Positions 1 through 64,000 of a DNA stretch of 64,000 bases are shown here, in pieces. The notes below the pieces were generated by a model. That model had not been told where the DNA came from and ran no database searches. It saw only the letters and a program-made list of their open reading frames with translations. Source of the stretch: Synechococcus sp. CC9616. Its GTDB lineage: Bacteria; Cyanobacteriota; Cyanobacteriia; PCC-6307; Cyanobiaceae. Made by a program: the position numbers and the translations under genes. The stretch is taken from the NCBI RefSeq assembly GCF_000515235.1, contig NZ_KI911558.1, forward strand, positions 1,773,466-1,837,465, read 5' to 3'. The first letter of the stretch is position 1, and the number at the start of each line of letters is the position of its first letter.

Positions 1-3
1 CGC

Positions 4-927
4 TCAGAAAGCGCGATGCAGACGTTCGATCGTCTGATCCGCAAGAGGCTGCTGCATCAGCCGTTCCACCTCCCGAACCCCCGTGGGACTGGTGACATTG
101 ATCTCGCTGAGCATTCCATCAATGACGTCGATCCCAACAAAGAACAACCCTTCCGTCCGCAGCGCCGGAGCGAGAGCCGAACAGATCAGGCGTTCCCGAT
201 CACTCAGCTCCGTGGCTTCGGCCTCACCACCCACAGCGAGGTTGCTACGGAACTCCCCACCACTTGGCCGCCGGTTGATGGCGCCCAGCGGTTCGCCGTC
301 GACCAGCAGGATGCGCTTATCACCTTCCTTCACCGCCGGCAAAAAGCGCTGAGCCATCACCGGAAGACGCTCCTGTTCCGTCACAAGCTCCAGCAGAGCC
401 TTGAGACCAGGCGCCTCTGCGGCAACACGAACAACACCGAGACCAGCACGACCGCCCAGGGGCTTCAACACCACTTCCCCCTGTTCATGTGCGAAATCAG
501 CCAACTCCTGAACCCGGCCAGCCACCAGCGTCGGGGCCATCCAGCGGGAGAAACGCAACGCCCCGAGCTTTTCATTCCAGGCCCGCAGGGCACTCGGACG
601 GTTCAGCACCAGAACCCCCGCTCTCTCCGCCACTTCCAGCAGATGGGTGGCGTACAGGTAAGCCTCATCAACCGGCGGATCCTTACGCATCCAGATCGCA
701 TCAAAACCGGTGAGCAGCAGCCGCTCACAGGGCCCGGTTGTGATCCATGGATCCGGCGTGACGGGAGTTGCCATCGCCAGCGGCTCCTCACCGCGGGCGA
801 TCAGATCCGACGGCGTACAAGCCCAGAGCTCATCACCGGCCCGGTGTGCGGCCTGCATCAAAGCGGCGGACGAATCCTTCTCCGGGTTGATCTGCCGGAG
901 CGGATCAAGGACAAAGAGCTGGCGCAT
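4..927 (-). CDS. gshB: Glutathione synthetase
   Basis: Glutathione synthetase (307 aa) joins gamma-glutamylcysteine and glycine using ATP, the last step of cytosolic glutathione synthesis. The protein has the prokaryotic GshB layout. An N-terminal substrate domain ([10 protein letters not shown] start, residues about 1-120, with WMRKDPP near residue 80) is followed by an ATP-grasp domain with [13 protein letters not shown] (around residue 153) and a C-terminal metal/ATP-binding stretch ending in [14 protein letters not shown]. The length is normal for the family. It lies 2 nt downstream of the glutaredoxin gene on the same strand, so the two are probably cotranscribed as a thiol-redox pair. 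The ATG start is at 927. The stop at 4-6 lies inside the window, so the gene is complete. Confidence 0.95.
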
Positions 928-929
928 CC

Positions 930-1187
930 TCAGGCGGAAAGGAGCGGATCCAGATCACCGGCTCTGTTGAGGGCGTGAAGTTCATCGCAACCACCAATGT
1001 GCTGATCATCGATGAAGATCTCGGGCACACTGCGACGGCCTCCACTGCGCTCAGCCATCGCGTCACGGGCAGCGCTATCGCCATCGATGGCGTATTCGGT
1101 GTAACTCACCCCCTTACTGTCCAGAAGACTCTTGGCGCGAACACAGAAGGGACAGGTGCGCCAGGTGTAGATCTCGACCTTGGCCAT
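930..1187 (-). CDS. grxC: Glutaredoxin 3
   Basis: Small thioredoxin-fold disulfide reductase (85 aa) that uses glutathione to reduce protein disulfides and mixed disulfides. The dithiol active site CPFC is visible in the segment TCPFCVRAK (residues 11-19). The family's cis-proline segment SVPEIFID and the GG of HIGGCDEL follow, giving a complete GrxC fold. It is immediately upstream of gshB, which makes glutathione, and the 2-nt gap implies an operon. It is divergent from prfB, with about 77 bp between the starts. Confidence 0.93.
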
Positions 1188-1264
1188 AGGAGGAGGTGCT
1201 GTTTGCTGGATCTTATGCAGCTCCGACGCGCTGATAGCGTCGATCCCTGTTCAGATCTCAGATC

Positions 1265-2393
1265 TTGCTGGATCTCACCGACTTCAAACGCGATCTCTCC
1301 GAGCTCACTGACCGCCTGGGCAATGCCCAGGACTGTCTTTGACGTTCCTGCACTGAAGGCACGCCAGCAAGACCTCGAACAACTCGCTGCTCAACCGGAT
1401 TTCTGGGACGATCAGCAAAATGCCCAGAAGCAGATGCGTCGCCTTGACGAGGTCAAGGCACAACTGCAGCAGCTGGCGCAATGGCAGGGGTCGATCGACG
1501 ATGCCCAGGCCACTCTCGAGCTCTATGAGCTTGAAGCCGATGAAGAGATGCTCGGGGAAGCCCAGCAGGGCCTGACCCAGCTGCGTCAGGGTCTTGATCG
1601 ATGGGAGCTCGAGCGGCTGCTCAGCGGCACTTACGACAAGGAGGGCGCCGTGCTGACGATCAACGCCGGCGCCGGCGGAACGGATGCCCAGGACTGGGCC
1701 CAGATGCTGCTGCGCATGTACACCCGCTGGGCGGAGGATCGCGGCATGCGGGTCAGCGTCAACGAACTCTCGGAAGGAGAGGAGGCCGGTATCAAGAGCG
1801 CCTCCATTGAAGTTGAGGGCCGCTACGCCTACGGATACCTGCGCAATGAAAAGGGCACCCATCGGCTCGTGCGGATCTCACCCTTCAATGCCAACGACAA
1901 GCGACAGACAAGTTTCGCCGGTGTGGAGGTGATGCCGAAGCTCGATGAGGAGGTCGATATCGACATCCCTGAGAAGGACCTGGAAGTCACCACCAGTCGA
2001 TCCGGTGGTGCCGGTGGCCAGAACGTCAACAAAGTGGAGACTGCGGTGCGCATCCTTCATGTGCCGACCGGACTGGCCGTGCGCTGCACGCAGGAACGCT
2101 CGCAGCTGCAGAACAAGGAAAAGGCCATGGCCCTTCTGAAAGCCAAGCTTCTGGTGATCGCCCAGGAGCAACGGGCCGCTGAAATCGCTGACATTCGCGG
2201 CGACATTGTGGAGGCGGCCTGGGGAAACCAGATCCGCAATTACGTTTTTCATCCCTATCAAATGGTCAAGGACCTGCGCACCAGCGAAGAAACCAACGAC
2301 GTTCAAGCTGTGATGGATGGCGCACTTGACCCCTTCATCGACGCCTCTCTGCGACAAGGTGTTGACCGTCCCGGTGGGGAAACCGACAGCTGA
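1265..2393 (+). CDS. prfB: Peptide chain release factor 2, with programmed +1 frameshift
   Basis: Release factor 2 terminates translation at UGA and UAA. The product is read from two frames. A 25-codon zero-frame segment ([11 protein letters not shown]... ending DCL) meets an in-frame TGA at 1340-1342. A +1 shift at CTT TGA C continues into [11 protein letters not shown] and on to 2393, giving 375 aa, the normal RF2 length. The SPF specificity tripeptide is in ISPFNAND and the catalytic GGQ is in [10 protein letters not shown]. The start is taken as TTG at 1265: the frame is open only from a TAG at 1235-1237, it has no ATG or GTG, and the resulting MLDLT fits the family. The longer +1-frame ORF running upstream to 975 overlaps grxC and is not coding. 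RF2 level is autoregulated through the shift. Confidence 0.95.
1329..1343 (+). other. prfB programmed +1 frameshift site
   Basis: The slippery sequence CTT TGA C lies at 1337-1343. A Shine-Dalgarno-like AGGA (1329-1332) sits 4 nt upstream of CTT, the arrangement known from bacterial RF2 genes. The zero frame ends at this TGA, and the +1 frame carries the whole conserved RF2 body. When RF2 is scarce the ribosome pauses at UGA and shifts, which makes more RF2. Confidence 0.93.
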
Positions 2394-2398
2394 ATCCG

Positions 2399-2575
2399 AT
2401 GACAACCGAGAGCACGCCTGCTTCAGCCGCACCGCCGAGCTTTGTGAAGCAGGCCATGCGAAACATGGTCCGCAAAGGACGTCAGAGCCTTTTCCACTTC
2501 GGGCTGACCGCGCTGGGATTCATCGGTTTCATCGTGCTGGTGGCCAGCCTCGGCCGCCCATCACTGCCGCAGTGA
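2399..2575 (+). CDS. Small conserved membrane protein, DUF3285-like
   Basis: A 58-aa ORF that sits between prfB (5 nt after its stop) and ybeY (1 nt before its GTG). It begins MTTESTPASAAPPSFVKQ, followed by a basic stretch AMRNMVRKGRQSLFHF (residues 19-34) and one predicted transmembrane helix GLTALGFIGFIVLVASL (about residues 35-51). From memory, the PPSFVKQAMRNMVRKG region matches the cyanobacterial small-protein family DUF3285. Tight packing with both neighbours and coding-like composition support it as real. Function unknown; a single-pass inner or thylakoid membrane protein is the structural inference. Confidence 0.8.
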   Translation: MTTESTPASAAPPSFVKQAMRNMVRKGRQSLFHFGLTALGFIGFIVLVASLGRPSLPQ

Positions 2576-2576
2576 A

Positions 2577-3140
2577 GTGATCGAGCTGGATCTGGCGTTT
2601 GATTCCAAGGCTCTGACGCTGAACGATGGGGCAACGGGCGAGCTCGTTGATGAGGGGATCTGGGCCGGGGAGTTAAGCCTCTGGATTGAGACCATGCGCA
2701 TGGACCCGTCCATCTCCTGCCCGTCATGCCTGCGGATGGCTGATGAAGTCAGCCTTGGGCTGCGTTTTACGGACGACGCCACCATTCGAGAGCTCAACGG
2801 CGCTTGGCGGCAACGCGATGAGAGCACCGATGTGCTGTCCTTTGCCAATCTGGACGGGGAGTCGAACTGGCCCAGCGCTGGCAGCCATGAACCTGCCTGC
2901 GTTGAACTCGGAGACATCGTGATTTCCTTGGATACCGCCGCACGACAGGCTGAAGAACATCAACACAGCCTTGGTCACGAACTGCGTTGGCTTGTCAGCC
3001 ACGGCCTCCTGCACCTGCTCGGCTGGGACCATCCCGATGACGCCAGCCTGCAGGCCATGCTCTCGCAACAGGAGCGACTTCTCGAGAACGGCGGTAGTGT
3101 TCAGAGCCACTGCGTCCGAACAGTGGACGCTGAACTCTGA
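2577..3140 (+). CDS. ybeY: Endoribonuclease YbeY (rRNA maturation factor)
   Basis: Zinc-dependent single-strand endoribonuclease (187 aa) involved in 16S rRNA 3' maturation and ribosome quality control. The signature HxxxHxxxxxH zinc site is present as HGLLHLLGWDH near residue 143. The upstream core LRFTDDATIRELNGAWR and ADRSTDVLSF-type segment (here ESTDVLSFAN) are also conserved. The N-terminus has about 35 residues more than compact bacterial YbeY. The start is GTG at 2577, one base after the previous stop, suggesting translational coupling. dgkA follows with a 4-nt gap, a frequent ybeY-dgkA pairing. Confidence 0.93.
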   Translation: MIELDLAFDSKALTLNDGATGELVDEGIWAGELSLWIETMRMDPSISCPSCLRMADEVSLGLRFTDDATIRELNGAWRQRDESTDVLSFANLDGESNWPSAGSHEPACVELGDIVISLDTAARQAEEHQHSLGHELRWLVSHGLLHLLGWDHPDDASLQAMLSQQERLLENGGSVQSHCVRTVDAEL

Positions 3141-3144
3141 CGTG

Positions 3145-3603
3145 ATGCCCACTGATACCCAGATCCCGGCGTCCGAAGAAATCGCCGCCATGCCTGGACC
3201 AGCACAGCGGGGGCTCCGTAAGAACGCATGGCGCATCGCTGGAGATCTGCCGGCGAGTTTTCGATATGCCGCACAGGGGTTGGGATATGCCTTCCTGAGC
3301 CAGCGAAACTTCCGCATCCATGTCATCACCGCTGCGGTGGTCTTTGCCCTTGGGACCTGGCTGCAACTGGACCTGATCAGAATGGCGGTGCTGGTGCTGA
3401 CGGTTGCTGCCGTTCTGGTTCTTGAGCTGCTCAACACAGCCATGGAAGCGGTGGTGGACCTGGCCATCGGACGTCGCTTCCATCCCCTTGCCCGAATCGC
3501 CAAGGACTGCGCCGCGGCTTCCGTGCTGGTCGCTGCCATGAGTTCTCTGCTGATCGCCCTTTTCCTCCTGCTCCCTCCGCTCCTGCTCCGCCTGGGGCTC
3601 TGA
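3145..3603 (+). CDS. dgkA: Diacylglycerol kinase (integral membrane)
   Basis: Membrane lipid kinase of the DgkA/undecaprenol kinase family (152 aa), phosphorylating diacylglycerol or undecaprenol for phospholipid or carrier recycling. It has a cytosolic N-terminal extension, the FRYAAQGLGYAFLSQRNFRIH segment (split here across about residues 41-61), then three hydrophobic helices. The catalytic signature ELLNTAMEAVVD is around residue 95 and AKDCAAASVL follows. I start at ATG 3145 (GTG 3142 is adjacent); the frame continues open upstream through ybeY but that part is out-of-frame noise. It lies between ybeY and trpG in a same-strand cluster. Confidence 0.9.
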   Translation: MPTDTQIPASEEIAAMPGPAQRGLRKNAWRIAGDLPASFRYAAQGLGYAFLSQRNFRIHVITAAVVFALGTWLQLDLIRMAVLVLTVAAVLVLELLNTAMEAVVDLAIGRRFHPLARIAKDCAAASVLVAAMSSLLIALFLLLPPLLLRLGL

Positions 3604-3617
3604 TCTGAACGACGCCG

Positions 3618-4223
3618 ATGCTGCTGGTCATCGACAACTACGACAGCTTCACCTTCAACCTGGTGCAGTACCTGGGTGAACTCGCTCCGCATCATCCAAT
3701 TGCTCAGGATCTGCGGGTCGAACGCAACGACAGCCTCTCGATCGAGGAGATTCAGGCGCTGCAACCCAATGCTGTGCTGCTCTCTCCAGGCCCGGGAGAC
3801 CCTGATCAGTCAGGCGTCTGCCTGGACATCCTGCGTCAGCTGTCTCCCTCCACTCCCACACTCGGGGTTTGCCTGGGCCATCAAGCGATCGCCCAGGTCC
3901 ATGGCGGGCGTGTTGTGAGGGCCAAGGAGCAGATGCACGGCAAAACCTCTCCCGTGCTGCATCGCGGTGAAGGAGTCTTTGCAGGGTTACCCCAGCCCCT
4001 CACGGCCACGCGCTACCACTCGTTGATCGCGGAGCGTGAAAGCCTGCCTGACTGTCTTGAGATCACAGCCTGGCTGGACGATGGAACGATCATGGGCCTC
4101 CGGCACAGAGATCACCCTCATGTGCAGGGCGTGCAATTCCATCCTGAAAGCGTGCTGACGGATGCCGGACACCAACTGCTGGCCAATTTCCTGGGCGACG
4201 CCGAGCGGCACTCCAGCAAGTGA
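3618..4223 (+). CDS. trpG: Anthranilate/aminodeoxychorismate synthase glutamine amidotransferase
   Basis: Class I glutamine amidotransferase subunit (201 aa) that supplies ammonia to anthranilate synthase (TrpE) and possibly to 4-amino-4-deoxychorismate synthase (PabB). Visible motifs are the N-terminal MLLVIDNYDSFTFNLVQYLG, the oxyanion SPGPGDP, the nucleophile Cys in GVCLGHQAIAQ (around residue 84), and the His/Glu of VQFHPESV near residue 174. No synthase subunit is nearby, so sequence alone does not say whether it serves tryptophan, folate or both; many bacteria use one amphibolic subunit. Confidence 0.92.
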   Translation: MLLVIDNYDSFTFNLVQYLGELAPHHPIAQDLRVERNDSLSIEEIQALQPNAVLLSPGPGDPDQSGVCLDILRQLSPSTPTLGVCLGHQAIAQVHGGRVVRAKEQMHGKTSPVLHRGEGVFAGLPQPLTATRYHSLIAERESLPDCLEITAWLDDGTIMGLRHRDHPHVQGVQFHPESVLTDAGHQLLANFLGDAERHSSK

Positions 4224-4268
4224 TGGCCTTGCAATCGCTGTTAGTTTCCTGACCCGTCCCTGAACGCG

Positions 4269-4991
4269 ATGTCTGTTTTGCGCTCAACCCTGGCCGCTGT
4301 CGCGGGACTGACGCTGAGCCTGTCAGGCTCCGCGATTGCTGGTGGGGGAGTCACGATTAACAGCTACGGACAACGAGCGCTCCTGATCCAGGGAGGTGGC
4401 CAGTCCGTACTGCTCAACCCATTTCGATCCGTCGGCTGCGCCGCTGGCCTGGCTGAGCCGCGGGTCAACGCCGGTGTGATTCTGGCCAGCTCGGAACTGG
4501 CGGATGAAGGGGCCCGTGGAGTGGCCGGTGGTCGATTTCTTGTTGCTCCAGGCTCCTATCGCATCGGTGGATTGAGCCTGGAAGGTTTTTCGAGTCCCCA
4601 TGACCGCCTGGGGGGTCGTCGCTTCGGCAGTGCCACAATCTGGCGCTGGGAGCAGGGCGGGCTGAGCTTTGCTCATGTGGGCGCCACCGCAGGACCGATC
4701 ACCGGTGCCGAACGGGTTTTGCTGGGCAACCCCGACGTGCTGATCATCGGCGTCGGCGGAGGCAGCAAGATCTACGACGGTCAGGAAGCGGCTGAGCTAG
4801 TCAACCAGCTCAACCCCCGTCGGGTGATTCCTGTTCAGTACGTCAACGGAGAACCTCCGGACAATTGCGATCAAACCGATGTGCAACCGTTTCTGGATGC
4901 CATGGCTGGAACAACAGTCCGCAATGTGGGCCGCACCCTGAGCCTGCCTGGAAGCCTGGGTGACAGCACCGTCATTACGCTGATGCGCTGA
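4269..4991 (+). CDS. Secreted UlaG-like metallo-hydrolase-fold protein, metal ligands degenerate
   Basis: A 240-aa protein with a Sec signal peptide (MSVLRSTLAAVAGLTLSLSG, cleavage probably near residue 25). The body resembles the beta-lactamase-like UlaG/DUF-type MBL fold: an opening ITINSYGQRALLIQGGG strand pair (here VTINSYGQRALLIQGG), LLNPFRS, then VLLGNPDVLIIGVGGG and RVIPVQYVNG near the C-terminus. The canonical HxHxDH metal cluster is not seen; the equivalent region reads ASSELADEG, and FAHVGAT replaces the usual HLGD. It is therefore probably not an active dinuclear hydrolase. It converges with the asparaginase gene, overlapping 17 bp. Confidence 0.7.
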   Translation: MSVLRSTLAAVAGLTLSLSGSAIAGGGVTINSYGQRALLIQGGGQSVLLNPFRSVGCAAGLAEPRVNAGVILASSELADEGARGVAGGRFLVAPGSYRIGGLSLEGFSSPHDRLGGRRFGSATIWRWEQGGLSFAHVGATAGPITGAERVLLGNPDVLIIGVGGGSKIYDGQEAAELVNQLNPRRVIPVQYVNGEPPDNCDQTDVQPFLDAMAGTTVRNVGRTLSLPGSLGDSTVITLMR

Positions 4992-5958
4992 AGAGGGCCG
5001 CCAGTCCAGCGTGATCCAGGCGCGCAATTGAAGCCAGCAACAACAGCACCCTTGCCTTCTGAGGGTTGAGGCTGCCGGCTGGCAGCAAGCCGAGCCGCTG
5101 ATCATCAGCATTGCTGTGCACAGGCCCTGAACCACAACGGTTGGCCCGCAGCAGCAGCGGCCGCGCACCTGGCCAGGCCTCAAGAGCGCTGCGCTCACCA
5201 ACGGACAGCTGTCCCGCACCAGTTCCGGTGAAAACCAAGCCGTCAATACCCGCCTCGAGCAAAAGCGTGATCATCTGGGCATTGGGCTCCACACAGCCGT
5301 AAACGATCGCCACCTGTGGCCACTGCTCCGGCAGAGCGAGATCGGGAAACGGAACAGCAGAAGCGGGGGAGGCCATCGGGAGATGCACGCCGGCATCGTC
5401 CAGCCAGCCCAACGGCCCTGAGCCCGGGCTTACGAAAGCCCCCACCCCCTGGGTGGCCACCTTGGTGACAGCGCGAGCCCCATGGATCTGACCATCCATC
5501 ACCACCAGCACGCCCTTCCCACGCGCTTCGGGACTGACCGCCACCTGAACTGCCTGGAACAGATTGAGCGGACCATCCGCGCTGAGGGCCGTGGCCGGTC
5601 GCATCGCCCCCACCAACACCACTGGACGGGGATCGTCGATCAACAGCTGCAGCAACCAGGCCGTTTCCTCCATCGTGTTGGTGCCGTGGGTGATCACCAC
5701 CCCGACCAGCTCTGGGTCAGAGCGAAAGGCATCACGAATGCGCCCCACCAAGGCGCGCCAATGCTCAAACAACAGGTCGGCGCTGTCGACATTGGCCACC
5801 TGCTCGACGCTGATCGTCGCCAGATCCTGCAGCTGCGGAACCGCGGCCAGTAGGGCATCACCCCCCAGCACTCCAGCGGTGTAGTCGTTCAGCGTTGCAT
5901 TGTTGTCCGCACAGCCGGCGATGGTTCCACCGGTGGCCAGCAGCAGCAAGCGGTTCAT
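4975..5958 (-). CDS. L-asparaginase (type II-like)
   Basis: Asparaginase/glutaminase-family amidohydrolase (327 aa) that converts asparagine to aspartate and ammonia. Both threonine active-site motifs are present: LATGGTIAG at residues 7-15 and VVITHGTNTMEET near residue 88. The K of the catalytic triad is in VLVGAMRP downstream context. No clear signal peptide is visible, so the protein is probably cytoplasmic. Its ATG (5958-5956) overlaps the hisC stop by 4 nt (ATGA), making it the last gene of an argS-hisC-asparaginase unit on the minus strand. Confidence 0.9.
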   Translation of the reverse strand: MNRLLLLATGGTIAGCADNNATLNDYTAGVLGGDALLAAVPQLQDLATISVEQVANVDSADLLFEHWRALVGRIRDAFRSDPELVGVVITHGTNTMEETAWLLQLLIDDPRPVVLVGAMRPATALSADGPLNLFQAVQVAVSPEARGKGVLVVMDGQIHGARAVTKVATQGVGAFVSPGSGPLGWLDDAGVHLPMASPASAVPFPDLALPEQWPQVAIVYGCVEPNAQMITLLLEAGIDGLVFTGTGAGQLSVGERSALEAWPGARPLLLRANRCGSGPVHSNADDQRLGLLPAGSLNPQKARVLLLLASIARLDHAGLAALFSASA

Positions 5959-7073
5959 CGCTCCAGGGGAAGGAACGCCTCAATGAAGCGCTGCATCTGG
6001 CTGGTGGTGCCGATGCTGACCCGAAAACAACCATCAATCAGAGGCTTACCCGCCATCGAGCGCACCAAAATTCCGGCCTGCCGCAGGGCCTCATCCACCT
6101 CGGCCACCGGGCGCTGGGGCCAGATCAGCAGATAGTTGCCGCCATCGCAGTGATGCCGTACACCCGCCTCCCGCAGCGCCTGAAGGGTCCAGTCGCGAGC
6201 CCGCAGCACCTCGGCCACGTAGGCATTCACATAGGACTGATCCGCCAAAGCGGCGAAGGCCGCGGCCACCGCCACGCTGTTGACGTCATAAGGACCGGTG
6301 ACGCGGCTCACCCGATCGACCACATCGGCATGGCCAATGGCAAAGCCGATGCGCAATCCAGCCAGACCAGCGGTTTTGGCCAGTGATCGCAGCACAAGCA
6401 GATTCGGCGTCGCATCAAAATCGACGGTCGGCAGCACGCTGTCGCCGGTGAACGCCTCATACAGCTCATCCACCACCACCAACGTCTGGGGCGCTGAGGC
6501 AGCCAACGCGAGGATCCGCTGTGGCTCGAGACGGGTTCCGGTGGGGTTGTTGGGGTTGCAGATCAACAACAACCTCGGCGAACGTTGCCTCAATGCAGCC
6601 TGGACGGCTGCCAATGGGAATGAAAAGCTCTCACCCTCGTAGGGGATGGCCTCAAGCTCCATACCCTGCATTCGGGCACAGGGGCTGTAGTAGCCAAAGG
6701 TTGGGGATGTCGTGAGCAGCACATCACTCGCATCGCCATAGGCCTGAAACACCGCATGAATCGCGGCATCCACCCCGTTGAAGAGCCCCACCTGATCGGA
6801 CTTCAACCCCAACCGGCAGCCGCTTTCCTCCAGGTTCTGCACCACGACCTCCCGCAGCCCGTCGTACTCGGGGTAAACGGCGATCTCTTCACTGCTGAAA
6901 CCTCGCAATGCCTGTGCCACCAATGGACTGGGGCCAATGGTGTTCTCGTTGAAGTCCAGCCGCAGCATCTGGCGGCGACCCTCCAGAGGAGCGCTGTAGG
7001 ACGTAAGCGTCTCCACAGCAGGCCGCGCTGCAGGGGCTCCAGCGGTGGTGAGGCGACGCTCAGCTTGGCTCAC
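5955..7073 (-). CDS. hisC: Histidinol-phosphate aminotransferase (class I/II)
   Basis: PLP-dependent transaminase (372 aa) for the histidinol-phosphate step of histidine synthesis. The HisC-type N-terminus has [13 protein letters not shown]. The PLP site motif CNPNNPTGT is around residue 173, [10 protein letters not shown] follows, and the Schiff-base Lys is in [17 protein letters not shown]-terminal Arg-anchoring segment (GCFRVSIGT) is present. The start is GTG at 7073, overlapping the argS stop by 4 nt (GTGA). Some HisC-like proteins act on other substrates. A second, shorter aminotransferase of this superfamily is at 29817-30881. Confidence 0.85.
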
Positions 7074-8842
7074 ATGCGATCGAGGGTGGAAATCCCCAGC
7101 AGTCCAAGCCCCAGTCTGAGGGTGTCAGCCGTCAAACGGCACAAGGCCAATCGGGATGGGAGCGCTTCCGGCTCGGCCTTCAGCACCGGAACCTGGTCGT
7201 AGAAACGGTTGAACACCTGGCTCAGCTCGAACAGATAACTGCAGAGACGATTGGGCAACAACTCCTCCTCCACCTCCGCGATCACAGCATCGAACTTCAG
7301 TAGCTCCCGCACCAGAGCCCATTCCTGGGGTTCTGAAAAGTGCAGCTGAGCCGTTGAGGCATCCAGATCACCGCCTTTGCGGGCAATCCCCGCAACACGC
7401 ACAACGGCATACAGCAGATACGGCGCCGTGTTGCCCTGCAGCGCCAGCATCCGATCGAAGGAAAACTGATAGTTGGTGATCCGGTTCTGGCTGAGGTCGG
7501 CATACTTCACCGCGGCCAGCCCAACCGTGCCGGCCACATGCTGAATGAACTCTTCAGGCTCGCTGCGCTCCTCCTCCTGCAAACGGGAGCGAAGGTCGGC
7601 CTCCGCCCGCTCCACCGCCTCATCCAGCAAATCCCGAAGACGCACTGTGTCGCCTGAGCGGGTCTTGAGCTTTTTGCCGTCCTCTCCCTGCACCAGCCCG
7701 AAGGGCACATGCTCCAGCCGTGCGCCCTCAGGGATCCACCTGGCCCGCTGCGCCACCTGGAACACACCGGCGAAATGATTCGCCTGGCCTGAATCCGTCA
7801 CATAGATCACCCGACGAGCAGCATCCCCATCAGGTGCATCGGCAAAGCGAAAGCGGATCGCCGCCAGATCGGTGGTGGCGTAGTTGAAGCCGCCATCGCT
7901 TTTTTGAACGATCACCGGCAGTGGCTTGCCGTCTTTGCCCTGCACACCCTCAAGGAACACGCACTGGGCACCGTCATCGGTGACCAGCAGCTCGGCGTCC
8001 TTCAACCCATCAATCACCGCGGGAAGGAACGGGTTGTAGAACGACTCACCCCGTTCGCTGAGGCGAATGTCCAGACAGTCGTAGATCTTCTGAAACTCCC
8101 GACGGGACTGGTCGCAAAGCAGCCCCCAGGCCTTGAGCGACACCGGATCGCCCCCCTGGAGCTTCACCACTTCCTCCCGGGACGTGGTCTGGAAGGCCTC
8201 GTCGTTGTCAAAGCGCTTCTTGGCCTCGCGGTAGAACGCCACCAAGTCACCGAGATCCACCGCATCAGCGGTGTCCAGGGCTTCCGGCGCCACCTGCTTG
8301 AGATGGATAATCAACATGCCGAACTGGGTACCCCAGTCGCCCACGTGATTGAGGCGCAGCACCGGATGGCCGCGGAACTCCAGCACCCGTGCCAGTGAAT
8401 CACCAATGATCGTGGAACGCAGATGCCCCACGTGCATCTCCTTGGCGATGTTAGGGCTGGAGAAATCCACCACCACCGGCGCCGCGTTCGTAACCGCCGG
8501 CCCCCCCAGCCGCTCGTCCCTGATCCGAGCCGACACCTCCGCCGCCAACCGCTCCGGACGGATCGTGAGATTGATGAATCCAGGGCCTGCGATCTGAGGG
8601 TCGAAACACAGGGACGTGAACTCGGCATCGTCCTGCAACTGCTCCACGATCGCCGCAGCGATCTGCCGCGGTGCCTGCTTCAAGGGTTTCGCCAATGGCA
8701 GCGCCCCGTTGGCCTGGAAATCGCCGAATTCCGGTTTGCTGGCGGGTGCCAACTGGGGATCCAATGGCCCATCCACATCGGGGAAAGCGCGATTCATCGC
8801 TGCCCGCAGCTGCTCATCCAGGACGTGGGACAGGCTGAGCAT
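7070..8842 (-). CDS. argS: Arginyl-tRNA synthetase
   Basis: Class I aminoacyl-tRNA synthetase (590 aa) charging tRNA-Arg. An N-terminal additional domain (residues 1-110) precedes the Rossmann catalytic core with the HIGH box as HVGHLRST around residue 138. Family blocks [13 protein letters not shown] and [17 protein letters not shown] are present. The C-terminal DALR anticodon-binding domain ends [17 protein letters not shown]. Length is typical. It is the first gene of the overlapping argS-hisC-asparaginase set, about 65 bp after the end of nadC, which is oriented the same way. Confidence 0.96.
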
Positions 8843-8907
8843 GGGCAGACGCCGAGCGATGTGGGGTTCAGGGATTGATCATCCCCTGCCGCTGCCCAGC
8901 ATCCAGC

Positions 8908-9747
8908 TCAGCCGAACCGCATACTCAGATCCAGCCAGCGGCTGCGGGTGACAGGGGCGCTGGTGGAAATCAGATCGATACCGGTGACGGCATAAGCCCG
9001 AAGCTGCTCCGGCTGTACACCCGATGCTTCCAGCACGATGGGCCTTGTCGCCAGCGCACGCAGCTGTGGAATGAGCTTCTGCAGCTGCTCCGGTGTGAAT
9101 TCGTCGAGCAGCACTGCGTCAGCATCCGCCTGGATCGCCTGCTCCGCCTGCTGAGCTGTTTCCGCCTCCACGATCACCCTGACGGGCCAAGGGGCCTGAG
9201 CGCGGACAAGCTGGATGGCGCTCTCCATGCTCCCCGCCCACGCCAGGTGGTTCTCCTTGAGCATGGCCGCGTCATCAAGACCCATGCGGTGGTTGCATCC
9301 ACCTCCGCAACGGACGGCATATTTCTCGAGAACACGTAGTCCTGGAGTGGTTTTGCGGGTATCCGCCAACTGCACGCCGGTTCCGGCGAGTTCAGAGACC
9401 AGGTCTGCCGTGGCCGTTGCGATGCCGGAGAGATGCATGGCCAAGTTCAGTGCCGCACGTTCCGCTCCCACAAGAGCCGAGGCGGAACCCCGGATCTCCA
9501 CCAGACGATCACCCGCGCGAACCGAGGCACCTTCATCGACCAACCAGTCCATTTGCACATCAGGATCCAACCGCTGAAACAATTGCTCAACGCCCGGACC
9601 ACCGCAGAAGCGTCCCGACGATTTACTGACCCAATGCGCGACAACCTGACGACCTTGCAGAGCCGGAGCTGTCAGATCGCCGCGACCGATGTCCTCCTCG
9701 AGCCATTGATCCACAGCGCGGCAGATCGCCGGCGAATGCCAATCCAC
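8908..9747 (-). CDS. nadC: Nicotinate-nucleotide pyrophosphorylase (quinolinate phosphoribosyltransferase)
   Basis: Converts quinolinate and PRPP to nicotinate mononucleotide, CO2 and PPi in de novo NAD synthesis (279 aa). Characteristic blocks are the N-terminal WLEEDIGRGDLTAPAL, ALNLAMHLSGIATAT near residue 98, the substrate motif DTRKTTPGLRVLEKYAV, GGGCNHRMGLDDAAMLKENH, and the C-terminal barrel strands with VEAETAQQAEQA and LEASGV. All are intact. Upstream is the AT-rich low-density region, so its promoter should lie within about 9750-9900. Confidence 0.95.
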   Translation of the reverse strand: MDWHSPAICRAVDQWLEEDIGRGDLTAPALQGRQVVAHWVSKSSGRFCGGPGVEQLFQRLDPDVQMDWLVDEGASVRAGDRLVEIRGSASALVGAERAALNLAMHLSGIATATADLVSELAGTGVQLADTRKTTPGLRVLEKYAVRCGGGCNHRMGLDDAAMLKENHLAWAGSMESAIQLVRAQAPWPVRVIVEAETAQQAEQAIQADADAVLLDEFTPEQLQKLIPQLRALATRPIVLEASGVQPEQLRAYAVTGIDLISTSAPVTRSRWLDLSMRFG

Positions 9748-10117
9748 ACCGAGTCGGTCACTGAATCGAGCCTATTGGAACTCTTAGATCCAGGATTCTG
9801 ACCAGACCAGAATGTTGCAGGACAGAATAAAATGAACAACAAGTGTTGAGACAATGAACGCAATTTTATACATGAAATGTTCTCCATTACAAATGCAATC
9901 GAGGAGTGAATCGACAGCCTAAAGAGGAACCAAGCCCGAGGCCCGCAAAAGCCAAAGCACAAAAGAAAGCACCTAAAATAAGCACCCGAAAACACCTGAA
10001 CTGCCTTTCATACATTCTTTCGAGCTAAGAACAACCCGCCTTACATGGCCAAAATCCTGCATAACACTTTCCTAAAGCAATAAAATTTCAACATGCCAAG
10101 CAAATTTAAGACAGCAA
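9748..10117. other. AT-rich intergenic stretch, no supported gene
   Basis: About 370 bp between nadC and a small ORF, markedly richer in A+T than the flanking genes (runs such as cagaataaaatgaac and aagcaataaaatttc). A 107-codon minus-strand ORF (9672-9995) overlaps the 5' end of nadC and has Cys/Phe-rich composition unlike a protein here; I regard it as spurious. No tRNA cloverleaf or integrase remnant was recognised. It probably contains the nadC promoter. Confidence 0.5.
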
Positions 10118-10315
10118 TCACTTCTTCTTGAGCTTTGCCTGGACAAATTCAGAGAAGGGCTGAAATCCAAAGATAATGGCAACCAATACGAAGCCCATAT
10201 AATTCTTGGCTCTCAACATATCAGTCAAATAAAAGAAGATGACAACGGATTTTAGATTATCAAACAATTCAACCCAACCGGCAAGCTTAGAAAGCGACTG
10301 AATAAATTTCTTCAT
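10118..10315 (-). CDS. Small hypothetical protein with amphipathic/TM helix
   Basis: A 65-aa ORF, MKKFIQSLSKLAGWVELF at the start, with a central hydrophobic stretch YMGFVLVAIIFGF (about residues 39-51) and a Lys-rich C-terminus ending KLKKK. Composition is protein-like (no long biased runs) and AT-rich like the surrounding gap. No strong Shine-Dalgarno is visible. I do not recognise a family. One membrane-associated helix is the only structural inference. Confidence 0.4.
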   Translation of the reverse strand: MKKFIQSLSKLAGWVELFDNLKSVVIFFYLTDMLRAKNYMGFVLVAIIFGFQPFSEFVQAKLKKK

Positions 10316-10377
10316 TAAATAATTGGCATTTACTGAACCTTAGCCCACCTGTAGCTACAAGACATATGCAGATAAGA

Positions 10378-10608
10378 TTAGAGACAAATAAGACCTGCCT
10401 CCACGAACATATCTGCCCACACAGGATTGATCAACTCAGCGATATTCACAAGCAATAGGGCTTGATTAACTTGACCATGTGAATGAGCATCGGAGCCCTT
10501 AAGATCCATTTGCAAAACATTCTTTTCACCTTCTGGATGTTCGCTTTTCAACATCCAGAAAACCATGATTTCCCCAATCTCATCCTGCAAATTTTTAACA
10601 TTGGCCAT
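10378..10608 (-). CDS. Small hypothetical acidic protein
   Basis: A 76-aa ORF beginning MANVKNLQDEIGEIMVFWML, soluble and acidic, with a His-containing loop SDAHSHGQ near residue 42 and a hydrophobic C-terminus ending VEAGLICL. It lies in the same AT-rich gap and orientation as the 65-aa ORF, 62 bp away. No family recognised, no clear ribosome binding site. It may be a genuine strain-specific small gene or a chance ORF. Confidence 0.35.
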   Translation of the reverse strand: MANVKNLQDEIGEIMVFWMLKSEHPEGEKNVLQMDLKGSDAHSHGQVNQALLLVNIAELINPVWADMFVEAGLICL

Positions 10609-10812
10609 CGAGTATGAAGCTAGATCTACTTTCTGAACAGGCCAATAAAATTAAACGAACATAGGGAATTGAACTGCACTATGGCCTTAGGAATGAGTGA
10701 TCGCTAATCAAGTACAACCAGCCAAATAAAGACGCACATACGGTCGGTATAGGTATTGCAATGTCCATCCAGATTGACTGGCTGAATGTGATGAATCACA
10801 CCCTCTACAGAG
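10609..10812. other. Short AT-rich spacer, nothing recognised
   Basis: About 200 bp between the 76-aa ORF and the mnmE stop. I see no RNA gene or ORF with support; a frame read across mnmE from 10704 is a shadow of that gene. Confidence 0.4.
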
Positions 10813-12183
10813 TTACTTGCCAATGCAGAAACGCGAAAACACCCTGTCAAGGACGGCATCCGTAAGCTCCTCACCGGTGATCTCACCAAGCGCGCGAATC
10901 GCCTCACGGAGATCAATGGTCCAGAAATCCCAGGGCAACGTCTCAGCAGCAGCCTCATGGCTTCGAGCCAAAGCACAGGCTGCAGTGGCGGCGAGATCGC
11001 GCTGCCGCTGATTGAGAGCCAACAACACACCTGCCGCCTCGCTGGCGCCACAGCGGTGCAACACCGCCTGCACAAGCTGGTCTTCGCCGCGGCCATCAAG
11101 GGCGGAGAGGTGCACATCCACCGGCACAGGACAGACAACGGCAGGCAGATCAGCCTTGTTGGCCACTATCAGATGGGGAACATGCTCCGGAATCCGTTCA
11201 AGCAGTTCGGCATCGGCATCCGTCCAGCCGACATGACCATCAACGATCAGCAACACCAAATCAGCTGAGGCCATCGCCTCCTCGCTACGGGCGATCCCCA
11301 GCAGCTCAACGGCGTCCTTGGTGGAGCGGATCCCAGCCGTATCCAGCAGGGTGACGGGGACTCCCTCCAGCACAATTTCACTTTCCAGCAAGTCACGGGT
11401 GGTTCCCGGCAGATCGGTGACGATCGCTCTCTCCCGCCGGCTCAGACGATTCAGGAGTGAACTCTTGCCGACATTGGGACGCCCCACCAGGGCCAGCCTC
11501 AGTCCCTGACTCAACACCTGGACGCGTTCGCCATCAGCAATCAAGGCGAGCAGTTCCTCTCGTACGGCTGCCAACTCCCTCAGAACAGCTTCTCCATCGA
11601 GAAGCGGCAGGTCCTCCTCAAAATCCACCCGCGCTTCCAGCTCCGTGAGCTGATCAAGCAACCGCTCACGCAAACCGTTGATCCGGACCTGGATACCACC
11701 GTCCATGCCCGACATCGCCAGTTCCGCGGCACGACGGCTACGAGCGGACACCATGGCGCTGACGGCCTCAGCACGCGTCAGGTCGAGCCGGCCATTCAGC
11801 ACAGCCCGCTGACTGAATTCCCCCGGCAGGGCGCGACGGACGCCGGACTGAGCAAGCACACGTTCCAGCACCTGCTGAACGGCGATCACACCGCCATGGC
11901 AGTGAATCTCCACCACGTCCTCGCCGGTGAAACTTCGTGGCGCCCGCATCAGCAGCACCAACACCTCATCGAGCCGCCCCTCTCCGGAGGCATCAACAAC
12001 GTGGCCATAGAAAATGCGATGTGTGTCCCAAGACGGATTTCCGGGACAACGCACCAAGACCTGGGCAGTCTCTAGCGCCGCAGGTCCTGACACACGAATC
12101 ACAGCGATGCCTCCCTGGCCGGGACTCACCGCAGTCGCAATCGCAGCGATCGTGTCCTGAGAGGCGCTGATCAGTTGGTCGAT
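10813..12183 (-). CDS. mnmE: tRNA modification GTPase MnmE, apparent AUC start
   Basis: GTPase that with MnmG installs the cmnm5 group on wobble uridine 34 of several tRNAs. The visible domains are an N-terminal formyl-THF-binding domain with SPGQGGIAVIRVSG, a helical domain, an inserted G domain (GRPNVGKSSLLNRL, DLPGTTRD, DTAGIRST, NKAD), and the C-terminal CxGK motif as FCIGK. From the first ordinary start (GTG 12129) the protein is 438 aa and lacks the conserved first strand. Reading upstream in frame gives DTIAAIATAVSP and reaches ATC at 12183-12181 (456 aa, the usual length). AGGA sits 7 nt before this ATC, an in-frame TAG lies at 12195-12193, and no ATG, GTG or TTG occurs between. I therefore place the start at ATC. 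Confidence 0.88.
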   Translation of the reverse strand: MDQLISASQDTIAAIATAVSPGQGGIAVIRVSGPAALETAQVLVRCPGNPSWDTHRIFYGHVVDASGEGRLDEVLVLLMRAPRSFTGEDVVEIHCHGGVIAVQQVLERVLAQSGVRRALPGEFSQRAVLNGRLDLTRAEAVSAMVSARSRRAAELAMSGMDGGIQVRINGLRERLLDQLTELEARVDFEEDLPLLDGEAVLRELAAVREELLALIADGERVQVLSQGLRLALVGRPNVGKSSLLNRLSRRERAIVTDLPGTTRDLLESEIVLEGVPVTLLDTAGIRSTKDAVELLGIARSEEAMASADLVLLIVDGHVGWTDADAELLERIPEHVPHLIVANKADLPAVVCPVPVDVHLSALDGRGEDQLVQAVLHRCGASEAAGVLLALNQRQRDLAATAACALARSHEAAAETLPWDFWTIDLREAIRALGEITGEELTDAVLDRVFSRFCIGK

Positions 12184-12194
12184 GAACCGTTCCT
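12184..12194 (-). promoter_or_regulatory. mnmE Shine-Dalgarno supporting a non-canonical start
   Basis: On the minus strand the sequence AAGGTAGGAACGGTTC directly precedes ATC at 12183. The AGGA core (12194-12191) is spaced 7 nt from ATC, near optimum, and it is 61 nt from the downstream GTG, too far to serve it. This is the main sequence argument for initiation at AUC. Confidence 0.55.
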
Positions 12195-12240
12195 ACCTTC
12201 TTAGGATCCGCCATCGAGTTCGTCGCCCCAGCAGCGGTTG

Positions 12241-12699
12241 ATGGTCAAGCTGCTCTCTGCGAGCCGACAACGCCTGCGGCGCTGGCTTCACTGGCTTTGG
12301 TCCCAGGAAGGCACGCCTGGGCAGCGGGCCAGGGGCGTCGCCGCCGGCGTCTTCTGTGGCTGTTACCCGTTCTTTGGGCTCCAAACCGTTCTCAGTATTG
12401 GCGTCGCCTCATTGGTGAGAGGGAACCATCTGCTGGCGGCTGCAGGAACCCTGATCAGCAATCCGCTGACCTATGTGCCCCTCTACTGGTTCAACTACCA
12501 GCTGGGATGTTGGTTGCTGGGACAAAACACTGCCCTACCCGATCTGAACGACCTCAATCGCAGCAACGTCTGGGAACAAGGCTGGAGCTTCACCAATCGA
12601 CTGTTGCTGGGTTCCACTGTTGTCGGAGCTGTTCTTGCCCTGATGCTTGGAGCTGCGGCGTACGTGATCTTCCAGCGCAAACCAGCCCAACAGCCCTGA
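12241..12699 (+). CDS. DUF2062 membrane protein
   Basis: A 152-aa integral membrane protein of the DUF2062 family. The family pattern is clear: a basic N-terminus (SRQRLRRWLHWLWSQEG), then GTPGQRARGVAAGVFCGCYPFFGLQTVLS, ANHLLAAAGTLISNPLT-type segment (here GNHLLAAAGTLISNPLTY), and a C-terminal TM helix. About three to four hydrophobic segments. The ATG at 12241 is preferred over the in-frame TTG just before it. The gene is divergent from mnmE. Molecular function is not established for the family. Confidence 0.85.
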   Translation: MVKLLSASRQRLRRWLHWLWSQEGTPGQRARGVAAGVFCGCYPFFGLQTVLSIGVASLVRGNHLLAAAGTLISNPLTYVPLYWFNYQLGCWLLGQNTALPDLNDLNRSNVWEQGWSFTNRLLLGSTVVGAVLALMLGAAAYVIFQRKPAQQP

Positions 12700-12714
12700 A
12701 TGGCAGTGGTCCCT

Positions 12715-15045
12715 TCAACCGACTCCTGTTCTGGCGATGTCAATCACATCAGCCATGGAACGAATCTGATTCATGGTGCGGCTGAGTTGATCAGCACTGC
12801 CCAGCTCAACGCGCAGGTCAATCCGAGCCGGGCGACCTTGGGCTGTCTTGACACGGGCATCGCTGACGTTGATTGCACCATCCGACAACCGCATCAGGAT
12901 GTCCTTGAGGATGCCGACACGATCGATCACCTCAATCCGCAACTGCACTGGGAAACGCTGGCGATCTCCTCCAGGCGCTGAGTTCCAGCGCACCGGCAGT
13001 CGTCGTTCACGGGGAATCGACTCCACATTCGCGCAATCCTGCCTGTGAATGGTGATGCCGTGGTTCCCCAGGGCAACCGTGCCCACGATCAGTTCACCAG
13101 GCAGAGGACTGCAGCAGCCACCCAGGCGGTAATCCAGACCTTCCACTCCAAGGATCGCTCCCTCCCCACCGCGACGGTCTGGGGTGACGTCTTTGGACGG
13201 AACAAGAGCCCGAGCCAACTCCTCGTTGCTGGGTGGGACGACATCTCGCTCTGCCAGCAGTCGGATTTCCTCGCGCAAACGGTTGATCACCTGATGCAGG
13301 GTGACCGCTCCAAAACCGAGCGATGCGAGTAAGTCGTCGGTGCTATTGACGTTGCAACGCTGAGCCACTTTGGCCATGGCCTTGCCGTTCAACAGAGCAT
13401 CAAAACCATCACGACCCAATTCCCTCTCAAGGAGAGACTTACCCCGCTCAATCGTCTCATCGCGGTGGCTGCGCTTGTACCACTGACGGATACGATTCCG
13501 AGCTGTTGGCGTGGCGACAAAATTGAGCCAGTCGAGGCTGGGGTGGGCGGTTTTACTGGTCAGAATCTGGATGAAATCACCGTTCCGAAGGGGCGTCGGC
13601 AAGGGACAAAGCCGATCGTTGATGCGGGCACCGTTGCAGTGATCGCCCACCTCGGAGTGGATGCGGTAGGCGAAATCAACTGCAGTGGATCCTTTCCGCA
13701 ATCCAACAACATCCCCTTTAGGCGTGAACACGAAGACCTCTTCGTCAAAAAGATCCTCCTTGATCGAAGCGAGGTAATCGTTGTGATCGTCATTGCCTCC
13801 GTCTTGTTGCCAATCCACCAGTTGACGCAACCAGTTGAATCGCTCGGCATCACTGCTGCTACTGGCCGGCGAGCCTCCCTCCTTGTACTTCCAGTGAGCG
13901 GCAATCCCGAATTCAGCGACCCGATGCATCTCGATGGTGCGGATCTGCACTTCGATCGGTCGATGGCGACCAATCACTGCCGTATGCAGTGATTGATAGC
14001 CATTCGGCTTTGGCAAACCGATGTAGTCCTTGAAGCGCCCAGGAATGGGGCGGAAGGTGTCGTGAACCACCGCCAAAGCCCGGTAACAGGCCTCGACGCT
14101 TGGCGCGATGATCCGCAGCGCTGCAACGTCGTAAATCTCGTGAAAAGCCTTCTGCTGGCGCTGCATCTTGCTCCAGATGCCATAGAGATGTTTGGGGCGG
14201 CCACTCACCTCGCAGCCGTCTAATCCCGCCTGCCCCAAACGCTCATTGAGCAATGCCACTGTGACGGCGAGCCGTTCCTCCCGTTCGCTGCGCTTGCTGG
14301 CAACCTCCTGCTGGATTTCACGAAAGGCCTGGGGTTCGATCAGCTTGAAGGCCAGGTCTTCCAGTTCCCACTTGAAACGTCCAATGCCAAGACGATTGGC
14401 CAATGGCGCATAGATCTCCTTCGTTTCGCGCGCGATGCGCTGCTGCTTCTCCGACTTCAGCGCCCCGATCGTGCGCATGTTGTGCAACCGATCAGCCAGC
14501 TTCACCAACACCACGCGGATGTCGCTGGCCATGGCCAGGAACATCTTGCGCAGGTTCTCGGCCTGAGCCTCAGTCCGATCGTTGAAGTGAATACCGCCGA
14601 GCTTCGTGACGCCCTCCACCAATTCCCGCACCTCGGGGCCGAAATGAGCCTGGATCTGCTGAGGTGTGACGTCGGTGTCCTCCACCACGTCATGCAGAAA
14701 ACCGGCAGCGATCACACTGGCGCTAGCTCCGATGTCCCGCAGAAGATCGGCAACAGCAACGGGATGAATGATGTAAGGGTCGCCGCTGGCACGAAACTGT
14801 CCTTCGTGGAGCTGAAACCCGAAATCAAAGGCTGACACCAGCAGCGCTTCTGGATCGGTGGGGCAGCTCTGCCCAATGCCGGGGGGAACATTCGTGATGC
14901 ACTGCCGCAACCAGTCCGGCAGATCGATGCCGTAATCATCTGGATGACGGATCGGATGGCGTCGCAATTGAGGACGACCGCCTACCTCAGGAGCCGAATC
15001 GAGTCCGGTTCGATGCGTATCCGGTGTTGAGGCGGCGTTGAGCAT
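12715..15045 (-). CDS. spoT: Bifunctional (p)ppGpp synthetase/hydrolase (Rel/SpoT family)
   Basis: Stringent-response enzyme (776 aa). The HD hydrolase domain is intact: the metal-binding pair is in AGFLHDVVEDTDV (about residue 123) with an upstream HPVAVADLL, and KLADRLHNMRTI. The synthetase domain has GRFKDYIGLPKPNGYQSLHT; the RFKD form (RxKD) is the version typical of bifunctional rather than synthetase-only enzymes. A TGS domain (EEVFVFTPKGDVVGL, around residue 430) and a C-terminal ACT domain (LRIEVIDRVGILKDIL) follow. The start MLNAASTPD is 53 bp from the divergent ABC gene's start. It controls growth and starvation responses through ppGpp. Confidence 0.94.
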   Translation of the reverse strand: MLNAASTPDTHRTGLDSAPEVGGRPQLRRHPIRHPDDYGIDLPDWLRQCITNVPPGIGQSCPTDPEALLVSAFDFGFQLHEGQFRASGDPYIIHPVAVADLLRDIGASASVIAAGFLHDVVEDTDVTPQQIQAHFGPEVRELVEGVTKLGGIHFNDRTEAQAENLRKMFLAMASDIRVVLVKLADRLHNMRTIGALKSEKQQRIARETKEIYAPLANRLGIGRFKWELEDLAFKLIEPQAFREIQQEVASKRSEREERLAVTVALLNERLGQAGLDGCEVSGRPKHLYGIWSKMQRQQKAFHEIYDVAALRIIAPSVEACYRALAVVHDTFRPIPGRFKDYIGLPKPNGYQSLHTAVIGRHRPIEVQIRTIEMHRVAEFGIAAHWKYKEGGSPASSSSDAERFNWLRQLVDWQQDGGNDDHNDYLASIKEDLFDEEVFVFTPKGDVVGLRKGSTAVDFAYRIHSEVGDHCNGARINDRLCPLPTPLRNGDFIQILTSKTAHPSLDWLNFVATPTARNRIRQWYKRSHRDETIERGKSLLERELGRDGFDALLNGKAMAKVAQRCNVNSTDDLLASLGFGAVTLHQVINRLREEIRLLAERDVVPPSNEELARALVPSKDVTPDRRGGEGAILGVEGLDYRLGGCCSPLPGELIVGTVALGNHGITIHRQDCANVESIPRERRLPVRWNSAPGGDRQRFPVQLRIEVIDRVGILKDILMRLSDGAINVSDARVKTAQGRPARIDLRVELGSADQLSRTMNQIRSMADVIDIARTGVG

Positions 15046-15098
15046 CCGGCCCAGTGGGTCAATCCATGGTATTCAGTGCGGGGTATCCCGTCCCGTCC

Positions 15099-16691
15099 AT
15101 GGCTCAGCCGGTTCTGGAGCTCGAACAGCTTCGGCTTCGCTATCCAGGCAGTGAGCACTGGACTCTCGATGGATTGGATCTGGATCTTCATCCCGGCGAG
15201 AAGCTTGCACTGGTGGGAGCATCGGGTTGTGGCAAGAGCACGGTGGCCAGAGCCGTCCTGCAGCTTCTGCCGGCTGGTAGCCACTGCGAAGGCGAACTGA
15301 GGCTCAACGGCAGCGACCCTCGATCTCTGGATCGACCCGCTCTGCGCCGGCTGCGTGGAACCGCTGCCGGACTTGTGTTTCAAGATCCGATGACCCGTCT
15401 CAATCCATTGATGACGGTGGGAGGGCACCTACTCGATACGCTCCGTGCCCATCGGCCAAACAGTTCAAGCCGCTGGCTGCGGACACGTTCAGAAGAACTG
15501 CTGGAGAAAGTGGGGATCGGCGCCAGCCGCTTCCGCGCATACCCCCATGAACTGAGCGGCGGCATGCGCCAACGCCTGGCGATTGCCCTGGCGATCGCAC
15601 TGGAGCCGCCGCTGCTGATCGCCGATGAACCAACAACAAGCCTGGATGTGGCCGTTGCAGGTCAGGTGATGGCCGAGCTCAGTGGTCTCTGCGATGAACT
15701 CGGCAGCGCACTGCTGCTGATCAGTCACGACCTCGCCATGGCAGCACGTTGGTGCGGCCGGATGGCCATGCTGGATGGGGGTCGGAAAGTGGAAGACGGC
15801 CCCAGTGATCAGCTGCTCACGTCCCCGGTCTCCGACATGGGGCAACGCTTGGTCAGCGCCGCACGAGCCAGGGAAGGCGGGCGTTCCCCCGAACGCCCGC
15901 AAGCGCAAACCGTGCTGAGTGTGGAGGAGATGCGCTGCTGGCATGTCATCGGCGGGGTGCCATGGGCACCAATCTGGCTCAAAGCGGTGGATGGGGTCAG
16001 TTTCAATCTGCGGGCAGGAGAAAGCCTCGGCGTCGTGGGTGCCTCCGGTTGCGGCAAAAGCACGCTTTGCCGCGCCCTGATGGGACTGACAGGCATCAGG
16101 GGTGGACGGGTGGATTTGCTTGGACAGAACTTGCTCACATTGCGGGGGCGTCCACTGAGACATGCCCGCAGGGCTGTCCAGATGGTGTTTCAGGATCCAC
16201 TGGCTTGTCTCAACCCAGCTCTGCCGGTCGCCGATGCGATCGCTGATCCGCTTCTCATTCACGGACTGTGTTCAAAGGCCTCAGCTCGCGAACGCTCACG
16301 AGCCCTGCTCGAACGGGTGAGTCTGAGCCCCGCCGATCAATTTCAGAATCGTTTGCCAAGGCAACTCTCCGGTGGCCAGCAGCAGCGGGTGGCCATCGCC
16401 CGAGCCCTGGCACTGGAGCCGAACGTGCTGATCTGTGATGAGAGCGTCAGCATGCTCGATGCGGAGGTCCAGGCCGAGGTTCTCGCCCTGCTGCGGGAAC
16501 TCCAACGGGACCTGGGGCTCGCCATGATCTTCGTGACCCACGATTTGTCCGTCGCCAGTGGCTTCTGCCATCGCGTCATCGTTTTGGACAAAGGACGGAT
16601 TGTCGAGGAGGGGCCTGGTGATCGAATTTTTGAACATCCGCAGGCCACGATCAGTCGCACACTTGTGGATGCCTGTCCTCGTCTTCCCTGA
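15099..16691 (+). CDS. ABC transporter, two fused ATP-binding domains (oligopeptide/nickel type)
   Basis: A 530-aa single polypeptide carrying two complete ABC ATPase domains, the DppD-DppF/GsiA arrangement of peptide, glutathione or nickel importers. Domain 1 (about residues 1-265) has Walker A GASGCGKST, signature LSGGMRQR and Walker B LLIADEPTTSLD. Domain 2 (about 280-525) has GASGCGKST, LSGGQQQR and VLICDESVSMLD (Ser replacing the usual Pro/Thr of the D-loop). The hydrolase His is present in both (LLISHDLA, IFVTHDLS). I start at ATG 15099 (MAQPVLELEQL), since the 15 upstream codons lack conservation. No permease or binding-protein gene is adjacent, so the substrate cannot be named. Confidence 0.85.
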   Translation: MAQPVLELEQLRLRYPGSEHWTLDGLDLDLHPGEKLALVGASGCGKSTVARAVLQLLPAGSHCEGELRLNGSDPRSLDRPALRRLRGTAAGLVFQDPMTRLNPLMTVGGHLLDTLRAHRPNSSSRWLRTRSEELLEKVGIGASRFRAYPHELSGGMRQRLAIALAIALEPPLLIADEPTTSLDVAVAGQVMAELSGLCDELGSALLLISHDLAMAARWCGRMAMLDGGRKVEDGPSDQLLTSPVSDMGQRLVSAARAREGGRSPERPQAQTVLSVEEMRCWHVIGGVPWAPIWLKAVDGVSFNLRAGESLGVVGASGCGKSTLCRALMGLTGIRGGRVDLLGQNLLTLRGRPLRHARRAVQMVFQDPLACLNPALPVADAIADPLLIHGLCSKASARERSRALLERVSLSPADQFQNRLPRQLSGGQQQRVAIARALALEPNVLICDESVSMLDAEVQAEVLALLRELQRDLGLAMIFVTHDLSVASGFCHRVIVLDKGRIVEEGPGDRIFEHPQATISRTLVDACPRLP

Positions 16692-16720
16692 CAGCCTGGA
16701 GGGGAAAAGCAACGCGCTTC

Positions 16721-17515
16721 ATGGGATGTCGACACGCCTGGTTGATGGCCGCCACAGCAACCCTGACGATTGCTGCAGCTCCGGCTCTGGCAAGAGCCCC
16801 TGAAGTTGTCGAGGTGCCGACGGGACCCGCCTTCGTACGGCTTCCTGGCCAGAAGGAAGTCAAAGCCCGAAAGGGACTCAATCTGCGACCGGCAACGCAG
16901 TTGCGCACCAGCAAACCCGGACGCATGCAGGTGATGCTCGGCAATGGACGGCAATTCCGCATGGGAGGGGATGCCCTGCTGCGCCTAACCGGTAACAGTG
17001 TGGAACTACTCAAGGGATCGGTGATCGGATGGATCCGACCGAACGCCAAAAACCGTCAGCCCTTTCAAATCCGCACCCGACTGGCCACCGCTTCAATCCA
17101 GGGCACCACGGTGTTCATCGAACTCAATGACGACACCTTCAAGGTGTTCAGCTGGGAAGGCCGCGTGCAAGTCAAAACCAGAACGGGCGAAGTCTTTACT
17201 TTGGAAAGTGGTCAACAGCTGCTGCTTGATCTCTCCAGACAGATGAGCGTCGTCAAAGGACGTCTCGATGGCCTGGAAGCGGCCCTCGGGGAATCCGGCG
17301 GAATGTTCACACCCGATGAATGGGAGGAGCGAACCAAGGAAGCGGAGAGTGAAGAGGAAGACATCAGCTGGGATCCGCCAGCGCGCCTGGAGGACAGTGA
17401 AGTTCAACAGCGCCTGACCAAGAGTGCCCTGATCAACGGCTTCTCGACTCCGCTGGAAACCTTGCCGGAGATCGAACGGGAGCTGGGTGCAACAGCCCCT
17501 TCAGCCACTCCATGA
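16721..17515 (+). CDS. Secreted FecR-domain protein
   Basis: A 264-aa protein with a signal peptide (hydrophobic WLMAATATLTIAAAPALARA, cleavage near residue 26) and a FecR-type domain. That domain shows the beta-rich pattern GNGRQFRMGGDALLRL, SVELLKGSVIGWI, then TRLATASIQGTTVFIEL and FKVFSWEGRVQVK, about residues 70-160. A charged, Glu-rich C-terminal third follows (KEAESEEEDISW). Its stop overlaps the start of the CHASE2 cyclase gene by 4 nt (ATGA). FecR-like proteins are periplasmic sensors, and such genes often pair with CHASE2 sensors in cyanobacteria. The inferred role is delivering an envelope cue to the cyclase. Confidence 0.82.
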   Translation: MGCRHAWLMAATATLTIAAAPALARAPEVVEVPTGPAFVRLPGQKEVKARKGLNLRPATQLRTSKPGRMQVMLGNGRQFRMGGDALLRLTGNSVELLKGSVIGWIRPNAKNRQPFQIRTRLATASIQGTTVFIELNDDTFKVFSWEGRVQVKTRTGEVFTLESGQQLLLDLSRQMSVVKGRLDGLEAALGESGGMFTPDEWEERTKEAESEEEDISWDPPARLEDSEVQQRLTKSALINGFSTPLETLPEIERELGATAPSATP

Positions 17516-19269
17516 CGGCATGGATCACGCCGCTGGTCTGGCGGCTGGCCGTCGTGTTCCCTCTGATTACGCCCTGGGCGTTTGAAGGATTCGACGCGAT
17601 CAGTCGGCAGCAATTGTTCCAGTGGCGCGGCCCTCGGGAAGCCAGCGACAGCGTTGTCGTTATTGGTGTGGACGAAGCATCTCTGGACCCGGCACTGGCT
17701 GACTTCGGTCCCTGGCCCTGGCCCCGCTCGGTGCAGGCCGATCTTGCGGCGTACGTGCTGGGTCTCGGCGCAGAACAGGTGATTTTCAACATCGTCCATT
17801 CCGGACCAAGCGGATATGGAGCGGCTGATGACGACGCCTTCGTTGAAACATTGCAGCCGTGGAGCGAGCAAGTGGTGCTCAGCGCGTCCTATGTGCGACA
17901 GCTCCAGGGGGATCTGGAGCAGGTGCAGCTGAAACGCCCCCACGCCAGCGACTTCCCAAACGTGGGGTTGTCCAGTTTCACGCTGGACCGCTACGGCGTT
18001 GTTGTGGCAATCCCAGGAAAAAAGGAACTGGAGCGGATGCTGTCGACCTTTGCTCCACCCCATCCAAAACCTCTGGCCCACGTTGCAGCCGGAACGAGCA
18101 TCCGCGATGGCGACGACGGAATCGACTTTCTTGGACCCGCCGGCCACATTCCGATCATCCCCGCCTGGATGGTGGAGTCCATGCCGGAGGAGAGCTGGAG
18201 CGGACAACAGGTGATCTTTGGCGCCACAGCGCCATCCCTCGGCGACCAGCTGGAAACCCCCTTCGGCCAGGTCAGTGGGTCGGAGGTGCTGTATGCCGCT
18301 CTGGCCGGTGAACTCGACGGTCGAGGCTTCCGGAAACCAGAGCAGGCAATGCTGATCGGGTTGTTGATCCTCTGGGGACTGATCGGACTGTGGCGCCTTG
18401 GAACCGGAGGAGCCGCGGCGACCACCGTGATCACAAGCCTGGGGCTGACGACAGTCGCTGCCGGTGGCACCGTCCTGGCCTGGTCCCTGGGTCTCTGGCT
18501 GCCGGGGGCCGCGTTAATGCTCTCGCCACTGCTTGGTGGGTCTGTGCGCGCGTCGGTTCAGTTCGTCCAAGAGAACCGTCAGCGGCGCTTTCTTCACACC
18601 GTGCTGTCCCGACGGGTTTCGCCGACTCTGATGGACGACATGGTGAAATCCGGCGAAACCGTTTGGACACAGCTCGGAGGCCGAAAAGCACGTTGCGTGG
18701 TTCTCTTCACGGATTTGGTGGGATTCACCACCCGCAGCAGCACCTTGGAACCGGCGGCATTATTCACGCTGCTGAACCGTTACTTCGAAGCCATCGCCGA
18801 ACCGGTCCTGCGGGAGCAGGGGTTGCTCGACAAATTCATCGGGGACTCCCTGATGGCTGAATTTGGCATTCCACACCATCGCGGCGACAAGGAAGAGGCA
18901 CTGGCAGCCGTGAGGGCTGCCCTGAGGATGCGGGACAACCTCAAACAGCTGAATGCGGAACTTCAGCTGGACGGGCAGGAGCATCTCGCCCAGGGAATCG
19001 GGCTCCACTTTGGCGAGGTGATGGCAGGCAATCTCGGCTCAAGCCACAGGCTCGAATACACCGTGATCGGAGCCACCGTGAATGTGGCGAGTCGCTTGGA
19101 AGGGTTGACCCGACACTTCGACCAACATTCGATTCTGATCAGTGGCGAATTGCGCGATCTGCTTGGGGATGCTGTCGAGGTGATCGACCTTGGACCACAG
19201 ATGGTGAAGGGATGGCCAGTACCGATTCAGGTGTTCTCTCTGCTGAAACTCAACGACAACAGTCTTTAG
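17512..19269 (+). CDS. CHASE2-domain class III adenylate/guanylate cyclase
   Basis: A 585-aa membrane cyclase. The N-terminal signal-anchor is followed by an extracytoplasmic CHASE2 sensor (about residues 40-275, with VVVIGVDEASLDPAL and FGPWPWPRS), then about three transmembrane helices (residues 280-345), then a class III cyclase domain (about 395-580). Metal-binding Asp residues are seen in LFTDLVGFT and FIGDSLMAEFG. The base-selecting Lys is in LDKFIGDS. The Thr of EYTVIGATVNVASR occupies the second selectivity position, which favours ATP. The transition-state Asn and Arg are present in TVNVASR. All catalytic residues look intact, so it should make cAMP. It is cotranslated with the upstream FecR protein and followed by a LuxR regulator. 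Confidence 0.9.
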   Translation: MTAWITPLVWRLAVVFPLITPWAFEGFDAISRQQLFQWRGPREASDSVVVIGVDEASLDPALADFGPWPWPRSVQADLAAYVLGLGAEQVIFNIVHSGPSGYGAADDDAFVETLQPWSEQVVLSASYVRQLQGDLEQVQLKRPHASDFPNVGLSSFTLDRYGVVVAIPGKKELERMLSTFAPPHPKPLAHVAAGTSIRDGDDGIDFLGPAGHIPIIPAWMVESMPEESWSGQQVIFGATAPSLGDQLETPFGQVSGSEVLYAALAGELDGRGFRKPEQAMLIGLLILWGLIGLWRLGTGGAAATTVITSLGLTTVAAGGTVLAWSLGLWLPGAALMLSPLLGGSVRASVQFVQENRQRRFLHTVLSRRVSPTLMDDMVKSGETVWTQLGGRKARCVVLFTDLVGFTTRSSTLEPAALFTLLNRYFEAIAEPVLREQGLLDKFIGDSLMAEFGIPHHRGDKEEALAAVRAALRMRDNLKQLNAELQLDGQEHLAQGIGLHFGEVMAGNLGSSHRLEYTVIGATVNVASRLEGLTRHFDQHSILISGELRDLLGDAVEVIDLGPQMVKGWPVPIQVFSLLKLNDNSL

Positions 19270-19292
19270 GGTTCCAGGGGTGGCAGCTGGTC

Positions 19293-19967
19293 ATGTCCTT
19301 CAAATCCTTTCTCACCGAACTCAGTCAGCTGATCCATCACCGATCAGTCATCAGTTGCACGTACCCGAAGCTGGTCGCTCTCGAGACCGTGAACGAACTC
19401 ACGGAACTGAACTGCGCTTTCCCGGGACTGAACTGCAGCAAAGGCGCCGAGGTCCTCGCGCATGTGAACCAACACCAGAACCCATCAGTGCTGTTCATCA
19501 CAGAACATCTCGCGGATGGATTGGGGCTGGAGCTCGTCCAAACGCTCAGCACGTCGCGCTTGGACCATCGCTGCGTTCTGATCCTGACCCATAACCATGA
19601 TCTCAATCGCGACGGAATCAACGATCCATCGATCTCTGCCGTGGTGCTCGATCACAACATCGGGAGGGATACCTGTGTCCTCGAACAGGCTCTCAAAGCC
19701 GTCAACCGCAATCAGCGATTTGTGGATCCGGAACTTTCCAAAGCAGACGGATTAAGCTCGGCCAACACAGAACCTCTGAGTGATCGCGAACTGGAAGTAC
19801 TGGGCCTGGTCGCTGAAGGATTAAGCAACCGCGAAGTGGCGGAGCGTCTCTATTTGGCTCCCACCACAGTGCGTGATCACCTCCAATCGTTAATGAGAAA
19901 AATGGATGTGCGCAGCAGAACCGGTGCAGCGGTTGCTGGGCTGAGGATGGGATTACTGGCAGGGTGA
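19293..19967 (+). CDS. LuxR/NarL-type transcriptional regulator with degenerate receiver
   Basis: A 224-aa regulator. The C-terminal 65 residues form a standard GerE/LuxR helix-turn-helix: LSDRELEVLGLVAEGLSNRE, then VAERLYLAPTTVRDHL and a dimer helix. The N-terminal 145 residues resemble a response-regulator alpha/beta fold (VLFITEHLADGLGLELVQ, CVLILTHNHDL). The acidic pocket and phospho-acceptor Asp in their usual contexts are not evident, so it may be phosphorylation-independent. The start is ATG 19293; the upstream frame overlaps the cyclase gene in another frame. It probably belongs to the FecR-CHASE2 cyclase operon. DNA targets unknown. Confidence 0.8.
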   Translation: MSFKSFLTELSQLIHHRSVISCTYPKLVALETVNELTELNCAFPGLNCSKGAEVLAHVNQHQNPSVLFITEHLADGLGLELVQTLSTSRLDHRCVLILTHNHDLNRDGINDPSISAVVLDHNIGRDTCVLEQALKAVNRNQRFVDPELSKADGLSSANTEPLSDRELEVLGLVAEGLSNREVAERLYLAPTTVRDHLQSLMRKMDVRSRTGAAVAGLRMGLLAG

Positions 19968-20368
19968 TTCAGGCAGCTCGGGGAAGATCAACGGCCTGGT
20001 GGAGATCAACAGCCTGAGGAAGTTCCACAACCTTGGGCTGATCCACCACGATGAGATGGCGACGAAGAGGTACAGGGAAAACCTCGTTCCGCAAAGACCG
20101 CATCAAGGCGGAAACCCATAACCGTCGACAACGAACGCGGATAACCATGGATAAAAACCACAGCGATGCACCATGAAAAGCATCACCGCAGAAAAGTCCA
20201 GTCAATAGCAAATTCAGTGGTCAGATTGCTGGGTGGCCAGCGGCATCTGAGTGAGTCGCGTCGTCGATCTCTGACATCGAAGATGCTTCCAAAAACACGA
20301 CAGCTGAAGGATTGAGATAAAGCAAAGCTTCTCTGAGGGTTGGGGAAGACCGTCCGTATCTGTTTCCC
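19968..20368. other. 401-bp intergenic region upstream of the cellulase gene
   Basis: The left part holds a short imperfect direct repeat (agatcaacggcctg / agatcaacagcctga at about 19987-20016). That repeat gives a minus-strand 80-codon ORF (19969-20211) with two DLxxAVDL-like copies at its C-terminus. The ORF has Arg/Leu/Val-biased composition and no clear ribosome binding site; I do not accept it as a gene with confidence. The right part must contain the promoter of the cellulase gene. No terminator hairpin with a T-run was recognised. Confidence 0.45.
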
Positions 20369-22951
20369 ATGCAGGAAACGTTTGTATCAATTACTGAGTT
20401 CGGAGCTCTTGGTGGAAGTCAACACACCACCCACGCAGAACTCATGGGTGGACGTACACCCATCACCACAGAGGCAGTGCTGGCCTACAACCAGCTGCGT
20501 AACTTTCTCAACCTGAAGCCAGTCTCGATTGAAGACGTGGGGCGATGGGCTTTCGCTTCGGGTTTGACAAACAACACCACAGCCTCCGGACAGGACGAAG
20601 CAGGAGTGGGGCTTTGGTACGCCATGCAGGGTGCCAAGGTCGGTTGGATTGCCGATCAGGCCTTTCATCCGGAACTGCTGGCCGATCTTCAACGATTGGC
20701 ACGACTTGGCGATCCAGCCGATGTTCTGGCGTTGTCCCGACGGGTGGATCAAGACGGCTTCATCGAACACCTCGAAGCCCATGGAGGCATCGAAGCCTTC
20801 ATCAACACCCTGAGGATGGAACCCCACTACGGCGGCTGGATGCATTCCAGAGCCCATGGATGGCGAACCATTGAAGGGGGTGCCATTGCTCACGACGTGA
20901 ACCACCTCACCGTGCTGAGCCATGACCAAACCAGGTCATTCATGAACGACACCTTCGACTGGCCGCAATGGCCGGCTCTTGAAGTTCCTGATTCTGTGGT
21001 GATCGACTACTTCCAGAGCATGGTGACGCTGAGCGATCCCACGGGGTCAGGCCCTGACGGAGTCGATCCATCTCCTCAGCCACAGCCCTCTCCTCAACCT
21101 CAACCTCAACCTCAACCTCAACCAGACGACAACACGCTCGACGTTCAGATCAACGGTGATCTCTGGTGGAACGGCTTCACCGCTGACATCACCCTCACCA
21201 ACACCTCCGACAAGCGACTCAACGACTGGACCTGGAGCTTCACCAGCCCCCACACCATCAGCGGTGATCCCTGGGGAGCCAGCCTTTCAACCACTGATCT
21301 CGGCGATGGCCGCTTCCGCCACACCTTGTCCGGAACGGGCTGGGGACGACGGATCAAACCCGGACAGTCAGTCACCGTCGGCTTCAACGGCACCCAGCAG
21401 GTCGACATTGGTCAGAACGGACAGCTCGATGCCTCACTGCTGCTGGCTGATGACAGCCCCATCCAACCCCAGCCTGCTCCCAGCCCAACCCCAACTCCCC
21501 AACCTCAACCTCAACCGGAACCGGAACCAGCACCAGAACCAGAACCACCACCAGCACCCAAACCTGTTGCTGATTACAGCGAGGCGTTGGGGCTTTCGCT
21601 GTTGTTTTACGACGCCAACCGCTCCGGTGACCTTGATGAATCAACCAACCGTGTCCCCTGGCGTGGGGATTCCGGGCTGCGTGATGGGCAAGACGGCATC
21701 TATTTCGGCGATGCGACAGCGGAGAACCTGCAGGTTGGTCTCAACCTTGATCTCACCGGTGGGTATCACGATGCCGGCGATCACGTGAAGTTCGGTCTAC
21801 CCCTTGCCTCGACCCTTTCAACCCTGGCCTGGAGCGGAATCAGCTTTGCTGACGGTTACGCCAACAGCAACCAGATGGATGCCTTGCTGAACACCGTCCG
21901 ATGGGGAACGGACTATTTGCTTAAGGCACAGGGGACTAATGCCATCGGAGAAACCACGTACTTCATTGCACAGGTTGGAGATGGGCAGGCAGACCATGCT
22001 CTGTGGAGCGCACCGGAACAACAAACGGTTGAACGTCCGGCGCTGGCCGTCACACCAGACAACCCGGGTAGCGATGTCGCCGCGGCGAGTGCTGCGGCCC
22101 TGGCCTCCGCATCCGTGTTGTTTCGAGAGACGGGAGACTCCGGATATGCCGACACCTTGCTTGAGGCCTCGGAATCTCTGTTCACATTTGCTGATCGCTA
22201 TCGAGGGCGATATTCCGACTCCATCAAGAGCGTTCAGAGCTTTTACAACTCATGGAGCGGCTACAACGATGAACTGGCTTACGGAGCAGCCTGGCTGGCC
22301 AGGGCAGTGGATGCACAGGGGGGAGATGGTGACACCTATCGCTCCAGAGCTGTCGATCTCTATCAAAAGGAGATCGGCGGTCTCAACAACGGCTGGACCC
22401 ATAACTGGGACGATGCGTCCTACGCCACAGCCGTTCTGCTGGCGCAGGATGCTGAATCCGCTGGCAGCCTCTCCGACGTTCGTGGCTGGCTCGACAGCTG
22501 GGTCAGTGGCAGCAATGGAGTCCATCTGACGGATGGAAACCTGCGCCACATCAGCTCATGGGGATCTCTGCGCTACGCGGCCAACACCGCAATGCTCGCT
22601 GCTGAAGTCGCCGACAAACTGATTGATCCCGACGGTCGCTACAGCGCACTGGCTTCCGAAAGCATCGACTACATCCTTGGAGACAACCCAAGGGAATCGA
22701 GTTACCTGGTCGGGTACGGGATGAATTATCCGCAGCAGCCCCATCATCGAGCCGCCTCAGGCGTGGGCTGGGAGAACTTCAACAACAATCAGCCGAATGC
22801 CTATGTCTTGGAAGGAGCTCTGGTAGGAGGTCCAACGGCGCCCGACGACCTGTCTTACACCGACTCCCGCAGTGACTACATCAGCAATGAAGTCGCCATC
22901 GACTACAACGCTGGCCTGACAGGTGCACTCGCCTACCTCAATCAGGTCTGA
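20369..22951 (+). CDS. Modular GH9 cellulase with CBM2 and novel N-terminal region
   Basis: An 860-aa endoglucanase-type protein. Residues 1-225 form a region I do not recognise, without a signal peptide (starts MQETFVSITEFGALGG; His-rich segment GWMHSRAHGWRTIEGG). A Pro-Gln linker follows (about 226-250), then a family 2 cellulose-binding module (about 254-366; NGDLWWNGFTADITLTNTS, conserved Trp residues, GFNGTQQ), a second Pro-Glu linker, and a C-terminal GH9 domain (about 399-860). GH9 catalytic features are intact: the base DAGDHVKFG (near 468), the HHR of PQQPHHRAASG (near 792), and the acid Glu of YISNEVAIDYNAGLTGAL (near 840). It should hydrolyse beta-1,4-glucan outside the cell. Export is presumably not Sec-dependent. 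Confidence 0.9.
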   Translation: MQETFVSITEFGALGGSQHTTHAELMGGRTPITTEAVLAYNQLRNFLNLKPVSIEDVGRWAFASGLTNNTTASGQDEAGVGLWYAMQGAKVGWIADQAFHPELLADLQRLARLGDPADVLALSRRVDQDGFIEHLEAHGGIEAFINTLRMEPHYGGWMHSRAHGWRTIEGGAIAHDVNHLTVLSHDQTRSFMNDTFDWPQWPALEVPDSVVIDYFQSMVTLSDPTGSGPDGVDPSPQPQPSPQPQPQPQPQPDDNTLDVQINGDLWWNGFTADITLTNTSDKRLNDWTWSFTSPHTISGDPWGASLSTTDLGDGRFRHTLSGTGWGRRIKPGQSVTVGFNGTQQVDIGQNGQLDASLLLADDSPIQPQPAPSPTPTPQPQPQPEPEPAPEPEPPPAPKPVADYSEALGLSLLFYDANRSGDLDESTNRVPWRGDSGLRDGQDGIYFGDATAENLQVGLNLDLTGGYHDAGDHVKFGLPLASTLSTLAWSGISFADGYANSNQMDALLNTVRWGTDYLLKAQGTNAIGETTYFIAQVGDGQADHALWSAPEQQTVERPALAVTPDNPGSDVAAASAAALASASVLFRETGDSGYADTLLEASESLFTFADRYRGRYSDSIKSVQSFYNSWSGYNDELAYGAAWLARAVDAQGGDGDTYRSRAVDLYQKEIGGLNNGWTHNWDDASYATAVLLAQDAESAGSLSDVRGWLDSWVSGSNGVHLTDGNLRHISSWGSLRYAANTAMLAAEVADKLIDPDGRYSALASESIDYILGDNPRESSYLVGYGMNYPQQPHHRAASGVGWENFNNNQPNAYVLEGALVGGPTAPDDLSYTDSRSDYISNEVAIDYNAGLTGALAYLNQV

Positions 22952-23940
22952 TCCGAACGTCGCCGCAAGATCCCGATCAACTTCTCCATCACGGGGGGCA
23001 AGGGAGCTTCGAACACCATCCGTTCCCCACTGATCGGATGATTCAGTCCCAGCTGAACCGCATGCAACGCCTGACCAGGCATCTCGATCGGCAGCCTGCG
23101 GCACCTGCTGTAGGTGGGATCGCCCACCACGGGGTGATTCATGTGGGCGCAATGCACCCGAATCTGATGGGTGCGACCCGTATCGAGCTTGAAACGCATC
23201 AAGGAGTAATCACCAAAGCGTTCCAGCAAGCTCCAGTGGGTGCAGGCATGACGACCGGCGTCACCACTCACCACTGCATATTTTTTCCGATCGACTGGAT
23301 GTCGGCCAATGGCTCCAACAATCGTGCCGCTGTCTCCACCGGGAACGCCATGCACAACGGCGAGGTAATCCCTTGAAGCGATCCGCTTCTGGATCTGAAC
23401 CTGCAACCGCACCAAAGCCTCCTGAGACTTGGCAATCACGATGCAACCGGTGGTGTCCTTATCCAGTCTGTGAACGATCCCCGGCCGCAGTTTGCCGCTG
23501 ATCCCAGGCAAATCCGGACAGTGATGGAGCAAGCCATTAACCAGGGTGCCGTCCTTGTTTCCTGGCGCGGGATGCACCGTTAATCCTGCCGGTTTGTTGA
23601 TCACGATCAGGTGGCTGTCCTCGAAAAGCACATCCAGATCCATGGGCTCCGGCTTCAAATAAGGCAGCGGCTCCGGCGGCGGCATCCAGAGCTGAACCTG
23701 ATCTCCCTGGCGAAGAGGGGTTTTGGCTTTCCCTGTCGTTCCATTCACACGGACATAACCAGCGTCGATGAACTTCTGGATCCGGGCACGGCTTTGCTCG
23801 CTTCGCTGGCTTACCAACCAGCGGTCCAATCGCATCGGCAACGGCTTGGGATAGATCAGGGTCAGCAATTCCCCCTCCCCCTCTCCGAATCCCTGGGTGA
23901 ACAGCTCCGGCGGCTCCGCTCTTCGACTCCTTGCGCTCAT
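22942..23940 (-). CDS. rluD: RluD-family 23S rRNA pseudouridine synthase
   Basis: Pseudouridine synthase of the RsuA/RluD family (332 aa). The N-terminal S4 RNA-binding domain is visible (MRLDRWLVSQRSEQSRARIQ, then YVRVNG). The catalytic Asp motif is in GIVHRLDKDTTGCIVIAKS, and the C-terminal core has DTGRTHQIRVHCAHMNHPVVGD. The family modifies helix 69 uridines of 23S rRNA, important for ribosome assembly. It converges with the cellulase gene, overlapping 10 bp. Its start overlaps the rbgA stop by 4 nt, coupling it to another ribosome-assembly gene. Confidence 0.92.
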   Translation of the reverse strand: MSARSRRAEPPELFTQGFGEGEGELLTLIYPKPLPMRLDRWLVSQRSEQSRARIQKFIDAGYVRVNGTTGKAKTPLRQGDQVQLWMPPPEPLPYLKPEPMDLDVLFEDSHLIVINKPAGLTVHPAPGNKDGTLVNGLLHHCPDLPGISGKLRPGIVHRLDKDTTGCIVIAKSQEALVRLQVQIQKRIASRDYLAVVHGVPGGDSGTIVGAIGRHPVDRKKYAVVSGDAGRHACTHWSLLERFGDYSLMRFKLDTGRTHQIRVHCAHMNHPVVGDPTYSRCRRLPIEMPGQALHAVQLGLNHPISGERMVFEAPLPPVMEKLIGILRRRSDQT

Positions 23941-24803
23941 CCAGGCAGCTCCAAGGCAATCCGGCCGAGAGCCGAGCGACGGAAATCATCAAGCAAACGC
24001 TGGGCCATACGACCCGTATCGGCAGAGGTATGGCGCTCTGATGACGCTTCCAACCAGAGAGCAGGATGCAACGTCTCCCCGGATAAAGGGATGCCGTACC
24101 GCTTGTCGAAAATGTTGAGCATCACGCCGGCCTCCTCCCGTCCCTGCAGGTCGAGCAACAGCTGGAGGAAAGCCTGTGCCACCAGTTCACCGTCATAGGC
24201 GGCCTGGCCGATGTCATCGCAAAGAGCCAGATGCAACGCGGCCTGCTGGTCATCAAGCCGTGGGGGCAGGACACCCGGCGCATCCAGCAGATCCAGATCC
24301 TGGCCAAGACGCACCCAGCGGAGGGTTCGGGTCACCCCGGCGCGACGGGCGCTGGCGACCACTTTCTGTTTCACCAGTCTGTTGATCAGGGCTGACTTGC
24401 CGACATTGGGGAAACCAAGCGTGAGAGCCCGCACCGGGCGAGGGCGCATGCCCCGTTGACGGCGTCGCGCATTCAACTGATCACCAGCACGGATGGCCGC
24501 CTGCTGAACCTGCTTCACGCCAGTCCCCGCCTTTGCATCGCACCAGACCGTGCGTTGCCCCTGAGCTTTGAACCATTGCTCCCAGATCTCGCGAGCCCGA
24601 TTTGTGATCATGTCCCGTCTGTTGATCACGAGCAGGTGCTGTTTGCCCTTCACCCAACGATCCAGATGGGGATGACCGGTCGCCATCGGGATGCGGGCGT
24701 CACGCACCTCGATCACCAGATCCACCTTGTCCAGATTGCGGCTGAGTTGCTGTTCAGCCTTCGCGATATGCCCTGGATACCACTGAATGGATGGGGTGGT
24801 CAC
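23937..24803 (-). CDS. rbgA: Ribosome biogenesis GTPase RbgA/YlqF
   Basis: Circularly permuted GTPase (288 aa) required for late 50S assembly. The permuted order is visible: G4 (VINRRDM, near residue 65) and G5 before G1 (LGFPNVGKSALINRL, near 127), then G2/G3 (GVTRTLRWV, LLDAPGVLPP). The N-terminus reads IQWYPGHIAKAE, the family signature. The start is GTG at 24803, overlapping the upstream stop as GTGA; an in-frame ATG at 24824 lies inside the stress-protein gene and adds only seven unconserved residues. Cotranscribed with rluD. Confidence 0.92.
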   Translation of the reverse strand: MTTPSIQWYPGHIAKAEQQLSRNLDKVDLVIEVRDARIPMATGHPHLDRWVKGKQHLLVINRRDMITNRAREIWEQWFKAQGQRTVWCDAKAGTGVKQVQQAAIRAGDQLNARRRQRGMRPRPVRALTLGFPNVGKSALINRLVKQKVVASARRAGVTRTLRWVRLGQDLDLLDAPGVLPPRLDDQQAALHLALCDDIGQAAYDGELVAQAFLQLLLDLQGREEAGVMLNIFDKRYGIPLSGETLHPALWLEASSERHTSADTGRMAQRLLDDFRRSALGRIALELPG

Positions 24804-25186
24804 GGCACAACCAAGACCGGACAAGCCGAGTGCTCGATCACCTTCAAGGCGGTGCTGTCCATGTCCTGAGCAGGATTCAAGCCTTGAAGACCCATCACAA
24901 TCACATCCACATTCAACTCAGTGGCCAGAGAACAGATCTCGAGCGCTGAGCAAGCGGGCCGTTCCACGACCGCACAGGGGACTCCCACATGTTCCACAGC
25001 CGTCAGGGTCCGTTGAAGCAACTGGACAAGGCTTTCCGACAACCCTCCTTCAGCAGCGTCCTGGACTCCCACCAGCGACAGACGTGAAAGACGGGATGCG
25101 TGCTCCTCAGCGAAGCTGATCACCTTCTTAACGATTTCCAGGGCTTGGTTCCGTTGTTCGATCGGGAACAAAACGGTCTCAAACAT
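24800..25186 (-). CDS. Universal stress protein family (UspA)
   Basis: A 128-aa UspA-fold protein. The N-terminal strand MFETVLFPIEQRNQA and the C-terminal nucleotide-loop motif GLQGLNPAQDMDSTALKVIE followed by HSACPVLVVP are typical. The GxxGxnPaqD pattern departs somewhat from the canonical ATP-binding GxxGxxxxxxGS. The start is taken as ATG 25186 rather than 25210, because the eight upstream residues precede the conserved first strand. It is divergent from pgk and translationally coupled to rbgA. Confidence 0.85.
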   Translation of the reverse strand: MFETVLFPIEQRNQALEIVKKVISFAEEHASRLSRLSLVGVQDAAEGGLSESLVQLLQRTLTAVEHVGVPCAVVERPACSALEICSLATELNVDVIVMGLQGLNPAQDMDSTALKVIEHSACPVLVVP

Positions 25187-25252
25187 GTCGGAGCCTCTGG
25201 CTAGGAGCACGGGTTAACCTCCTCCCGTTTTCATACCGCACGACACAACCCC

Positions 25253-26461
25253 ATGGCGAAGCGTTCCCTGGCCAGCCTCAACGCCGGCGATCTGAAAGGC
25301 AAACGCGTCCTCGTGCGGGTTGATTTCAACGTGCCCCTCGATGACAGCGGTGCGATCACCGACGACACCCGGATTCGAGCGGCCCTGCCGACGATTCAGG
25401 ACCTGATCAGCAAGGGCGCCAAAGTGATTCTCTCGGCACATTTCGGCCGTCCCAAGGGTGAGGTGAAGGAGTCGATGCGTCTGACCCCTGTGGCAGCTCG
25501 CCTCAGCGACCTGCTCAGCAAGACCGTCACCAAGACCGACAGCTGCATCGGTGCAGACGCTGAATCCAAGGTGTCTGCCATGAACGATGGCGATGTGGTG
25601 CTTCTGGAGAACGTTCGTTTCTTTGCCGAGGAGGAGAAGAACGAACCCGGCTTCGCCGAAAAGCTGGCAAGCCTGGCGGATGTCTATGTGAACGATGCCT
25701 TTGGCGCCGCCCACCGTGCCCATGCATCGACCGAAGGAGTCACCAAATACCTCAAGCCTGCTGTCGCTGGCTTCCTGATGGAAAAGGAACTTCAGTACCT
25801 CCAGGGCGCTGTGGACGAGCCGAAGCGTCCCCTTGCTGCGATCGTCGGTGGCTCCAAGGTGAGTTCCAAGATCGGTGTGCTTGAGGCTCTGATCGACAAG
25901 TGCGACAAGGTTCTGATCGGCGGCGGCATGATCTTCACCTTCTACAAAGCACGCGGTCTCTCGGTCGGAAAAAGCCTGGTGGAAGAGGACAAGCTCGAAT
26001 TGGCCAAGGAACTGGAAGCCAAGGCCAAAGCAAAAGGTGTGGAGCTGCTGCTGCCGACGGATGTGGTGCTGGCAGACAACTTTGCGCCTGACGCCAACAG
26101 TCAGATCGCCGACGTGACAGCCATCCCTGATGGATGGATGGGGCTGGACATCGGTCCTGATGCCATCAAGGTCTTCCAGGCTGCCCTGGCCGATTGCCAG
26201 ACCGTGATCTGGAATGGCCCCATGGGTGTGTTCGAATTCGACAAATTCGCCACTGGAACCAATGCCATCGCAACAACCCTGGCCGAACTGAGCGGAAAGG
26301 GCTGCTGCACGATCATCGGTGGTGGCGACTCCGTGGCTGCCGTGGAGAAAGCAGGCCTGGCCGAGAAGATGTCCCACATCTCAACGGGAGGCGGTGCCAG
26401 CCTTGAACTTCTTGAAGGCAAGGTCCTTCCTGGAGTGGCTGCTCTCGACGACGCTGCTTGA
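25253..26461 (+). CDS. pgk: Phosphoglycerate kinase
   Basis: Phosphoglycerate kinase (402 aa), used in glycolysis and in the Calvin cycle to make 1,3-bisphosphoglycerate. The N-terminal signature [13 protein letters not shown] is present (around residues 20-33), with SAHFGRPKG and [12 protein letters not shown]. The C-terminal nucleotide domain has [19 protein letters not shown] and [15 protein letters not shown]. The length is standard. A strong hairpin terminator follows at 26490-26516. Unlinked to other carbon-fixation genes here. Confidence 0.97.
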
Positions 26462-26489
26462 TCAGAGGCCTGGTCTCAAGTTGACCACT

Positions 26490-26521
26490 GGTCCGCTCCT
26501 GAATCAGGAGCGGACCTTTCT
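26490..26521 (+). terminator. Rho-independent terminator after pgk
   Basis: A perfect 12-bp inverted repeat, GGTCCGCTCCTG (26490-26501) and CAGGAGCGGACC (26505-26516), has a 3-nt loop and is followed by TTTCTGT. It lies 29 bp after the pgk stop, in front of a convergent gene. Confidence 0.85.
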
Positions 26522-26531
26522 GTAGGCGCCG

Positions 26532-26972
26532 TCAAGCGCGACGACCCTTGCGATCGCCCTTCTGACGCCCCTTCTGTTTGTCTTCGATTGGGGGCAACCC
26601 AACCTGGCGACGGACAGGATTGATGTAGGCCCGGTAGTCGGCATTGAGGGCACGACGGGACTCCCGCTTCTTTTGAACACAGCCCTTGTAGGACTGAAGA
26701 TTGTTCGCCTGACCAATGCAGCGTTTTTCCTTCTCCAGAATGGAGATCCGTCGATTGAAACTCTGACGTTTCCAGGATTTTTTGGCTCGGAACAGCTCTT
26801 CCTGTTGTTCCGGCGTTAAGCGCGCTTCGCGACGCATGGAGAGGTCGCCCCCATCGTCGTAAATGTATTGAGCACGAACGACACTGATTGGACCAACGGC
26901 CAGGATGGCAGCCGCCGATGCGAGCAGAGCGGAACGACGCAACGCTTTGCCGGTGAAAAGACGCTTAGGCAT
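26532..26972 (-). CDS. Secreted basic protein of unknown function
   Basis: A 146-aa protein with a signal peptide (MPKRLFTGKALRRSALLASA, hydrophobic core to about residue 34, AQYIYDDGG after the likely cleavage). The mature part is highly charged and helical (REARLTPEQQEELFRAKKSW), with a Cys pair in RCIGQANN and GCVQKKRE, and a very basic tail ending RKGRRA. The start ATG 26972 has GGAG 10 nt upstream. The frame stays open upstream to 27281 but there it only shadows the divergent dehydrogenase. No family recognised; an exported RNA/anion- or wall-interacting protein is a guess. Confidence 0.7.
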   Translation of the reverse strand: MPKRLFTGKALRRSALLASAAAILAVGPISVVRAQYIYDDGGDLSMRREARLTPEQQEELFRAKKSWKRQSFNRRISILEKEKRCIGQANNLQSYKGCVQKKRESRRALNADYRAYINPVRRQVGLPPIEDKQKGRQKGDRKGRRA

Positions 26973-27051
26973 GAAAGAAAATCTCCAGATCAAACCGTTC
27001 ACACTCTGACGACAGCAAGGGGCGAAGATCTGATCGATTTCCCTCCAAAAC

Positions 27052-27948
27052 ATGACCAGATCTGACTTGCGTCTCGGAATGGTCGGTCTCGGCGCGCTCG
27101 GATTGCCAATGGCGGTGAATTTGAACAGCGCTGGTTTCCCTCTCCATGTGCACACGCGGAGTCGAAAAGCGGAACGGAATCCTGCTCTGCTGGGCAGCCA
27201 GGGATGCGCCACAGCTGCGGAAGCCGCCTGTGGCGTCGATGTTCTGGTGGTGTGCGTCAGCGATGACGCCGCCGTCAACACGGTGCTGTTCGGTCAAGGC
27301 GGTGCTGCCGAAACCCTGGCGGAGGGCAGTCTCGTGGTGGACTGCTCAACGATCGCCCCATCAACCTCCCGAGCTGCCGCAGACCAGCTGGCGCTCCAGA
27401 AGGTCAACTACATCGATGCGCCAGTCACCGGGGGCACGGAGGGGGCACAGGCCGGCACACTCACCGTTCTCGTTGGAGGAGAACCCTCCGATCTCAAGCG
27501 GGCGCGTCCTGTCCTGGACATCATCGGCGGCACCATCCATCACTTCGGCCCCGTGGGGAGTGGGCAGCAGGTGAAAGCCGTGAACCAAGTTCTCGTGGCA
27601 GGAAGCTACGTCGCCGTCGCCGAGGCATTGGCTCTTGGAGAACGGCTTGGACTACCGATGCCAGCTGTGGTCGATGCACTACGCCATGGCGCCGCTGGCT
27701 CATGGGCTCTCAATCATCGATCCGGCGCCATGTTGGAGGGGCACTATCCGCTGGGATTCCGCCTGGCGCTCCATCACAAGGATCTTGGAATCGCACTCCA
27801 GGCAGCTGCTGATGTCGATCTGAACCTGCCGATCGCAACCAAGGTTCGAACCATGGAGGAAGACCTGATGACAAACGGCCATGGAGCAGAAGACGTTTCC
27901 TGTCTGCGCCGCTGGCTGGATCAGGCCGGAAAGCCAGAAGAATCGTAA
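27052..27948 (+). CDS. NAD(P)-dependent beta-hydroxyacid dehydrogenase (HIBADH family)
   Basis: A 298-aa member of the 3-hydroxyisobutyrate/tartronate-semialdehyde reductase family. The N-terminal Rossmann motif is GMVGLGALGLPMA. The substrate loop is DAPVTGGTEGAQAGTLTVLV (near residue 123), and the catalytic Lys sits in GSGQQVKAVNQVLVAG (near 177). The helical C-terminal domain includes HHKDLGIAL. In phototrophs such enzymes can act on glyoxylate or succinic semialdehyde or tartronate semialdehyde; the exact substrate cannot be read from the motifs. Divergent from the secreted basic protein gene. Confidence 0.88.
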   Translation: MTRSDLRLGMVGLGALGLPMAVNLNSAGFPLHVHTRSRKAERNPALLGSQGCATAAEAACGVDVLVVCVSDDAAVNTVLFGQGGAAETLAEGSLVVDCSTIAPSTSRAAADQLALQKVNYIDAPVTGGTEGAQAGTLTVLVGGEPSDLKRARPVLDIIGGTIHHFGPVGSGQQVKAVNQVLVAGSYVAVAEALALGERLGLPMPAVVDALRHGAAGSWALNHRSGAMLEGHYPLGFRLALHHKDLGIALQAAADVDLNLPIATKVRTMEEDLMTNGHGAEDVSCLRRWLDQAGKPEES

Positions 27949-27963
27949 ACAGCGGGAAGTGGC

Positions 27964-28701
27964 CTAGCGAGCAAGCTCCCGCCGATCACTCACCACGCGA
28001 ACCCGCTTCGTAATCGTCACGACACCGTCGGGATGCACCAGCATCGCCGCCCAGTTCTGCACACCAGGCCTCTGAGGGGCCTGCACCATTTTGAAGAGAC
28101 CACCGCCACCAAGGGGTTCAAGCGAGAGGTTGGGGCTGATCTGCTGTTCCACCTGAGCTGGTGTGAGGCTGAGCAGACCGCCCGCCACAATTGCCTGCCC
28201 CAGGGGTTCCTCCACAATCACGTCCACGTCGTAGCGGCTGCCCGTGAGCACCGCATCGGGGATCGCAAGGGTGATCGGAAGACTTGTTTCGCCGCTGCGC
28301 AGCAACGTCTGTTCAGCCAGCAGTTCCTCGGCCAGCAGGCGATCAGCCTCAAGGCGAACCGCGAGCCGCTGACTTCCCACAAGGCGATACCTCAGACCAT
28401 CTGAACGGCGCTCACCACGCACCGTCACCTCCAGGATCTGACGCCCTGAGCCATCACTGGAAACACTGCGCACTGTCCAGCTTGCGTCGGGAAACTCCTT
28501 TTTGAAGCGGGCCAAGCGTGCTGACAGACCAGGCAGCGTGGCCGGATCAACCAACGCATCGATGGCACCGGCATCCACCCCGTTCAAGGCTGTTTCCAGC
28601 CGAGCGTTGAAAGCATCGGCAGCTCGAACCAAAGGAGCTGTAACCGGCAGCAAAAACGCGCTCAGAGCAAAAGCGGCAGCTGCCTGCACTGGGAAACGCA
28701 C
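27964..28701 (-). CDS. Conserved exported protein of unknown function
   Basis: A 245-aa protein with a clear signal peptide ([20 protein letters not shown], AxA-like cleavage near residue 28). The N-terminal mature part ([20 protein letters not shown]) resembles a SnoaL/NTF2-like or DUF-type domain. The C-terminal half is beta-rich with [20 protein letters not shown], ending in a [14 protein letters not shown] strand. I recognise it only as a likely picocyanobacterial conserved hypothetical. The start is 57 bp from murG on the opposite strand. Confidence 0.7.
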
Positions 28702-28758
28702 CAGTTGGATCCCGAGAACCGCCTTAAGTTAAGCGGCTTCCATGGGGATGACCGCGGC

Positions 28759-29835
28759 ATGACGAGGCTTCTCATCGCCGCCAGCGGCACCGGAGGGCAT
28801 CTGTTTCCAGCGCTCGCGTTGGCTGAGGCAATACCTGAGAACTGGAGCATCCGCTGGCTTGGCGTGCCCGATCGCCTGGAGACAAGCCTTGTTCCTGAGA
28901 CGTACAACCTGATCACCGTCCAGGCAGGTGGTCTGCAGGGACGCGGGCTCACCAAATTGATTCAGTTGTTTCGTCTGATCGGCGCCGGTTTTGCTGTGCG
29001 CCAACTAATCCGTCAACACAGAATCAAGGCCGTGTTCACCACAGGTGGGTACATCGCAGCACCGGCCATCCTCGGCGCCCGTCTCAGTGGATGCCCGGTG
29101 GTCCTGCATGAATCCAATGCCATTCCAGGCCGGGTCACCAAACTGTTTGGGCGTTTCTGCCATGTGGTGGCCGTTGGCCTGCCGGCCGCAGCAGAACGGA
29201 TTCCGGGCAGTCGACCGCAAATGACCGGTACTCCAGTTCGAAAGGCCTTTTTGGAGACCCAGCCGATGCCGGCATGGGTTCCCCAAGGATCCGGTCCACT
29301 CCTGGTGGTGATGGGTGGCAGTCAGGGGGCTGTCGGCCTGAACCGCATGGTTCGAGCGGTTCTTCCGAACCTGCTGCAGCGAGGTTGCCGGGTCGTCCAC
29401 CTCACCGGCCGCAATGACCCTGATGTGGGAGGCGTCCAGCATCCCCTGCTGGCGGAACGACCCTTCAGCGATGAGATACCGGGCCTGCTTCAACATGCCG
29501 ATCTCGCCATCAGTCGAGCAGGTGCAGGGAGTGTGAGCGAACTAGCGGTCTGCGGCACACCGGCGGTGCTGGTGCCGTTCCCCCAGGCAGCAGATCGACA
29601 TCAGGATGCCAATGCCGCCTGCGCAGCAGAGTTCGGCGGTGCCGTGATCGTGCATCAGCATGAACCGGAACACCAGGCGCTTGCCAACAGCCTCGAGCGA
29701 CTGCTGGCCCGGCGTTTAAATCACGAAAGTTCGTTCAGCGATCCGCTGCCGCTGATGCAAGACGGCATGAAGAGACTCGCCGTGCGCCAGGCCGATCAGG
29801 ATCTTGCAGCCATTGTTCAAGCCCTGATCGTCTGA
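28759..29835 (+). CDS. murG: UDP-GlcNAc:undecaprenyl-PP-MurNAc-pentapeptide GlcNAc transferase
   Basis: MurG (358 aa) adds GlcNAc to lipid I to form lipid II on the inner face of the membrane, for peptidoglycan synthesis. The G-loop [15 protein letters not shown] is at residues 7-21. The second loop [13 protein letters not shown] and [12 protein letters not shown] are conserved. The C-terminal UDP-GlcNAc site has [14 protein letters not shown] and [18 protein letters not shown] use ATG 28759 ([10 protein letters not shown]); the longer frame from 28705 adds unconserved residues into the divergent promoter region. Confidence 0.95.
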
Positions 29836-30881
29836 TGCAGCGCGTTCAGAATTCTGCGGTTGTCCTGTCGTTGCATCAGGCTGATCCTGAGCCAGTGGTC
29901 ATCGAGGCCCTGGAATGAGCGGCAATCACGCAACAGGATGCGATGTTGCTGCTCCAACGACTCCTTGACCGGTAGCAATGAACGCTCGGACCGGATCAGG
30001 AGAAAATTGGCCGCGGATGGCATTGGCTCAAGTCCCGGACATTCCGCCAGCTGTTGCTGCATCCAGAGGCCTTCACGGGCTGTCCAGCGCTGAACCCGAT
30101 TGCTCCATCGCTCATAACGAGCGCCGTTGCCCATGAGTTGTACGCCGACGGATGCAGCTGGACCGTTCACAGGCCAGGGGTCCCGCCAGTCGGTCCATTG
30201 CTGCAGGCGCTTTGGTGCCGCAATCGCATAGCCCAAGCGCAAACCGGCGATCCCAAAGAGCTTGGTGAGACTGCGAATAACGACCAGATTGGGATGGTCA
30301 GCGACGAGTGAAATCAACGAATGTTGCTCGCCCTGGGGAACGAGAGGCAGAAAAGCCTCGTCGCAAATCACCAGGGCAAAGCGATCCAGCAAGAGCTCCA
30401 GGGAGCTTCGGCTCCAGAGCTGCCCCGTGGGGTTGTGGGGATTGCAGAGCCAAAGCACATCGCCGGAGCCTGGATCCGGGAACACCTGGGGAAAAGCGCT
30501 TGCCCAGCGCAGTGGCATCACCCTGTGGCGGGTTGTTGCCTGCCAGGTGCTTAAGGCACGGGAGTAATCAGCGAATCCAGGTGCCAAAAGCACATTCAGA
30601 CCAGCAGAGGCGGCATCGCGTGCAGCCCAGGTGAACAGCTCAGCAGCGCCATTCCCCGCCAGAACCTGTTCCGGATCGAGGTCGTGGACATCAGCGATCA
30701 CCTGGCGCAGGCGCTGCTGCCTGCGATCGGGATAGTCCCGAAGGATCTGCCTGGTATTGAGACGCAACCAAGGGGTCCAGGGAACGAGCGATGCACTGGC
30801 ATCGAGCAACTGCTCCGGCCGGCACCCGAGCTGTTCGGCAAGCGCATCACGGTTACCGCCATGGCGCAGGTCGACGGCCAT
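29817..30881 (-). CDS. Threonine-phosphate decarboxylase-like PLP enzyme (cobalamin side chain)
   Basis: A 354-aa class I/II aminotransferase-fold protein. The N-terminus [14 protein letters not shown] is the pattern of CobC/CobD L-threonine-O-3-phosphate decarboxylases, which make the aminopropanol linker of cobalamin. PLP motifs are [10 protein letters not shown] (near residue 145), [12 protein letters not shown], and the Lys-containing [17 protein letters not shown]. No other cob gene is adjacent. A HisC-like transaminase role is the alternative, but the window has a separate hisC. It converges with murG, overlapping 19 bp. Confidence 0.8.
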
Positions 30882-30929
30882 CCCTGCTCCCGATACAACA
30901 CAAGTACATCTCCAGCGTCGCCCACAGCC

Positions 30930-31730
30930 ATGCCGCCAAGAGGCCTGCTGATTTCAGTCCTGATTGCGACGTGGGTTACACCAGCACAAAGCCAGACGTC
31001 TTCTGCGGTCGATCTCATCCGCGTTCTGCAGGAGCGACGTTGCCCCGCATGCCGGCTGGCGGACACGGATCTTGTCCATGCCGACCTGCGCGATGCCGAC
31101 CTCAGCGGAGCACAGCTGCAGCGAGCCAACCTCGGCCAGGCCCGTTTGGATGGAGCAGACCTCAGCAAGGCTGATCTCAGCTTCACCAGCCTGCGTGGCG
31201 CTTCGCTGCGCGGCGCCGATCTGCGCGGCAGCCGCCTGTACGGAACGGATCTACGGGACGCGGATCTCAGCGGAGCCCTGCTCGACAACGACGCACTAGA
31301 GCAAAGCCACTGGCAAGGCGCCAAGGGCATTCAGACCGGAATTCGCAGCCATGCAGGCCTGCACAACGCCGGCGTCGATGCAGCTCAGCAAGGACGCTGG
31401 CCGGAAGCCGAACGCCTCTTCAGCGCAGCCATCCTCGAAAATCCGGAAGAGCCTCTGAGCTGGGTGGCCCGTGGCCTCAGCAGAGGAGAACAAGGGAAAA
31501 ATGCACTCGCCGCAAAAGACCTGGCCTACGCCGGAACACTGTTTGCCGCCAGCGGGGATCAGATCAAAGCTGAACAACTGAAACTGGCCAGCGAGCGTGT
31601 TTACGACAAGCCACAACAGAACGGAGCATCGGGCAACGGCCTGGGCTCAGCCCTGCTCAGTGGAGCACTCTCGGCTGCGCAGGCTTTGGCACCAGTCGCT
31701 CTGAAAGCACTGATGCCGATGATTCCCTAG
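30930..31730 (+). CDS. Secreted pentapeptide-repeat protein with TPR-like tail
   Basis: A 266-aa protein with a signal peptide (MPPRGLLISVLIATWVTPAQ). A CxxC-type pair lies in RRCPACRLADTDL, followed by about 17 consecutive A(D/N)LXX pentapeptide repeats (residues about 43-125, e.g. ADLRDADLSGAQLQRANLGQ), a right-handed quadrilateral beta-helix. A tetratricopeptide-like helical region follows (AGVDAAQQGRWPEAERLFS and AWVARGLSRGEQGK-like). The tail is Gly/Ala/Leu-rich. The start is ATG 30930. The upstream extension of the frame overlaps the divergent cobalamin gene and is discarded. Periplasmic; partner unknown. Confidence 0.82.
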   Translation: MPPRGLLISVLIATWVTPAQSQTSSAVDLIRVLQERRCPACRLADTDLVHADLRDADLSGAQLQRANLGQARLDGADLSKADLSFTSLRGASLRGADLRGSRLYGTDLRDADLSGALLDNDALEQSHWQGAKGIQTGIRSHAGLHNAGVDAAQQGRWPEAERLFSAAILENPEEPLSWVARGLSRGEQGKNALAAKDLAYAGTLFAASGDQIKAEQLKLASERVYDKPQQNGASGNGLGSALLSGALSAAQALAPVALKALMPMIP

Positions 31731-31751
31731 CGATCAACCATTCCTCAGTGA

Positions 31752-34229
31752 TCAACCGCCCGTGCGCAGGAGTTGACGTGACGAGGGGGTGGCCGGTCGG
31801 TAGCCATAGCCGTAGGTGCCCCCCTGTTCATCGTCGATGACAGTTGGGGTCACAATGATGACAAGCTCGTCTTTGTTGCGAGTAGAGCTCGAACTGCGGA
31901 ACAAGTGCCCCAGAATCGGGATGTCTCCCAGAACCGGCCATTTCCGAGACTCCTGATTATCGGTTTCCGAAATCACGCCGGTGAGGATCAACGACTGACC
32001 GTCTCGCAACCTGACATTACCGGAACTAAGACTTCGTTTATTAATATTGAAAATTGGAACTCCTTCCTGCTCTCCAGCCGATTCAGCAACAGAAATTACA
32101 GGTTTTAAATTAATCGTAACGAAACCATTGTCATCAATTTTTAATACATCAAGAGCAACGGTCAGGCCAGCATTCTCACGTGTATTCGCGAATTCTTCAT
32201 TGCCATTATCCAAGACGTTTTTCGAGACTCCTGTAATAAAACTGGTTCCGGCTTCTACTGTGGCATTCTCCCCTTCCTGCACCAGCAACGTTGGCTGAGA
32301 GAGTGTTTTTGCTGCACCAGATATAATCACCGACTCGATATAAGCGTAAAAAGAATTGTCAGGCTGACGGTACTTAGAGGGATCTTGACCTGGAACATAA
32401 ACAGGCCGCCCATCTTTGTCATAAACGGGCTTCAGCGTCTGAGCAGTTGCTGGGTTTGTTGACGGTACATAAACGGGTTGACCATTTTGGTCATACACAG
32501 GAACCAGGGTCTGAGCCGACGATGGATCTGTCGTTGGCACATAAATCGGCTGACCATTGCTGTCGTAAACAGGAACCAATTGCGGCGCAGCATTTGGATT
32601 GGTGCTTGGCACATAAATCGGACGTCCAAGATCATCCAACTTGGGAACCAGCTCAGTTTCGCCATCCGCATTGGTCACATACTCCTGAGCCTCAACAAAA
32701 GCTGAGTTCGCCGTTTGCTGAGCGATCTGGGCATCAACTGTTCGTTGACCAGCCTCAACAGGATTGACAACCGTCTGGGCTGGAACCCGGGGAACTTTTC
32801 CTTGGTAAGCACCAGGCTCTCCATAGTTGTCACCAGAAGGGTCATACCCCCCTGTTCCTGCCGTATTACCAGGTTTGTAACGACCGAAATTGAGATGGGC
32901 ATTACCGTTCTGACTTACGACAAAGGTGTCACCCATTCGCGCCGAGAAACTAGAATCGATGGTCTGACTATTTCTTAAGGCAACACTGAGAATCTGGATC
33001 TTGACAGCCACTTGGCGCTTACGCAGATCAAGCTGCTTCAAATAGGACTCAGCAACACTGATCAGGGACGGATCGCCTACAAGCGTTACTGTATTGAGAC
33101 GTGAATTAGTGACACCACTTAATCCAAGCAATGGACCAGTGGCACTGCCAAAGGTTTCGGTCTCGGTAATGCTATTTCTCGTCTGGGACGCATTGTTGCT
33201 GATTTGTGACGACCCTACGGTTTCTGATTCACCTGTTGTGATCTCGATGGTTTTCACATGGGTCATCGCAGCACCGAGGCTGGCGAGATACTGCGCAGCT
33301 CCTTCAACACCAACCTGATTTAAACGAAACACTTTGGACATTTGCGGACCAAACGTTTTGGCCGCCACTGTTGTCCCCACTAACAATGTGCGTCCATCCA
33401 GTTTTCCCTGGAGTCCGGATGCCATGAGCACACTGTTCAACGCCCGATCAAAACGCTCATCTCGAAAAGCCATGCTTACAGGACGACCGAATGAACCCTC
33501 TGTGTCCGCCGTCGTGGACTGATCCGGATCACCGACATACACAAATCCATAACCTCCCAGTCGAGCCAGGGACATCAGTGCGTCTTTGGCAGGAGCATTG
33601 TTCAGCGTCAACGTGACCGGTGGTCCGGTCACATTCACGAAACTACGATTGCTGATAAGCATGGTGCCAACCGCCATATCACCAACAGGAGGAGCCATGG
33701 CGCGAGGCTGCATCGGCGGCACATAGGTGGGCTGAGCAACGCGCCCCGGCCGACGTAAATCCAACTGTCCTGTTTGACGAACAACACTGGAAGTCCCCAA
33801 TCCTGCGAAGCGGACGATCAAATCCTCACCGTTGGAGCTGATCCGAGGCGATGACAACGAAACACCTGTATCTGCCTGAATCAGCAATTCCAATCTGGAT
33901 CCTGAACCATCCAGCTGGATGCTTTTAAGCCCTACATCGGGCATCGACAACTGCTGGGTTCCGGAATGGAACAAACGTCCTGACGAAGTGCTGAGACGCC
34001 CACGCCAGCTTGAGGAGTCCTGTTGTTGCTCAACTACGCGAGCCCCGGAACCGACACCAGCGATGACAATGTCGACGGTGTCGTCCAGACGCTGCACGCG
34101 CAATTGAACCGAATCGGTCTGCTGCGCCAGTGCGGAACGCGCGGTTGCAAAAGGCCCCGCTTCTGTAGCCATCGCCAGACCGACAACGAGAGCCAATGAA
34201 CACAGTCGCTTCTGAGATCGGAACAGCAC
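31752..34229 (-). CDS. pilQ: Type IV pilus outer-membrane secretin PilQ, with internal repeats
   Basis: An 825-aa secretin forming the outer-membrane pore for type IV pili. It has a signal peptide (MLFRSQKRLCSLALVVGLAM), an AMIN domain (about 40-160), an STN/N0 domain (about 210-280, VTLNNAPAKDALMSLARLGGYG), an N1 domain, and a secretin beta-domain. The beta-domain motifs are AAKTLSQPTLLVQEGENATVEAG and the C-terminal VPIFNINKRSL..VILTGVISETD and VPILGHLFRSSS. Between the N domains and the barrel motif, residues about 525-620 are four 24-residue repeats of the form LVPVYDxNGQPxYVPxTxP. It is the last gene of the pilM-N-O-Q unit, 64 bp after pilO. Confidence 0.9.
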   Translation of the reverse strand: MLFRSQKRLCSLALVVGLAMATEAGPFATARSALAQQTDSVQLRVQRLDDTVDIVIAGVGSGARVVEQQQDSSSWRGRLSTSSGRLFHSGTQQLSMPDVGLKSIQLDGSGSRLELLIQADTGVSLSSPRISSNGEDLIVRFAGLGTSSVVRQTGQLDLRRPGRVAQPTYVPPMQPRAMAPPVGDMAVGTMLISNRSFVNVTGPPVTLTLNNAPAKDALMSLARLGGYGFVYVGDPDQSTTADTEGSFGRPVSMAFRDERFDRALNSVLMASGLQGKLDGRTLLVGTTVAAKTFGPQMSKVFRLNQVGVEGAAQYLASLGAAMTHVKTIEITTGESETVGSSQISNNASQTRNSITETETFGSATGPLLGLSGVTNSRLNTVTLVGDPSLISVAESYLKQLDLRKRQVAVKIQILSVALRNSQTIDSSFSARMGDTFVVSQNGNAHLNFGRYKPGNTAGTGGYDPSGDNYGEPGAYQGKVPRVPAQTVVNPVEAGQRTVDAQIAQQTANSAFVEAQEYVTNADGETELVPKLDDLGRPIYVPSTNPNAAPQLVPVYDSNGQPIYVPTTDPSSAQTLVPVYDQNGQPVYVPSTNPATAQTLKPVYDKDGRPVYVPGQDPSKYRQPDNSFYAYIESVIISGAAKTLSQPTLLVQEGENATVEAGTSFITGVSKNVLDNGNEEFANTRENAGLTVALDVLKIDDNGFVTINLKPVISVAESAGEQEGVPIFNINKRSLSSGNVRLRDGQSLILTGVISETDNQESRKWPVLGDIPILGHLFRSSSSTRNKDELVIIVTPTVIDDEQGGTYGYGYRPATPSSRQLLRTGG
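32371..32655 (-). repeat. Four tandem 72-bp coding repeats in pilQ
   Basis: Four diverged 72-bp (24-codon) tandem units encode LVPKLDDLGRPIYVPSTN, LVPVYDSNGQPIYVPTTD, LVPVYDQNGQPVYVPSTN and LKPVYDKDGRPVYVPGQD, each followed by a short variable SSAQT-like spacer. Conserved positions are the Val-Pro, the Asp-Gly-Gln/Arg-Pro and the Tyr-Val-Pro. The variation between units suggests they are not recent duplications. Confidence 0.85.
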
Positions 34230-34293
34230 GCCAGAGCGACTCGATGAGCATGGTTGATTGGATGGTATCGATGAGAACGACCCACCACCAGCC

Positions 34294-35079
34294 TCAGAAG
34301 GGAGCCTCTCCTGCAGAGCCAGCTCCGGCTGCAGGATCGGAATTGGATGGATCCGTGGTCTTTATCTGATCAACGGGAGCCTGGCGGTCGTAGAACGTCA
34401 ACTTCAAACGAAGATCGGTTTCGGCGATACCGCTCAGCTTGGCTTCCGACTCATCCCCACCTGGCGGGTCGACCGCTTCCAGTTCGAGATCGCTGCTTTC
34501 CACCAACACTTGCAGTCGCTCAACACGCTGAAGGAAATTCAGCAATGCGCCATAGCCACCAGTCACTCGCAGGGCCATAGACGTCCTCCGATAGCCCAAC
34601 GTCTCCAGTGGATCACCAGACTCGGAGTTGGCGTCGGCGCCCTTCTGATTGGGGTTTTGCTTGGTCTGACGCTCAGGGGCATCGGAAGCAGACGAGCTGG
34701 AAGCTGGAGTGGAAGCAACTGGCTCGTATTGCATCAGCATCACGCCTGATGCCATGGACTCGCGGTTCAACAAAGCCAGAACGGTTTGAATGCTGTCGCT
34801 GTCGGCAATCAGATCCACCAACAGAGCCTGACGTTGTTCTGCCTGCTTTTGGGTCTGTTCTGCTGAGGCGATCGCCCTTTCAATGGCTGGCAATGAGCTT
34901 TGAAGACGCCGTAGTTCGTCAAGCCGTTGACGCAGCTCCTCGACGCGGCTATGGGCGGAACGAATTCCAAAAAGAAAAACAGCCACAGAAGCAATCGCTC
35001 CCGCCGACAGCGGAACAGCGATCAAAATCCGCTGCCGCGTAAACCAACCTCGTTTAGATGCTCCAGAAAGGTTGGTCAT
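34294..35079 (-). CDS. pilO: Type IV pilus assembly protein, PilO-like
   Basis: A 261-aa single-pass inner-membrane protein: short basic N-terminus, TM helix ILIAVPLSAGAIASVAVFLF (residues 18-37), a coiled-coil (RVEELRQRLDELRRLQSSLP, about 45-85), and a ferredoxin-like C-terminal part. Within it, LRVTGGYGALLNFLQRVERL is the PilO-type signature. A Ser/Ala/Gln-rich linker interrupts the middle. The tail is Ala/Gly/Pro-rich. Its ATG overlaps the pilN stop as ATGA. PilO pairs with PilN in the alignment complex linking the inner-membrane motor to the PilQ secretin. Confidence 0.83.
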   Translation of the reverse strand: MTNLSGASKRGWFTRQRILIAVPLSAGAIASVAVFLFGIRSAHSRVEELRQRLDELRRLQSSLPAIERAIASAEQTQKQAEQRQALLVDLIADSDSIQTVLALLNRESMASGVMLMQYEPVASTPASSSSASDAPERQTKQNPNQKGADANSESGDPLETLGYRRTSMALRVTGGYGALLNFLQRVERLQVLVESSDLELEAVDPPGGDESEAKLSGIAETDLRLKLTFYDRQAPVDQIKTTDPSNSDPAAGAGSAGEAPF

Positions 35080-35765
35080 CCGTCAAAACCTTTCTGGCGC
35101 AGAAGTTCATAACGACGAGCAAGGCCCTCAGCACCCAGTGCGCGCAATTCAGCTGGTGATGCCCGAACCGATGAATCGATCGCAACAGACATGCTGAATT
35201 CCGTTAAGCCATCGTCTTCAGTGCTGGCCAGCTCAACCCTGGCACCCTGATCCGGAACGGCTGGCAATGACTCAAGATTCAGAGCCAGAGCATTGATTCG
35301 TACAAAAGCACCGGTCGTTGGGGAACTGCGAGCAAGTCCGGTCAAGGAAACCTGATCAGGAAGCACACTAACGCTGGTGAGCTGCACACCATCTGGGGTG
35401 ACCTGACGCAGTTGCTGCAGAAAAGCTGAGCCCGATCGAACGGACACCAGCTGAGCTGAAATCCGTGCCGAGTCGTTCTCAAGAGCTTTGGTTTTGGCTT
35501 TGATCGACGTCAACCGTTGATTGGCGCCCTGGAGGCGGGCCTCAAAGGGTTGTAGGCGATCGACCTCGCTCTGCAAACTGTCTGCCTGGCGCATCAGCCA
35601 GAACCAGGCGCCAAAGCAGAGAATCAAAACAACCAGGCCGGTCAAGCCCCCTTTCAGAAGCAGGGCACGCGCCGGTTCAATCACAACCGGCTCTGGCAAA
35701 ACGCCGAGCTCGGCTCGACGTTCACTCAGCAAATCAACAGACTCAACTGGTGGGACCGATGCCAT
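35076..35765 (-). CDS. pilN: Type IV pilus assembly protein, PilN-like
   Basis: A 229-aa protein with a short cytoplasmic N-terminus (EPVVIEPARALLLKGG), one TM helix GLVVLILCFGAWFWLMRQ (about residues 41-58), a coiled-coil QSEVDRLQPFEARLQGANQR, and a ferredoxin-like domain with LRQVTPDGVQLTSVSVLPD (PilN-like). The start ATG 35765 shares its A with the pilM stop (TGATG overlap), preferred over an ATG 18 nt upstream inside pilM. The short N-terminal segment would dock on PilM. Identification rests on gene order and topology. Confidence 0.8.
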   Translation of the reverse strand: MASVPPVESVDLLSERRAELGVLPEPVVIEPARALLLKGGLTGLVVLILCFGAWFWLMRQADSLQSEVDRLQPFEARLQGANQRLTSIKAKTKALENDSARISAQLVSVRSGSAFLQQLRQVTPDGVQLTSVSVLPDQVSLTGLARSSPTTGAFVRINALALNLESLPAVPDQGARVELASTEDDGLTEFSMSVAIDSSVRASPAELRALGAEGLARRYELLRQKGFDG

Positions 35766-36703
35766 CAGCTCTGCCCTACGCACAATCCCGCGAATGCCAG
35801 ACGAATGAAGGGGTCCAAACCCCCCGATTCCTGCTCCGGCATCAGGGGAGAAGCAGTCCAGCTGTTATCCAAGACCAAGTGACGATCAGCAGCTGTCTCA
35901 TTCATCAATCGAGCAGGATCGACCACCTTCTCTTCTGCAACAGTCGCTAACCAGCCAAAAGGCAAATTCTTTTGGCTTTTTAGTTTGCGCCAGGCCTGCA
36001 CTGTGGTTTTGAACAGTTCCACTGCATCATCATTCGATCGAATGGATTGATCCACTTCTGGAATGCCATCTCGCAGAAGCAAAAGACGACAACCAGGCTG
36101 ACCCGAGGACTGAATCATCCAAGCCAGATCACCGAACCAATCATCAGGCATTGAACGTTGCAAAGCACCTAACGCAGACGAAAGACTCCACTCGACCCTG
36201 CGAAGAGGGACATCGGCAGCCTCAACAACGTCAATCCAGGCCTGCAGGACACTTCTAACGACACCGATCACCAGAGTGTCGTCGCCGAGACCAAGCGTGG
36301 AGACATAGAGATTGCCAGGATCAAGTGAATCATCCAGCCCAGCCAGGTAGGCACGAGCTGATTCAACAGATTGGATGGAATCGTTCAAGCCAGCTTCGAA
36401 CAACCGCCACCGACACGACTGGAGTGGCAGCACCAGCTCGATCTGCGCTCCAGGAAGATCACAATCCTGGAGGAGCTCACCAAGAAAATCACCGATGACC
36501 TCCGGTTGAAGCGGAACTCCTTCACGACAACAATCGGGAGGCAACGAACCACTACGCCAGAACCATTCATCACAGGTCATCCAGGAGCAGAAAAGACTGC
36601 TGTCAGTTATGGCGACAAGAACACGCTGGGCACGCAGCAGGCGCCTCCAAGACGCTTGCAGGCTTTGAACCTGTGGAAGCTCACCGAAAGACAGTGATGG
36701 CAA
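35765..36703 (-). CDS. pilM: PilM-like actin-fold pilus protein (divergent)
   Basis: A 312-aa soluble protein, first in the pilM-N-O-Q unit. It lacks a TM helix and is consistent with an actin-like fold (strands RVLVAITDSSLFCSW, AQIELVLPLQSCRW, TLGLGDDTLVIGVVRS, SSGQPGCRLLLLRDG). The sequence is diverged from textbook PilM; I recognise it mainly from position directly upstream of pilN with a TGATG overlap. The ATG start is at 36703. PilM sits on the cytoplasmic face and binds the PilN N-terminus. Confidence 0.65.
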   Translation of the reverse strand: MPSLSFGELPQVQSLQASWRRLLRAQRVLVAITDSSLFCSWMTCDEWFWRSGSLPPDCCREGVPLQPEVIGDFLGELLQDCDLPGAQIELVLPLQSCRWRLFEAGLNDSIQSVESARAYLAGLDDSLDPGNLYVSTLGLGDDTLVIGVVRSVLQAWIDVVEAADVPLRRVEWSLSSALGALQRSMPDDWFGDLAWMIQSSGQPGCRLLLLRDGIPEVDQSIRSNDDAVELFKTTVQAWRKLKSQKNLPFGWLATVAEEKVVDPARLMNETAADRHLVLDNSWTASPLMPEQESGGLDPFIRLAFAGLCVGQS

Positions 36704-36861
36704 TTTGATTGATTCACCCGAACAAGCTTATCGAGCTGAGCGCAAAGAAAAAGCTACGAAAGGTTTTCCTTCTCATCCAAGGCTCAGAAATCGCTCATTA
36801 GAAACCAAAACGCAAGCACAACTCCGTGACGATTATTGAATTGGTCGACCAGACAGAGCCA

Positions 36862-36890
36862 TTGCATAAAGCCACCCCGAACTTTAAAAT
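36862..36890 (+). promoter_or_regulatory. Candidate sigma70-type promoter of the ELW-repeat gene
   Basis: TTGCAT (36862-36867) and TAAAAT (36885-36890) are spaced 17 bp apart, a good -35/-10 pair. It would start RNA near 36897, about 25 nt before the ATG at 36922. The region between pilM and this gene is AT-rich, so chance matches are possible. Confidence 0.4.
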
Positions 36891-36921
36891 TCAGACAAAT
36901 TACAACAAAAACTGAAAGTTA

Positions 36922-39900
36922 ATGTCAGCAAGATTAATTAAAAATATCAATCCTTCCGGGAGCTCTTCTCCTAGGGATTTAGTATCAATTAATGGTATCG
37001 TCTATTTTGCAGCGGATCAACTTAACGATATTTCAACGGACGAAAATACTAGCATAAATGTTCCAACCTCTGATGGAAATGAAACAGAAAGTGAAGAAAA
37101 CGAACTCAATCCTGAAGAATCAGATGAGAGTGAATCCGAGAACGGAGATGCAACCGAAGCAGAATCAGATTCCAGTGGATCAACAACTCAGGAATCAGAT
37201 TCCGGTGAATCTTTAACTCAGGAATCAGACACGGCAGGTACAACACAATCAGGATCAAAGCCAAGTGGCCTCTGGAAAAGCGATGGATCGGAAGGAGGGA
37301 CAATCCTACTTAAATCGTTCGACTCCGTAAGCAACTTAGTCGAAGCGAACGGACAACTTTATTTTGTCGCTGAAGTTGGAGGTCAGTTCCAGATCTGGGA
37401 GAGCGACGGAACCCAGGGTGGAACAAAACGCGTCAAGGATCTTGTTCCAGGCCCTGACAAGTCTTTCTCACAAGATCTGTTTGCACTGGATGGCGTCCTG
37501 TTTTATAGCGCCTACGACGCACCTGATGGCAAGTATCCAGAACAAAATGGATATGAACTTTGGCGTCGGGAGGGCAAAGGTGTTGGCACTCGTTTCTTCA
37601 GAAATCTCATTCCAGATGTTTACATTTTAGACCGAGAAATTACAACAGAAGCTGTTCCTTATATCGTTAACGGAGCCCCTGTTCTGGATGCAGAAGGTGA
37701 ACCAATCAGCAGACCAGAACAAGTGGCCATTCTGACAACAGAAACGTACGTCGGAGATTCATACCCTCAGGAACTAACTTCACTCAACGGTAACTTATTC
37801 TTCACCGCAGACTCGAGCAGATTTTACTCTCGTGAGTCTCTCGCCGCATCAGAAAGTGCTCTCGTTGGTGGCACAGAACTCTGGTTCAGTGATGGCACTG
37901 AAAGTGGGACACGGCCAATTAATTTAAACACAAATGTCTATGATATCTACAGACCAAAAGATGGTACATATTACGCTGACTCACGCAACGAGTTTGGCAC
38001 ACCAACCGATGGCAGTTTAAATTATACATTACCTTACAGTGAATACTGGCTGAACCAAGTCTCGTCAAGCTCGTTTCCCAGAAACCTAACTCCCTTCAAA
38101 AACCGGTTATTTTTTGTTGCTAATAATGGTGTCAATGGTTTCGAACTCTGGTCCGTCGATGATGACGGTTCAGATGCCAGTTTGATCAGTGATGCCATCA
38201 GGCCAGGTATAACGAGCTCATCACCGGAGGAATTAACTGTAGTTGGTGACACGCTCTACTTCACAGCAGCGAATGATTCCGGGCGTCAGCTTTATGCCAT
38301 CGAATCCTCCGTTGGCAGGTTCCAGTCCTCAGGTAGGGTCCCAAAACCAAAATTCGTCTCATCAGCTGGACGAGACCCACAGAATCTCACCAATATCAAT
38401 GAACAGCTTTACTATTCATCGAAATCAGATCTAGGGCGCGAACTCTGGTCGGCCAGTGGCACAAAAGGACAATTCATTGCAGACATCAATCCTGGTGGTC
38501 GATCATCATCACCCGACAACTTTACATTTGTACAGACACTCTCTAATCAAAAAAATTCAAGCTCGATGTTCTTCACGGCTAACGATGGAGAACGAGGCAT
38601 CGAAATCTGGAGACTTCCACTCGATCAAAAAAATGCCAAGCCGGAACGTTATTCGGATATTTTTCCAGGGCCATCAAGCAGTGATCCAAGGAAATTGGTC
38701 AACAGCGACCAGGTCCTATTTTTCAGCGCCAGCGATGGCTTTCTAGGTCGTGAATTATGGACTCTCGGGCCATCCATTAAAGGCCCAACAGGAAGGCCTG
38801 GCTCTGGGAGCTCCAAAATTCGCATAAGTGAAGGACAAACGTTTATTTATCGATTTACCACTGATGACGACGACAACGAGCAATGGAAAATCAATGGCGG
38901 CCTAGACAGTAAACTTTTCAGTCAAAAAAAGATGAAAAAGAAGGGTGAATTGTTCTTCAAGCAACCCCCCGATTATGAGCGTCCTAAAGACAATGGAAGT
39001 AATAATATTTACGAGGTTGCAGTTCGTGCAACGGACTCATCATCCAATCTTTCCTCTGATCAATACATCTATGTCGAAGTTTTAGACGAGCGAGAAGGTG
39101 GCCCCGGTGATGGCGAAGTCATTGAAGACATCAATACTGAGGAAATCATTATCGACGATGGGGCAACGGATTCGGATGTTGATAACCAATCAGGGAAGAC
39201 CGCTTCTCTGGTGAGCAACATTCGCAAAGGCCGGAGCGGTTCCAATCCATCTGGATTGGAACTCTTCAATAAGAGCCTTTTCTTTTCAGCCGACAACGGC
39301 AAATCAGGATCTGAACTTTGGGCGAGCGATGGCTCTTCGGCATCAACCCGACTCATCAAAAATATCAACCCAGGAAAGAAAAGTTCATCACCATCGAATC
39401 TAATCAACTTTAATAAGCGCCTTTACTTCTCCGCAGATGATGGCCAAAAAGGGGTAGAGCTTTGGAGAAGCAATGGCATAAAAGATGGGACAAAACGCGT
39501 TGCAGATATTAATCCCGGTGCATCAAGTTCAAATCCATCCAACATGACGACTCTGGATGGAGCTTTACTATTTGCTGCAGACAATGGTCAAGACGGCCAG
39601 GAACTTTGGAAATTTGATCCAATAAACGACAAGCCAAACCAACTTAAAAACATCAATTCGAATTCAGGCTCACTTCCAAGAGATTTAATAAATTTTGATC
39701 GCAATGTCTATTTTTCAGCTGAAGGAAATATTTACGGCCGAGAGCTCTGGGTCAGCGACGGCACTAAAAGTGGCACCAATCTCTTTCTTGATATCAATCC
39801 AGGCGGCTTCAGCTCCAATCCCAAAGATCTGACAATCTTCAAGGATGATCTTTATTTCACAGCTGAATCGTATTTTGGTGGTCGACAAGTGTGGACAAGC

Positions 39901-40836
39901 AATGGCAGCACAGGGGGGACGAACAAACTCTCACCAATCTCATCTCTACAGATTTTTTCCGATGTTGAGGAACTGACGGCCACCCCGGATCAGTTGTTCT
40001 ATACAGCCCAAACATCAATCCAGATTGGAAACGAAATTCCAGCAGAAAACCAGTCGGACGACGTGTCTAATGCCACAAATTCAGAGGCGAGTTCAACCCG
40101 AAGTTCAGTCGGAAGAGAGCTCTGGATATCGAGAGGACCTGTCGACAGCATGAAGCTGGTACTTGACATTTATGAAGGGCCTGGCAGCTCTGATCCTACC
40201 GTGCTTACGGCGATCGGAAATGTCATTTATTTCAGTGCTGATGATGGTGTGAATGGCGAAGAACTTTGGGTCAGCGATGGGACAGACGTCGGAACACAAC
40301 GCCTGACAGATATCAACCCAGGGGCAAAAAATTCCTCACCAAGAGATATCACAGGCATGGATGATTCCATTTACTTCACTGCAATCAACGAAAAAACTGG
40401 GCGCGAGCTCTGGCGCCTTAGTGAATCCAGCTACTCAAACTCAGTTGCCCGGGTCGTCCAAGCAAGGAAAGGATCGCGCAGCATGCGCGCAATAAAACAA
40501 ACAAAGGATGAATTTGTCTTCAACCTTCCCAAGGAGTTTGGCAAAAATAAGGCCGATCAAATCATTAACTTCAGGCCCAGTGATGGAGATCAGATTCATC
40601 TGGACAGAGATATTTTTGAGGAGAGTGGAAAACGTATCGACCTCGTCACCGTGTCATCCATCCGACAGCTCAAGGCTCAGCAATCACAGCCAAGTCAATT
40701 CATCTACTTCGAACCCAGGGGACAGTTGTATTTTGATCGCAATGATGACCAATCCGGCTATGGAAAAAATGCTGGGTTATTTGCCATCTTGAAAGGCGGA
40801 CCTGACTTAACAGAATCTGATTTCAAGATCATCTGA
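36922..40836 (+). CDS. Giant ELWxSDGT-repeat surface protein
   Basis: A 1304-aa acidic protein made mostly of about 17 diverged repeats of the hyalin/ELWxxDGTxxGT type. Each unit has INPGxSSSPxxL, a hydrophobic FFxADDGxxG, and ELWxSDGT. The repeats begin at residue 1 with no signal peptide. The first unit is interrupted by an about 70-residue Glu/Ser/Thr-rich acidic insertion (residues about 35-110). Residues about 630-722 look cadherin-like (PDYERPKDNGSNNIYEV, VRATDSSSN). The C-terminus (about 1195-1304) has DQIINFRPSDGDQIHLDRD and FDRNDDQSGYG, like C-terminal domains of RTX/type I-secreted proteins. Base composition is distinctly more AT-rich than the neighbours. Predicted Ca-binding exported cell-surface protein. 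Confidence 0.8.
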   Translation: MSARLIKNINPSGSSSPRDLVSINGIVYFAADQLNDISTDENTSINVPTSDGNETESEENELNPEESDESESENGDATEAESDSSGSTTQESDSGESLTQESDTAGTTQSGSKPSGLWKSDGSEGGTILLKSFDSVSNLVEANGQLYFVAEVGGQFQIWESDGTQGGTKRVKDLVPGPDKSFSQDLFALDGVLFYSAYDAPDGKYPEQNGYELWRREGKGVGTRFFRNLIPDVYILDREITTEAVPYIVNGAPVLDAEGEPISRPEQVAILTTETYVGDSYPQELTSLNGNLFFTADSSRFYSRESLAASESALVGGTELWFSDGTESGTRPINLNTNVYDIYRPKDGTYYADSRNEFGTPTDGSLNYTLPYSEYWLNQVSSSSFPRNLTPFKNRLFFVANNGVNGFELWSVDDDGSDASLISDAIRPGITSSSPEELTVVGDTLYFTAANDSGRQLYAIESSVGRFQSSGRVPKPKFVSSAGRDPQNLTNINEQLYYSSKSDLGRELWSASGTKGQFIADINPGGRSSSPDNFTFVQTLSNQKNSSSMFFTANDGERGIEIWRLPLDQKNAKPERYSDIFPGPSSSDPRKLVNSDQVLFFSASDGFLGRELWTLGPSIKGPTGRPGSGSSKIRISEGQTFIYRFTTDDDDNEQWKINGGLDSKLFSQKKMKKKGELFFKQPPDYERPKDNGSNNIYEVAVRATDSSSNLSSDQYIYVEVLDEREGGPGDGEVIEDINTEEIIIDDGATDSDVDNQSGKTASLVSNIRKGRSGSNPSGLELFNKSLFFSADNGKSGSELWASDGSSASTRLIKNINPGKKSSSPSNLINFNKRLYFSADDGQKGVELWRSNGIKDGTKRVADINPGASSSNPSNMTTLDGALLFAADNGQDGQELWKFDPINDKPNQLKNINSNSGSLPRDLINFDRNVYFSAEGNIYGRELWVSDGTKSGTNLFLDINPGGFSSNPKDLTIFKDDLYFTAESYFGGRQVWTSNGSTGGTNKLSPISSLQIFSDVEELTATPDQLFYTAQTSIQIGNEIPAENQSDDVSNATNSEASSTRSSVGRELWISRGPVDSMKLVLDIYEGPGSSDPTVLTAIGNVIYFSADDGVNGEELWVSDGTDVGTQRLTDINPGAKNSSPRDITGMDDSIYFTAINEKTGRELWRLSESSYSNSVARVVQARKGSRSMRAIKQTKDEFVFNLPKEFGKNKADQIINFRPSDGDQIHLDRDIFEESGKRIDLVTVSSIRQLKAQQSQPSQFIYFEPRGQLYFDRNDDQSGYGKNAGLFAILKGGPDLTESDFKII

Positions 40837-40837
40837 T

Positions 40838-42019
40838 TCAGTCCTGCCAGGGCAAACCACTGCCAACCGCCTCCGTGATCGACCGCAAGCCGTGACGATC
40901 AAGCTGCAACAACAGTCCCTCCAGAATCGCCGGCACCAAGTCGGGCCCCTGAAAGATCCAGCCGGTGTAAAGCTGAATCAGGGAAGCACCGGCAACCATG
41001 CGTTCCCAGGCCGCCTCTGCTGAATCAATCCCCCCGACTCCGATCAACGGCAAGGCCGGGCCCGCACCGGCCCTCAACCGACGGATCACCTCGAGAGCGC
41101 GAGGCTTAAGTGGACATCCGCTGAGACCGCCAGGTTCTTCAGCCAGTGGTCTGCCGGTCTGCGGGAGACGCCTCTGCTCCAGCCCCAGCCTGTCCAAGCT
41201 GGTGTTAACAGCAATCACGCCGGCAAGACCTTCTTCAAACGCCAGACGGGCAATGCCGTCGATCGCCTCATCCTCAAGGTCGGGAGCGATCTTGACCAGC
41301 AAAGGAGGGCAGGCAGGCAGACGTCGCAATCTCTCCACCAACCAGCGCAGGTGGGCGGTGTCCTGCAGGTCGCGCAACCCTGGGGTGTTGGGGGAACTGA
41401 CATTGATCACCGCGTAATCCGCCAGCGGTGCCAAGACCTCCAACGAGGCTGCGTAATCATCCGCCGCCTGATCGAGAGGCGTGACTTTGGACTTGCCGAA
41501 ATTGATCCCCAAAACAGCCGGACGCTTCCCGGAAGGAGCGAGTCGCTGACGTTCCAGGGTCTTCAGCAGGGCTTTGGCGCCGTCGTTGTTAAATCCCATG
41601 CGATTGAGCGCCGCCTGTTCGGCGGCAAGCCGAAACAAACGCGGCCGAGGATTACCGGGCTGTCCATGCCAGGTGACGGTGCCGAGCTCCGCAAAGCCGA
41701 AACCAAAGCAATCCCAGATGCCAGCGGCAACACCGTTCTTATCGAAACCGGCCGCTAATCCAACAGGGTTACTGAACCGACAACCAAACAGCACCTGCTC
41801 CAAACGCAGATCCCTTCGCTGCAGTTCAGTCGCAACGCCGTTGAGCACCGTGGAGATGCCAGGCCAACCTCGGCGCAGACTGGCCTGGCCCAGGGCAGTT
41901 AAAGCGCTTCTGGACAGCTGCTCCGCATCGAGTCCTTCATCACGGCTCAGCACAGGACCCAGCCAGCGACGATAGAAATCACTGGTGGTGGGCGATCCAG
42001 CCTGTGAGCTCTGAGCCAT
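40838..42019 (-). CDS. pyrD: Dihydroorotate dehydrogenase (quinone), class 2
   Basis: Membrane-associated FMN enzyme (393 aa) oxidising dihydroorotate to orotate with quinone as acceptor, step four of pyrimidine synthesis. Class 2 features: an N-terminal amphipathic helix region (about 1-70), then the core [29 protein letters not shown] and [10 protein letters not shown]. The catalytic Ser is in [18 protein letters not shown] and the FMN-phosphate segment is [16 protein letters not shown]. It ends 2 bp from the convergent ELW gene's stop. Confidence 0.95.
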
Positions 42020-42028
42020 GCGGATCCC

Positions 42029-42760
42029 TCAGGACTGTTCTGATCCTCCCTCGCGGCGGCGCAGCCGCCACCTCCCCGCCTGCACCGGGTCCACAGACCA
42101 GTCACGCCATCGCCAGCTGCTGCTGCGTTCCTGCAGTTGCTGCAGTGGCTGTTCAACAAGCTGCGCCAATTCCACTGCCGTGAGCGTGAAGGCTCCAGCG
42201 GCCAGACGTTCGGCAAGCTCGAGGCGAGTGAGCAGACGTTGCAGTTCAGCTGGTGCTGCGTCATCCGATGCTGAGGCCCTTGTTGACACAGGGGGGGACG
42301 TCAGCGCCTGCCCCCGCGAATAGGCAACGGCGATGCGATCCACCCGTTCATTATCCGGATCACCACTGTGACCTTTGACGTAAGAGAGAGGAACATCAGC
42401 CAGACGCGCTTGATCGAGGGCCTGCCAAAGGTCTTGATTGAGGACAGGCTTACCGGCGGCCGTTTTCCAGCCTTTGCGTTTCCAGCCGGCCATCCAGGAA
42501 CCGAGCCCATCGATCAGGTATTTGCTATCGGTTCTGAGGGTCAGATCGGGATGGCGGGGCAGAGCCTTCAGGCGTTGCAGCAAGGCCAAAGCAGCCTGCA
42601 ATTCCATCCGGTTATTGGTTGTTGCCGGCTCATGACCACCGAATTCCTCAACGCTGCCGTCCTCGAAACGAATCAATGCGCCCCAGCCCCCAGGTCCGGG
42701 ATTGCCACTGCAAGCACCATCGGTTGCGGCAGCCACAACCCGACCACGCTCATCAGCCAT
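42029..42760 (-). CDS. rnhA: Ribonuclease HI with C-terminal extension
   Basis: Type 1 RNase H (243 aa) that cleaves RNA in RNA:DNA hybrids. Catalytic acidic residues are visible: D in [19 protein letters not shown] in [16 protein letters not shown] in [14 protein letters not shown], and D in [17 protein letters not shown]; the basic handle WKRKGWK is present. Beyond the roughly 150-residue catalytic core is an about 85-residue extension ([19 protein letters not shown].. [20 protein letters not shown]) absent from E. coli RnhA. I start at ATG 42760 (MADERGRVV). Confidence 0.9.
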
Positions 42761-42811
42761 TGATTCCCCCAGCCGGAGTTCGGTAGAACACGGATTGGCG
42801 TCGTTGATCAC

Positions 42812-43522
42812 ATGTCGCGAACCTACCGAAGGACCTCGACGGTGGCGGCCATCAGCCTGGGACTCGCCCTGGTGCTGCCCGGTGGAACAACGGCACGGGC
42901 ATTATTCGACAGCAAACCTCTGCAACAGCAAAGATTTGCTGTTCTTGCTCAGCCGATCGGGCAAAACGACTGGAAGCTGCTGGTGCTCGAGCAGATCAAG
43001 ACACGGCCGCTGTGCTGGACGCCAAGGTCAGATGGACTGATGGATCCGACGCTGAACACGTTCAACTTCAGCGGCATCTGCAGCCGTTATCTGGACAGCA
43101 ACGGGTACTCCCTTCGCAGCGGCGGGCAGGACCTCAACCTTCGGTTTCGCCTGCGCTTGAAACAGAGGGGCAATCGCTTGCACCTCCAGGCCATTGATCC
43201 TGATCAGTCCATGCCGATCACGGTGGGGACAGCCACCGTGCCCCGGCGCGATCGCAATGGCTTCGTCAAGATCGCGCTGGATTCTGGATGGCGCCTTGAG
43301 CGACGGACATACCAGGGCCGCACCCTGAGCCATGTGTACTTCGCGCATCCAGACCCCATCAATCGCCTGCTGGCCAAGGCCGACAACAGCAGTTCGGGGG
43401 GATTTTCACGTCTTGGAGCTCCTCAGGCTCCAGGTCGACCCAGTCGCAAACCCACAGCAACAAGCTCTCGGGTTGCAAGCAGTGGACCGATCAGGCTTGA
43501 CGTGATTCCGTATCGCCGCTGA
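42812..43522 (+). CDS. DUF3747 exported protein
   Basis: A 236-aa protein with a signal peptide ([20 protein letters not shown]). The DUF3747 pattern is clear: [20 protein letters not shown], then [36 protein letters not shown] and [12 protein letters not shown] low-complexity Ser/Pro/Arg-rich region (about 175-220) precedes the C-terminal [13 protein letters not shown]3747 is a cyanobacterial family of unknown function, probably periplasmic or outer-membrane associated. Divergent from rnhA by 51 bp. Confidence 0.85.
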
Positions 43523-43603
43523 GCCAAGCGATTGGCACAGTGACAGTCGCCAGAGCGACTTCATCGGGTGGCTGCTTCCATTTCTCAGGTCTAGTTTTTA
43601 ATT

Positions 43604-43701
43604 GTGTGAGGAGTGCTGACCGCCTCTTCAGGGTCGAAACAAGGACAGACTCCTGAATGCGTTCCATCCAGAAAACCCTGCCTTTGGCGGGGTTTTTTAT
43701 T
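43604..43701 (+). ncRNA. Candidate small RNA with hairpin and terminator
   Basis: The intergenic region 3' of the DUF3747 gene folds as a compact RNA. A hairpin TTCAGG-GTC(GAAACAAG)GAC-CCTGAA (43627-43657, with a 5-nt bulge) is followed by a strong terminator (43672-43701). A -10-like TTTAAT (43597-43602) precedes it. At its 5' end is GTGTGAGGAGT (43604-43614), the exact reverse complement of ACTCCTCACAC, the conserved unpaired core of the cyanobacterial sRNA Yfr1. The GAAACA in the loop is reminiscent of the Yfr2 family. It could instead be the 3' end of the DUF3747 mRNA. Confidence 0.4.
43672..43701 (+). terminator. Rho-independent terminator, plus strand
   Basis: AAAACCCTGCC (43672-43682) pairs with GGCGGGGTTTT (43686-43696), including one G-U, around a TTT loop, and is followed by TTATT. 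It ends transcripts coming from the DUF3747 gene or the candidate sRNA. Confidence 0.8.
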
Positions 43702-43713
43702 GGAAAGTGAAAA

Positions 43714-43745
43714 ATCAAAAAAAACGGCCTCCGTAGAGGCCGTTT
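43714..43745 (-). terminator. Rho-independent terminator of the rplJ-rplL operon, minus strand
   Basis: A perfect 10-bp stem AAACGGCCTC/GAGGCCGTTT (43722-43731 and 43736-43745) with a 4-nt loop. Read on the minus strand the stem runs into a stretch of T residues (TTTTTTTTGATTTT), a classic intrinsic terminator. It lies 65 bp after the rplL stop. Confidence 0.9.
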
Positions 43746-43809
43746 CAATGTCATCAGAGAAGGACTGAAAACCAGGCGTGACTGGATCGACGCAAGCCGA
43801 TCCAGGGGG

Positions 43810-44205
43810 TCACTTGATGGTGGCCTTGCCGCCTGCTTCCTCGATTTCCTTCTTCAGCGCTTCAGCATCGTCCTTGGAAATGGCTTCCTTGACCGGCTTG
43901 GGTGCCGCTTCAACGAGGGCCTTGGCATCGCCGAGGCCGAGGCCTGTGGCGTTGCGGACAACCTTGAGCACTTTGATCTTGGCTGCAGCATCGAAGCTTT
44001 CGAGGATGACGTCGAATTCAGACTTCTCCTCGGCAGCTTCGCCACCACCACCACCACCAGCAGCGCCGGGGGCAGCCATCACAACACCAGCAGATGCTGC
44101 GGCAGACACACCAAAAGCCTCTTCGATCTGCTTGACGAGCTCGGAAGCTTCAAGCAGGGAGAGAGATTTCAGCGATTCGAGAATTTCGTCGGTTTTAGCA
44201 GACAT
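43810..44205 (-). CDS. rplL: 50S ribosomal protein L7/L12
   Basis: Ribosomal stalk protein (131 aa) that recruits translational GTPases. An N-terminal dimerisation helix ([25 protein letters not shown]), an Ala/Gly hinge ([20 protein letters not shown]), and the conserved C-terminal domain ([41 protein letters not shown]) are all intact. It is preceded by rplJ with about 54 bp between them. Confidence 0.98.
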
Positions 44206-44259
44206 GGTTTTGAAAGGGGAAGCAACAGATCAGTGAACAGTGGTCTCGGCAGGGCCGAA

Positions 44260-44787
44260 TCAGCCTTCGCCGCCTTCGGCGTGCTGCTTGAGTGCCCTGG
44301 CCATACCAGAGGGAACCTCGTTGATGCCCACAGCGACCTTCGTGGCCACGGCGTTGATAGCACCGGCGATCTGAGCCATGAGCTGCTCCTTGGAAGGGAG
44401 ATCGGCAATGGCTTTGATCTCGTCCTGCGACAGAAGCTTGCCTTCGAAAAGGCCGCCTTTTGTCTCGGACTTCTTGAGTTCCTTCTGGAAGGTCTGAACG
44501 GCCTTCACACCAGCACCAACATCGCCCTTCACCAGGACGAAAGCGTTGGAGCCAGTCAGCAGGGAATCGAGGTTGGCCCAGGAGCTGTCGCCATCGATGG
44601 CGCGGCGCATCAAGGTGTTTTTGGTCACCTTGCAAACGCTGTCGCTGGCCCGCAGGCGATCCCGCAGGTCAGACATCTCCTTGATGGACAGGCCCTTGAA
44701 ATCAAGGACCAGTGCCAGTTCAGCGTCGGCGAGGAGCTCCTTGAGCTCTCCGACGATCTGCTGCTTGTTCTCCAGCGTGCGGCCCAT
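44260..44787 (-). CDS. rplJ: 50S ribosomal protein L10
   Basis: L10 (175 aa) anchors the L7/L12 stalk on 23S rRNA and, as the L10-L12 complex, represses its own mRNA. The N-terminal RNA-binding domain has the pattern [21 protein letters not shown] and [14 protein letters not shown]-terminal helical part binds L12 dimers. A structured leader precedes it (44790-44876). Confidence 0.97.
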
Positions 44788-44789
44788 AG

Positions 44790-44876
44790 GGATTGGATCG
44801 GATCAAAGGAACAAGCTGGGCATGCGGCCGATCGAGTCTTCAAAAATGAAGACGAGGCCGCGTGCCGATCCAATCC
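44790..44876 (-). promoter_or_regulatory. L10 leader RNA structure (rplJL autoregulation)
   Basis: Immediately upstream of rplJ, a long stem closes CCGATCCAATCC (44865-44876) with GGATTGGATCGG (44790-44801), a perfect 12-bp pairing. It encloses a second stem GCGGCC/GGCCGC (44824-44829 with 44856-44861) and an apical hairpin GTCTTC-GAAGAC (44836-44853). This matches the expected position of the L10-L12 binding leader. I infer L10-dependent translational control from position and fold only. Confidence 0.7.
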
Positions 44877-45022
44877 AAAGGGATTAAAAACCGTGTCGCG
44901 TTTGCCTCGGCGGGATTTGCATCAGCCGGATCCAAGGGATCCGACGACAACCTGCTGTCTCTGGCCGGGCGCGTGCCCGAGATTTGGCTCTCGCCAAAAA
45001 GAGAGTGTAAAGGAGAGCCTGA

Positions 45023-45730
45023 TCAGCTCCCCTGCTCAATGTCCTGCAGAGCCGAGAAATCGACCTCAACGGAGGGCCCCATGGTGGAGGTCACATACAG
45101 GGACTTCCAGTAACGACCTTTGGCACCACTGGGCTTGTTGCGATCAATCGTCTCTTGCAACGTCTTGAGGTTCGCAAGCAGGGCCTCGGGGCTGAAGCTG
45201 GCCTTGCCGAAACGAACGTGGACGATGCCGGTGCGGTCGGCACGGAACTCCAGCTTGCCGGCCTTGAATTCCTTAATCGCAGCCTCGAGATCCGTGGTGA
45301 CGGTGCCCGCCTTGGGGTTGGGCATCAAGCCGCGGGGGCCAAGAACCCGTCCAAGTTTTGCAACCTTGGGCATCATGTCCGGTGTGGCGATCAGGAGATC
45401 GAAATTCATCTCGCCCTTGGCGATGGTTTCGACCAGCTCCTCCTCACCAGCCAGTTCAGCGCCGGCTGCTTTGGCTTCTGCAACCTTCTCACCGCGGGTC
45501 ACAACAGCGATGCGGACGGTCTGTCCGGTGCCATTCGGCAGCGCAACGGTGGTTCGCAGCTGCTGGTCGGTGTATTTGGGATCGATGCCGAGGCGCACAT
45601 GGGCCTCAATCGTTTCGTCGAATTTGGCCGTGGCGTTGTCCTTAACCAGGGCAATCGCCTCGAGGGGGGCGTAGGCACGGTCCTCGATCTTGCCGGCCAG
45701 GCTGGCCAGGCGCTTAGAGATTTTGGTCAT
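45023..45730 (-). CDS. rplA: 50S ribosomal protein L1
   Basis: L1 (235 aa) forms the L1 stalk near the E site and classically represses the L11-L1 operon. Family features: N-terminal [58 protein letters not shown] followed by MPNPKAGTV, and [14 protein letters not shown]-type segment ([13 protein letters not shown]). Length normal. 74 bp after rplK. Confidence 0.97.
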
Positions 45731-45804
45731 ATTCAGAGGTGGGGTTCAGGCGACATCTGCGATGTCTCCCCCGAGTGGGTTGGGATTGAAAGGGAAGGGC
45801 GACG

Positions 45805-46230
45805 TCAGTCGCTGATGGACACGCCCATGTTTCGAGCGGTTCCTTCAATGATGCGCATGGCAGATTCAATGCTGGTGCAGTTGAGATCCGGGAGCTTGGT
45901 CTTGGCGATCTCCTCGAGCTGTGCTCGCTTGATCGAACCGACGCTGCCTTTGGCGGACTCTCCGGAACCCTTCTGGATTCCAGCGGCCTTGGTGATCAAC
46001 ACAGACGCGGGTGGCGTCTTGGTGATGAAGGTGAAGCTGCGGTCCTCATAGACCGAAATCTCCACCGGGATCACATACCCGGCCTTGTCCTGCGTGCGGG
46101 CGTTGTACTCCTTACAGAACATCATGATGTTCACCCCGTGCTGACCGAGGGCAGGGCCCACCGGCGGCGCAGGGTTGGCTTTGCCGGCCTGCAGGGCCAG
46201 CTTGATGACTGCTGTGACTTTCTTGGCCAT
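45805..46230 (-). CDS. rplK: 50S ribosomal protein L11
   Basis: L11 (141 aa) of the GTPase-associated centre. The N-terminus has [20 protein letters not shown] and [19 protein letters not shown]. The C-terminal rRNA-binding domain includes [19 protein letters not shown] and [19 protein letters not shown]. Complete. Followed by rplA and preceded by nusG in the standard cluster. The 107-bp gap before it contains two hairpins (46285-46301 and about 46305-46329) that could be intercistronic control elements. Confidence 0.98.
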
Positions 46231-46337
46231 CGACTGGGGAGTTTGGACAGCTGCGGATCACCGGGCCCTTGGGTCTGGTGCGGCGGGGTGAAGATCACCC
46301 CAAAGGCCGCCCTCCGCAGGGAGACGGCCGCCTGTGG

Positions 46338-47012
46338 TTAGTTCTGTTTGCTGATCTGGGAGAACTCCAGCTCAACCGGAGTCTCCCGACCAAAGATCGA
46401 AAGCAGGGCCTTGAGCTTGTTGCGTTCGCCGGAAACCTCGATCACTTCGCCCTGGAAATCCTTGAACGGACCAGCCGTCACCAAAATCTGATCGCCTTCG
46501 GTGAGATCCACCTTGACCACGGTTTTCTTCTCTGCAGCACGCTTGAAAATGCGATCCACCTCGGCACGACTGAGGGGGCGAGGTTTGATGTGTCCGCGTG
46601 CTTTACCGGTTGCGCGACGGTCCTCCGCACCCACGAAGTTGATCACGTTCGGGGTGCTGCGCACGGCCATCATCGTGTCCTCATCGAGAACCATGCGCAC
46701 CAGCACATAGCCGGGAAACACCTTCTCCTCTGTGGACTGTCGCGTGCCGTCCTTCTTCAGCTTCACGGCCGGCGTCTGAGGAATCTCGATCTCAAGAATG
46801 CGATTGCTGACCCCGAGGGTCACGGCCCGCTGTTCAAGGGTGGCCTTGACTTTCTTCTCACAACTGGAGGCCACCTGAATGGCATACCAGCGGGCAATCG
46901 CCGTCTTGGCGATGCTGGCTTCCTGAAGAGTCCCCTCCTCTCCATCGTTCGGAGCTGGGAGGTCGAGAACCTGCTCCGTGTTGGATTCCGTAGTGGTCAG
47001 GTCGTCAGACAC
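46338..47012 (-). CDS. nusG: Transcription antitermination/elongation factor NusG
   Basis: NusG (224 aa) binds RNA polymerase and couples transcription to translation and Rho. An acidic Thr/Glu-rich N-terminal extension (about 40 aa) precedes the NGN domain (RWYAIQVASSCEKKVKATLE, VFPGYVLVRM) and a C-terminal KOW domain (LTEGDQILVTAGPFKDFQGE). I start at GTG 47012, giving MSDDLTTTE. The frame stays open upstream only as an overlap into secE. 19 bp after secE. Confidence 0.95.
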   Translation of the reverse strand: MSDDLTTTESNTEQVLDLPAPNDGEEGTLQEASIAKTAIARWYAIQVASSCEKKVKATLEQRAVTLGVSNRILEIEIPQTPAVKLKKDGTRQSTEEKVFPGYVLVRMVLDEDTMMAVRSTPNVINFVGAEDRRATGKARGHIKPRPLSRAEVDRIFKRAAEKKTVVKVDLTEGDQILVTAGPFKDFQGEVIEVSGERNKLKALLSIFGRETPVELEFSQISKQN

Positions 47013-47031
47013 GGTGATGAAAACAAACGGA

Positions 47032-47271
47032 TCAGCGGAACACCTGAGACGACGCCCAGCCAAAGAAGCGACTCACCGCAGCGATCGTGGCTGCCGAAAG
47101 ACTGACCATCAAGATGACCGCGATGGATTCGCTGAAGAGTTGCTGACGACTGGGCCAGACCACCAGCTTCAACTCTTCCAACGTTGCCGCAAGAAAGCCT
47201 CCCTGACGGGGAACTTCCGTTCCTGCACCGGCGTCGACGGTTTTGGTTTCCTCAGAGGTTGGGCTGGTCAC
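47032..47271 (-). CDS. secE: Preprotein translocase subunit SecE
   Basis: SecE (79 aa), the single-TM stabilising subunit of the SecYEG channel. The cytoplasmic amphipathic helix signature LEELKLVVWPSRQQLFSES precedes the TM helix AVILMVSLSAATIAAVSRFF. The C-terminus is short. Start at GTG 47271 (MTSPTSEETK) rather than an ATG at 47319, because the 16 upstream residues are unconserved. First gene of secE-nusG-rplKA. Confidence 0.92.
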   Translation of the reverse strand: MTSPTSEETKTVDAGAGTEVPRQGGFLAATLEELKLVVWPSRQQLFSESIAVILMVSLSAATIAAVSRFFGWASSQVFR

Positions 47272-47346
47272 GGAGATGGGACCGGGAGTTGAACAAGTCG
47301 CCCGAAGGCAAGGTGCCAAACAAACACCCTACCGGACGCAGTTCAC

Positions 47347-50079
47347 TCAAGCCGGTTCAAAGACAAAGGGAGCCTCGGCGCTGTCCCCGGCACGCACACA
47401 CACGCCAGTCGCTCCGCTGAATCGTTCTTCAAGCAACTGGGTGGCCAAAGGATTCTCGAGCTGGCGACGCATCACCCGCTGCAGTGGTCTGGCGCCGTAT
47501 TCCGGCTCATAACCCTGACGGGCCATGGCTTCCGCAACGGAATCCTCCACCACAAGCGATAGCCCCTGCTCGGCCAGCAGGGAGGAGAGATCAGCCAGCT
47601 GCAAGCGCACGATCCTCACCAGGTCATCAACCTGCAGAGGCCGGAAGCGGATCACCTCATCAATCCGGTTGAGGAACTCTGGTCGGAACTGGTCCGCCAA
47701 AGCTTCATCAACCTGCTGCTGCAAGGCCTCATCATCCCAATGCTCCTGTCGGGCCTGATCGAGGATGGCGCGACTGGCCAAGTTGCTGGTCATCACGACC
47801 ACGGTGTGGCGGAAATCCACGGTGCGTCCCTGCGAATCCGTGAGTCGTCCGTCATCCAGCACCTGGAGAAGCAGATTGAACACATCCGGGTGGGCTTTCT
47901 CAACCTCATCGAGAAGCAGCACTGCATAGGGACGACGTCGCACCGCTTCGGTGAGCTGGCCGCCCTCCTCGTAACCCACATACCCAGGGGGAGCTCCAAT
48001 CAAGCGAGCGACGGCATTGCGCTCCATGAATTCGCTCATATCGAGACGCACCAGAGCGTCTTCCTCATCGAAGAGAAACGCTGCCAGAGCCTTGGCCAAT
48101 TCGGTCTTGCCAACCCCGGTCGGGCCAAGAAACAGGAACGAACCCACGGGCCGCCGAGGATCCTTCATGCCAGCCCTGGCACGACGGATCGCTGCCGCTA
48201 CGGCTGTTACGGCCTCCGCCTGACCAATGACGCGCTCGCCGAGATGCGATTCAAGGGCAAGCAGCTTGCGCCGTTCACCGGCCAGCAGCCGCTGTACCGG
48301 GATCCCTGTCCAGCGCGCTACCAGATCCGCAATGTCGCCAGCTTCAACCTGCTCACGCAGCAGGGCCGTGCCGGCTGCCTGAGCCTGGGCCTGTGACATC
48401 TCGAGTTCCTCGCGCCGCTGCTGAACGGTGCGCAGCTGGTCGTACTGCAACCGTGCCGCCTCCTCCAGGTCTCCCTCGCGTTCCGCTTCGGCGATGGCAT
48501 GACGCAGATCCTCATCCTGTTGAAGCAGGAGGCCGAGTTCCTCCAGCTGGGCTCTCTCCTCCTGCCAACGCCGACGCAGGTCCTCAAGCCTGGCTGACAC
48601 ATCCAAGCGATTGCGCTGCAGCTGGATGCGCTCCTCTTCCGGGGCCTGTTCCGCAGCCAGAAGAGCCAGCTCCACGCGACGCAGTTCGGCCTCGGCCTCC
48701 TCAACCACTTGGGGCTTGGAGGTCACCTCAATCTTCAGCTGAGCGGCAGCCTCATCGATGAGATCAATGGCTTTGTCCGGAAGGCAGCGATCACTGATGT
48801 ATCGATCCGCAAGGCGGTTCGCCACCTGAATCGCCTCGTCGGTGATGGTGACGCCATGGTGAAGTTCATATCGCTCCTTGAGCCCCCGCAGGATCTCGAG
48901 GCTCAGATCCAGATCCGGCTCCCGGATCAACACCTGCTGAAAACGGCGATTGAGCGCCGGATCCTTCTCCACCGTCCTGCGGTAGTCCTCCGGAGTGGTC
49001 GCACCGATGCAGCGGAGGTCCCCGCGGGCGAGAGCCGGCTTGAGCAGGCTGCCGGCGTCCGTGCTGCTGCGATCGCTGCCGACGACGGTGTGCAGTTCGT
49101 CGATGAATAGCACCACTCCTGAATCGGCACCGCTGACCTCGTCCAACACCGCTCGAAGGCGCTCCTCGAATTGACCGCGAAATTTGGCCCCAGCGATCAG
49201 AGCCCCAAGATCCAGCGCGACAAGCCTCAGATTCTGAAGGGATTCAGGCACCTCGCCGGAGACAATGCGCTGGGCGAGCAGCTCGGCAATCGCGGTCTTG
49301 CCAACCCCAGGAGCACCGATCAGCACGGGGTTGTTCTTGCTGCGACGGGACAGGACCTTAATCAGGTTGCGAATTTCCGCATCGCGCCCGATCACGGGGT
49401 CGAGATCACCAACTTCCGCTTCAGCCGTGAGGTCTCGGCCGTAGGACTCCAACGGGGTCGGTTCCCGCGCCAGCTCCGGTTCCGCAGGGGCTGCTGATGG
49501 AACTGGAGGACTTGCAGGAGGCGCTGACGTGGGAGCGGGAACCGGTGATGTGGTGGCAACCGGAGCTGGAACGGGATTGAAGGTCGCCTCACGGGGCGGC
49601 TGCGCGGGCCGCGGCGCGGGGCGCTGCAGCTCCGCTTCGAGTCGATCCGCAGGCAACCCCAGGGCTTCGAGCAGTTCCGCACCGATGCGGGGGTCTCGTC
49701 CCAGAGCGATCAGAACGTGAGGAACGTCGATCAGACGGGATCCCCAGCGCTGGCGGGCCCGCTCCGCAGCATCGAGCAACTCCTCGAGGTCGTCTCCGAC
49801 GAACAACGCCTCCACGCGCTCCTGTGGCTGCTGCGCCAGCACATCCTCGAGACGATCCAGGAGGGCATCCGGCTGCACCGACAGGGGAGACACCCAGCGT
49901 CGAAAAGCTGGGTCGCTGAACAACACCTGAATCAGGTGCTCCACATCCAGCTGGGCATGGCGCCAACGACGGGCAACGTCCTGACTCGACAGCAACAGCT
50001 CCCAGGCCTCATCGCTGAAGCGATCCGGTTCCTGGGTGAGGCTGCCCCTGATCGGAGCGGGTTCGCGCATCGAGGTCAT
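47347..50079 (-). CDS. clpB2: ClpB-type AAA+ disaggregase, ClpB2-like paralog
   Basis: A 910-aa Hsp100 chaperone. A divergent Clp-N domain (about 1-150) is followed by an about 55-residue Pro/Ala-rich linker (about 152-205). NBD1 has Walker [13 protein letters not shown] (255-266) and sensor [21 protein letters not shown] (split). The M-domain coiled coil (about 415-540) has [16 protein letters not shown]2 has Walker [13 protein letters not shown] and arginine-finger context [15 protein letters not shown]. The M domain identifies ClpB rather than ClpC. The N-domain and linker are unusual, which suggests the ClpB2 paralog described in cyanobacteria rather than the heat-shock ClpB1. Adjacent secE and enolase loci give no functional clue. 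Confidence 0.88.
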
Positions 50080-50084
50080 TCAGC

Positions 50085-50483
50085 TCAGGCAGCAGAGCGG
50101 GAGGCGAGTTCAATCAATTCCACCTTGTAGCCATCCGGATCCTCAACAAAAGCGATCACGGTGCTGCCGTGTTTCATCGGCCCGGGTTGCCGAACCACAC
50201 GGCCACCCTGACTGGAGATGCCGGCACAGGTGCTCTGGATGTCGTCCACACCGAGGGCGATGTGCCCGTAAGCATCTCCAAGGGAATAGGAGTCCGTATC
50301 CCAGTTGTGGGTCAGTTCCAAAACGGTTTGCTCACTCTCAGGTCCGTAGCCGACAAACGCCAGCGTGAAGCGTCCGCTTGGGTAATCCTTGCGCCGCAGC
50401 AGGGTCATGCCAAGCACTTCGGTGTAAAAGGCCAGGGAGCGATCCAGGTCTGCGACCCGGAGCATGGTGTGCAGCATCCGCAT
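50085..50483 (-). CDS. gloA: Lactoylglutathione lyase (glyoxalase I)
   Basis: Glyoxalase I (132 aa) isomerises the methylglyoxal-glutathione hemithioacetal to lactoylglutathione. Family residues are visible: [19 protein letters not shown] (metal His in LHTMLRV), [10 protein letters not shown] (Glu), GHIALGVDD (His), and [12 protein letters not shown] (Glu). One glyoxalase/VOC domain pair, normal length. It depends on glutathione, made by gshB in this window. ATG 50483 is preferred over the TTG five codons upstream. Confidence 0.92.
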
Positions 50484-50554
50484 AGGAAGCGGGGTCAAAA
50501 CCTCTGCTCATTCTGCCGACGTGCCACCGGTCACAGCATGGGAGCGGGGGGTGA

Positions 50555-51880
<1,326 letters not shown>

Positions 51881-51892
51881 GTAAACCGACGA

Positions 51893-53572
51893 TCAGCGGT
51901 TGGCGCTGGGCAACTGATCCAAGCGCTGATCCCGTCGCAATTTGACCTGCATACGGAACCAGCCGAGGCTGACCGGCAGGGCCGCCGCAATCGGAGCGAC
52001 GGACCAGATCGGATTCGTGCTGGCTCCAAGGATGGCCGCTGACAGCGCAAGACATCCCAGCAGCACCGATTGGCCGATGGACTGCTGGGCCAACGTCATG
52101 CGCCTGAACTGACGATCGGATTCCCCCAGACGAACCTGTAGTTGCAGATCTCCCTGCTCAAGGCGTTCCAGGCTTTCATCGAGACGCCTGGGCAACGCCA
52201 CCGCTCGGGTGCTGATGGCGCCGACCTGACGGCCAAGTTCGTTCAGGAGATCGTTGGACCCGGGTCCGCTGGAAGTCATCAGGGGCAGTAGGTACGGCTT
52301 GGCAATGGCAACAAGGCTAAAAGCAGGATCCAGCGTTCGGCCCACCCCCTCAAAGGTGGATAAGGCCCGCATCACGAAGATCAACTCAACGGGAAGTCGA
52401 AACGGCTGGCCATAAACCAGGTCGTAAAGATCACCAGACAACTTGTCGATCACATTGGCGGTGAAAGGAGGCGTCAATGCCTCCTGGAGCATCATGCGCA
52501 CGAGCCTGCGAACAGGCCCCACATCAATGCCACCGGTGATCACCCCAGCCGCCTGCATTTCCTCCACCAGAGCTGCCGCATCCCTGGCTGCTGCAGCTCG
52601 CACCATGGATCCAAGGCGACGACGCAGGCCATCGGACAGCAGGCCCATCATCCCGAAGTCGTAGTAGATCAGGGCGCCATCACTGGCCACTGCAAGGTTG
52701 CCGGGATGAGGATCCGCGTGAAAAAAGCCATACCGGACCAGTTGCTGTAGGTAGCTGGCGGCACCGATCTCAGCCACAGCACTGGGGTCGATGTCCGCCG
52801 CCACCAGCGCGTCGCGATCGTTGACCTTGATCCCGGGCAGGTAATCAAGACACAGCACCCGCCGGGTGCTGAGTTCCCAGACCACGCCGGGAACCCGGAC
52901 ACGGTTGTCGTCGAGGAACTGCTGACGGAACCGGGCTGCGTACTGGGCCTCAACCCGAAAATCGAGTTCCCGAAGCAGAACCCGGCGACACTCGCGTGCC
53001 ATTGCAGGCCAATCCCGACCTCGACCCCAGCTCGGATGGCGCTGAAGCACCGCAGCCACCTGCTGCATCACCTCAAGATCAAGGCGAAACAAGTCCTCCA
53101 GCCCAGGACGCTGCACCTTCAGCACCACCTGGCGACCGCTGCGCAGGCTGGCGCGATGCACCTGAGCCAAGGATGCGGCACCCAAAGGCTCCGGATCCAG
53201 ATCGATCACCTCTGCGCATCGCTGCCCAAGCTCCTCCTCCAGCATCGTCTGAACGCGATCAAACCCGAAGGCGGGAACGCTGTCCTGAAGAGCCGTGAGC
53301 TCCTCCACCCAGCCCGCAGGAAGAATGTCGGGGCGTGCGGACAACAGCTGGCCAAGCTTGATGAACGCCGAGCCCAGATGAATCAACTCCGCGGTGAGCC
53401 AACGGGCTCTTCGTTTTTGACGAGCGGCCCGCTGTTCCGGCAACGCCTCACCCCGATAGGTCCAGCGTTGTCCGTCCCACCAGAGCAGGGCCAGGAGGGT
53501 GAGAACGGTCCTCCAGATCGTCAGAGCACGCATCATTCTGGGCAGAGCAGCCAGCCGTCGCGCCAAGAGCAT
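51893..53572 (-). CDS. ABC1/UbiB-family atypical kinase
   Basis: A 559-aa protein of the UbiB/ADCK family, associated with quinone biosynthesis or lipid-linked processes in plastids and cyanobacteria. The hallmark KxGQ motif is in AFIKLGQLLSARPDILP. The Ala-rich nucleotide loop appears as LGAASLAQVHRASLRSG, and the catalytic and metal residues are in FFHADPHPGNLAV and YYDFGMMG. The C-terminal residues 490-540 hold two TM helices. Its start shares a base with the upstream small gene's stop (TGATG), so they are cotranscribed. The specific substrate is unknown. Confidence 0.87.
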   Translation of the reverse strand: MLLARRLAALPRMMRALTIWRTVLTLLALLWWDGQRWTYRGEALPEQRAARQKRRARWLTAELIHLGSAFIKLGQLLSARPDILPAGWVEELTALQDSVPAFGFDRVQTMLEEELGQRCAEVIDLDPEPLGAASLAQVHRASLRSGRQVVLKVQRPGLEDLFRLDLEVMQQVAAVLQRHPSWGRGRDWPAMARECRRVLLRELDFRVEAQYAARFRQQFLDDNRVRVPGVVWELSTRRVLCLDYLPGIKVNDRDALVAADIDPSAVAEIGAASYLQQLVRYGFFHADPHPGNLAVASDGALIYYDFGMMGLLSDGLRRRLGSMVRAAAARDAAALVEEMQAAGVITGGIDVGPVRRLVRMMLQEALTPPFTANVIDKLSGDLYDLVYGQPFRLPVELIFVMRALSTFEGVGRTLDPAFSLVAIAKPYLLPLMTSSGPGSNDLLNELGRQVGAISTRAVALPRRLDESLERLEQGDLQLQVRLGESDRQFRRMTLAQQSIGQSVLLGCLALSAAILGASTNPIWSVAPIAAALPVSLGWFRMQVKLRRDQRLDQLPSANR

Positions 53573-53898
53573 CAGGAGCGAACCTCAAGCTGCTGACTGA
53601 TCTCGGCAACCTTTGCCCGCAATCTGTCGATAATTGGCTGGGGGGTGGAGTCAGCCGTGGAAACGGAAGGGGATTCGACCTGTGAGTGGGGGACTTCAGA
53701 CGAATCCGTGCTGCTGTGATCCAGGCGTTCGGCCTCCGCTCGAACTTCCTCCTGAAACAGCTCCCATTCCTGCCGAATCCGCTCCGGCGCATCCTGCGCC
53801 AGCACAGCCAACTCGGCGGCCACATCAGCAAGGCCATGGCCTAGACGGGCGCCCAACCGATTCACTGTGGCGCGAAGCATCGCTTCCGGAGAGCCCAT
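53572..53898 (-). CDS. Small conserved hypothetical, cotranscribed with UbiB-like kinase
   Basis: A 108-aa ORF, mostly helical (LRATVNRLGARLGHGLADVA, RIRQEWELFQEEVRAEAERL), with a Ser/Thr-rich middle and a final helix IDRLRAKVAEISQQLE. No TM segment. The 1-nt TGATG overlap with the kinase gene supports a real gene. Function unknown; perhaps a partner or regulator of the kinase. Confidence 0.65.
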   Translation of the reverse strand: MGSPEAMLRATVNRLGARLGHGLADVAAELAVLAQDAPERIRQEWELFQEEVRAEAERLDHSSTDSSEVPHSQVESPSVSTADSTPQPIIDRLRAKVAEISQQLEVRS

Positions 53899-53943
53899 CG
53901 ATCCGACACGTTCAACTGAGACTGTGGCAGATCTGGGCGTGAA

Positions 53944-54567
53944 TCATGGTTGCGCCGGAAGCTGCTCAGCCGGCGCAACCGGCAGAGGCGGTGGCGGTGT
54001 TAGGAGCACTGGCTCCTCGATCGCTGGTTCTGGCAGCGGCAGGGGCTCGGTCACAACCGCTGGCTGGACGGGGGGAGCAGGGGGAGTGGGAGGGGGCTCG
54101 GGAGCCACCACAGTCGGCTCAGGATCCGGAGCGGGGAGGGTTGGTTCGGTCCAGTCGGGCTCCAAAGGCGGGGCTGGAAGCACACCAGTCGCCTGGAGCT
54201 CCTGCTCAGCCTGTTGCGCTTGCTCCGCTAACTCTTCAACGTCTTGGTCCTTTTTCCGTTCAGCCTCGAGGCGCGCCTCAACGGCTTTGAGATCCACCTG
54301 AAAGCTGTTCAACTCGCCACCGTTTCGACCTCGCAAAGCCTCCATTGATTCACCGGGGAAGAGAGCCGGCTCAAAGGATTCAGGCGTCGGTGTCTCCGCG
54401 TTGCTCTGAAGCGTCACCACACGATGGGTAATGCCATACCCAAGGGCGAAACAGCAACCTGCAACGAATGGACCCACCCAGAAGCGGGGGCGTTTCACCG
54501 GTTGAGATTCGTTTTGACCGGTGGATTCCACAGCAAGGACGTCGGTGGGGCTTGATCCTGGCAGCAA
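53944..54567 (-). CDS. Membrane-anchored proline-rich protein of unknown function
   Basis: A 207-aa protein with a cytoplasmic N-terminus (NESQPVKRPRFW), one TM helix VGPFVAGCCFALGYGITHRV (about residues 31-50), then an extracytoplasmic part. That part has a short coiled coil (VDLKAVEARLEAERKKDQDV) followed by about 85 residues of Pro/Ala/Glu repeats. Typical of a periplasm-spanning or wall-associated linker, but no catalytic domain. 9 bp after argJ on the same strand. Confidence 0.65.
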   Translation of the reverse strand: MLPGSSPTDVLAVESTGQNESQPVKRPRFWVGPFVAGCCFALGYGITHRVVTLQSNAETPTPESFEPALFPGESMEALRGRNGGELNSFQVDLKAVEARLEAERKKDQDVEELAEQAQQAEQELQATGVLPAPPLEPDWTEPTLPAPDPEPTVVAPEPPPTPPAPPVQPAVVTEPLPLPEPAIEEPVLLTPPPPLPVAPAEQLPAQP

Positions 54568-54576
54568 ACAACTTGA

Positions 54577-55815
54577 TCAGGTTGTGTAGTCAGCGTTGAT
54601 GCGCACGTACTGATCCGAGAGATCACATCCCCATGCCCTGGCCTCGGCCGATCCCTCCATGAGCTTCAACCGGATCAGCACGTCCTTGCCGCGCAACACA
54701 TCGCTGGCGGCCTGGCGATCGAACGGCAAGGGCTGACCCGAAGCCATCAGCTGATGTTCACCGATCCACAACGCCACATCCTCCGGGTTGAAGCGCACCC
54801 CAGAGCGCCCGGCCGCGGCCACGATCCTGCCCCAGTTGGGATCGCGACCATGTACGGCGGTTTTCACCAGCGATGAACCGCAGATCGTACGGGCGATCTG
54901 CAACGCCGATGCTTCATCCACAGCCCCTTCCACCCGCACCTCGATCAGGCAGGTGGCCCCTTCCCCATCCCGGGCAATCGCGCAGGCCAGCTCCTGCATC
55001 GCTTGCGTCAACCCGAGCTCCAGCTGCGCATGGTCGGGCTCTGCGAGAGGTTCACCGGCCGCAAAGGCGAGAACGGTGTCGTTGGTGCTGGTGTCGCCAT
55101 CCACGGTGATGGCGTTGAAGGAACGACTGACGGCACGGCGCACCATCGACTGCCAAAGCGCCGGCTCAACGGCGGCATCGCATGTGAGGAAGGCGAGCAT
55201 CGTGGCCATGTCCGGGTGAATCATTCCCGAGCCCTTGGCCATCCCGCCGATTCGAACGGTCCGATCGCCGAGCTGCGCCTCCAGGGCGATCTGCTTGTCC
55301 ACCAGATCGGTTGTGAGAATGGCAGCCGCCGCGCGATCGCCACCGTCTTCCGTGAAATCGGCCAGCAGTGGCTGCATCCCAGCAAGCAAGTTGGGCATTG
55401 GTATCGGCACACCGATCACCCCGGTGGAGCAGATCAGAACCAGCTCCTCGGAACAACCGAGCTGGTCAGCGAGAACCCGCGTGATTCTGAGGCTGTCCAC
55501 CAGTCCCCGGTCACCGGTGCAGGCATTCGCCTGTCCGGAATTGATCAGCACAGCCCTGGCATGGCCTGCGGTTTGTTGAAGGCGTTCGCTGCAGAGATCG
55601 ACGCAGGCGGCACGCACACAGGACGTGGTGAAGCAGCCGGCACAGACCGCTTGCTCCGGAGCCACGACAACGGCGAGATCAGGCCTGCCGGAAACCTTCA
55701 GGCCCGCGGAGATGCCGCCGGCCTGAAATCCCTTCGCTGCTGTGACGCCACCGGTACAGCGTCGCCAGGGAGAGTCAGCCACTGCAACCACGGCGGAGCG
55801 TGAGACTGGCCACAT
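54577..55815 (-). CDS. argJ: Bifunctional ornithine acetyltransferase / N-acetylglutamate synthase
   Basis: ArgJ (412 aa) recycles the acetyl group from N-acetylornithine to glutamate in arginine synthesis. It is made as a precursor that cleaves itself before the nucleophilic Thr in HPDMATMLAFLTCDA (T around residue 201). GKGSGMIHP is upstream, and GDTSTNDTVLAFA and VHGRDPNWGRIVAAAGRSG are conserved. The C-terminus has YVRINADYTT. The start at 55815 overlaps the region before coaE on the other strand by a few bases. Confidence 0.94.
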   Translation of the reverse strand: MWPVSRSAVVAVADSPWRRCTGGVTAAKGFQAGGISAGLKVSGRPDLAVVVAPEQAVCAGCFTTSCVRAACVDLCSERLQQTAGHARAVLINSGQANACTGDRGLVDSLRITRVLADQLGCSEELVLICSTGVIGVPIPMPNLLAGMQPLLADFTEDGGDRAAAAILTTDLVDKQIALEAQLGDRTVRIGGMAKGSGMIHPDMATMLAFLTCDAAVEPALWQSMVRRAVSRSFNAITVDGDTSTNDTVLAFAAGEPLAEPDHAQLELGLTQAMQELACAIARDGEGATCLIEVRVEGAVDEASALQIARTICGSSLVKTAVHGRDPNWGRIVAAAGRSGVRFNPEDVALWIGEHQLMASGQPLPFDRQAASDVLRGKDVLIRLKLMEGSAEARAWGCDLSDQYVRINADYTT

Positions 55816-55829
55816 CCTCTCTCCGGACC

Positions 55830-56416
<587 letters not shown>

Positions 56417-56420
<4 letters not shown>

Positions 56421-57829
56421 CGCAGACGTTCCGGGAAGAACGCGACAGTCTGGGACCGATCCAGGTGCCCAGCGAGCGGCTTTGGGGAGCTCAGACCCAG
56501 CGCTCTCTCAAGTACTTCAGCATCGGTGAGGATCGGATGCCGAAGGACATGATCCGGGCCTACGCCCTGGTCAAGAAGGCAGCAGCGATCACCAATGCAC
56601 GATCCGGGCGTCTCGGGCAGAACCAGGCCGAGCTGATCATCAGGGCATGCGATGAACTACTTGAGGGGAGTCATGACCAGGAATTCCCTCTCTTCGTGTG
56701 GATGACCGGCAGCGGCACGCAATTCAACATGAATGTGAATGAGGTGATCTCGAACCGCTGTTGTCAGATCAGCGGGGGGGCACTGGGCAGCAAGCAGCCG
56801 GTGCATCCCAACGACCACGTCAACATGTGCCAGTCGACCAACGACAGCTTCCCAACGGCAATGCACATCGCCGCTGTCTTGGGAGTCTGTGAATCACTGC
56901 TTCCAAGCCTTTCTCAACTCAGGGAGTCCCTGCAACGCAAAGCCGATCAGTGGAAAGACCTGATCAAGATTGGGCGCACGCATCTGCAGGATGCGACGCC
57001 ACTGACCCTGGGCCAGGAAATCTCGGGTTATGTCGACATGCTGAAGGACAACATCAACCGCCTGGAGGCATCTCTGACGGGGGTGATGCGTCTCTGCATC
57101 GGTGGCACAGCTGTGGGGACCGGCATCAATACCGACGAGGGGTTCGCTGAAGCTGTTGCCGAGGAGATCTCAGAGCTGACGGGACAACCCTTCTGCTCCG
57201 GATCGAACAAATTCAGCCTTCAGGGAGCCCATGACGACCTGGCCTGGCTCAGCGCCGCCTTGGCCAATCTGGCCGGCTCACTTCTCAAGATCACCAACGA
57301 CATCCGCCTGCTGTCTTGCGGACCCCGGGCTGGTTTCAACGAACTGCAGCTACCGACCAATGAGCCGGGTTCCTCGATCATGCCCGGGAAGGTGAACCCA
57401 ACGCAGTGCGAGGCCCTGGCCATGGTCGCAATGCAGGTGATCGCCAACGACCATGCGGTTCAGATGGGGAATGGTGGCGGTCATCTCCAGATGAATGCCA
57501 GCAAACCGCTGATCATTTTCAACATCATGAAATCGATCAAAATCCTCACTGACGGCTGCAGCAATTTCCGGCGATTCCTCGTCGACGGTCTGGAGGCCAA
57601 TGTCGAACAGATCAACCGCTATGTGGAGCGGTCGCTGATGTTGGTGACCGCCCTCAGTCCTGTGATCGGTTACGAGAACGCCTCTGCCATCGCTCACCAT
57701 GCCCATGCCAATGATCTGACGTTGAAGCAGGCGGCACTCGAGCTTGATCTGGTGAGTGAAGACGACTTCGATCGCATCGTGGATCCCCGTCGCATGATTC
57801 ATCCAGGCAGTCCTGAACAACGCAGCTAG
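56417..57829 (+). CDS. fumC: Fumarate hydratase class II
   Basis: Fumarase C (470 aa), iron-independent tetramer converting fumarate and malate. The B-site and active-site blocks are visible: [57 protein letters not shown], the catalytic signature [17 protein letters not shown]. The C-terminal segment contains [16 protein letters not shown]. The length is standard for the family. The start ATG lies inside the coaE stop. Converges with the oxygenase gene, overlapping 4 bp. Confidence 0.95.
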
Positions 57830-58656
57830 CCGTTACGTCCGTATTGCGAACGGAACCACTTGGTGATCACCCATTTGTGACCCTCCTCCACCGGCATCGC
57901 TTCATGCAGCGTGAAGGGATTCGGGGTTCCATCCGCCTGCAGGTTGTTCCAGGCGAGCCCGAAGCCTGGCAACGGCGTGAAGCAACGACCAAGCCGCTTG
58001 AAGCAGGTCTCCCCCCCGCGCTCGACGGCATTGAGGTAGATCATCACGGTCCAGGTTCTCTGGCCTCCTTGCCTGGTGTGCTCGTCGAATTCCTTTGTCC
58101 CCGGGCTGAACCAATCGGTGTGTTCCTTGAAGTATTCGCCGTGGTCGTAACGCTGTCCCTGAATGGGTTCTGAGAGTCGGGGATCCACTCCCACCAGATC
58201 CGCAAAGCGTTGATCCAGGCGCGCGGCCAGATCGGGGCTGTTCTGGCGGAGATGACAGGTGCGGCTCGTGCGGTAATCGCGACTGCCTCGCGTCACGGTG
58301 GAGGGTTGCAAGGAGCCGTTGATCGCATCAATGACGTCCTGGCATTCCGATGGGGAGAGCAGGTCAGGGATGTCATACAGCTGAGCCAGCGGAGTATCCA
58401 GACGCCAGGCACGCGGCCGATGCTCAGGACGCGTGAGGGGTGCTTGAAACCAGTGCAGCCACGATGGTGCGTCAATGGCGGAATCATCCCAACGCGGGGA
58501 CGATTGCTGAGGGGAGGCCAGCACCGCCTCGATCTCCTGGCGATCGAAACCCTGCTGCATCGCCCGCTCGATCAAACCATCGCGATCACAGCCGCGATCA
58601 CGGTTATGCAGCAACCAATCCCTCCAGGTCTCAGGAATGGCTGCTGCGTCGGACAT
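57826..58656 (-). CDS. 2OG-Fe(II) oxygenase, prolyl-4-hydroxylase-like
   Basis: A 276-aa Fe(II)/2-oxoglutarate dioxygenase. A C-terminal double-stranded beta-helix holds the iron triad: HTD in YFKEHTDWF and the distal His in [11 protein letters not shown]. The 2OG-binding Lys appears in [11 protein letters not shown]. The upstream segment [17 protein letters not shown] and [12 protein letters not shown] match P4H-type enzymes that hydroxylate proline in proteins. The N-terminal ~60 residues are a small helical region ([20 protein letters not shown]). The start ATG 58656 shares a base with the gatB stop; a TTG one codon earlier is possible. Substrate unknown. Confidence 0.85.
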
Positions 58657-60158
58657 CAAGCCTTGAGCTTCGTACTCAGAATTCTGTTAGCCAGCTTTGG
58701 ATCCGCCTTGCCGCCGGTCTTCTTCATCAGCTGACCGACGAAGAACCCCTGCAGTTTGGTTTTGCCACCACGAAAGGCCTCCACTTCAGCGGGGTGGGCC
58801 GCAAGCAGCTCATCCACGATCGCTTCGATCGCCGCAGGATCGCTGATCATGCCGAGACCGCGCCCATCCACGATCGCTTTTGGAGATCCGCCCTTCTCCA
58901 GCAGCTCGGGAAGAATCTCCTTGGCGATCTTGCCGCTGATCTTGCCGGATTCAATCAGTTGCACCATCTCCGCCAGCTGCTCCGCACGAAATGGCAGCTC
59001 TGTGTAGCTGAGCCGATTGCTGTTCACATAGGCGGCAATGTCACCGGTGATCCAGTTGGCCGCAAGCTTGGCGTCCGCTCCAGCACTCACCACAGCTTCG
59101 AAATAGTCCGCCATCGGGCGTTCATCGGTGAGCACGCGCGCGTCGTACTGGGATAGTCCAAGGGCTTTGGCATAACGGTGACGCTTGGCCGCCGGCAGTT
59201 CCGGAAGTTGCGAGCGCCACGATTCACGCTGTTCGGAGCTCACCTCGATCGGGCCCAGATCCGGATCGGGGAAATAGCGGTAATCACTGGCTCCCTCCTT
59301 GCTGCGCATGCTCTTGGTGAGCTGCTTGCCCTCATCCCAGAGGCGGGTTTCCTGCACGATCGGCTCGCCGCTCTCGTAGGCCTTGATCTGACGCTTGATC
59401 TCGTACTCGCAGGCTTTCTGGATGGCTGAGAACGAGTTCATGTTCTTGATCTCGACCTTGGTGCCAAAGGGGGCATCCGGTCCACGCCGCACCGAGATGT
59501 TCACGTCGCAGCGGAGGGAGCCCTCCTGCATGTTGCCGTCGCTCACTCCGAGGTAACGCATGATCCGGCGGATCTCGGAAGCGTATTCCGCAGCCTCCCG
59601 ACCCGTACGCAGATCCGGCTTGCTCACGATCTCCGCCAGCGCCACACCGGCGCGGTTGTAGTCCACCAGGGAATGGGTGGAACCATCCAGTCTGTCGCTG
59701 CCGGCGTGCACCAACTTGCCGGCGTCCTCCTCCATGTGCAGCCGCTCGATGCCAATGGTTTTGAGATAGGTGTCCTTGCCTTTTTCAGCCACTTCCACCT
59801 CGATCCAGCCCTCCTCGGCGATCGGCTCGTCGTACTGCGAGATCTGGTAGTTCTTCGGCAGATCGGGATAGAAGTACTGCTTGCGATCGAACTTGCTGTG
59901 CTCAGAGATGTTGAGATTCAGCGCCATCGCAGCCTTGACGGCGTACTCGAGCACCCGTTGATTCAGCACAGGCAGTGTTCCTGGCAAACCGCAAACCACC
60001 GGATCGATGTGGGTGTTGGGGTCGTCGCCGAAGGCTGTTGAAGCCGCCGTGAAAATCTTGCTGTCAGTTCCCAGCTGGACATGGGTCTCGAGGCCGATCA
60101 CGGCTTCCCAGGCTGCTTCCACTGCTGCTTCCACTGCGGCCATGACGGCATCGCTCAC
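58656..60158 (-). CDS. gatB: Aspartyl/glutamyl-tRNA(Asn/Gln) amidotransferase subunit B
   Basis: GatB (500 aa), kinase and amidotransferase subunit that converts Glu-tRNA-Gln (and Asp-tRNA-Asn) to Gln/Asn-tRNA. The core has WEAVIGLETHVQLGTDSKIF, DPVVCGLPGTLPVLN and FDRKQYFYPDLPKNYQISQY. The Zn/kinase region has RLHMEEDAGKLVH and VDYNRAGVALAEIVS. The C-terminal YqeY-like tail ends FFVGQLMKKTGGKADPKL. I start at GTG 60158, preceded at 9 nt by AGGA; ATG 60143 is the alternative. Confidence 0.94.
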   Translation of the reverse strand: MSDAVMAAVEAAVEAAWEAVIGLETHVQLGTDSKIFTAASTAFGDDPNTHIDPVVCGLPGTLPVLNQRVLEYAVKAAMALNLNISEHSKFDRKQYFYPDLPKNYQISQYDEPIAEEGWIEVEVAEKGKDTYLKTIGIERLHMEEDAGKLVHAGSDRLDGSTHSLVDYNRAGVALAEIVSKPDLRTGREAAEYASEIRRIMRYLGVSDGNMQEGSLRCDVNISVRRGPDAPFGTKVEIKNMNSFSAIQKACEYEIKRQIKAYESGEPIVQETRLWDEGKQLTKSMRSKEGASDYRYFPDPDLGPIEVSSEQRESWRSQLPELPAAKRHRYAKALGLSQYDARVLTDERPMADYFEAVVSAGADAKLAANWITGDIAAYVNSNRLSYTELPFRAEQLAEMVQLIESGKISGKIAKEILPELLEKGGSPKAIVDGRGLGMISDPAAIEAIVDELLAAHPAEVEAFRGGKTKLQGFFVGQLMKKTGGKADPKLANRILSTKLKA

Positions 60159-60243
60159 TGGGGCGAATCCTATGGAAAGACTGGGCACGCGAACGATGCT
60201 GCTTCGAGATGCTGCCTAGAACGGTTGCATCTCTGACAGCAAC

Positions 60244-61365
60244 GTGGCGATCGAGAAGCCCCAGCAGCCAATCCTGATCCTGGGTGGTGGACTGATGGGC
60301 CTGGCCATCGCCCATCAACTGGCCCGCCGCGGTCGAGCCGTGCAGGTGATCAGCCGCCGCCGCAGTGAAGCTGCGGGATTCGTTGCCGCCGGCATGCTTG
60401 CCCCCCATGCAGAGGGCCTGTGCGGGGACCTACTGGCATTGGGCCAGTCCAGTCTGGAACTGATTCCGCGCTGGGTCGCTCAGATTGAGCTGGATGGCGG
60501 CCTGGCCTGCGGTCTGAGAGCCTGCGGCATCGTCGTGCCGTTTCGTTCCGGCGACGAACGGGACAGCTACCCAACAGCAGCATCGGGGGCATCGCTGAAT
60601 CGCCGACAGCTGGAACGAGAACTGCCGGGCATCGGCGGGGACTGGCAGGCGGGCTTGCTGTTCGAACAGGACGGTCAGATCGATAACCGCAGGCAACTGA
60701 TGCGTGGTTTGGAGAGAGCCTGCGCCTCCCTCGGGGTGCAGTTCATGGAAGGGACGGAGGCGCTGGAGCTGCGACTGGACGAAACCGGTGCACTCGAAGG
60801 CATTCGTTTACGCCATGCCGTCGGAGACGAACAAGACTGGCCGGCACGCCAAGCCGTGCTTTGCTGCGGAGCCTGGAGTCGACAGTTGTTTCCGGGGTTG
60901 CCGGTGTTTCCCGTTAAGGGACAGATGCTGTCGCTGCAAGCTCCCCGCGCTGCGCTCAAACGGGTGATTTTTGGGCCCGGCACCTACCTCGTTCCGCGGG
61001 AAGACGGACTCGTTGTGGTGGGTGCCACCAGCGAACGGGAGGCTGGCTTTCAGGAGGGGCTGACGCCGGATGGACAGAAACAGCTGGAAACCGGATTGCA
61101 ATCGCTGCTGCCGCAGGCCGCTAACTGGCCATCGATGGAACGCTGGTGGGGATTCCGCCCCTGCACCCCCGATGAGGGCCCACTGCTTGGACGAGGACCT
61201 GTGGCTGGGTTATGGCTCGCCACCGGGCACCACAGGAATGGCGTCCTACTCGCGGCGATCACAGCACAACTGCTCTCAAGGGCCATCGTTGGCGAGGATC
61301 AAAGCCCGAACGACAACCAATTGGAGGCATTCCACTGGAATCGATTCACCAGGGAGCACCCATAA
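60244..61365 (+). CDS. thiO: Glycine oxidase ThiO-type FAD oxidoreductase
   Basis: A 373-aa DadA/ThiO-family flavoprotein; ThiO oxidises glycine to the iminoacetate used for the thiazole of thiamine. The FAD motif GGGLMGLAIAHQLARRG is at residues 14-30. The substrate-binding C-terminal part has FPVKGQMLSL, YLVPREDGLVVVGAT and WWGFRPCTPDEGPLLG followed by LATGHHRNGVLLA. No thiG fusion is present, unlike some cyanobacteria where ThiO and ThiG are one protein. The start is GTG 60244. It overlaps the convergent CHAT gene by 20 bp. Confidence 0.82.
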   Translation: MAIEKPQQPILILGGGLMGLAIAHQLARRGRAVQVISRRRSEAAGFVAAGMLAPHAEGLCGDLLALGQSSLELIPRWVAQIELDGGLACGLRACGIVVPFRSGDERDSYPTAASGASLNRRQLERELPGIGGDWQAGLLFEQDGQIDNRRQLMRGLERACASLGVQFMEGTEALELRLDETGALEGIRLRHAVGDEQDWPARQAVLCCGAWSRQLFPGLPVFPVKGQMLSLQAPRAALKRVIFGPGTYLVPREDGLVVVGATSEREAGFQEGLTPDGQKQLETGLQSLLPQAANWPSMERWWGFRPCTPDEGPLLGRGPVAGLWLATGHHRNGVLLAAITAQLLSRAIVGEDQSPNDNQLEAFHWNRFTREHP

Positions 61366-62623
61366 GCTCAATACCCGCCCAGAAGAAGGGATTGCCCACA
61401 CCATCAGCGACCCGGCGTTGTTGGGCGGGCGTGAGCTCGGTCAACAAGGGGGAACCATCGGCTCCAACAACTTGATCATCGACCAAACGGATCAATCCAC
61501 GAATGAAGGCTTGCCGCGTCAACTGCATGGCTTCCGCTTTAGGGACATCCTGATTGAGGTAGCGATACATCTGAACGAAGTAGGCGGAGGTCACCACGTC
61601 GTCGACATACCAGAGTGTTCCAACGGCGCTACGGGCCCCAGCCTGAAGGGCCAATCCACTGAAACCGAGTTCGGCATCAGCATCACCAAGCGCTGTTCGA
61701 CAAGCACTGAACACCACGAGGTCGAGCGGAACACCGCGCCGGCTCTGACGCAACGCCGTGAGCTGCTCCATCGAGATCGGACCCGTTCCGGAATGGAGTT
61801 GGGAGGCCTTCGGACCGCCAGGTTTGAATTCTGCATGGGTGGCCACATGCAGCTTGTCGTAATCCGCTGAACTGGCCTTCTCAAGCAGCGTCGAAGGCGT
61901 GAAGTCCTTGTTGAGAAACTGATCCTTGCCACCGCGGCTGCTGATTCGATTCAACTCCTGCGGCACGAGCGGCAGCGATGCCAATCCGTCGAATTGAGAG
62001 GCACCAAATGCCAATAAACGCTGGCCAGGTTCGTCCGAGGGATTGAACGTTGTGAGAGCCAGCGACGGTGTGATTGAAAACGCGAAGCGATCGCCAAAAA
62101 ATCGCTCTCCGTCACTTAGGGCAGCGAAGGGAACAGCCTGTAAGCCGCGATCGGCCGCGATCAACAACGTGGTGACCTTTTCTCTCAGCAGAACCGGCAT
62201 CAGTTCCGCGATCAGCACCGCATGGAGCTGACGTGATGGTGACGCAGGGTCAGCCTCGTTCAGAGGCTCGAGACGGGACAGCTGGGTGTAGAGCTTCCGA
62301 AGCTGAGTTTGGAACTGCTTGAGCGACAGATCCATGCGCAATCCCTCAACCGCGCCAGACGCCAGGATCAAGGTGAGATCCAGGAAGGCATCGGTATCAA
62401 TGGAGGAGGTTCGTCCTGCCGCTTCCGTGAAACGCACATGCAGAACCGCTGGGTTGTAAGCCTGCCGCTCAAAGCGAGGCAGTTGAGCTCGAGCTGAGAC
62501 CTCTCCAGAAACCTGAGCCAAGCCTTTCTGTGGCGTTACCAGAGTGGTGAGCCCTGTCCAGGTGACAGACGCCAGGCAACACGCAAGTCCAATGGTCCAT
62601 CGGGAAGCGTTCAGCCGAGTCAT
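61346..62623 (-). CDS. Secreted CHAT-domain (caspase-like) protease
   Basis: A 425-aa protein with an N-terminal hydrophobic segment ([20 protein letters not shown]) that looks like a signal peptide or anchor, then a CHAT domain. The caspase-like dyad is intact: His in [13 protein letters not shown] and Cys in [13 protein letters not shown]. The supporting [19 protein letters not shown] is conserved. Residues about 50-190 form an N-terminal helical/beta region with [17 protein letters not shown]. Its ATG overlaps the stop of the upstream adhesin gene (ATGA). CHAT proteins cleave partner proteins; here the partner is most likely the neighbouring surface protein. Confidence 0.85.
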
Positions 62624-64000
62624 CGCGAACCACCGGAGCGAATCGTTTGCATGGTCTGCTGCAAAAAGTTGGCAATCTCAGCGGGTTTCGGTGTCTTCAC
62701 GCCTGAGAGATCAGGAAGGTTGAGGTTTTGCGTGAGCCGCTTGGTCGCTACTTCGTCACTGCTCACAACGGTCTGACTGGCTTGTTTGGCATCGACTGAG
62801 GTCACGTTCGCGACTGGAGACGATGGTTCGGTCGACGAGTTATCTGAACCAGACGAGGCCTCAGTATCTGATGCTGCATCGGCTTGAGACGACTCATCGG
62901 CGTCGGATGTCGACTCAGTGTCTGATGCTGACTTCGCTTGAGACGACTCATCGGCTTCGGACGTCGACTCGGTGTCTGATGATGACTTCGCTTGAGACGA
63001 CTCATCGGCGTTGGACGTCGAGATGCTCGATTCGTCCGGTGATGAGTTTTGAGTCTGAGCCGGCGCAGAAGACGATGTCGGTCCAGAGGAGGAGGCAGGA
63101 TCACCTGCACCCTGCTCTGCCGTCTCAACGACTTGGAATCCTGAATCCAAACTCAAATTCACATCCAATCCATCGCCGGACAACGACGAGGGCGCAGGAG
63201 CTGCTGCGGCATCCTCCACCACCACTTCAGATCCACTGTCAGCAACGGATGCTGAAGAAGTTGAGGAAGATGACGATGAAGAAGATGTCGACGAAGAACT
63301 TGAAGAGGAGGGCGCAGGAGCTGCGGATGACGACTGTGTCGTTGCCGATGACACAGGATTTTGTGTCGTTGTACTTTCGACGACGGCAACCGCTTCGACA
63401 ACTTGCTCTCCTCCCTCGTCTTCAAGGAGGTCGGAGAACGAATTGGGTTGTTGCTTGGCAGTGGGATCAAGATCCTGCTTCAGAGCGGACGACTGATCAA
63501 ACTTGGTGTCGTCTGATGTGACCTTTTTAGGTCCAGGTGTCTCTGTTGGCTTGGGCAGATCAGTCGGCTTGGGCTGATCAGTCGGTTGGGGCTGATCCGT
63601 CGGCTTCGGTTTGTCCGTCGATTGGGGCTTGTCAGTCGGCTTCGGTTTGTCCGCCGGCTTCGGCTTGTCTGTCGGCTTCGGTTTGTCCGTCGATTGGGGC
63701 TTGTCAGTCGGCTTCGGTTTGTCCGTCGATTGGGGCTTGTCCGTCGGCTTCGGTTTGTCCGCCGGCTTCGGCTTGTCTGTCGGCTTGGGCTTCTTCGGTT
63801 TCGGCGTTGGCGTAGGTGTAGGCGTAGGTGTGGGTGTCGAGCTGTCGTCCGAGGATGAAGCACAGCGATTCGAAGATGCTCCCGATGAACAAGTCACCGA
63901 AGAAGCAAAAGCTCCCTGCACCGTCAACGTTCCAGCATTCACCGTTGTCGCACCCGTATAGGTATTCGCTCCGGACATCGTGAATGTTCCAGACCCTGCC
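62620..64000 (-). CDS. C-terminal part of a large PATR/Pro-rich adhesin (5' truncated by window)
   Basis: The gene enters from beyond 64000 and ends at 62620; about 459 codons are visible. The first residues ([20 protein letters not shown]) are a passenger-associated beta-strand repeat (PATR) of autotransporter/hemagglutinin-type adhesins. They are followed by a Cys-containing [14 protein letters not shown] loop. Then come a long Lys-Pro-Thr-Asp stalk (18-bp units), a Ser/Ala/Val-rich linker, three 18-residue [18 protein letters not shown] repeats, and a C-terminal helix-rich end. The true start is outside the window. Cotranslated with the downstream CHAT protease. Probably a two-partner or other exported surface protein. 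Confidence 0.75.
62850..63013 (-). repeat. Three 54-bp tandem coding repeats
   Basis: Three copies of an 18-residue unit ([18 protein letters not shown] and variants) near the C-terminal end of the adhesin; nucleotide identity between adjacent copies is high. Confidence 0.8.
63548..63791 (-). repeat. 18-bp tandem coding repeats (KPTDKP type)
   Basis: About 13 tandem 18-bp units encode variants of [12 protein letters not shown] and QSTDKP. Neighbouring 36-bp double units recur almost exactly, a sign of recent expansion by slippage or unequal crossing-over. On the opposite strand they create spurious long ORFs. Confidence 0.9.

Follow-up and report, generated by a model that had tools for sequence, protein, structure and literature searches.

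A predicted Yfr2-family sRNA beside rplL in Synechococcus sp. CC9616 carries a 12-nt complement to the Yfr1 core

Between two genes of Synechococcus sp. CC9616 lies an exact complement of the unpaired core of the cyanobacterial sRNA Yfr1, which raises the question of whether this stretch marks a regulatory RNA, and if so of which kind. Within the window, that is, the whole 64,000-nt stretch of DNA analyzed here, a sequence-only reading had placed the 11-mer GTGTGAGGAGT at 43604-43614 (+). Our search found it there and nowhere else in the window, and when compared with the strain's own Yfr1 the match extends to 12 nt (43604-43615). Taken alone, the 11-mer is at most a mild surprise: it turned up in 3 of 100 shuffled windows, and the genome has 7 copies of the 10-mer GTGTGAGGAG versus 5 of its reversed control. 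As the 11-mer by itself is weak evidence, any claim about the site rests on its context.

That context points to a known RNA family. The Rfam model RF01701 (Cyano-1) matches positions 43600-43668 over its full model length, with 53 bits against a cut-off of 41, and is the sole gathering-level Rfam match within the window. The Yfr1 model (RF01116) has no match in the window, whose RNA holds the complement of ACUCCUCACAC. Cyano-1 matches in one of the genomes searched (G169) start at 346826(+), 654509(+), 383387(+) and 972178(-), while in Prochlorococcus MED4 yfr2 is given from 346828, yfr3 from 654511, yfr4 from 383389 and yfr5 as complement(972088..972176) (Axmann 2005, PMC1242208). Because all four coordinates agree at a constant offset of 2 nt, G169 is MED4 and the Cyano-1 model describes the Yfr2 family. 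Applied to the window, this offset predicts that the sRNA starts at 43602, two bases ahead of the anti-Yfr1 motif. Both the Yfr2-like identity and the position of the match at the 5' end of a predicted RNA, as proposed in the sequence-only reading, agree with this assignment. We conclude that the stretch very probably encodes a trans-acting sRNA of the Yfr2 (Cyano-1) family, the parts of which are collected in Table 1.

Table 1. Predicted parts of the sRNA locus and its neighbors, in positions of the window
Feature	Position	Strand	Basis
Yfr2-family sRNA, predicted	about 43602-43699	+	RF01701 match and 2-nt offset to mapped MED4 yfr2-yfr5
Yfr1-complementary 5' motif GTGTGAGGAGTG, unpaired, 12 nt	43604-43615	+	Complementarity, fold, conservation
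Yfr2 hairpin (stem 43627-43635 / 43648-43657, bulge 43651)	43627-43657	+	Consensus fold, covariation
12-nt hairpin loop GAAACAAGGACA	43636-43647	+	Consensus fold, covariation
Rho-independent terminator	43670-43698	+	Fold; two-sided changes in 7/9 consensus pairs
-10 box TAGTTT (consensus TANNNT)	43592-43597	+	Column conservation, 36 upstream sequences, several genera
Conserved upstream block, consensus GNCAGTTGNNAGAGCGNCC	43542-43560	+	Column conservation, 36 upstream sequences, several genera
rplL (ribosomal protein L7/L12), convergent neighbor	43810-44205	-	Pfam PF00542, PF16320
DUF3747 gene, upstream of sRNA	42812-43522	+	Pfam PF12565
Separate rplL terminator, hairpin and T run	43721-43746	-	Terminator scan

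In the consensus fold of 41 distinct sequences, the 5' motif is unpaired; next comes a 9-bp stem, interrupted by a single bulge and capped by a 12-nt loop, and then the terminator. Paired cells in the hairpin and terminator amount to 95.9%; two-sided changes affect 11 of the 18 pairs, and the observed scores were reached by 0 of 500 shuffles. The GAAACAAG-loop hairpin and terminator of the earlier reading are thus confirmed by the fold, and both covary among relatives, the check that it had proposed for the hairpin. A simple terminator scan did not return the terminator on the + strand, which is backed by folding and covariation. The sole variation in the 5' motif TGTGAGGA is one A to G, and the loop, which is equally conserved, is invariant. 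The pattern used to gather the 41 sequences already demanded some of the 5' motif, and selection therefore accounts in part for its unvarying inner bases; tests free of that selection were made in 17 same-genus genomes and on the 3' side of rplL in ten genomes. Single-sequence folding favors pairing of part of the 5' motif with CTCTTC (-18.7 vs -15.3 kcal/mol for the first 70 nt), but this 5'-sequestering helix was rejected, as it has zero covarying pairs. A 51-aa ORF with a GTG start at 43613, spanning hairpin and terminator, was also discarded, because the spacing of hairpin and terminator among relatives shifts by non-multiples of three.

The likeness to described members of the family extends to several features. 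As in Yfr2-Yfr5 of MED4 and Yfr2a-c of Synechocystis 6803, the 5' end carries an unpaired motif of the TGTGAGGA type; a 12-nt loop containing GAAACA, a bulge at position -4, a terminator, a length of roughly 90 nt (predicted for the window RNA) and the presence of several copies per genome are further points in common. Yfr2a-c have been described with a loop of this size, a bulge at this position and an unpaired 5' end (PMC2662882). Around the loop, the window copy has GTCGAAACAAGGACAGAC instead of the GTGGAAACAAGGNCACAC of other Yfr2 copies. Yfr1, by comparison, is a pairing partner and not a homologue, its complementary motif sitting between two hairpins. The same holds for Yfr10 and Yfr10-like sRNAs, which are bound by Yfr2 and present the same ACUCCUCACAC motif as Yfr1 in a hairpin loop.

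The partner is encoded in the same genome by a single Yfr1 copy (G000:C1:260669-260725, minus strand), whose core CACTCCTCACAC is exactly complementary over 12 nt to the window motif, the outcome of a pairing check that had been suggested from the sequence. RNAcofold pairs the Yfr1 core with 43604-43614 (11 bp) and keeps both Yfr1 hairpins. The net cofold gain is -16.7 kcal/mol for the window copy and -11.4 for the other Yfr2 sequence of the genome, which is complementary to Yfr1 over only 8 nt. Segments of the window have a mean of -5.9 kcal/mol (sd 3.4), and 10-11 of 1278 reach -16.7, one of them overlapping the sRNA. Cofold differences were used because RNAduplex energies were uninformative, the true pair scoring no better than shuffles. 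Since the Yfr1 core is invariant, two-sided covariation between Yfr1 and Yfr2 is not visible. For MED4 Yfr2, the pairing with Yfr1 proposed in 2008 requires a bulge and a mismatch (PMC2518516), unlike the uninterrupted pairing of the window copy.

There are two occurrences of the other Yfr2 sequence, separated by about 2.8 kb across the contig join, at L077:2196-2453 and L076:1371-1628 (G000:C1 near 2303 and near 2645377). Each lies in a 258-nt block, the two blocks being almost identical (99.6%), and a repeat of 63-66 nt is common to these blocks and both contig ends. The doubling may be either a local duplication or an effect of assembly ends.

Experiments on MED4 suggest what such an RNA might do. 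In pull-downs, MED4 Yfr2 recovers Yfr1 and Yfr10; it also restores expression of Yfr1-repressed GFP in an E. coli reporter and, when bound, is shielded by Yfr1 from RNase E cleavage (PMC6778093, 2019). By analogy, the best reading is that the window copy is transcribed and antagonizes Yfr1 as in MED4; of the roles first considered for the site, that of a sponge fits the pairing and reporter results for the family. Under such a mechanism the unpaired 5' end GUGUGAGGAGUG would pair over 12 bp with the unpaired Yfr1 core, and with Yfr10-like RNAs where these are present. Pairing would remove Yfr1 from its mRNA targets and could protect Yfr2 from RNase E, with the hairpin loop GAAACAAGGACA as a putative second conserved contact surface. 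The direction of control may be either of two, both compatible with the sequence: Yfr2 titrating Yfr1, or Yfr1 neutralizing Yfr2.

A related possibility is that mRNAs or protein are the main partners of this RNA in the genus, and that Yfr1 mainly serves to shut Yfr2 off. We take this seriously, while considering it rather unlikely. In its favor, the loop shows the same degree of conservation as the 5' motif, and MED4 Yfr2 enriches hundreds of targets and is shielded by Yfr1 from RNase E (PMC6778093). Against it stand the 12-nt match of the window copy, the retention of pairing by variants of the motif and the relief of Yfr1 repression by Yfr2 in the reporter.

The sRNA gene is flanked by the DUF3747 gene and the convergent rplL, and its start lies ~80 nt past the DUF3747 stop codon on the same strand, an arrangement that would also suit a 3' UTR element of the DUF3747 mRNA, processed or cis-acting. 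We regard this as very unlikely, given that the RNA is preceded by a -10 box conserved among 36 upstream sequences (first T 97%, A 100%, last T 94%), and that Synechocystis Yfr2a, likewise downstream of a same-strand gene, uses its own promoter (PMC2662882). Of the own promoter and ~80-95-nt transcript typical of the family, this box and the covarying terminator are what the sequence shows. The sRNA probably has its own promoter and terminator, and the window copy is presumably transcribed. The conserved block farther upstream (43542-43560) is probably a regulator site of the sRNA promoter, and this site is perhaps the published CGRE1.

The GNCAGTTGNNAGAGCGNCC block, which is conserved across genera, resembles a tRNA D arm. 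A tRNA remnant at this position is unsupported, an ARAGORN tRNA search of the window having been negative.

The neighborhood of rplL is itself conserved. At each same-genus locus fetched, rplL adjoins the sRNA. A check unselected for the motif covered the 3' side of rplL in ten genomes of nine genera and found the sRNA in eight; in the other two, MED4 and SS120, no sRNA lies on that side. The motif of the eight is the exact 12-nt form in four, 11 nt in one and GTGAGGGGTG in three. As the A to G change in GTGAGGGGTG swaps an A-U for a G-U pair with Yfr1, the ability to pair is largely kept despite sequence drift. In MIT 9313 (G104, identified by published Yfr1 coordinates), the sRNA beside rplL lies away from the single yfr2 gene listed in 2005. 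Whereas yfr2 genes have been described as having no fixed place (PMC1242208), the rplL-linked copy is, judged by synteny, an exception.

Position 3' of rplL also admits the reading that the stretch encodes no sRNA of its own and simply holds a bidirectional terminator for the rplKAJL operon. For that operon, Axmann 2005 lists an untested candidate, cluster 226 (MIT 9313 and WH 8102), described as a 'possible bi-directional terminator' (PMC1242208), and this candidate may cover the rplL-side sRNA. Yet conservation reaches ~70 nt beyond the + strand terminator on its 5' side, taking in the 12-nt unpaired motif, the invariant loop and the -10 box; Cyano-1 matches over its full length, and rplL owns a separate hairpin and T run on the minus strand. 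A terminator region alone is thus highly improbable.

Taking the locus as an independent sRNA gene, one could propose that the rplL-linked copy belongs to a Yfr2 lineage of its own, passed on vertically and specialized on Yfr1, against which it would retain a near-perfect 12-bp antidote in a constant position. The mobile copies, having 8-nt or mismatched complements and another loop flank, would have turned to other targets. We offer this as a doubtful speculation; such a division of labor would have escaped notice in MED4, because MED4 lacks the rplL-linked copy.

A chance 11-nt match in an RNA unrelated to Yfr1, a caveat of the sequence-only reading, is hardly credible: shuffled windows do yield the 11-mer (3/100), but all same-genus genomes tested retain the match in synteny, the motif belongs to the Rfam consensus, and the interaction is published for the family (PMC6778093). 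All 17 same-genus genomes that are at least 80% complete contain both GTGTGAGGAGTG and GAAACAAGG; with the pattern reversed as a control, none of the genomes searched gave a match. Phage-borne Yfr2 was considered as well: 46 viral contigs match TGTGAGGA-gap-GAAACAAGG, none with the Yfr2 hairpin flank, and these matches are taken as chance.

Both the Yfr2 family and its pairing with Yfr1 are already published, and the window copy is a largely ordinary member. It adds two modest points, its constant position beside rplL and its perfect 12-nt complementarity to Yfr1, for which novelty is not claimed: we found no description of either in the literature covered, which omits Gierga 2009 and Lambrecht 2018, the papers likeliest to mention the locus. 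The useful point is that marine Synechococcus retains a Yfr2 gene, perfectly matched to Yfr1 over 12 nt, in a constant position where MED4, the source of the pairing work, has no copy. Some Synechococcus strains are transformable, whereas genetic tools for Prochlorococcus have been described as missing, and the antagonism is therefore open to genetic testing.

The partner motif can also be followed where Yfr1 is not detected. In 17 genomes of the taxonomic family without an Rfam Yfr1, searches under laxer filters were still negative, and ACTCCTCACAC is kept in all 17. Most copies of ACTCCTCACAC outside Yfr2 lie in a GGAC...GTCC hairpin loop or similar context, then a terminator, a setting of the kind described for Yfr10, SS120 included. 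Overall, most of these genomes carry the motif either in the loop of a Yfr10-like hairpin or in a divergent gene resembling Yfr1, and in two of the 17 (G137 and G073) there is no clear sRNA around ACTCCTCACAC. As the motif is kept, mostly in an sRNA-like context, it tends to persist even without a detectable Yfr1.

Six genomes of genus g30 without Rfam Yfr1 (L247, L250, L251, L257, L258 and L262) have a common GACTCGGCACTCCTCACACGAGGC, followed by a terminator; this element is likely a divergent Yfr1 or Yfr10 missed by the Rfam model. In two relatives (L050 and L051), a second ACTCCTCACAC lies just upstream of Yfr1 on the opposite strand, as the complement of the Yfr1 core.
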